A stretch of DNA of 32,727 nt from positions 1-32,727 of the forward strand of contig JAGQIK010000244.1 in assembly GCA_020431405.1 (NCBI GenBank), read 5' to 3'. Position numbers and translations under genes: made by a program. Shown here piece after piece: positions 1 to 32,727 of this stretch (positions are counted from its first letter, which is position 1; the number at the start of each line of letters is the position of its first letter). Below the pieces are notes generated by a model. The model saw only the letters and a list, made by a program, of their open reading frames with translations, was not told where the DNA came from and did not search any database. This DNA comes from Myxococcales bacterium (GTDB lineage Bacteria > Myxococcota_A > Polyangia > GCA-2747355).

Positions 1-187
1 ACGCCCGCGCACCCCTCCACGCCCCGCCCACGCGCGCCAAACGCCCGCAGGCCGCCAGCCTCCCATCCCGTCAATAGCCCAGCCGCGCCCGAACGCGCCC
101 GAACCACCAACGCACGAGGCGTCCTCCCACGCTCGCGCCCCCCCCGCGCCCCGCGCTCCTGCGCCCCCCGGCGTTCAGTGCTGTAGA
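1..187 (-). repeat. Left copy of an inverted, dispersed-type repeat
   Basis: Read on the minus strand from 187 to 1, this stretch matches 32487-32672 read on the plus strand over almost its whole length, and the two copies are nearly equally long (187 and 186 nt). The inner boundary is an identical 18-nt block (170-187 against 32487-32504). Two further blocks of more than 20 identical bases follow, and a shared GTGCGCGGGCGT closes the match at the far end. One strand is strongly G-rich. The copy starts 37 nt after the stop of the gene at 224-655, in the direction that gene is transcribed. No reading frame is convincing in it. It may continue beyond the window edge. Confidence 0.85.
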
Positions 188-198
188 ACGGCTCTACA
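182..198. other. Small inverted repeat (hairpin or operator)
   Basis: TGTAGA-ACGGC-TCTACA is a perfect 6-bp dyad with a 5-nt spacer. It sits between the stop of the zinc-ribbon gene and the left repeat and shares its first bases with the repeat. It has no T-run on the minus strand, so it is a weak terminator candidate. Confidence 0.4.
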
Positions 199-223
199 AT
201 CCAACGCCGGGACTCGGAGGTGT

Positions 224-655
224 CTAGCGCTCCGTCGTGCCGTCGCCGGCGTCGCTGGCGTCGCTCGCGTCGGCGACGCCGCCGTCGGGTGCGCCGTCGG
301 CTGGGAGGGCGTCTGTGTCGGCTGACACGTCCATGCCGGCGTCGGCTCCCGCCTCGGGTTCTCCGCTGTCGCGCTGGACGAGGTCTGGGTAGCCCGCTTC
401 CTGCGGCGGTAGGCCGTATGGCAGGTTGATCGGGGTGGCGCTGCAGCGTGCGATGCCGGTGATCAGGGCGGCGCCTGCGAGCCCTCCGGTGAGCGCGCGG
501 CGCCACGCCTTGCCCACTCGCGTGGCGGACGTGGCGGGCGTGGCGGGCGTGTCGAGCGCGGCGTCGCAGAGCGGGCAGCGGCCGAGACGCAGCGCTTGGG
601 CTGCGCGCACGTGTCGTTCACACTGGCTGCAGAGAACGAGCGTTCGATCATCCAT
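224..655 (-). CDS. Zinc-ribbon, single-membrane-segment protein with acidic YGLPP tail
   Basis: The 143-residue product has three parts. Residues 9-30 hold two CxxC pairs (C9/C12 and C27/C30), a probable zinc ribbon. Residues about 50-70 form one hydrophobic segment ending in a Cys. The tail is rich in Asp, Ala and Gly and begins with the motif NLPYGLPP. A paralogue with the same order of parts lies at 31168-31554. Cys spacing and topology suggest a cytoplasmic zinc ribbon tethered to an acidic exported tail, but this is inference and I know no function. The ATG at 655 has no clear Shine-Dalgarno; a TATAGT hexamer ends 6 nt before it, so the mRNA may be leaderless. The gene is divergent from the oxidoreductase at 682. 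Confidence 0.8.
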   Translation of the reverse strand: MDDRTLVLCSQCERHVRAAQALRLGRCPLCDAALDTPATPATSATRVGKAWRRALTGGLAGAALITGIARCSATPINLPYGLPPQEAGYPDLVQRDSGEPEAGADAGMDVSADTDALPADGAPDGGVADASDASDAGDGTTER

Positions 656-660
656 CTGCC

Positions 661-667
661 TACTATA
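661..667. promoter_or_regulatory. Overlapping divergent -10 elements
   Basis: In the short gap between the genes at 655 (-) and 682 (+), the plus strand reads TACTATA. This gives a -10-like TACTAT (661-666) for the plus gene and TATAGT (662-667) for the minus gene, overlapping by five bases. No clear -35 is seen on either strand. The minus element is 6 nt from its ATG; the plus element is 15 nt from the ATG at 682. Confidence 0.5.
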
Positions 668-681
668 CGGAAAAAGACGTG

Positions 682-1653
682 ATGAAAGCCTGGAGACTCC
701 ATCAACCCGGTGGCCCGGAAGCGTTCGTGCTGGAGGAGATCCCGAGGCCCGAGCCCAGCGATGGCGAGGTGCTTATCGAGGTGCGCGCGTTCGGCCTCAA
801 TCGCTCGGAGTGGTTCACGCGCATCGGTGATTCGCCCACCGTGCAGCTGCCGCGCGTTCTCGGCATCGAGTGCGTAGGCACCGTCGTCAGCGATCCAAGC
901 GGCGAGCTTCGGGTTGGCCAGCGCGTGGCTGCGATGATGGGCGGCATGGGCCGACAGTTCGACGGCTCCTACGCCGAATATACGTGCGTGCCGTCATCTA
1001 GCGTCTTCCCGCTCGAGACGGAGCTCGCGTGGGAAGTGCTCGGCGCGCTGCCCGAGATGCTGCAGACCTGTCACGGCTCGCTTCACACCGGGCTCGAGGT
1101 GCAGGCCGGCGAGACGCTGTTGATTCGCGGCGGCACGTCGTCGATCGGGCTCGCGACGCTCGCCATGGCGAAGCTCGCGGGGCTGCACGTCATCTCGACC
1201 TCCCGAAGCGAGGCCAAAGCAGCCGTTCTCGAAGCGGCCGGAGCCGACGACGTAATCATCGATGCCGGCGCTATCGTCGAGCGCGTGCGCGCGTCGCACC
1301 CGGGCGGTGTCGACCGCGTGCTCGAGCTGATCGGCACGACGACACTCCTCGACTCGCTGCAGTGCGCGCGCGCCGGCGGGGTCGTCTGCATGACCGGCAT
1401 TCTTGGCGGTCAGTGGGAGCTTTCGTCGTTCCGCCCGATGGGGGACATTCCGACGGCCGTGCGGCTGACGTCGTACTCGGGGGGCGCGGGTGACATCGCC
1501 CGCGAGCAGCTGCAGCAGTATGTCTCGATGGTGGAGGGCGGGCAGCTCGAGATCCGACGCGGACCCACGTGGCGCTTCGATGAGCTGCCCGCCGCGCATC
1601 GCGCGATGGACGACAACAGAGCGAACGGCAAGATGGTGGTCGTCGTCCGCTGA
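682..1653 (+). CDS. Zinc-independent alcohol dehydrogenase-like / quinone oxidoreductase family protein
   Basis: This 323-residue medium-chain dehydrogenase/reductase most resembles NADPH:quinone oxidoreductases. A GroES-like domain (about 28-110, with GLNRSE and VLGIECVGTV) precedes a Rossmann domain with the nucleotide-binding loop GGTSSIG (150-156). The following STSRSE segment fits a preference for NADPH, judging from the family. I do not see the catalytic zinc ligands of true alcohol dehydrogenases. The ATG at 682 is preferred over the in-frame GTG at 679 because MKAWRL is the usual family start and GGAAAA lies at a suitable distance. The substrate cannot be told from sequence. The gene ends 16 bp before the convergent TSP3 gene, with no room for a strong terminator. 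Confidence 0.9.
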   Translation: MKAWRLHQPGGPEAFVLEEIPRPEPSDGEVLIEVRAFGLNRSEWFTRIGDSPTVQLPRVLGIECVGTVVSDPSGELRVGQRVAAMMGGMGRQFDGSYAEYTCVPSSSVFPLETELAWEVLGALPEMLQTCHGSLHTGLEVQAGETLLIRGGTSSIGLATLAMAKLAGLHVISTSRSEAKAAVLEAAGADDVIIDAGAIVERVRASHPGGVDRVLELIGTTTLLDSLQCARAGGVVCMTGILGGQWELSSFRPMGDIPTAVRLTSYSGGAGDIAREQLQQYVSMVEGGQLEIRRGPTWRFDELPAAHRAMDDNRANGKMVVVVR

Positions 1654-1669
1654 GCGTACGAAGCCTGCG

Positions 1670-3010
1670 CTAGCGACGACGGCGGCGCAGCAGCGCCAGG
1701 CCGAGCAGCGCGAGCAGCATCAGGCCGAGGCCCTCGGCGCCGCCGCCGACAGCGCAACCGCCGCTCGACTCGCCCTGCGCCGCGATGGTGACGACGACCT
1801 TGGGCGCCTGCTTCTTCCAGGCCGGGTTGACCGAGTCAGCGAAGAGCAGGTTCGCAGAGAGCTCGACCTTGTAGTTGCCCGGCTCGTCGGGCGTGAAGCG
1901 CGCCACGGCGCCCTTCTGGTAGAAGTACTCGAAGGTGCTCGACACGTTGGCGATGCCGCGCGGGTTCTGCACGGTGGCGTTGCTGCCCGACGGCCGACCG
2001 ACCACGCGCCAGGTGTACTGGATGGCGTGATTTTGACGGTTGGCGAAGAGACGCAGGCGCATGGGGTCGCCCACGGCTCCGGCGAGATCCACCGAGCGCA
2101 CCTGGAACGTGGCGGTCGGGTCGAGACAGGCCTCGTGGTTGAAGCTTCCGTCGGCGCCGCGCACGACGTAGCAGAACTTGGGATCGCAGGCGTCGCCGAG
2201 ATCGTCGCGGTCGCCGTTGAGCTGCAGCGGGTTGGCTTTGGCGACGCAGTTGTCCTTGGTGTTGACGATGCCGTCGCCGTCCTTGTCGGTGTCGCAGGCG
2301 TCGCCGAGGCCGTCGCCGTCGAGATCCTTCTGCTCGATGTTGGCCACCGCGACGCAGTTGTCCTTGCTGTCCTCGATGCCGTCACCGTCGGTGTCGTTGT
2401 CGCAGGCGTCGCCGAACGTGTCGGGATCGGTGTTGAGCTGATTCGGGTTGGCTACCAGCGGGCAGTTGTCCTTGATGTTGGGGATGCCGTCGTTGTCGGC
2501 GTCGGCGTCGCAGGCGTCGCCCTTGCCGTCGTTGTCGGTGTCGAGCTGCGCCACGCCGGACAGCGGCGTGTTGGGGACCAGCTGGCAGTTGTCGTCGGCG
2601 TTGAGCACGCCGTCGTTGTCCATGTCCGGGTCGCAGAGGTCGCCGACGCCGTCACCGTCTTGGTCGAGCTGCAGCACGTTGGCCACGTTGGTGCAGCTGT
2701 CGCAGAGATCGCCGATGCCGTCGCCGTCGCTGTCGGCCTGCGAGACGTTGTTGACGTAGGGACAGTTGTCGTAGTCGTCTTCGAAGCCGTCGTTGTCGAA
2801 GTCGTCGGCGTACTGGTAGGTGTCGCCCTCGTCGGTGTTGTTGACGAGGATCGAGCCGCCGCCGCAGCCGCAGCCGCCACCGCCGCCGCCGCCTGATTGG
2901 TTGGGCGTTCCGCAGAACGATCCGCCGCACTCCATGCCCGAGGCGAAGGCGGCCCCCGGACTGAGCAGCACGACGCTGGCGATCATGGCGACGAGGGTCT
3001 TGGCGTTCAT
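1670..3010 (-). CDS. Thrombospondin type 3 repeat surface protein with MYXO-CTERM-like tail (copy 1)
   Basis: The 446-residue exported protein starts with a signal peptide ending near AAFA-SG. A Cys/Gly-rich N-terminus follows (MECGGSFCG, then a run of Gly), then about eight calcium-binding type 3 repeats of the form DxDxDGxxDxxDNC, and then a beta-rich domain ([17 protein letters not shown]) that looks Ig- or PKD-like. The end is Cys, Gly-rich linker, hydrophobic helix and LLRRRRR, the pattern of MYXO-CTERM sorting signals, so cell-surface anchoring is likely. The ATG at 3010 is preferred to the one at 3037 because AAGGGAG lies just upstream and the signal peptide begins there. It is a tandem duplicate of the next gene. 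Confidence 0.88.
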
Positions 3011-3074
3011 TTCGATGAGCTCCCTTCGTGTGTTCATTTCGTCGCGGACGACTGCGCCGCGGCCGGTGACTTCG

Positions 3075-4439
3075 TTAACTGCGACGACGCGAGATGAGGA
3101 CGAGGCCGAGCAGCAGCAGCAGGGTCGCGCCGGTGCCAGCGCCGGCGCTGCCGCCGAGCGAGCAGCCGCCCGTTCCCTCGCCTTCGGCGACGACGGTCAT
3201 CACGATCTTCTTGGCTTCCTTCTTCCAGGCCGGGTTGACCGAGTCGGCGAAGAGCAGCGCAGCAGCGAGCTCGACCTTGTAGGTGCCAGGCTGGTCGGGC
3301 GTGAAGCGCGCGGCGTTGCCCTTCTGGTAGAAGTACTCGTAGGTGCTCGAGACGTTGACGATGCCGCGCGGGTTGAGCACGGTCGCGTTGGAGCCGCTCG
3401 GGCGACCGACCACGCGCCACGTGTAGCTGATGGCGTGGTGTTGCCGGTTGGCGAACAGGCGCAGCCTTGCCGGCTCGCCGGTGCGCGCGCGCAGGTTCGG
3501 CGCCGCCACGCGGAACGTCAGCGTGGGATCGAGGCATGCCACGGCGGTGTTGGCCTGCCCGCGGTCGTCGCGCACGACGTAGCAGAACTTCGCGTCGCAG
3601 GCGTCACCCTGATCGTCGCGGTCGCTGTTGAGCTGCAGCGGGTTGTACTTGTCGACGCAGTTGTCTTTGACGTTGACGACGCCGTCACCGTCCTTGTCGG
3701 AGTCGCAGGCGTCGCCGATGCCATCGCCATCGAGGTCCTTCTGCTCGACGTTGGCCACGGCGATGCAATTGTCCTTGGTGTCCTCGATGCCGTCGCCGTC
3801 GGTATCGGCGTCGCAAGCGTCACCGAAGGTGTCGGGATCGGTGTTGAGCTGGTTGGGGTTGGCCACCAGCGGGCAGTTGTCCTTGATGTTGGGGATGCCG
3901 TCGTTGTCGGCGTCGGCGTCGCAAGCGTCGCCTTGACCGTCGCCATCGGTGTCGAGCTGCGCCACGCCGGACAGCGGGGTGTTGGGGATCAGCTTGCAGT
4001 TGTCGTCGGCGTTGAGCACGCCGTCGTTGTCCATGTCGGGATCGCAGAGATCGCCGATGCCGTCGCCGTCCTGGTCGAGCTGCAGCACGTTGGCCACAGC
4101 GGTGCAGCTGTCGCAGAGATCGCCGATGCCGTCGCCGTCGGTGTCGACCTGCGAGACGTTGCTGACGTAGGGACAGTTGTCGTAGTCGTCCTCGAAGCCG
4201 TCGTTGTCGTAGTCGTCGGCGTATTGATACGTGTCGCCCTCGTCGGTGTTGTTGACGAGGATCGAGCCGCCTCCGCAGCCGCCGCCGCTGCAGTTGCCAT
4301 CGGTGCACGGCGCGCCGCCCGACTGGTTGGGTGTGCCGCAGAAAGAGCCGCCGCACTCCATGCCCGAGGCGTAAGCCGGACCTGCCCAAACCCACAGCAT
4401 GGCCGCCATCGCAGCCATCGTCGTCATCAGCGCTCGCAT
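3075..4439 (-). CDS. Thrombospondin type 3 repeat surface protein with MYXO-CTERM-like tail (copy 2)
   Basis: This 454-residue paralogue of the preceding protein has the same order of parts: signal peptide (cleavage near AYA-SG), [16 protein letters not shown], a short extra Cys-containing insert ([10 protein letters not shown]), about eight type 3 repeats, an Ig/PKD-like domain and a Cys-hydrophobic-SRRRS tail. Similarity runs through the coding DNA at an offset of 1411 bp, so the pair arose by tandem duplication. GGGAGG just before the ATG at 4439 supports the start. With only 64 bp between the two genes, they are probably co-transcribed, this copy first. Calcium binding and surface display follow from the family; the partner or substrate is unknown. 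Confidence 0.88.
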
Positions 4440-4669
4440 CGTGTCCCTCCCGTTTGGTTCGTCACGAAGGGACCTAGAGCGAAGAGTGTGCCTGACCTCA
4501 AATAGCTGTAATCACTGGGAGCAACCGGACGCGCGTCTGCGTGCGCTGCACACAGCTGGTTTGCAGTGCGTACGCCGCCTACACAGCCTGCCCTCCCCTC
4601 CGGGACCCCGTTTTTGTCGGCACGCGCATTGCGTTTGACTACATCCCGGTACCTGTTAAAGGAGACGTG
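4440..4669. other. Divergent intergenic region
   Basis: These 230 bp separate the TSP3 pair (-) from the lipoprotein gene (+) and must hold both promoters. TTGACT at 4635-4640 resembles a -35, but no convincing -10 stands at 16-18 nt from it. GGAG at 4661-4664 is the Shine-Dalgarno for the ATG at 4670. No RNA gene or further reading frame is convincing. Confidence 0.5.
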
Positions 4670-5446
4670 ATGATGCTCGAGCTCAAGAAAGCGCTAGTCG
4701 TTCTCAGTACTCTCGCCGCCGGCCTCACCGCCTGCGGATCGGACGACGGGGCCGCCAGCCGTGCGTCTGCGCTCACTGTGCGCACCACCTGCCTCGAAAA
4801 CGCGGCCACCGCACCGCAAGATGCGTGGGTCTGCCCCGCCAAGCTGTCGGTGGCGTGCGACGACAAGGCCAACGCGACCCTCTTCGTGCACGCGCCGCAG
4901 GCGCAGCGCTGCCAGGATCTCAAGCTGCAGGTCAGCCAGAACACCTTCCAGGCGGCGGGCCTCTACGACATCTCGGTCTACGGCCGCGCCGCGACCAGCG
5001 CGCCCGCGCTCTGCACGGCCAAGCTCGAGATCACCGACACCAAGCCGCCGCAGGTCACCGACCTCGGCCCGCTCTCGCTGTGGCCGCCCAATCACAAGAC
5101 GCACACCGTCACCGTCGACGACTGCGTGCGCGCGGTGGACAACTGCAGCAAGAAGGTCGACGTGCGCTTCACCTGGGCCAGCTCGGACGAGCCGCAAAAC
5201 GACATCGGCGACGGCAACACCGATCGCGACATCACGTTCAACGGCTGCGGCTCGGTGGCCCTGCGCTCGGAGCGGCAAGGCGGCAGCGACGGCCGCGTGT
5301 ACCGGCTCGGCTGGCGCGCCACCGACGAGGTCGGCAACGCCGTCGAGGGCATCTGCACCGTCGCCGTGGCGCACGACCAGAGCGGTCGCGGCGCCGCCTT
5401 CAGCGGCGAGGCCTACCGCGTCGCGGCGCCGGCCAGCTGCAAGTAG
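4670..5446 (+). CDS. Cys-rich lipoprotein with Ig-like LWPPNHK domain
   Basis: The 258-residue product has a lipoprotein signal with lipobox LTAC (C22) and eleven Cys in all. Residues about 128-240 carry a motif set that recurs in many secreted bacterial Ig/HYR-like domains: LWPPNHK (137-143), then D-V-F-W strands, GDGNTDRDI, LRSERQG...GRVYRLGW and ATDEVGNA followed by CTVAVAHDQS. It probably sits on the periplasmic or outer face of the envelope and is structural or adhesive; there is no catalytic motif. The ATG at 4670 is chosen because GGAG lies 5 nt upstream. Frames open further upstream but lack a signal peptide. It ends about 60 bp before the buf cluster on the same strand and could share its transcript. 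Confidence 0.82.
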   Translation: MMLELKKALVVLSTLAAGLTACGSDDGAASRASALTVRTTCLENAATAPQDAWVCPAKLSVACDDKANATLFVHAPQAQRCQDLKLQVSQNTFQAAGLYDISVYGRAATSAPALCTAKLEITDTKPPQVTDLGPLSLWPPNHKTHTVTVDDCVRAVDNCSKKVDVRFTWASSDEPQNDIGDGNTDRDITFNGCGSVALRSERQGGSDGRVYRLGWRATDEVGNAVEGICTVAVAHDQSGRGAAFSGEAYRVAAPASCK

Positions 5447-5504
5447 GCGCGAGTCTCCACCCGGCGTAACCGCGCCAGACGGCCGCGCGTAGTGCGTGGC
5501 TGTC

Positions 5505-6353
5505 ATGCATCAAGAAAAGCTCGACCTCGCCCGCGGCGTAGGCCTGCGGCGCGAACACTTCACGCACCTGCTCGAGCACGACCCCGGAGACGTGGCGTGG
5601 TTCGAGATCATCTCGGAGAACTTCTTCGAGCCGGGCGGTCGTCCTTGGGCGGTGCTCGAGAAGCTGCGCGCCGAGCGCCCCGTGGTGATGCACGGCGTCG
5701 CCATGGGCGTCGGCAACGCGACCGGCATCTCGCGTGACTACCTCGCGCGGCTCGCCGCGCTGATCGAGCGCGTCGAGCCGGCGTGGATCTCGGATCACCT
5801 CTGCTGGGGTGGCTTCGGCGGCCACTACGCCCACGACCTGCTGCCGCTGCCGTACACCGAAGAAGCCGTGCGCCACGTCGCTGCGCAAGTGCGCCTCGCG
5901 CAGGACGTGCTCGGTCGGCGCATGCTGCTCGAGAACGTCTCGAGCTACGTTGGCTTCGAGATCAGCGCCATGAGCGAGGTCGAGTTTGTCTGCGCCGTGG
6001 CGGCGGAGGCCGACTGCGGTCTGCTGCTCGACATCAACAACGTCTACGTCAGCGCGCACAACCACGGCTTTGACGCCGGCGCGTACGTCGACGCGATCCC
6101 TGCCGCTCGCATCGGGCAGATCCACCTCGCCGGCCACAGCGACCAAGGTGACTACCTCTTCGACAGTCACGACGGTCCCGTCATCGACGCGGTGTGGGCG
6201 CTCTATCGGCGCGTGATCGAGCGCGTGGGCGCCGTGCCGACGTTGATCGAGTGGGACGAGCACATCCCGAGCTACGAGCGGCTGGCCGGCGAGGCGCGCG
6301 CGGCCGGCGAGCTCTCGCGCAGCGCTTGCGAGGCACGTGATGCAGCAGCCTGA
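5505..6353 (+). CDS. bufB: DUF692 / MNIO-family multinuclear iron oxygenase, BufB-like
   Basis: The 282-residue TIM-barrel enzyme belongs to the family of MbnB, TglH and ChrH, which use a cluster of iron ions and oxygen to remodel Cys residues of peptides. Visible signatures are the early GVGLRREHF, HGVAMGVG (H63), SDHLCW (97-101), ENVSSY (E143), DINNVYVSAHNHG (176-188), IHLAGH (207-211) and LIEWDEHIP (E249, D251); the His, Glu, Asp and Asn residues are the expected metal ligands. It overlaps the next gene, and a Cys-rich precursor follows, so the likely substrate is the peptide at 7153-7431. The ATG at 5505 is preferred; a GTG at 5496 is in frame. Neither has a good Shine-Dalgarno. Confidence 0.92.
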   Translation: MHQEKLDLARGVGLRREHFTHLLEHDPGDVAWFEIISENFFEPGGRPWAVLEKLRAERPVVMHGVAMGVGNATGISRDYLARLAALIERVEPAWISDHLCWGGFGGHYAHDLLPLPYTEEAVRHVAAQVRLAQDVLGRRMLLENVSSYVGFEISAMSEVEFVCAVAAEADCGLLLDINNVYVSAHNHGFDAGAYVDAIPAARIGQIHLAGHSDQGDYLFDSHDGPVIDAVWALYRRVIERVGAVPTLIEWDEHIPSYERLAGEARAAGELSRSACEARDAAA

Positions 6354-7101
6354 TCTCGCGCAGCTGCAGCGCCGCTTCTGGCGCCTCATCACCGCGCCAC
6401 GCGGTGTCGAAGCCGGGCTCGACGAGATCGCGCGTCGCGGCGATGACCCCGACGCGCGGCCGCTTGCCGCGTGGCTGCGCGGAGGCGTCGAGCGGCTCGA
6501 CATCTACGCCAACATGTACTTCTACCGGCTGCTCGACGTGCTGCGCGAAGACTTCGCGCGCTGCGAGGCACGCGTGGGCGCCGACGACTTTCACGACCTG
6601 GTCACCGACTACCTGCTCGCCTTTCCGCCCGACGCGCCGTCGCTTCGTGCGCTCGGCGAGCGCTTCGCGGACTTCATCGCCCGACACGACATCGCGCGCG
6701 AGCACCCGCGCCTCGCGAACCTGGCGCGCTACGAATGGGCGCGCGTCGAGGTCTTCGACGCCGCGGACGTGGCGACGCTGGCCCTCGAGCAGCTCGCGGC
6801 GCTCGCGCCCGACGCGCTGCCCGAGCTGCCGCTACAGACCGTCGCCGCTGCGCGCGTGATCGATGCCCCCGACGGTGACGGCGCGCTGCTGGTCTGGCGG
6901 CGCGGCTTTCTGGTCTACGAGCGCCCGCTCGACGCGCGCGAAGCGCAGCTGCTGCCTGTGCTCGCGCAGGGCCGCACCTTCGAAGCGCTCTGTCAGGCGC
7001 TGCACGAGCAGAGCGGCGCCGCCGAAATCGAAGCCGTACAGCACATCGCGCAGCTCGTCGCCCGTTGGACCGGCGAGCAGCTGCTGCGCGACCTTCAGTA
7101 A
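6340..7101 (+). CDS. bufC: DUF2063 putative DNA-binding domain protein, BufC-like partner
   Basis: The 253-residue protein has the N-terminal helical domain annotated as DUF2063 (FWRLITAPRG near the start, then ERLDIYANMYFYRLLDVLREDF and HDLVTDYL). A C-terminal domain of about 100 residues carries LLVWRRGFLVYERPL, which resembles winged-helix RiPP recognition modules. In bufferin and related clusters this protein accompanies the DUF692 enzyme and probably presents the precursor to it. The family name suggests DNA binding, but a role in peptide recognition fits the context better. The ATG at 6340 is preferred (GAGG at 6330-6333); a GTG at 6337 is adjacent. It overlaps bufB by 14 nt, so the two are translationally coupled. 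Confidence 0.88.
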   Translation: MQQPDLAQLQRRFWRLITAPRGVEAGLDEIARRGDDPDARPLAAWLRGGVERLDIYANMYFYRLLDVLREDFARCEARVGADDFHDLVTDYLLAFPPDAPSLRALGERFADFIARHDIAREHPRLANLARYEWARVEVFDAADVATLALEQLAALAPDALPELPLQTVAAARVIDAPDGDGALLVWRRGFLVYERPLDAREAQLLPVLAQGRTFEALCQALHEQSGAAEIEAVQHIAQLVARWTGEQLLRDLQ

Positions 7102-7152
7102 CCCCGCTCGCCCCCACTCGGACGAGCCTCTAGCACCACCACAGGAGCTGAC

Positions 7153-7431
7153 ATGAACATCAAGGACACCATCAAAGCATCCATCATCGCCGTCGCAGCC
7201 GCCGGGCTATTCGGCTGCGCATCTACCCAGAGCACCTCCGGCGGCGCCAGCACCGCGCCGGCGGCGAGCGGCGGCGAGATGGTCAAGTGCGCCGGCATCA
7301 ACGCCTGTCAGGGCAAGGGGCAGTGCGGCGGCGCCGGTCACGCCTGCGCGGGCAAGAACGCGTGCAAGGGCAAGGGCTGGGTCAAGGTCAGCAAGGCCGA
7401 CTGCTCGTCCAAGGGCGGCAAGGCGATGTAG
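7153..7431 (+). CDS. bufA: Bufferin-like Cys-rich precursor peptide with lipobox
   Basis: The 92-residue peptide has an export signal (residues 1-21) ending in LFGC, a good lipobox with C22. A Ser/Thr/Ala/Gly linker follows (23-43), then a core with six Cys (46, 52, 58, 65, 71, 84) in the pattern KCAGINAC, GKGQC, HACAGKNACKGKGWV, ADC. The CxGxNxCKGKG repeats match the family now named BufA2-type bufferins, metal-buffering RiPPs whose Cys are converted by the MNIO enzyme. AGGAG 6 nt before the ATG supports the start. It is the last gene of the cluster (order B-C-A) and ends 9 bp before the convergent ubiE. Bufferins known to me are free periplasmic peptides; lipid anchoring here is inferred from LFGC. 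Confidence 0.85.
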   Translation: MNIKDTIKASIIAVAAAGLFGCASTQSTSGGASTAPAASGGEMVKCAGINACQGKGQCGGAGHACAGKNACKGKGWVKVSKADCSSKGGKAM

Positions 7432-7440
7432 CGGCGGCGA

Positions 7441-8127
7441 CTACGGGCTGCGGGCCACGAAGAGCGAGGCGGCGCCAAACGTCAGTGGCCGCACCTGAAC
7501 CGCCTGCAGCCCCGCCTCGCCCATCGCAGCCGCGAATTCCTCGGGTGCAGGAAAGCGCGCGATGGACTGCGGCAGATACGCGTAGGCCGCGCCCCGCGAG
7601 ATCGCCCTGCCGAGCAACGGCACCACGCGCGTCATGTGCAGCCGCGCGGCGCGAGCCACGAGACCACCTCCCGCTGGCTGACTCAGCTCGAGCACGGCCA
7701 CTGCGCCGCCGGGGCGCGTGACGCGCCGAAGCTCGCTCAGCGTGCGAGCGCGATCACGCACGTTGCGAATGCCGAAGGCGATCACGCTGGCGTCGACGCT
7801 GTCGCTGGCTAGCGGCAGCTGCTCGCCGACCCCGCAGACCAACGGCAGCGCGTGCTTGCCCGCCGCCACGCGCAGCATCTTCACGCTCGGGTCCACACCC
7901 ACCACCTGCCCCACGCCCTCCTCGCGCAGCGCCAGCGCCACGTCGCCAGTGCCCGTCGCCAGATCGAGCACGCGCTGTACCGGCCGCGCAGACACCTCGA
8001 GCACCGCGCGGCACAGCGCGCGCCGCCAGCGGCGATCGAGGCCGAGGCTGATCACGCGATTGAGCTGATCGTAGTGCGCCGCGATGCGGTCGAACATCGC
8101 ACCGCTGCCGTCGGCCCAGCTCGCCAC
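7441..8127 (-). CDS. ubiE: Demethylmenaquinone / ubiquinone-type C-methyltransferase UbiE/MenG
   Basis: The 228-residue class I SAM-dependent methyltransferase carries the UbiE signatures in order: MFDRIAAHYDQLNRVISLGLDRRWR near the N-terminus in two pieces (MFDRIA 11-16, LNRVISLGLD 22-31), SAM loop LDLATGTGD (54-62), GVDPSVKML (77-85), FGIRNV (118-123), RPGGAVAVLE (138-147) and YAYLPQSIARFP (182-193). It should make the last methyl transfer of menaquinone synthesis on the inner face of the membrane. The start is a GTG at 8127. It lies 14 bp after the sigma54 activator and is the last gene of the glgP-hutU-activator-ubiE run. Whether it also has its own promoter is not visible. Confidence 0.9.
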   Translation of the reverse strand: MASWADGSGAMFDRIAAHYDQLNRVISLGLDRRWRRALCRAVLEVSARPVQRVLDLATGTGDVALALREEGVGQVVGVDPSVKMLRVAAGKHALPLVCGVGEQLPLASDSVDASVIAFGIRNVRDRARTLSELRRVTRPGGAVAVLELSQPAGGGLVARAARLHMTRVVPLLGRAISRGAAYAYLPQSIARFPAPEEFAAAMGEAGLQAVQVRPLTFGAASLFVARSP

Positions 8128-8141
8128 GTGCCCCGCTGCCC

Positions 8142-14082
<5,941 letters not shown>

Positions 14083-14173
14083 GGTTCGTCCTTCGTGCGC
14101 CGCGGCGTGGGCGGCGTCGTCTGGTAACGGCTAGTCTTGCCAGGGCCCCTTGGCCCCGAGAGAGGGATGCGTT

Positions 14174-17100
14174 TCAGCCCGCGGAGTTTACCGCGTAGAC
14201 GAGCGAAGAGATCAGCAGTCCTACAAAGTGGACGAACTTCTCGTCGCGGGTTCGCAGCGCGATGTCGCCGCCTCGATTGCCGATCAGCGCCGAGTGCCAG
14301 CGCCCCTCGTTGACGTGCTCGAAGCGGTAGATATCGTTCCAGTTGCAGCGCCCCGAGCCAACGCCCGCGATCACCAGGGCGTTCTCGCAGACGAGCAGCC
14401 CGTCATCGGGATCCTCGAACAGCTCGCCGGGCAGAAAGCAGATCCGCTCGCCGACGCCGCCGAGGCCCACCCCCTGCTCGTCGAGGCGCTTGCGCATCAG
14501 CTTGAGGTCCACCAGCCGGATGCCCGACGAGACCTGCGTCAGCCGGCGTACCTCGCGCGGCGTGGTGCGGTCGCGCATCAGCTCGACGACGACGAGGTTC
14601 ATACGCGCGATGCGCTCGGGCGGCTCGCGCTGGATCGCCTCGCTGAGCCAGTTGGGATGCGGCGGCAGGCGCGTCGTCTCGGGAAGCCCTGTCTGCGACA
14701 TCTCCCAGAAGCGCTCCTGCGCGTCGGTGATGCGCGCGGCGAGCCGCTCGACGTGCTGTCTGGGTGTGCCCATCACGGGATACAAGTAGTTGCCCGAGGT
14801 CTTGTACTTGAAGCCGAGCCGCTCGTCGAAGGCGCCGAGGTACTTGACCGTCAGCGTCGGCATCGGATCGGGCGAGACCTTGATCTCTTCGATGCGGCCG
14901 AGCTTGATCTCGAGCGCCACGCCGCCGCCGGGCCGTATGAAGACCAGACGCCTCTGCGTGAGCACACCCTGGGTGTCAAAGAGGTAGGCGTCCTCGGTCG
15001 CGCGCTCGGCGGCCACGGACGCGGGGCCGCTGCGCAGCACCATGTACGCGGCCGTGCGCTGCGGTGAGCGGCGCGCGTCGGGCGGCAGCTCCCAGTCTTT
15101 TTCGCGCAGCTCGAAGAGCGCGATCACGCCCTCCTCGTCGCCGCAGACCCGCTGCGCGCCGACGAGCATCTCCAGGATCATGTGCTGGGTGTCTTCGCCG
15201 AGCTTGTCGCGGATCTCGTGAAACTCGGGCGCGGTGACGATGTCGGCGATCTCCGCCATGGTGATCATCTTCACGCCCTTGCCGCGATGCCCCAGTGTCC
15301 AGCCCTCCCAGAAGCGCAAGCGCTCCTGCAATAGGTTGTAGTAGTGGCGCACCACGCCCATCGCGCGCCGGCTGAGGATGCCGCTCTCGCCGCGCGTCAG
15401 CGACGTCTTGGTCATCTTCGAGAGCAGCGCGGCCATACCGCGACGAAGATTGTTGGCCGCGCGCGGCAAGACCCACAGCTTGCGGCCTGGCGACAGACGT
15501 CCGAGCGTCTCGGCGAGCAGCAGCGTGGCGAACGGCATCAGCAGCGGCAGCTTGAAGATCTCGCCCGCGGCGACGACCTCTACATAGGCGCGCTCGAAGA
15601 GGTCGCTCTGGATCGCCACGGCCTCGATACGCCGCAACGGGATCTTGGCTTGACGCCAGGCCAGCGAGCGGTCGGTGATGACGACGCCGGTGACCTTCTT
15701 CTCGGCGCCCGCGTGCGCTTCGTCGCGTGGCTCGGTGACGTAGAGACGCACGATCTCGTCGAGCTGCAAGCGCTGCTGCAGGTACTGCGCGACCATCTTG
15801 TCGAGGTCGCGCTCGCCGAGCACGCCGAGGCGCAGGTCCTTGTGCAGCGGCCCGATGATCTCCTGCATGCTGCCGATGGGCTGCAGAACCAGCGCCGTCT
15901 CGGCGGAGCGCAGCGGATGCGTCGGTGCAATCGGCGCCAGCTCGACGAGGTTCTTTTCGATGTCGCCGCTGAGCGTGCGCATGACCACCGGCGAGTTGTG
16001 CGCGGTGGCGGCGGGCGTCGGCGCCGCCGGATCGTGATGCGCGGGCATGATGTCGACGGCCGGGTCTTGCCACGGCGTGGCGCCACCGGGAATGCCGCCC
16101 GGCGCCTCCGCCTCGCCCGGCGGCGCCAGCGCGAGCCCGGGGTCTTCGCCGTAGTACCCGGCGTGGGGGGTCGAGGTCGAGCCGTCGGAGCCCATCGGCG
16201 CGTCGTCTTCGAGGTGCACCGGCGCGTCGCTGCCGTAGGGACCATCCGTGTCGAGCGCGAGCGGCATGTCGTTCGCGTCAGCGGCGTCGAACATGTCGGC
16301 CGAATAGGGCTGACCAAAGGGGGACTGCTCGACCTGGTTTCCGGTGAGCATCGAGCCGATGGCTTCCTGCGCGGCGCCGGTGAAATCGCCGCTGTCCATC
16401 TGCGGCGTGGGCGGCATCGGCGGCGGCGCGTGGGGCGCGAGGTCGTTGGTGTCGAAGATGTCGTCAGCGTCGTAGGCGTTGCCGTCGTAGGCGTGGCCCT
16501 CGTAGCCGCTAGCCTCGTAGGCGTTGCCGTCGTACGGATTGTCATCGAAGGCCTCGGCGTCGTAGGCCGAGCCGCGCTGAATGCCGAAGTCGTCGGTTTC
16601 GGCGCCTTCGATCTGCAGGTCGTCGTGGGGCGTGCGGATCGGTGTGTCGGGGGGCAGCTGAGGCGCGGGGAAGTCGCCGTCGAAGCTGCCGCCCGCGGCG
16701 CCCGCCAAGCTCGCCAAGTCGCCAAGGCCGCTCTGCGCGAACGTCGGAATCTCGCTCGACTCGGGCGGCTTGCCCGGGTCGTCCCAAGGGTTGGTTTCGG
16801 GCAAGTGCGTGGGCGCGGAGCCATCGGCGGAAAACATGCCGTAGTCGGGCGTGTTGGTTTGCGCGCCGTAGCCGAAGGGATCGTATCCGGCGTCGGGCGC
16901 GTGTGTGGGCGCCGAGGCGGCCGGCTCGTAGGCTGGCGCGAGGAAGTCGTCACCACCGCCGAGCTGCTCGTCCGCGTAGGCCGCTTCCTCCGGCGTTGGC
17001 GCTGGCTGCGCCGGCTGCGGTCCGGTCACGCGTGGATAGCCAGGCCCCGAGCGCGGTGCGCTGCGGTAGCTGCTCGCCGCAGCGATGGGGGCCGCGGGCT

Positions 17101-17353
17101 GAGCGGCGGCGCCCGGTGCGGGCGAGCCCGCCTGAACGAGCTCCACGACCCCGCCTGCCGCCTTGATGCTGTCGACGAACGTCTGCGCCACGTCGAGGTC
17201 GACGCCACTTTTTATGCGCAGGGGCATCTGTCCGATGCTGCGCAGGAAGTCGTCCGGCAGCTGGCCGAAGAGCCGCACCATACCGGCGCGAAGTTGCGTG
17301 GCATCGACGCCCGACGATGGCCCCATCAGGTACACGTCGAACTGGAACGGCAC
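14174..17353 (-). CDS. Large protein: L7/L12-like domain, acidic linker, PH-like domains
   Basis: I do not recognise a named family for this 1059-residue protein. Residues 1-74 resemble the C-terminal fold of ribosomal protein L7/L12 (IKSGVDLDVAQTFVDSIKAAG, then GVVEL). Residues about 95-450 are low-complexity, rich in Pro, Asp, Tyr and Ala, with repeated YDGNAYE-like units at 273-295. The C-terminal 600 residues look folded; three parts have the strand pattern of bacterial PH-like domains (about 550-625 with ITDRSLAWRQAKIPLRRIEAV, about 785-875 and about 985-1057). No signal peptide or clear membrane helix is seen, so it is probably cytoplasmic. The GTG start has no Shine-Dalgarno; TAAAAT ends 6 nt upstream. 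Confidence 0.75.
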   Translation of the reverse strand: MPFQFDVYLMGPSSGVDATQLRAGMVRLFGQLPDDFLRSIGQMPLRIKSGVDLDVAQTFVDSIKAAGGVVELVQAGSPAPGAAAQPAAPIAAASSYRSAPRSGPGYPRVTGPQPAQPAPTPEEAAYADEQLGGGDDFLAPAYEPAASAPTHAPDAGYDPFGYGAQTNTPDYGMFSADGSAPTHLPETNPWDDPGKPPESSEIPTFAQSGLGDLASLAGAAGGSFDGDFPAPQLPPDTPIRTPHDDLQIEGAETDDFGIQRGSAYDAEAFDDNPYDGNAYEASGYEGHAYDGNAYDADDIFDTNDLAPHAPPPMPPTPQMDSGDFTGAAQEAIGSMLTGNQVEQSPFGQPYSADMFDAADANDMPLALDTDGPYGSDAPVHLEDDAPMGSDGSTSTPHAGYYGEDPGLALAPPGEAEAPGGIPGGATPWQDPAVDIMPAHHDPAAPTPAATAHNSPVVMRTLSGDIEKNLVELAPIAPTHPLRSAETALVLQPIGSMQEIIGPLHKDLRLGVLGERDLDKMVAQYLQQRLQLDEIVRLYVTEPRDEAHAGAEKKVTGVVITDRSLAWRQAKIPLRRIEAVAIQSDLFERAYVEVVAAGEIFKLPLLMPFATLLLAETLGRLSPGRKLWVLPRAANNLRRGMAALLSKMTKTSLTRGESGILSRRAMGVVRHYYNLLQERLRFWEGWTLGHRGKGVKMITMAEIADIVTAPEFHEIRDKLGEDTQHMILEMLVGAQRVCGDEEGVIALFELREKDWELPPDARRSPQRTAAYMVLRSGPASVAAERATEDAYLFDTQGVLTQRRLVFIRPGGGVALEIKLGRIEEIKVSPDPMPTLTVKYLGAFDERLGFKYKTSGNYLYPVMGTPRQHVERLAARITDAQERFWEMSQTGLPETTRLPPHPNWLSEAIQREPPERIARMNLVVVELMRDRTTPREVRRLTQVSSGIRLVDLKLMRKRLDEQGVGLGGVGERICFLPGELFEDPDDGLLVCENALVIAGVGSGRCNWNDIYRFEHVNEGRWHSALIGNRGGDIALRTRDEKFVHFVGLLISSLVYAVNSAG

Positions 17354-17359
17354 TACGCG

Positions 17360-17365
17360 ATTTTA
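17360..17365 (-). promoter_or_regulatory. -10-like element, possible leaderless start
   Basis: Minus-strand TAAAAT ends 6 nt before the GTG at 17353. Transcription would then begin at or next to the start codon. No consensus -35 is visible at 17 nt. Confidence 0.4.
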
Positions 17366-17385
17366 CAATAGATCGAAAAGTGGAG

Positions 17386-17405
17386 CGAGCGTCGGTCGAC
17401 GCTCG
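17386..17405 (-). terminator. Hairpin after adk
   Basis: CGAGCGTC-GGTC-GACGCTCG is a perfect 8-bp stem with a 4-nt loop, starting 5 nt after the adk stop. On the minus strand a short CTTTT follows a few bases later, so it is a plausible but weak intrinsic terminator. It separates adk from the 1059-residue protein gene. Confidence 0.5.
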
Positions 17406-17409
17406 AGCG

Positions 17410-18045
17410 TCACGCGTCGGCGTCTAGCACCGCGAAGATGCGCTCGCGAACCAGCTCGGGCTTGCCCGAGCCATCGATGTGGCGCAGCAGCCCGGTGCGC
17501 GTGTAGTGCGGGATCAGCGCCTCGGTCTTGGCGCGATACTGCGCCAGCCGCTCGCGCAGCACCACCAGCGTGTCGTCGTCGCGTTGGATCAGCCGGTCGG
17601 CGACCTCGGGCGGCGGCGGATTGTAGGTCAGATGGTAGATCTGGCCGGTCTCGGGATCCGTGCGCCGGCCGGTGATGCGCTCGGCGAGCACCGACTCGTC
17701 AACCTCGAGCAGCAGCACGTGTTGGAGCTTGCGCCCCACGCGGCCGAGCATCTCGTCGAGCGCTTCGGCCTGCCCCACGGTGCGCGGGTAGCCGTCGAGC
17801 AGGAAGCCCGTCTTGCAGTCCGGCTCGGCGAGGCGACGCTCCACCATGCGGTTGACCAACCCGTCGGGAACCAACAGCCCGCGGTCGGTGTACGACCGGC
17901 ACTCGGCAGCCAGGGGCGAGCCGTCGTTGATCGTGGCCCGAATGATATCCCCAGTCGAAACCTGTGGGATTCCGAAGCGTTTGACGATTGCCTCGGCCTG
18001 GGTCCCCTTGCCAGCACCCGGCGGGCCCAACAGGATCACGTTCAT
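17410..18045 (-). CDS. adk: Adenylate kinase
   Basis: The 211-residue enzyme interconverts AMP, ADP and ATP. The P-loop is GPPGAGKGT (7-15). STGDIIR, GFLLDGYPRT (AMP site), GRRTDPETGQIYH (start of the LID) and the LID segment YNPPPPEV are all present, so this is the long-LID type. The LID shows no CxxC zinc site. The ATG at 18045 is preferred because GGGGGC precedes it and the P-loop then begins at the usual distance. The frame stays open upstream to 18090, but that part crosses a 24-bp palindrome and is not conserved. Confidence 0.96.
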   Translation of the reverse strand: MNVILLGPPGAGKGTQAEAIVKRFGIPQVSTGDIIRATINDGSPLAAECRSYTDRGLLVPDGLVNRMVERRLAEPDCKTGFLLDGYPRTVGQAEALDEMLGRVGRKLQHVLLLEVDESVLAERITGRRTDPETGQIYHLTYNPPPPEVADRLIQRDDDTLVVLRERLAQYRAKTEALIPHYTRTGLLRHIDGSGKPELVRERIFAVLDADA

Positions 18046-18059
18046 GCTGCCCCCATCCA

Positions 18060-18083
18060 ATTCGACCGCGTCAGCGGTCGAAT
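18060..18083. promoter_or_regulatory. 24-bp perfect palindrome upstream of adk
   Basis: ATTCGACCGC-GTCA-GCGGTCGAAT has 10-bp arms and a 4-nt centre. It lies 14 nt before the adk start, just 5' of its Shine-Dalgarno. No T-run follows on either strand, so a simple terminator is unlikely. A 5'-leader hairpin or an operator dyad fits better. Confidence 0.55.
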
Positions 18084-18175
18084 CAATCATCTTGCCGCAG
18101 CGCGTCGCGCTTTTTACGACAAGCCCAGCAGCTTTGCCAGTAGTGATCTGACTCGTGACGCGCGGCCGCCCTGGG

Positions 18176-19579
18176 TCAGAAAAGCCAACTGGCTTGCAGG
18201 CCCAGCAGCAGCACGTTCTTGCCTTTGACCTCGCCGCCCGCCTGCGTGTTGCTGGCGCAGACCTCGCCGGCGCCGGCGATGTTCGGCACGCGCTGGCAGA
18301 TCTGCGTCTCGGTGATCACGCGGTCGAAGTAGATCAGGTGGATGAACGCCATGCTGATCTCGAGCCCGAAGCCGAAGCGGTAGGAGGCGCCCACCGAGTA
18401 GCCGGCTTTGTCGTGATCGGGGTTGAGGATCGAGTAGGTGTCGTCGGGGTACGGCGACTGGTCGTAGATGAAGCCAGCGCGCAGGTCGAGGCTCTTGATC
18501 GGCGAGAAGCGGCCGCCAAAGGCGAGCGCGATGACGTTCTTGGAGTCCTTGGGCTCTTCGAGATCCTTGAAGGCCACGTCGCGGCCGAGCACCGAGATCG
18601 TCGCCTCCTGCGCGAGGCTGATCTTGATCGACTTGTAGACGGCGTAGTTCTGCCAGTACATGTCGGCGCCGATGTCGAAGCGATCGGAGAAGCGGTAGTT
18701 GAGCCCGAAGCGCAGGATGCGCGGGAACTCGAAGTCCGCCGTGCCGTCGCGCGTCAGCGACGTGGCGTTGGGGTCGTCCTTGATCGCGCCCGCGGGCAGG
18801 TTGCGCAGCGTGACGGTGCCGTCGAAGCCGAAGAAGGTGGCGCTCGAGTAGCTGATGCCGATGCGAAGGCCGGCGAAGGGACCGACGGTCACGCCGACAC
18901 CCCACGCGAACGAGGCGGCGAAGGCGCTCAAGTCGACCTCGGCGTCTTGCACGAGCAGGCTCTGCGTGCGCTTGTAGGCGATGCGCGCGAACGCGGGCCC
19001 GATCTGCGCGCCGATGGCGAGCCACTTGGTGGGCTGCCAAGCGACGGTGGGCAGCACGAAGACGGTGAAGACCGTGCCCTTGATGGTCTGATACTGCTGC
19101 GCGCCGTTGGGCGGGAACGCTCCGGTGGCGTTGTGTGGCGAGAGCACGGCGAGACCGAAGCGCCACTTCTCGAAGCCGAAGTCGCCGCTGAAGCCGGCGT
19201 AGGGCAGCACGCCGAAGGGCGGATCGGGGCTCACGCCGTCGGCGAGGCTGTTGGTGTCGTTGGTCGTCACGCAGGTGCGCGACGGATCGCGCGTGCAGGG
19301 GCCGAGCTGCGAGTAGGCGCCGTTGTAGCGCTTGTAGGTCGTGCCGCTGTAGATGCCGGTGGCCGACAGATCGACGCGATAGCCCTTGGTGAGCATCAGG
19401 CCCGACGGGTTGTGATAGATGGCCGAGGTGTCGTCGGCGTAGCCGACGAAGGCCATACGCCCAGCCATGCGCGTGCCCACCAGCGGGATGGTGAAGCCGC
19501 CAGCGCGAGCGACGCTGGGCGCGGCGAGCAAGCAGCTCAGCACCACGAGCTGCAGACCAAGGTTGTTGCGGCGCGACAC
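18176..19579 (-). CDS. FadL/OmpP1/TodX-family outer-membrane porin
   Basis: The 467-residue protein begins with a signal peptide (LQLVVLSCLLAAPSVARA, then GGF) and has the FadL pattern. AGRMAFVGYADDTSAIYHNPSGL matches the AgrAaaA-D-ASalfyNPAGL region near the N-terminus of the family. Many alternating amphipathic strands follow, and it ends in an aromatic residue (ASWLF), as outer-membrane barrels do. It probably carries hydrophobic compounds across the outer membrane. The GTG at 19579 is chosen because GGGAGG lies at good distance and the signal peptide begins there; the longer frame to 19732 would overlap the M16 gene. It follows the M16 pair by 40 bp and is likely co-transcribed. Confidence 0.9.
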   Translation of the reverse strand: MSRRNNLGLQLVVLSCLLAAPSVARAGGFTIPLVGTRMAGRMAFVGYADDTSAIYHNPSGLMLTKGYRVDLSATGIYSGTTYKRYNGAYSQLGPCTRDPSRTCVTTNDTNSLADGVSPDPPFGVLPYAGFSGDFGFEKWRFGLAVLSPHNATGAFPPNGAQQYQTIKGTVFTVFVLPTVAWQPTKWLAIGAQIGPAFARIAYKRTQSLLVQDAEVDLSAFAASFAWGVGVTVGPFAGLRIGISYSSATFFGFDGTVTLRNLPAGAIKDDPNATSLTRDGTADFEFPRILRFGLNYRFSDRFDIGADMYWQNYAVYKSIKISLAQEATISVLGRDVAFKDLEEPKDSKNVIALAFGGRFSPIKSLDLRAGFIYDQSPYPDDTYSILNPDHDKAGYSVGASYRFGFGLEISMAFIHLIYFDRVITETQICQRVPNIAGAGEVCASNTQAGGEVKGKNVLLLGLQASWLF

Positions 19580-19619
19580 GAGAGCCCTCCCGGCGGCGGG
19601 CGCCACGGCGAAGGAGCGC

Positions 19620-21242
19620 TTAGCGCTTGCCCTTCGCCTTGCCCGCGGGCTTGGCCTTGGGTCGCGGCAGCGCCTCACCGTCGGGGCCCAGATAAGTCGC
19701 GGGACCGTATCGCTTCTCCAGCTTCTTGGCAAAGGTCGACGTGTCGCCCACGACGACGATGGTGAGCTGGCCGAGACGAAGACGCGCGCGCGCCACCGCC
19801 TGCATGTCGGCGGCGCTGACGGCGGCGTACTCGGTGGCGAGGCGGCGATCGGCGTCGAGGGGGAGATCGTAGAGCGCCAGCGTGGTCTGCGCGTCGACGA
19901 GGCCCGAGACGCTCTCGAGGCGTGCGGGCATGGCGTCGATGAGCTGGCGGCGCGCCTTGTTGGCTTCGGCCGGCGTCACCGGCGCGTCGCGGATCGCTTC
20001 GAGCTGCTTCATGATCTCGACGATGGCGGGCTCGGTGACCGACGTCTTGACCGAGGTGCGCACGGCCACCAAGCCGGCGCGCCGATAGAGCGAGGCCGAA
20101 GCCGATGCGCCGTAGGTGTAGCCGTGCGTCTCGCGCAGGCTCTGATTGAGCCGACTGGTGAAGCTGCCGCCGAGCACCTTGAACAGCGCGCGCAGCGGCG
20201 CGAGCTTGACGCTGCGCCGACCTGGACAGCGCATGCCGATACGCAGCACCGACTGCGGCGCGCCGGGCTTGTCGACGAACACCAGCCGCGGCGCCTTCGC
20301 CTGCGCCGCCTTGCCCTTCTTGCTGCGCTTGTCCTCGCGCTTGTCGTCGGCGGGCGGCTTGGCGGCGGCGGCGCCCTGCTTCTTGCTGCCCTGCGCCTTC
20401 CAGCTGCCGAAATGCGTGCCGAGGGCGGTGACGAGACCGGCGCGGTCGATGTCGCCGGCGACGGCGAGCACGGCGCTGTCCGGCGTGAAGGCGTCGCGGT
20501 GAAAGGCGACCACGGCGGCGCGCTTCACCGAGCGGATCACCGCCGGCGTCGGGAGGCGCGGGATGCCGTAGGGATCCTCGCCGAAGAGCACCTTGTGAAA
20601 GACCAGCGGCGCAACCGCGGTGGCGCGCGCGCGGCGCGACTGGGCGCGCGCGGCGAGCCGCTGAGCGAGCCGGCGCAGCTCGGTGGGCTCGAAGCGCGGG
20701 CGCTGCACGATGTCGGAGAGCAGCGAGAGCCCTGCATCGACGTGACGCTTCAGCACCTCGAGGTCGATCTCGATGAAGTCGAGGCCGATCGAGATCGACA
20801 GCTCGGCGCCGATCTGCTGCAGCGCCGCGGAGAGGTCGAGCGCACCGCGCTTGCCCGCGCCTTCGGCGAGCATCTTGGCCGTGACATAGGCGACGCCGGG
20901 CGCCGCGCTGGCGGTGCCGCGCTTGATCAGCAGCCCGAAGCGAACGAGCGGCAGATCGCGCTTTTCGATGTAGCGCACCTCGAGCCCGGCCGGCAGCTTG
21001 AAGCGCTTGGCCAGCGGCAGGTCGGGCGTCTTGGCGGCGGGCAGCGTCGGCGCGTTGTCCATGAACGCCGGCACGCCGTCGGCGCCGACCTTGGGCTTGG
21101 GCTTGGTCGCGCGCACCTTGCTGGCGGCGGCGCCGGCATCGGGCTTCGCCGCGGCCTTGTTCTTGTCCGGCTTGCAGCCGCCGCAGACGAGCACGAGCGG
21201 CAGCAGCGTGGCCACGCAGAGCCTGGAGCACACGCCGCGCAT
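19620..21242 (-). CDS. M16-family non-catalytic partner, lipoprotein
   Basis: The 540-residue protein has a lipoprotein-like signal (LVLVCGGC, C23), a Lys/Ala/Asp linker, and two M16 domains separated by a Lys-rich insert (KREDKRSKKGK). Where the catalytic subunit has HxxEH, this one reads VAYVTAKMLAEGAG, so the zinc site is lost. The Arg/Tyr motif LRETHGYTYGASA, which contributes to substrate binding in the partner subunit, is intact. It should pair with the product of the gene just upstream to form a two-chain peptidase in the periplasm. The ATG at 21242 overlaps the upstream stop as TGATG; a GTG at 21245 is also possible. Confidence 0.92.
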   Translation of the reverse strand: MRGVCSRLCVATLLPLVLVCGGCKPDKNKAAAKPDAGAAASKVRATKPKPKVGADGVPAFMDNAPTLPAAKTPDLPLAKRFKLPAGLEVRYIEKRDLPLVRFGLLIKRGTASAAPGVAYVTAKMLAEGAGKRGALDLSAALQQIGAELSISIGLDFIEIDLEVLKRHVDAGLSLLSDIVQRPRFEPTELRRLAQRLAARAQSRRARATAVAPLVFHKVLFGEDPYGIPRLPTPAVIRSVKRAAVVAFHRDAFTPDSAVLAVAGDIDRAGLVTALGTHFGSWKAQGSKKQGAAAAKPPADDKREDKRSKKGKAAQAKAPRLVFVDKPGAPQSVLRIGMRCPGRRSVKLAPLRALFKVLGGSFTSRLNQSLRETHGYTYGASASASLYRRAGLVAVRTSVKTSVTEPAIVEIMKQLEAIRDAPVTPAEANKARRQLIDAMPARLESVSGLVDAQTTLALYDLPLDADRRLATEYAAVSAADMQAVARARLRLGQLTIVVVGDTSTFAKKLEKRYGPATYLGPDGEALPRPKAKPAGKAKGKR

Positions 21243-22660
21243 CACTTCTTGCCCTTCTGCTGGGCCTTCTTGGCCGCGGGGCTCTCGGGGAGCACGTGGA
21301 TCACGACGCGCCCCAGCGAGCCGAGCACCGCGCGCGCGTGCTTGTGCACGGACGCGGTGGTGGCCGAGGTGTAACGCCTGAGGTCCTTGGCGACGTAGTC
21401 GGCGCGCCCGACGGCGGCCATGTAGAGCGCCAGCGTCTCGGCGCGGCTGCGCAGCGACTGCAGGCTGCGCACGAAGGCCGTCTGGTACTGCGCCTTGGCG
21501 CGCGCCAGCTCGTCGGCGCTCGGGGGCTTCTGGATGAAGCGCGCGATCTCGCGCCGCACCAACTTCTCGACCTGCTTGATGTCGGCGCCGCGACGCAGCG
21601 TGACGGTGACGGTGAAGACGGAGCCGAGCGCGCGAGAGTCCTGCCGCGCGCTCACCGACGCCGCCACGCGGCGCGTGTAGACCAGCTCGCGATAGAGGCG
21701 CGAGAGCTTGCCGGTGGTGAGCATCGCGGCGGTGAGGTCGAGCTCGGCGTCGCCCGGGGTTTGGTGCGGCGGCGAGTGCCAGGCCATGTAGAGACGCGGC
21801 AGCGCGACGCGGTCACGCATCTCGCGGCGCACCTCCTTGGCGAGCTTGGCGGGCTGCGGCTTGGCGCGGCCCCAACGGCTGGCGGGCACTTTGGAGGGGA
21901 TCCAGCCGAAATAGCGCGTGGCCAGCGCGCGCGCCTTCGCCACGTCGACGTCGCCGGCGATGACCAGCACAGCGTTGCTCGGCGCGTAGTAGCGGCCGAA
22001 GAAGGCTTTGCAGTCGCCGGCGGTGACGGCTTCGAGGTCGGCGACGTCGCCGATGACGGTGTGACCGTAAGGATGGCTCGGCGCGAAGAGCAAGCTCGGC
22101 ATCGCCAGGCGCGCCTTGCCGTAGGGGCGATTCTCGTAGGACTGCCGCCGCTCGTTGAGCACGACCTTGCGCTGCAGCCCGAGCTTCTTGGGCGTCAGCG
22201 CGTGCGCCAGCGTGGCCATGCGGTCGGCCTCGATCCACAGCAGCAGCTCGAGCAGGCGGCTCGGACCGACGTCGTAGTAGTTGGTGACGTCTTCCGAGGT
22301 GTAGGCGTTGTTCCAGCCGCCGTTGCGCTCCATCAGCAGATCGATCTGCTTTTCGGGGATGCGCTTGGTGCCCATGAACATCAGGTGCTCGAAGAGGTGC
22401 GCCATGCCGCTGCGCTTGGCGCGTTCGAAGCGCGCTCCGACGCGATAAAGCACGTCGACCACGACGCGCGGCACGCGGCGATCGGCGTGCACGATCACTT
22501 CGAGGCCGTTGGGCAGGCGAAAGCGCGTGTGCGGGATGCGCAGCGCGCTCGCCGGTTTTCCCGTGCCCGTGCCCGAACCCGAGCCCGTGCCAGGCCCCGC
22601 GCCGACGAGCGCCACGCCGAGCACGGCAACACTGGCTGCGATAGCGACTGACCTACGCAT
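21242..22660 (-). CDS. M16-family zinc metallopeptidase, catalytic subunit
   Basis: The 472-residue protein has a signal peptide, a Gly/Ser/Thr-rich stretch (GTGSGSGTGTG) and an M16 fold with the inverted zinc motif HLFEH (H88, E91, H92) and a third ligand Glu at about 170 (VVLNERRQ). NNAYTSEDVTNYYDVGP and HPYGHTVIGD are typical of the pitrilysin/processing-peptidase family. It probably degrades or processes peptides in the periplasm together with the overlapping downstream partner. GGAAGG just upstream of the ATG at 22660 supports the start. The C-terminus is Lys-rich (AAKKAQQKGKK). Confidence 0.95.
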   Translation of the reverse strand: MRRSVAIAASVAVLGVALVGAGPGTGSGSGTGTGKPASALRIPHTRFRLPNGLEVIVHADRRVPRVVVDVLYRVGARFERAKRSGMAHLFEHLMFMGTKRIPEKQIDLLMERNGGWNNAYTSEDVTNYYDVGPSRLLELLLWIEADRMATLAHALTPKKLGLQRKVVLNERRQSYENRPYGKARLAMPSLLFAPSHPYGHTVIGDVADLEAVTAGDCKAFFGRYYAPSNAVLVIAGDVDVAKARALATRYFGWIPSKVPASRWGRAKPQPAKLAKEVRREMRDRVALPRLYMAWHSPPHQTPGDAELDLTAAMLTTGKLSRLYRELVYTRRVAASVSARQDSRALGSVFTVTVTLRRGADIKQVEKLVRREIARFIQKPPSADELARAKAQYQTAFVRSLQSLRSRAETLALYMAAVGRADYVAKDLRRYTSATTASVHKHARAVLGSLGRVVIHVLPESPAAKKAQQKGKK

Positions 22661-22678
22661 GGGCCTTCCGGGTGCGGG

Positions 22679-23344
22679 CTACAACGCAGCGACGAGCACG
22701 TCGAGGCGCCGGCGCAGCGACTCGCTCAGCGGGACGTCGAGCGCCGTGAGCGCGGCGATGACCTTGGGATAGATCGCGGTCGGGTTGGAGCCGCGCGGCG
22801 GCGTCCCCGCGGGCGTCGCTTCGCCGCGCACCAGCGAGGCCGCGTCGGAGAGCAGTGCCATCATCCAGTTGGAGCAGGTCTCGACATCGGAGCCGGCGTC
22901 GGCGGCGATCTCCTCGACGCTGGCGCCACCGTGCACGTAGAGGCCGAGCGCCGCGCGCCCGAGCGGGCTTTGCTCGGAGAGCCAGTCGGCGAGCTTGCCG
23001 GGCGGCACGTCGCCATCGATGTAGCCGAACACCGGCGCGCGCGGTACGGGCTCCGCCTCGGCGAGCTCGGCGAGCAGCTCGCGGCAGCGCGTGCGCGCGA
23101 TCTCGAGCATCCACGCAGCCGGCGAGCCGCTGGCGCGAAAGTCACCGAAGGCTGAGAAGGCGCGCGCGAAGCTGCTGTAGGTCAGCTCCTCGGCCTCCTC
23201 GGGTGTGCGCGCCACGGCAGCGCAGAGCTTGACCACGCCTTTGCCATAGGTGTTGACCATCAGCAGCGCGGCGCGCTGCGAGTCACCGGTGCGCAGCGCG
23301 TTGAGCACGCGCTGATCGTGGGCGTCGTCGAGCTCGAGCTTCAC
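22679..23344 (-). CDS. Divergent ECF-type sigma-factor-like protein
   Basis: The 221-residue protein resembles extracytoplasmic-function sigma factors. Region 2 is about 20-92 (AARTPEEAEELTYSSFARAFSAFGDF-like, with SGSPAAWMLEIARTRCRELL). Region 4 is about 124-170 (GRAALGLYVHGGASVEEIAADAGSDVETC). Region 4 is weak, and a C-terminal extension of about 45 residues follows. It may be a real sigma factor, an anti-sigma partner or a decayed relative. The GTG start at 23344 overlaps the stop of a small lipoprotein gene (GTGA). The M16 pair follows 18 bp later, so it may control this run or be controlled with it. No anti-sigma gene is recognisable nearby. Confidence 0.7.
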   Translation of the reverse strand: MKLELDDAHDQRVLNALRTGDSQRAALLMVNTYGKGVVKLCAAVARTPEEAEELTYSSFARAFSAFGDFRASGSPAAWMLEIARTRCRELLAELAEAEPVPRAPVFGYIDGDVPPGKLADWLSEQSPLGRAALGLYVHGGASVEEIAADAGSDVETCSNWMMALLSDAASLVRGEATPAGTPPRGSNPTAIYPKVIAALTALDVPLSESLRRRLDVLVAAL

Positions 23345-23592
23345 CCGGTCGCTCCGCCGTCGGCACCCCCGCCGCTGTCAGGCGCGGCGCCATCGCTCGC
23401 GGTGCTATCGGCGCCGGTCTCGGCGCCGACGTCCTTACCGCCGCCGCCGCCGTCGTCGAACACCGGCGGTGGACGTAGATCGTCGCCGCACGAGACAGCC
23501 TGTGTCGCCACCGTGATGAAGGTCAACGCGATGCACACAGCGAGCAGGATTCGCCGCGAAAGACCTCTCCAAGGCCAGGAGAATCGACGCAT
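23341..23592 (-). CDS. Small lipoprotein with Asp/Gly-rich tail
   Basis: The 83-residue product has a basic N-terminus, a hydrophobic segment and a lipobox-like AVSC followed by GDD. The rest is PPPVFDDGGGGG and a tail rich in Gly, Asp and Ala, with no folded domain visible. It is translationally coupled to the sigma-like gene (GTGA overlap); a role as its membrane partner is possible but only inferred. The ATG at 23592 is preferred to 23691 because the signal peptide starts there; the longer frame runs through a 28-bp palindrome. TAACGT stands 7 nt before the ATG. Confidence 0.65.
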   Translation of the reverse strand: MRRFSWPWRGLSRRILLAVCIALTFITVATQAVSCGDDLRPPPVFDDGGGGGKDVGAETGADSTASDGAAPDSGGGADGGATG

Positions 23593-23599
23593 GGCAGAG

Positions 23600-23605
23600 A
23601 CGTTA
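23600..23605 (-). promoter_or_regulatory. -10-like element, possible leaderless start
   Basis: Minus-strand TAACGT fits TA-N3-T and ends 7 nt before the ATG at 23592, which has no Shine-Dalgarno. Confidence 0.3.
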
Positions 23606-23608
23606 GCG

Positions 23609-23636
23609 GCTGTCGCTTGCCGGGGCAAGCGACAGC
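23609..23636. terminator. Strong 28-bp palindrome between two lipoprotein genes
   Basis: GCTGTCGCTTGCC and GGCAAGCGACAGC are perfect 13-bp arms separated by GG. As RNA this gives a 12-bp stem with a four-base loop. It lies 11 nt after the S74 lipoprotein stop. The minus strand has no T-run after it, so it is a stem-only terminator or RNA-end stabiliser; an operator is the alternative. Confidence 0.55.
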
Positions 23637-23647
23637 GCGCGGCGGCG

Positions 23648-24406
23648 CTACTTCGCTTTGCTGCCGCTGCAGGCGCCGCGGCGTAGCGCACGCACCTCGG
23701 CCGAGAGGCGCGCGTTGTCGGCCTTGGCGCGCTGGTGCGCCGCCTCGAGCCGCTTGACCGCGCGGGTCAGGGCCTTGATCGCCGCCAACGAGACGCCGGT
23801 GCCGTCGAGCGGCGCGATGTAGCGCTTGCTGTTGCCGACGCCGAAGGTGCGCTTGAAGTCCTGCGCCATCGGGCCGATGTGGCGCACGCCGGGCTTGTCG
23901 GTCTTGTACGACCAACGGGTGATCGGCAGGCTCATCACGCGGCGCAGCACCTCGCTGTCGTCGACGCGCTCGAAGTCGCGCTTGAGATTGCGGTCGCTGA
24001 TCGGGCAGGTGGAGTAGCACGTAGCCTGGCCGACCGGGATCGGAACGCCGCTGCAGCAGTTGAGCCCCTTGCAGCACGTGGAGGTCAGGCAGCTGCCGCC
24101 GCTCTGCACGCAGGTGCCGGCGTCGTCGGCAGGGCCGTCGCCGGCGAGGCCGTCCGGCGCGGGCCCATCGGATGCGGGCAGGTCCGTCTTCAGACCTTCG
24201 CTGTAGAGCACGTCGCCCGGCGTCGTGTCCTTGACCGCCCCGTCGCTCGTGCCCGGGCCATCGCCGGCCTTACCGTCGGTCCGCGCGTCGGGCGTCCCGC
24301 CGGGCGTGTCGTCGCTGCAGCCTGGTGCGAAGGCGAGCCCGACCAGCAGCGCGAGGCCGAGCACCAATGCGAGAGAGCCTAGTCTTTTTGTGTGTCGCGT
24401 GTTCAT
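23648..24406 (-). CDS. Lipoprotein with Cys-rich knot and S74 self-processing chaperone domain
   Basis: The 252-residue protein has a lipobox (FAPGC, C30), a long Asp/Gly/Pro linker, a compact segment with eight Cys (99-134, including TCCKGLNCC), and then a peptidase S74 domain (137-225). S74 domains end phage tail spikes and many bacterial surface proteins; they assist trimer folding and then cut themselves off. SDRNLK has Ser137 and Lys142, the same spacing as the known Ser/Lys dyad, and VRHIGPMAQDFKRTFGVG and GVSLAAIKAL are family hallmarks. A helical, charged tail follows. Cleavage before Ser137 would leave a lipid-anchored Cys knot. TAAGAT stands 7 nt before the ATG, which lacks a Shine-Dalgarno. 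Confidence 0.85.
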   Translation of the reverse strand: MNTRHTKRLGSLALVLGLALLVGLAFAPGCSDDTPGGTPDARTDGKAGDGPGTSDGAVKDTTPGDVLYSEGLKTDLPASDGPAPDGLAGDGPADDAGTCVQSGGSCLTSTCCKGLNCCSGVPIPVGQATCYSTCPISDRNLKRDFERVDDSEVLRRVMSLPITRWSYKTDKPGVRHIGPMAQDFKRTFGVGNSKRYIAPLDGTGVSLAAIKALTRAVKRLEAAHQRAKADNARLSAEVRALRRGACSGSKAK

Positions 24407-24413
24407 GCGGGCG

Positions 24414-24419
24414 ATCTTA
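24414..24419 (-). promoter_or_regulatory. -10-like element, possible leaderless start
   Basis: Minus-strand TAAGAT ends 7 nt before the ATG at 24406. The gene has no Shine-Dalgarno and lies 51 bp after the phosphoesterase gene, so it may have its own promoter. Confidence 0.4.
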
Positions 24420-24457
24420 CGCCCGCTTGGCGGCGGCCGAAACCCGCGCCCTGTTGC

Positions 24458-26566
24458 TCAGCGCGGATCGGAGAGCGAGAAGCGATCGATGGTCTCGCCG
24501 GTAACGCTGACCGTCTCGGCTTCGACGCGATCGCCGTCGACGTAGACGAACACCTGATTGCGCTGCGCGCTGAAGCGTTTGACCGACTTGGTCCATGGCA
24601 GCGCGCGGTTCTGCGCGTAGTAGGGCGCGCCGGCGCCGCCGGTGGTGACGGCGAAGATCGGGTAGCTGAAGGATGGGTCGACGCGCTGGTCGACCAGCGT
24701 GCGGCTGTAGTTGTGCTCGTCGCCGAAAAACGCGCCGCGCACCTCGTGCTTGACGAGGATGCGCCACAGCGCGTTGCGGCGGCGCACGCTGGCCGGGTCT
24801 CCGTGGTAGTACATCGCGTCCTTGGCGTGGCCGCCGTTGGGGAACGCCGGCTCGTGCGTGAATACGAACGAATGGCGTGCGCCGCGCTTGCGGGCGGCGG
24901 CGAGGTCCTTGTCGAGCCACGCGAGCTGCGGCTTGGTCACCCAGCCCTCGCGGTAGCCGCGCTTGCCCACCGGGTGGTCGTCGCGGAACGGGTGCGAGCG
25001 ATAGAAGTAGTTGCTGTTGAGCACGACGAAGTGGGCGTTGCCGTAGTCGAAGCTGTAGACGTTTTCTTTGTAGGTCGGCTCGCCGGGCGTCGGCTCGGGC
25101 GCGTTGGTCGGGTTGGTGAAGACCTTGGCGAAGACGGTCTGGCTGTTTTCGGGGCCGCCGCGGTGGTCGGCGCACCAACCCGAGCTCCATGCGTCGATCA
25201 GCTGCTCGTGATTGCCCATGCCTTCGTAGATCGGGATGTGCGTGTCGGTCGGCTGCGCGACCCAGGCGAAGGCCTCGAGCTGGCGGCGCAGGTCGGCGGC
25301 CTCGGTGGTGTAGCCGTCGGCGAGATCGCCGGGGAAGAGCACCATCGCGGCGCCACGCAGCAGCGCGCGCTCGAGGTGGCGCCGCAGCACGGACATGTTC
25401 ACGCCGCGGTAGCTCGCCTCGCCGATGTCCTTGGCCGCGCGGCTGTCGGTCATCACCGAGAACATGAACGGCGTCGAGCTGCCCGGGCGCGGCGCGGCGC
25501 GCACCAGGCCCACCGGCGAGCGCGCTACCTCGCCGCGGCGATCGACGGCCAGCGCGTAGTAGCGGTAGTAGGCGTTGGCTCGGAGCCCGCCGACGGGGAT
25601 CTCGTGACGCAGCCCGGGCGCCTTGCCGTGCACGACGCGCACCTTGCCGGCGCGATCGACGAGCAGCACGCCGCCGTGTGTTGGCACGTCGGTGGTGAAG
25701 GTCACGTAGAGGCCGCGGTCGGTGAGCAGATCGACGTGCGGGCCATCGAGCAGCGTGGGCAGCTGCACGAAGGTCGGCGCCGCGGCGCACGGCGTCTTGG
25801 CGCAGCGGAAGTAGACGACGTTGTCATAGATGTGCGACGTGGCGCGCTGCGCGTCGAGCAGCTCGACGCGATAGTAGGCGCGGCCGTGTCCGCGCGTGCG
25901 CACGTCGTTGACGTCGTAGCGGCGCACGAGCAGCCGCGGCAACTTGAAGGTGGCGTGCTGCAGCCCGGGCCGCTTGCTGACCTCGACCTTGCCGCGCAGC
26001 CGGTTGCGCTGCACGCGAAAGATCGAGGCGCGCGGCGCGAGCCCGAAGTAGATCGCGCCACGCGGGTGGTGGCGCAGCGTCTCCCAGCTGACGGTGATCG
26101 TGCCGTCGGCGGCGACCTTGGCGCCAGGCAGGCGCTGGTAGATCAGCGCGTGGCCCCGCACGCGCACCGATTTTTCGCGCTTCGGCACGTCGCGACGAAG
26201 GTGGCGCTGTAGATCGGCCGAGGTGCGCCACGACGGCGGCAGCTTGTCGACGGCGACGGGTCGCAGCGCGCCGATGGCGGGCGTGGCGGGCAGCTTGGCG
26301 AAGGCGCTCTCGCGCTTGAAGCGCGCGGCGGCGGCGCGCAGCGTGGCGACGCTCGGCGCCGCGGGATAGCGCGCGAGCGAGAAGCGCCAGCGCGGATCGA
26401 TCGCGAAGGGCAGCGCTGGCTTCTTGGCGGGCGCTACCGCGCTGCCGGGCGCGGGGCTGTGAGGCTTGGCGCCGCTGCCGGAGCTTGCAGAGCCGCGGCT
26501 GCAGCCAGCGATGGTGATGGCGAGCAGCGTGCCGCACGCCAGGCGACAACACGCTGCGCAGCTCAT
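24458..26566 (-). CDS. Metallophosphoesterase lipoprotein (purple-acid-phosphatase-like)
   Basis: The 702-residue product has a lipobox (TIAGC, C22), an N-terminal half with beta-rich, fibronectin-like character (VTFTTDVPTHGGVLLVDRAG, then NAYYRYYALAVD), and a C-terminal calcineurin-like phosphoesterase domain. Metal motifs are FSVMTDSR, LFPGDLADG, MGNHEQ and FFGDEHNYSR. GD and GNHE are standard; the first (DSR for DxH) and last (GDEHNY for GHxH) are variants, so metal set and activity may differ from the classic enzyme. It is exported and probably lipid-anchored. The ATG at 26566 overlaps the upstream lipoprotein stop (ATGA), and the signal peptide begins there. Confidence 0.88.
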   Translation of the reverse strand: MSCAACCRLACGTLLAITIAGCSRGSASSGSGAKPHSPAPGSAVAPAKKPALPFAIDPRWRFSLARYPAAPSVATLRAAAARFKRESAFAKLPATPAIGALRPVAVDKLPPSWRTSADLQRHLRRDVPKREKSVRVRGHALIYQRLPGAKVAADGTITVSWETLRHHPRGAIYFGLAPRASIFRVQRNRLRGKVEVSKRPGLQHATFKLPRLLVRRYDVNDVRTRGHGRAYYRVELLDAQRATSHIYDNVVYFRCAKTPCAAAPTFVQLPTLLDGPHVDLLTDRGLYVTFTTDVPTHGGVLLVDRAGKVRVVHGKAPGLRHEIPVGGLRANAYYRYYALAVDRRGEVARSPVGLVRAAPRPGSSTPFMFSVMTDSRAAKDIGEASYRGVNMSVLRRHLERALLRGAAMVLFPGDLADGYTTEAADLRRQLEAFAWVAQPTDTHIPIYEGMGNHEQLIDAWSSGWCADHRGGPENSQTVFAKVFTNPTNAPEPTPGEPTYKENVYSFDYGNAHFVVLNSNYFYRSHPFRDDHPVGKRGYREGWVTKPQLAWLDKDLAAARKRGARHSFVFTHEPAFPNGGHAKDAMYYHGDPASVRRRNALWRILVKHEVRGAFFGDEHNYSRTLVDQRVDPSFSYPIFAVTTGGAGAPYYAQNRALPWTKSVKRFSAQRNQVFVYVDGDRVEAETVSVTGETIDRFSLSDPR

Positions 26567-27030
26567 GGCAGTCGCGAAAGCCCGAGGCGCGAGAGCAGCT
26601 GCGACGACTCGCGCGTGAAGCCGTAGTACGTGGCCGGCCCGCGCGGCGACGGCGTGAGCGTCAGCTTGAGGTCGAAGGGCTTGGGCCCCTGCACGCGATG
26701 GATGGTGAAGCGCGAGCGCACGCGTTGCGCCTTGTGCGGCAGGTTGAAGCGGATCTCGTCGTCGTGGACCTCGAAGGCGAACAGCTCGAAGTGTCCGGCG
26801 AAGACCGTGCGGTCCTGGTAGACGCCGCCGCCCATCGCCGGCGTGAAGCGATAGACGTGCAGCCGCTGGTCCTTCTTCTTGGGCCACAGGTCGAGCCAGT
26901 TGCGGTTGATCAGCAGCTTGGCGGCGTCATCGCGCGAGACGAGCTGCGCGCCGTTGTCTTTGCTGCTGCAGGCGCCGAGCGCGGCGAGCAGCGCGGCGAG
27001 GAAGGCGAACGTGATGATGCGACGTTTCAT
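26563..27030 (-). CDS. Small lipoprotein of unknown function
   Basis: The 155-residue protein has a clear lipobox (LGAC, then SSKD; C21). The mature part is rich in predicted strands with aromatic residues (RNWLDLWP, RLHVYRFTP, HFELFAFEVHDDEIRFNL, YYGFTRESS), which could be a small beta-barrel of lipocalin type; this is only a guess. I do not recognise the family. It is translationally coupled to the phosphoesterase (ATGA) and lies 71 bp after the giant cytochrome gene on the same strand. TATACT stands 9 nt before its ATG and no Shine-Dalgarno is visible. Confidence 0.78.
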   Translation of the reverse strand: MKRRIITFAFLAALLAALGACSSKDNGAQLVSRDDAAKLLINRNWLDLWPKKKDQRLHVYRFTPAMGGGVYQDRTVFAGHFELFAFEVHDDEIRFNLPHKAQRVRSRFTIHRVQGPKPFDLKLTLTPSPRGPATYYGFTRESSQLLSRLGLSRLP

Positions 27031-27039
27031 AGTGCGCGC

Positions 27040-27045
27040 AGTATA
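27040..27045 (-). promoter_or_regulatory. -10 element upstream of the small lipoprotein
   Basis: Minus-strand TATACT is the best -10 match in the window and ends 9 nt before the ATG at 27030. Transcription would start within 2-3 nt of the start codon. It suggests that the lipoprotein-phosphoesterase pair is transcribed apart from the cytochrome. Confidence 0.5.
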
Positions 27046-27101
27046 GCGCAACGCGCCACGCGCGCTGAGGCCAGCGCGAGCTCGGCGCGACGCGTGGGCG
27101 G

Positions 27102-30100
27102 CTAGGGCTTGCGGCCGTTGGGGTGGCAGCCGGAGTTTGTGCAGTGCTGGAAGTTGCCCGAGATGTAGCCGCTGCGGCCCTTGTGCTTGTCGTCCATCTT
27201 GTTCTGCGAGTGCTCGTGGCACGTGCCGAGACAGGACCAGTTCTTGAGGTTCACCGAGTCGATGTGACACGTGGAGCACGTGAGATTTCGGTGCTTGCCC
27301 GAGTCGATGGGGAACGTGTGGCTGAACGTCGCCGGCTTCCAGCCGTTGGTCGTGTGACAGCTGGCGCAGTCGGTGGGGAAGCCCGAGGCGAGGTGGTTGG
27401 GGATCGTCGGCGTGCTGCGGTCGCCGTTGTGGCAGCCGACGCAGGTCGTGCCGGTGGGCACCTTGGGGTTGTTCGGATCGGTGTGACACTGGGCGCAGAG
27501 CAGCGTGGCGTGGCGGCCGGTGAGCGGGAACTTGCTGTGGTCGACCGCGGCGGGTTTCCAACCGTTGACCGTGTGGCAGCTGTCGCAGAGCGTCGGGTTG
27601 CCGAGGTGGCCGGTGGCCGGCGCGGTGTGGCAGCCCTCGCAGATCTTCGGCATCGGCACCTTGGTGTGGCACTGCGCGCAGAGCACAGTGCTGTGCTTGC
27701 CGACCAGCGGCAGATACAGCGAGTGATCGAACGTGGCGCCCTTCCACACCGACGTGGTGTGGCAGTCCTGGCATGTCGTCGGGAAGCCCGTGACGAGGTG
27801 GTCGGGGTTCCAGCCGGCGGGCGGGCGATCGGTGAGGTGGCATTCGGTGCAGGTCTTGCCCTTGGGCACCGACGGGTTGTTGGGATCGGGATGGCACGAG
27901 GCGCAAGCGGGCGCCGCGTGGCCGTTGGTCAGCGGGAACTTGGTGTGATTGAACGTCGCCGGTGTCCAGGCCGCCGTGTTGTGGCAGTCGGCGCAGTTGG
28001 TCGAGAAGCCGGCGCTCTTGTGGTCGGGCCGCGTGGATGTCGAGCCGGTCGGGATCTTGCTCTGGTGACAGCCGATGCAGGTCTTGGGCACCGGCGAGGT
28101 GGCGTGGCAGCTCGCGCAGCCGACGCCGGAGTGGCCGCCGGTGAGCGGGAACGTCTGGCCGTGATCGAAGGCGGCGGGCTTCCAACCGGTGGTGGCGTGG
28201 CAGCTCTTGCAGTCGGTGGAAAAGCCGACAGCGCGATGGTCGGGCACTGTTGGCGTGCTGCGGTCGGCCTCGTGACAGCCGACGCAGGTGGTGGCCTTGG
28301 CGACCTTGGGGTTGGTCGGATCGGTGTGGCAGCTGACGCAGTCGACGCCGGCGTGCTTGCCGTCGAGCGGGAACTTGGAGTGGTCGGCGGTGGCGGGCTT
28401 CCAGGCGTTGGCCGTGTGGCACGTCTGGCAGGTCAGCGGGAAGCTCGTCGCGTAGTGATCGGGACGCGACGTGGTCGCGCCGGTGGGGCGCTCGCTGCTG
28501 TGGCAGTCGGCGCAGGTGGTGCCCTTGGCTTTCTTGGGATCGAGCGGATCGTTGTGGCAGGTGGTGCAGGCGGTGGTGGCGTGCTTGCCGACGAGCGGCA
28601 GGTACGTGTTGTGATCGAAGCTCGAGCTCTTCCACAGCGTGGCGGTGTGGCAGTCCTGGCAGGTGGTGGGAAAAACCGAGAGCGTGTGGTCGGGGTTGTA
28701 GCCGGCGGGCGGCCGGTCGCTGATGTGACAGGCGGTGCAGGTGGTGCCGGTAGGCACGGTGGGGTTGTTCGGATCGGTGTGGCACGAGCCGCACGTGGGG
28801 CCGGCGTGTCCGCCAGTAAGCGGGAACTTGCTGTGGTCGTACGCCGCGGGCGTCCAGGCGGCGATGCTGTGGCAGCTGTTGCACACGGTGGAGAAGCCCG
28901 CTGACTTGTGATCGGGGCGCGTCGACGTGGTGCCGCTCGGGATCTTGCTCTGATGGCAGCCGACGCAGGTGGTTGGGACGGGCACGGTGCCGTGGCAGCT
29001 CTGACAGCCAACGCCCGAGTGGCCGCCCGTCAGCGGGAACGTCTGGCCGTGATCGAAGGTCGCCGGCTTCCAGCCGGTGGTCGTGTGGCAGCTCTTGCAG
29101 TCGGTGGAAAAGCCGCTGGCGCGATGGTCGGGCACGCTCGGCTTGCTGCGATCGGCCTCGTGGCAGCCGACGCACGTCGTGCCCTTGGCGACCTTGGGTT
29201 GGTTGGGATCGGTGTGGCAGCCGGCGCAGTCGAGCCCCGCGTGAGCGCCGGTGAGCGGGAACTTGGCGTGGTCTACCGCGGCCGGCTTCCAGCCGTTGGC
29301 CGAGTGGCAGGTCTGACAGGCGAGCGGGAAGCTCGGCGCCTGGTGATCGGGCCGCGAGGTGGTCGAGCCCGTGGGGCGATCGGCGGCGTGACAGTCAGCG
29401 CAGCTCTTGCCCTTGGCCTTCTTGGGATCGAGCGGATCGTTGTGGCACGTGCTGCACGCGGTCGTCGCGTGCTTGCCGACCAGCGGCAGGTACGTCGAGT
29501 GATCGAAGCTCGCGCTCTTCCAGACCGTCTTGCTGTGGCAGTCGTCGCACTTGGTCGGAAAGCCCGCCAAGCGGTGGTCGGGGATGCTGCCGGCGGGCGG
29601 ACGATCGTCGAGGTGACACTCCGCGCAGGTCTTGCCCTTGGGCACGTCGGGGTTGCTCGCATCGGTGTGGCACGAGGCGCAGGTCGGACCGGCGTGCGCG
29701 TCGGTCAGTGGGAACTTGCTGTGATCGAACGTGGCAGGCGTCCAGCCCGCGCTGCTGTGACAGTTGCTGCACAGCACGGAGAAGCCGATGGCCTTGTGGT
29801 CGGGTCGCGTCGCCGTGGCGCCCGTGGGCACGTCGCTTTGGTGGCAGCCGGCGCAGGTTGTCTTGACCGGCGTGGTGTCGTGGCAGCTCGCGCAGGCGAC
29901 GCCGACGTGGCCGCCGGTGAGCGGGAAGCGCTTGCTGTGATCGTAGACGGCGGGCTTCCAGCCGGTGGTCGTGTGGCAGCGCTTGCAGTCGCTGGAAAAG
30001 CCGGTGGCGAGGTGATCGGGCAGCGTGGGCTTTTTGCGATCGGCTTCGTGGCAGCCGACGCAGGTCGTCGCTTTGGGTACCTTGGGGTTGTTCGGATCGG

Positions 30101-31034
30101 TGTGGCAGCTGGCGCAGTCGACGCCGCCGTGCTTGCCGCTGAGCGGGAACTTCGAGTGATCGGCCGCCGCGGGCTTCCATCCGTTGACCGAGTGGCAGGT
30201 CTGACACTGCATCGGGAAGCTCGTGGCGTAGTGATCGGGGCGCACCGCGGTGGTGCCCTTGGGGCGATCGGTCGCGTGGCAGTCGGCGCAGGTGGTGCCT
30301 TTTGCTTTGCTGCGATCTTGCGCGTCGGTGTGGCAGGTGGTGCATGGCGTGGTCTTGTGGCGGCCGACGAGCTCGAGCTTGTCGTGCTTGAAAGCCGCAG
30401 ATTTCCAGCCATATACGGTGTGGCACTGCTGGCAGGTGTCGGGGAAACCGGCGGCGAGGTGGTCGGGGTTGGTGCCCGCCTTGCGATCGTTGTCGTGGCA
30501 GTCGACGCAGTTTGTGCCGATCGGCGTATCAGCCTTGCTCGCGTCGGGGTGGCACTTGATGCAGGCCACGTCCGAGTGACCGCCTTCGAAGGGGAACTTG
30601 CTGTGATCGGTGACGGCGGGCTTCCAGCCTTGCACCGTGTGGCAGTTCTGACAGTCGGTGGAGAAGTCGGGCTTGGTGTGGCCTGGACCGCGCGCGCGAT
30701 CCTTTTCGTGACAGCCAACGCAGGTGGTGGGCACGGGCTCTTTGGCGTGGCAGCTGTTGCACTCGGTCTTGCTGTGGCCGCCGACCAGCGGCAGCTTGGT
30801 GTGCTCGAACGTGGCGGGCTTCCACTCCTTCTGGGTGTGGCAGCTCTCGCAGGTCGTCGGGTAGTTGGCCGCGAGGTGGTCGGGGAACTTGGCGCGGGAT
30901 CTATCCGACTCGTGGCACGACACGCAGGGGCGTGGCTCGTCGCCGACGGGAGTCCGCTGCAGCGCACAACCGCCTGTGATAACGGCGCTTGCGAGCAGCA
31001 GCAGCGGGGCGATGGTGGTCGGAGAGCGGCGCAT
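27102..31034 (-). CDS. Giant multiheme c-type cytochrome, 53 predicted haems, lipoprotein-like
   Basis: The 1310-residue protein has a signal peptide ending in ITGGC (possible lipobox, C23) and then almost nothing but haem sites: I count 51 CxxCH, one CLGTCH (CX3CH) and one CTNSGCH (CX4CH) at the end. Each three-haem module of about 74 residues holds exactly three other His, in PDH, W-P-A-x-DH and FPL-x-G-x-H, enough for bis-His ligation of every haem. Four modules form a 12-haem superrepeat, present four times, followed by a five-haem cap. It should carry electrons in or across the periplasm or at the cell surface. No porin-type partner, haem-lyase or maturation gene lies in the window. The ATG at 31034 lacks a clear Shine-Dalgarno. 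Confidence 0.95.
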   Translation of the reverse strand: MRRSPTTIAPLLLLASAVITGGCALQRTPVGDEPRPCVSCHESDRSRAKFPDHLAANYPTTCESCHTQKEWKPATFEHTKLPLVGGHSKTECNSCHAKEPVPTTCVGCHEKDRARGPGHTKPDFSTDCQNCHTVQGWKPAVTDHSKFPFEGGHSDVACIKCHPDASKADTPIGTNCVDCHDNDRKAGTNPDHLAAGFPDTCQQCHTVYGWKSAAFKHDKLELVGRHKTTPCTTCHTDAQDRSKAKGTTCADCHATDRPKGTTAVRPDHYATSFPMQCQTCHSVNGWKPAAADHSKFPLSGKHGGVDCASCHTDPNNPKVPKATTCVGCHEADRKKPTLPDHLATGFSSDCKRCHTTTGWKPAVYDHSKRFPLTGGHVGVACASCHDTTPVKTTCAGCHQSDVPTGATATRPDHKAIGFSVLCSNCHSSAGWTPATFDHSKFPLTDAHAGPTCASCHTDASNPDVPKGKTCAECHLDDRPPAGSIPDHRLAGFPTKCDDCHSKTVWKSASFDHSTYLPLVGKHATTACSTCHNDPLDPKKAKGKSCADCHAADRPTGSTTSRPDHQAPSFPLACQTCHSANGWKPAAVDHAKFPLTGAHAGLDCAGCHTDPNQPKVAKGTTCVGCHEADRSKPSVPDHRASGFSTDCKSCHTTTGWKPATFDHGQTFPLTGGHSGVGCQSCHGTVPVPTTCVGCHQSKIPSGTTSTRPDHKSAGFSTVCNSCHSIAAWTPAAYDHSKFPLTGGHAGPTCGSCHTDPNNPTVPTGTTCTACHISDRPPAGYNPDHTLSVFPTTCQDCHTATLWKSSSFDHNTYLPLVGKHATTACTTCHNDPLDPKKAKGTTCADCHSSERPTGATTSRPDHYATSFPLTCQTCHTANAWKPATADHSKFPLDGKHAGVDCVSCHTDPTNPKVAKATTCVGCHEADRSTPTVPDHRAVGFSTDCKSCHATTGWKPAAFDHGQTFPLTGGHSGVGCASCHATSPVPKTCIGCHQSKIPTGSTSTRPDHKSAGFSTNCADCHNTAAWTPATFNHTKFPLTNGHAAPACASCHPDPNNPSVPKGKTCTECHLTDRPPAGWNPDHLVTGFPTTCQDCHTTSVWKGATFDHSLYLPLVGKHSTVLCAQCHTKVPMPKICEGCHTAPATGHLGNPTLCDSCHTVNGWKPAAVDHSKFPLTGRHATLLCAQCHTDPNNPKVPTGTTCVGCHNGDRSTPTIPNHLASGFPTDCASCHTTNGWKPATFSHTFPIDSGKHRNLTCSTCHIDSVNLKNWSCLGTCHEHSQNKMDDKHKGRSGYISGNFQHCTNSGCHPNGRKP
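27444..28286 (-). repeat. Cytochrome 12-haem superrepeat 4 (843 bp)
   Basis: It covers haems 37-48 and is 45 bp shorter than units 2 and 3 because linkers in its last module are reduced (HTKVPMPKI and HTAPATGHLGNPTL). The reading frame and haem count are kept. Haems 49-53 follow as a cap. Confidence 0.85.
28287..29174 (-). repeat. Cytochrome 12-haem superrepeat 3 (888 bp)
   Basis: It covers haems 25-36 and is the same length as unit 2, with very similar protein and DNA sequence, for example PLVGKHATTAC and HNDPLDPKKAKG in both. Confidence 0.9.
29175..30062 (-). repeat. Cytochrome 12-haem superrepeat 2 (888 bp)
   Basis: It covers haems 13-24 and begins at the Cys codon of CVGCHEADRKK. The anchor GTGGCAGCC at 30048 recurs exactly 888 bp away at 29160, so the period is 296 codons. 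Confidence 0.9.
30063..30926 (-). repeat. Cytochrome 12-haem superrepeat 1 (divergent, 864 bp)
   Basis: It covers haems 1-12. Each haem and linker can be paired with haems 13-24, including the short linker after the third haem (AKEPVPTT against DTTPVKTT), but the sequence is less similar than among units 2-4. Confidence 0.75.
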
Positions 31035-31154
31035 TTTGGCGGTTCGTCACATTCGTGGTGGGACGGGGCCGCACAGACAGACGGATTTTTTCGCGCGCGT
31101 GCGTGTACCTCGCCGGCATCGCATCGGCGGCGCCGAGTGATCGGCAGCGCGTTG

Positions 31155-31160
31155 TATGCT
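31155..31160 (+). promoter_or_regulatory. -10-like element, possible leaderless start
   Basis: TATGCT ends 7 nt before the ATG at 31168. There is no Shine-Dalgarno. The paralogous gene at the other end of the window has the same arrangement (TATAGT, 6 nt). Confidence 0.4.
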
Positions 31161-31167
31161 GTCTGTC

Positions 31168-31554
31168 ATGACTATCTCGCGCCAAGGCCTCACGCACTGT
31201 CCCAACTGCCGCACGTATGTCCGAGCGTCCGATGACGCGTGCATCGGCTGCGGCGCCACGCTCGACGCGCGCTCCGATGGCGCGCTGACTGCGATGCGCC
31301 GGCGCTTCGCGCGCACGCGCGGTGGCGTGATCGCCGCCTCGCTGCTCGGGCTGAGCGCGCTGTGGGGCGGCTGCGGCGACGACAACAACACGCCGCCGCG
31401 CGACGTGGCGCCCGAATTCACCGCCGGCGACGCGGCCTACGGCCTGCCGCCATTCGACCTCTCGGTGGACACGTCTCTCGACGCGGCGGACGCGGGACCG
31501 CCCAAGGAGGCAGGCGCCGAGGCGAGCGGCGGCGGCGACGGCGGCGCGGGCTAA
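31168..31554 (+). CDS. Zinc-ribbon, single-membrane-segment protein with acidic YGLPP tail (paralogue)
   Basis: The 128-residue protein has the same plan as the one at 224-655: two CxxC pairs (C11/C14 and C25/C28), a basic stretch, a hydrophobic segment (about 53-66) ending in GGCGDD, then AAYGLPP and a tail rich in Asp, Ala and Gly. The Cys at the outer end of the membrane segment is shared with the paralogue and looks like an internal lipobox, but a cytoplasmic domain of about 50 residues before it would be unusual. The function is unknown. The ATG at 31168 is preferred over 31156 because the ribbon then starts at the same distance as in the paralogue. It is divergent from the cytochrome gene. 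Confidence 0.8.
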   Translation: MTISRQGLTHCPNCRTYVRASDDACIGCGATLDARSDGALTAMRRRFARTRGGVIAASLLGLSALWGGCGDDNNTPPRDVAPEFTAGDAAYGLPPFDLSVDTSLDAADAGPPKEAGAEASGGGDGGAG

Positions 31555-31573
31555 CCTTAGCGCGACCTCTGGC

Positions 31574-31601
31574 TTGACCTTTAGTCAGTTCTGACTATCA
31601 T
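31574..31601 (+). promoter_or_regulatory. Promoter of the ABM-padR operon
   Basis: A -35-like TTGACC (31574-31579) and a -10-like TATCAT (31596-31601) are 16 nt apart. The palindromic operator fills the spacer and covers the -10. AAGGAGG at 31634-31640 then serves the first gene. Confidence 0.6.
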
Positions 31602-31619
31602 TATAGTCAGAACTGACTA
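31582..31619. promoter_or_regulatory. Double palindromic operator, probably for PadR
   Basis: TAGTCAGTTCTGACTAT and ATAGTCAGAACTGACTA are perfect 17-bp arms around CATT. Each arm is itself a palindrome, AGTCAG-N2-CTGACT. The site covers the promoter of the operon that encodes a PadR-type repressor, so autoregulation by two repressor dimers is likely. As RNA it could also fold, but no T-run follows. Confidence 0.8.
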
Positions 31620-31646
31620 GCGTCGCCGAACGCAAGGAGGGTGCCT

Positions 31647-31967
31647 ATGTTCGCCGTCATCGCTCGTTTCCCCGCCGCGCGAGACCATCAAGACGCGTTC
31701 AACCAGAGCCTGCAGAAGTCGCTCGAGATCACGCGGCAGCAGCCAGGGCTCGTGGCGTATCAGGTGCTCGCGCCGCGCCCCTCGACGCCCACACGCGTGT
31801 GTCTGATGCTGTGGCGCCGGCGCGAAGACTTTCAAACCTTCGTCAAGAGCGAGGCCAGCCAGCGTGCACACGCCGACGTGCGACCGGAGCACTTCGACGA
31901 GACACCTGTGCTCGAGCAGCTCGACGTGCTCGAGACGTGGCACGCCGAGGCCGAGGCCGCCACGTGA
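31647..31967 (+). CDS. Antibiotic biosynthesis monooxygenase (ABM) domain protein
   Basis: The 106-residue protein has the ferredoxin-like ABM fold: MFAVIARFPAARDHQDAFNQ, a helix ending QQPGLVAYQVL, VCLMLWRRREDFQTFVKSEASQRAHA and a last strand LEQLDVLETW. Relatives include quinol monooxygenases and small cofactor-free oxygenases or binding proteins, usually dimeric and cytoplasmic. The substrate cannot be told. The ATG at 31647 stands 6 nt after AAGGAGG; the GTG at 31641 would touch it and is less likely. Its stop overlaps the padR start (GTGA), so the pair forms a self-regulated operon, and the ABM substrate or a related phenolic compound may be the inducer (inference). Confidence 0.88.
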   Translation: MFAVIARFPAARDHQDAFNQSLQKSLEITRQQPGLVAYQVLAPRPSTPTRVCLMLWRRREDFQTFVKSEASQRAHADVRPEHFDETPVLEQLDVLETWHAEAEAAT

Positions 31968-32476
31968 CGCTGGCGCGCCACCGCGAGCTGGTCGTGCTCG
32001 GCGCCGTGCGCGCGCACGCCGCGCACGGCTACGCGCTCGTGCAGGCGCTCGGGCAAGGCCTCGGCAAGGCCGTGGGCCTCAAACGGCCAACCATGTACGC
32101 GCTGCTGCAGCGGCTCGAAGAGCGCGGCTGGCTGCGACACCGTACGCACAAGGACTCCGAGTACCCCGAGCGCCAGGTCTACCAGACCACCAGCAAGGGC
32201 CAACGCGCACTCGCCGGCCTGCTGCGCCAGTGCGTCGCCGCGGGCCAGCGACCTGCCCTCCCGCTAGCCGCTCTGCTCGCGCACCTCGACGAAGTGCCCG
32301 ACGACGAACGCGCCGAGATCCTCGACACGATTTGCCAACAGATCGAGCGCGACCTGCAAGACCTCGCCGAGCTCCCCGAGCACGACGGCCTCGCCGGCGA
32401 AGCGCTCGCGCTGCTGCGCAAACACCACGAGCTGGATCTGCAGACGGTCAAGCGGCTGCGCGCCCAGCTGCCCTGA
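31964..32476 (+). CDS. PadR-family transcriptional regulator
   Basis: The 170-residue winged-helix protein has the PadR pattern: RELVVLGAVRAHAAHGYALVQAL at the start, PTMYALLQRLEERGWLRHRT (recognition helix and wing) and RQVYQTTSKGQRAL, followed by a helical C-terminal dimerisation domain (about 90-170). PadR proteins are mostly repressors released by small aromatic or cationic compounds. The GTG at 31964 is chosen because it overlaps the ABM stop (GTGA); the longer frame has no family similarity. The double palindrome upstream of the operon is its probable target. The right repeat begins 10 nt after its stop. Confidence 0.9.
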   Translation: MTLARHRELVVLGAVRAHAAHGYALVQALGQGLGKAVGLKRPTMYALLQRLEERGWLRHRTHKDSEYPERQVYQTTSKGQRALAGLLRQCVAAGQRPALPLAALLAHLDEVPDDERAEILDTICQQIERDLQDLAELPEHDGLAGEALALLRKHHELDLQTVKRLRAQLP

Positions 32477-32486
32477 TGTCCACACC

Positions 32487-32672
32487 TCTACAGCACTGAA
32501 CGCCCAGGGTGGGCTTGGAGGGCGCGGGGCGCGGGGGCGCGAGCGTGGGAGGACGCCTCCTGCGCTCGTGGTTGGGGCGCGTTCGGGCGCGGCTGGGCTG
32601 GAGACGGGAGAGGGAGGCTGACGGCCTGCGGGCGCTTTGCGTGGTTGGCCGGCGTGGAAGGTGCGCGGGCGT
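32487..32672 (+). repeat. Right copy of the inverted, dispersed-type repeat
   Basis: This copy matches the reverse complement of 1-187 and begins with the identical 18-nt block (32487-32504). As on the left, the repeat starts shortly after a stop codon and is read G-rich strand first by the upstream gene. By eye roughly four in five positions agree. The remaining bases to 32727 are also G-rich and hold no convincing gene. Confidence 0.85.
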
Positions 32673-32727
32673 GCCTTTCGCGGGCCGTGGCGAGACGCCT
32701 CGGGGCGCTCTGCGGGCGCGGGCGTTG

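What the first reader, a model, noticed from the sequence alone, without database searches (positions are those of the whole stretch)
27102..31034. A 53-haem cytochrome built from four 12-haem superrepeats
Seen: 51 CxxCH plus one CX3CH and one CX4CH in 1310 residues, about one haem per 25 residues. The order is strictly periodic: triheme modules of about 74 residues, four modules per superrepeat, four superrepeats (864, 888, 888, 843 bp) and a five-haem cap. Every triheme module has exactly three extra His (PDH, DH, GxH). Known: multiheme cytochromes with bis-His haems form wires in Geobacter and similar bacteria. Inferred: this is a one-chain molecular wire that has grown by duplication of a 12-haem block, and the near-identity of units 2 and 3 suggests recent or gene-converted copies.
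Basis: partly seen in the sequence, partly recalled or inferred. Interest (0 to 1): 0.85.

Follow-up and report, generated by a model that had tools for sequence, protein, structure and literature searches.

The report
53-haem lipoprotein cytochrome in a myxobacterium
This gene encodes a very large, lipid-anchored, haem-packed protein that most likely carries or stores electrons at the surface of a myxobacterium; such giants are already known from the PCC3 type of electron conduit, but here a shorter sister copy in the same genome shows that the gene changed size by whole blocks of twelve haems.

Summary
ORF 31034-27102 (-) encodes 1310 aa with 51 CxxCH, one CX3CH and one CX4CH. All 107 Cys are accounted for (106 haem, 1 lipobox), with 54 spare His for 53 haems. 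There are 17 triheme modules with a 4-module period; the longest exact repeat is 31 bp, so this is no assembly artefact. 'Near-identity' of units 2 and 3 is wrong: 73% aa, 80% DNA, dS 0.46. A 29-haem homologue from another lineage (L012) suggests 29 is the older size. A 12-haem period is not a family rule: relatives repeat in units of 1, 2, 3, 4 or 6 modules. Most relatives outside Chlorobiaceae lie in PCC3-like clusters. The window gene has none nearby, but the same genome has one on contig C670. Best reading: an outer-membrane lipoprotein electron conduit or capacitor serving that system in trans. Side of membrane, partner and conduction are not shown; both AlphaFold models were too weak. 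Haem number is no record (85 and 112 reported). A new member of a known kind.

The parts
27102..31034 (-). CDS of the 53-haem cytochrome, 1310 aa
30966..31034 (-). lipoprotein signal peptide with lipobox TGG|C (residues 1-23); Cys23 is the only Cys not in a haem motif
   Evidence: sequence. In the M. xanthus scheme (PMC3222651) +2 is Ala (not the inner-membrane Lys) and +7 is Pro (not the matrix-type Ala)
30072..30935 (-). superrepeat 1 (modules m1-m4, 12 haems, 864 bp)
29184..30071 (-). superrepeat 2 (m5-m8, 12 haems, 888 bp); with superrepeat 3 the part absent from the paralogue (exact block boundaries cannot be fixed in a tandem repeat)
28296..29183 (-). superrepeat 3 (m9-m12, 12 haems, 888 bp)
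27453..28295 (-). superrepeat 4 (m13-m16, 12 haems, 843 bp; m16 shortened)
27234..27452 (-). module m17 (3 haems)
27105..27233 (-). two-haem C-terminal cap, CX3CH and CX4CH-P-x-G; conserved as a two-haem cap in 16- to 78-haem relatives of other phyla

Best explanation
A periplasm-exported, lipid-anchored, all-bis-His c-type cytochrome of 53 haems. It belongs to the same family as the large outer cytochromes of PCC3-like electron conduits. It most likely sits on the outer membrane and relays or stores electrons for extracellular electron transfer. Electrons would pass between quinones and the outside through the inner-membrane protein, the porin-like protein and the 36-haem cytochrome encoded at contig C670 of the same genome, with the 53-haem lipoprotein as an outer relay. 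The gene probably grew from a 29-haem, 9-module form by in-frame gain of two 4-module (12-haem) blocks. Shown: the sequence anatomy, the lipobox, the family relation, the paralogue, and the conduit genes elsewhere in the genome. Inferred: outer-membrane location, which side it faces, partnership with the C670 system, continuous conduction, and the direction of the size change.
For: All 107 Cys and 54 spare His fit 53 bis-His haems plus one lipid-anchor Cys. PF14522 cytochrome c7 matches at 233.6 bits (cut-off 24.8) with ten stretches. Relatives with 14-78 haem motifs occur in many phyla, most outside the Chlorobiaceae beside homologues of one inner-membrane protein, one FeS/FAD protein and often a porin-like protein. 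In L012 a 29-haem lipoprotein with the same N-terminus and cap follows directly on that porin-like gene and the FeS/FAD gene. The own genome holds the inner-membrane gene once, at C670, with the other parts and a 36-haem cytochrome carrying the same cap; that inner-membrane protein has both WX3HX13H motifs given for PCC3 (PMC5566968). Cytochrome c assembly genes are present. Paralogue C125 and L012 both have nine modules and 29 haems. The test on 4-module blocks prefers the window blocks as one clade (AU 0.81).
Against: No conduit gene lies in the window or beside the paralogue. The lipobox does not fix which membrane or side is used; the paralogue has Lys at +2, which marks inner-membrane lipoproteins in M. 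xanthus. The block tree does not exclude topologies with the paralogue inside the window blocks (AU up to 0.49), so loss in the paralogue remains possible. The 24-haem model is weak (pLDDT 66.7, pTM 0.27) and has no PDB match; the 1200-aa model failed (pLDDT 26.8). The genome is a 733-contig assembly, so the distance to the C670 cluster is unknown.
Confidence: 0.5

Rival explanations
1. Periplasmic capacitor or bridge: the lipoprotein is anchored in either membrane but faces the periplasm, storing electrons or spanning between the membranes, as proposed for the capacitor role of GSU1996.
For: Triheme modular build resembles GSU1996, described as a periplasmic capacitor (PMC10138318). Not linked to a porin in the window. 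The paralogue has +2 Lys.
Against: L012 places a lipoprotein of the same type directly behind the porin-like gene. The cap is shared with the larger cytochromes of PCC3-like clusters. At the roughly 100 angstrom per 10 haems quoted for MtrA, a fully extended chain would exceed a periplasm's width (inference).
Confidence: 0.3
2. The protein polymerises or lies in the extracellular matrix as a conductive or redox-buffering material between cells.
For: Large haem number; cytochrome filaments exist in Geobacter; M. xanthus exports lipoproteins to its matrix (PMC3222651).
Against: +7 is Pro, not the matrix-type Ala. No filament evidence; the Geobacter cytochrome filaments are built from 4- to 8-haem subunits (PMC10138318).
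Confidence: 0.1
3. The superrepeats are an assembly artefact or the gene is a decaying pseudogene.
For: Repeated sequence in a fragmented assembly (733 contigs).
Against: Longest exact repeat is 31 bp; repeat copies differ at 20-37% of bases. Frame open for 1310 codons, GC3 0.90, dN below dS between copies, all haem ligands kept.
Confidence: 0.02

Closest known systems
PCC3 extracellular multihaem cytochromes (He et al. 2017, PMC5566968; Gallionellaceae survey PMC10734462)
   Same: Very many haems (median 34, up to 85), repeat units, 22-39 aa per haem (here 24.7); homologous repeats; cap shared with large cytochromes of PCC3-like clusters; the same genome carries an inner-membrane protein with the PCC3 motif pair
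   Different: Encoded away from any porin or inner-membrane gene; lipoprotein signal; the C670 cluster carries one 36-haem cytochrome, apparently a periplasmic-type and an outer-type part joined, instead of two separate genes
Large multihaem cytochromes of Burkholderiales and Anaerolineales whose homologues differ by gain or loss of CxxCH domains (PMC7399161)
   Same: Haem number varies between homologues by whole segments; 22-23 aa per haem
   Different: Here the step is a phased 4-module block, visible between paralogues of one genome
GSU1996/GSU0592 dodecahaem and GSU2210 27-haem 'nanowires' of Geobacter (PMC10138318)
   Same: Chain of triheme c7-like modules; four modules make 12 haems
   Different: TIGR04257 below cut-off; no conserved Met, so no His-Met haem; lipoprotein; about four times as many haems
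MtrA/DmsE decahaem cytochromes
   Same: Best solved-structure match (chain 6r2q_A, E 5e-5) and best NCBIfam match (TIGR03508)
   Different: Score 106 against cut-off 192; local, weak alignments only

Membership tests
Cytochrome c7-like (PF14522) | score above the Pfam gathering cut-off | tested here: met
   233.6 bits vs 24.8, ten stretches
PCC3 porin-cytochrome complex | very haem-rich cytochrome with 22-39 aa per haem and repeat units | tested here: met
   24.7 aa per haem; 17 modules
PCC3 porin-cytochrome complex | gene clustered with a porin, a periplasmic multihaem cytochrome and an inner-membrane protein | tested here: not met
   none in the window or the first 20 kb of C125; such a cluster exists once on contig C670
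PCC3 porin-cytochrome complex | inner-membrane protein with two WX3HX13H motifs, SGXXG and five TM helices in the same genome | tested here: met
   C670 protein: WX3HX13H at 92 and 259, five hydrophobic stretches, TGVVG in the place of SGXXG
PCC3 porin-cytochrome complex | outer-membrane beta-barrel partner | tested here: inconclusive
   594-aa C670 protein is homologous to porin-like proteins of the L010 and L012 clusters; no Pfam match, no barrel prediction made; no MtrB PF11854 in the genome
Geobacter nanowire triheme (TIGR04257, GSU1996) | score above the NCBIfam cut-off | tested here: not met
   28 vs 40 bits
Geobacter nanowire triheme (TIGR04257, GSU1996) | one His-Met haem per triheme domain | tested here: not met
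   only four Met in 1310 residues; three spare His per module
DmsE/MtrA decahaem (TIGR03508) | score above the NCBIfam cut-off | tested here: not met
   106.3 vs 192.2 bits
bacterial lipoprotein | Sec signal with lipobox and +1 Cys | tested here: met
   TGG|C at 20-23; lipobox also in the paralogue, L012 and G003 homologues; pattern only, no dedicated predictor run
electron-conducting wire | all neighbouring haems within about 14 angstrom edge to edge | not testable with these tools
   models weak, no coordinates or haems

The most novel reading that the evidence does not exclude
A surface electron cable whose length is set by gain of whole 12-haem blocks, with a short (29-haem) and a long (53-haem) lipoprotein version kept in one myxobacterial cell and sharing a conduit encoded elsewhere.
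Probability: 0.35. Interest if true: 0.6.

Novelty: new member of a known kind. Interest (0 to 1): 0.42.

Why it matters
How giant multihaem cytochromes gain and lose haems was called an unexplored area (PMC7399161). This genome offers a natural pair, 29 and 53 haems with the same ends, that differ by exactly two 12-haem blocks. The pair could be used to ask whether conduction, reach or charge storage scales with block number. It also adds a myxobacterial lineage with a PCC3-like conduit and unlinked lipoprotein cytochromes.

Tried and rejected
Assembly artefact: rejected, longest exact repeat 31 bp. 'Near-identical, recent' copies: rejected, dS about 0.5. Record haem number: rejected, 85 and 112 motifs already reported, and 78 in relative L018. 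A fixed 12-haem unit for the family: rejected; relatives show strongest periods of 1 (L025), 2 (L044), 3 (L010), 4 (L046) or 6 (L059) modules. MtrB-type porin in the own genome: none. A search of 290 genomes of the class at E 1e-40 found 13 with a match, none closer outside the own genome than G003 (53% over a short stretch). The downstream lipoprotein and metallophosphatase have no shared context with the paralogue and are not claimed as parts.

Full report
Observation. The minus-strand ORF 31034-27102 encodes 1310 residues with 51 CxxCH, one CX3CH (residue 1268) and one CX4CH (1298). The protein has 107 Cys: two for each of 53 haems, and Cys23 in a lipobox (VITGGC). It has 107 His: 53 in the motifs and 54 others, three in each of 17 modules and three in the cap. 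There are only four Met, none placed as a repeated ligand. Shuffled sequence gives at most 4 CxxCH. The ligand pattern therefore fits bis-His ligation throughout; ligation itself is inferred.

Architecture. Modules m1-m17 run from residue 34 to 1267. Mean identity between modules is 0.67 at a distance of four and 0.48-0.51 otherwise. Superrepeats 2 and 3 are 72.6% identical in protein and 79.5% in DNA; superrepeat 1 is 52-60% identical to the others. The longest exact direct repeat is 31 bp, so short reads are unlikely to have collapsed or multiplied the blocks.

Growth. The same genome (G000, 11.2 Mb, 733 contigs, 95.7% complete) has a paralogue on contig C125 (L008 8080-10326), matching residues 13-341 and 914-1310 at 65% and 75% identity. 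It has nine modules and the same two-haem cap, 29 haems in all. By best identity and in the module trees, its first four modules mostly pair with m1-m4 and its last five with m13-m17. The window gene thus carries eight extra modules, 24 haems. L012, a contig filed under another lineage, encodes a lipoprotein with nine modules and the two-haem cap, also 29 haems. Parsimony then makes 29 the older size. The test on 4-module blocks prefers the window blocks as one clade (AU 0.81), but several alternatives are not excluded. dS between block copies is 0.47-0.55 and between paralogues 0.54-0.64: the expansion is old, close to the split. A further homologue in G003, of the same order, has 11 haems and a lipobox but lacks the cap.

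Family. Pfam assigns cytochrome c7 (PF14522); TIGR04257 and TIGR03508 score below their cut-offs. The nearest solved sequence is chain 6r2q_A, E 5e-5; I take this to be MtrA from prior knowledge, as the molecule name listed is a different one. Relatives in Bacteroidota, Ignavibacteria, Chlorobi, Chloroflexi, Planctomycetes and proteobacteria carry 14-78 haem motifs. Many share the C-terminal cap. Outside the Chlorobiaceae most lie beside an inner-membrane protein and a FeS/FAD protein, often also a porin-like protein. This matches PCC3 as described in PMC5566968, with the FeS/FAD protein in addition. Relatives have higher-order repeats of 1, 2, 3, 4 or 6 modules, so 12 haems is not a fixed unit.

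Context. None of those genes is in the window or in the first 20 kb of C125. The own genome has one such cluster on C670: an inner-membrane protein with both WX3HX13H motifs, a FeS/FAD protein, a porin-like protein and a 36-haem cytochrome. The 36-haem protein aligns over its N-terminal half with the 20-haem protein of L010, over its C-terminal half with the 16-haem outer protein of L055, and has the cap. In L012 the lipoprotein cytochrome directly follows the porin-like and FeS/FAD genes. This is the main reason to connect the window protein with that system. Two adjacent MtsC-type MYXO-CTERM proteins point to a myxobacterial host.

Mechanism. Lipid anchoring is predicted from sequence. In M. 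xanthus +2 Lys marks inner-membrane and +7 Ala matrix lipoproteins (PMC3222651); the window protein has neither, which leaves the outer membrane as default, though not the side. The paralogue has +2 Lys, which counts against a simple picture. A role in moving or storing electrons follows from the family and haem density; the substrate and direction are unknown.

Structure. AlphaFold2 on residues 322-913 with 29 sequences gave pLDDT 66.7, pTM 0.27 and no PDB match. Residues 111-1310 with three sequences failed. Haem distances were not measured.

Verdict. Observation confirmed; interpretation partly supported. Giant repeat-built cytochromes are known, up to 85 (PMC5566968) and 112 motifs (PMC11495043), and haem number is known to vary between homologues (PMC7399161). 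The worth of this case is the 29/53 pair and the unlinked lipoprotein form.

Noticed in passing
window 5496-7431 (+): Bufferin-type RiPP operon: MNIO maturase BufB (NF050167, 358.7 bits, cut-off 310), a second ORF 6337-7101, and a Cys-rich precursor at about 7153-7431 with a signal peptide.
   Followed up: partly
window 1670-3037 and 3075-4439 (-): Two tandem MtsC-like thrombospondin type 3 cohesion proteins with MYXO-CTERM ends (566 and 543 bits), which point to a myxobacterial genome.
   Followed up: partly
window 24458-27030 (-): Downstream of the cytochrome, a 155-aa lipoprotein without family match and an overlapping 702-aa metallophosphatase with a lipoprotein-like signal; not seen beside the paralogue.
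   Followed up: no
L009 (G000 contig C670) 1498-10653: PCC3-like conduit with a 36-haem cytochrome that appears to join the usual 20-haem and outer cytochromes in one chain; the same parts occur in G003 (L108). A 470-aa protein with two haem motifs precedes it.
   Followed up: partly
L107 4048-8556: In G003 the 11-haem homologue lies next to a 38-haem cytochrome of a different CX4CH/CxxCH repeat type.
   Followed up: no
L018 2-5305: A Chloroflexi relative with 78 haem motifs in 1767 aa (5' end open) and the same cap.
   Followed up: no
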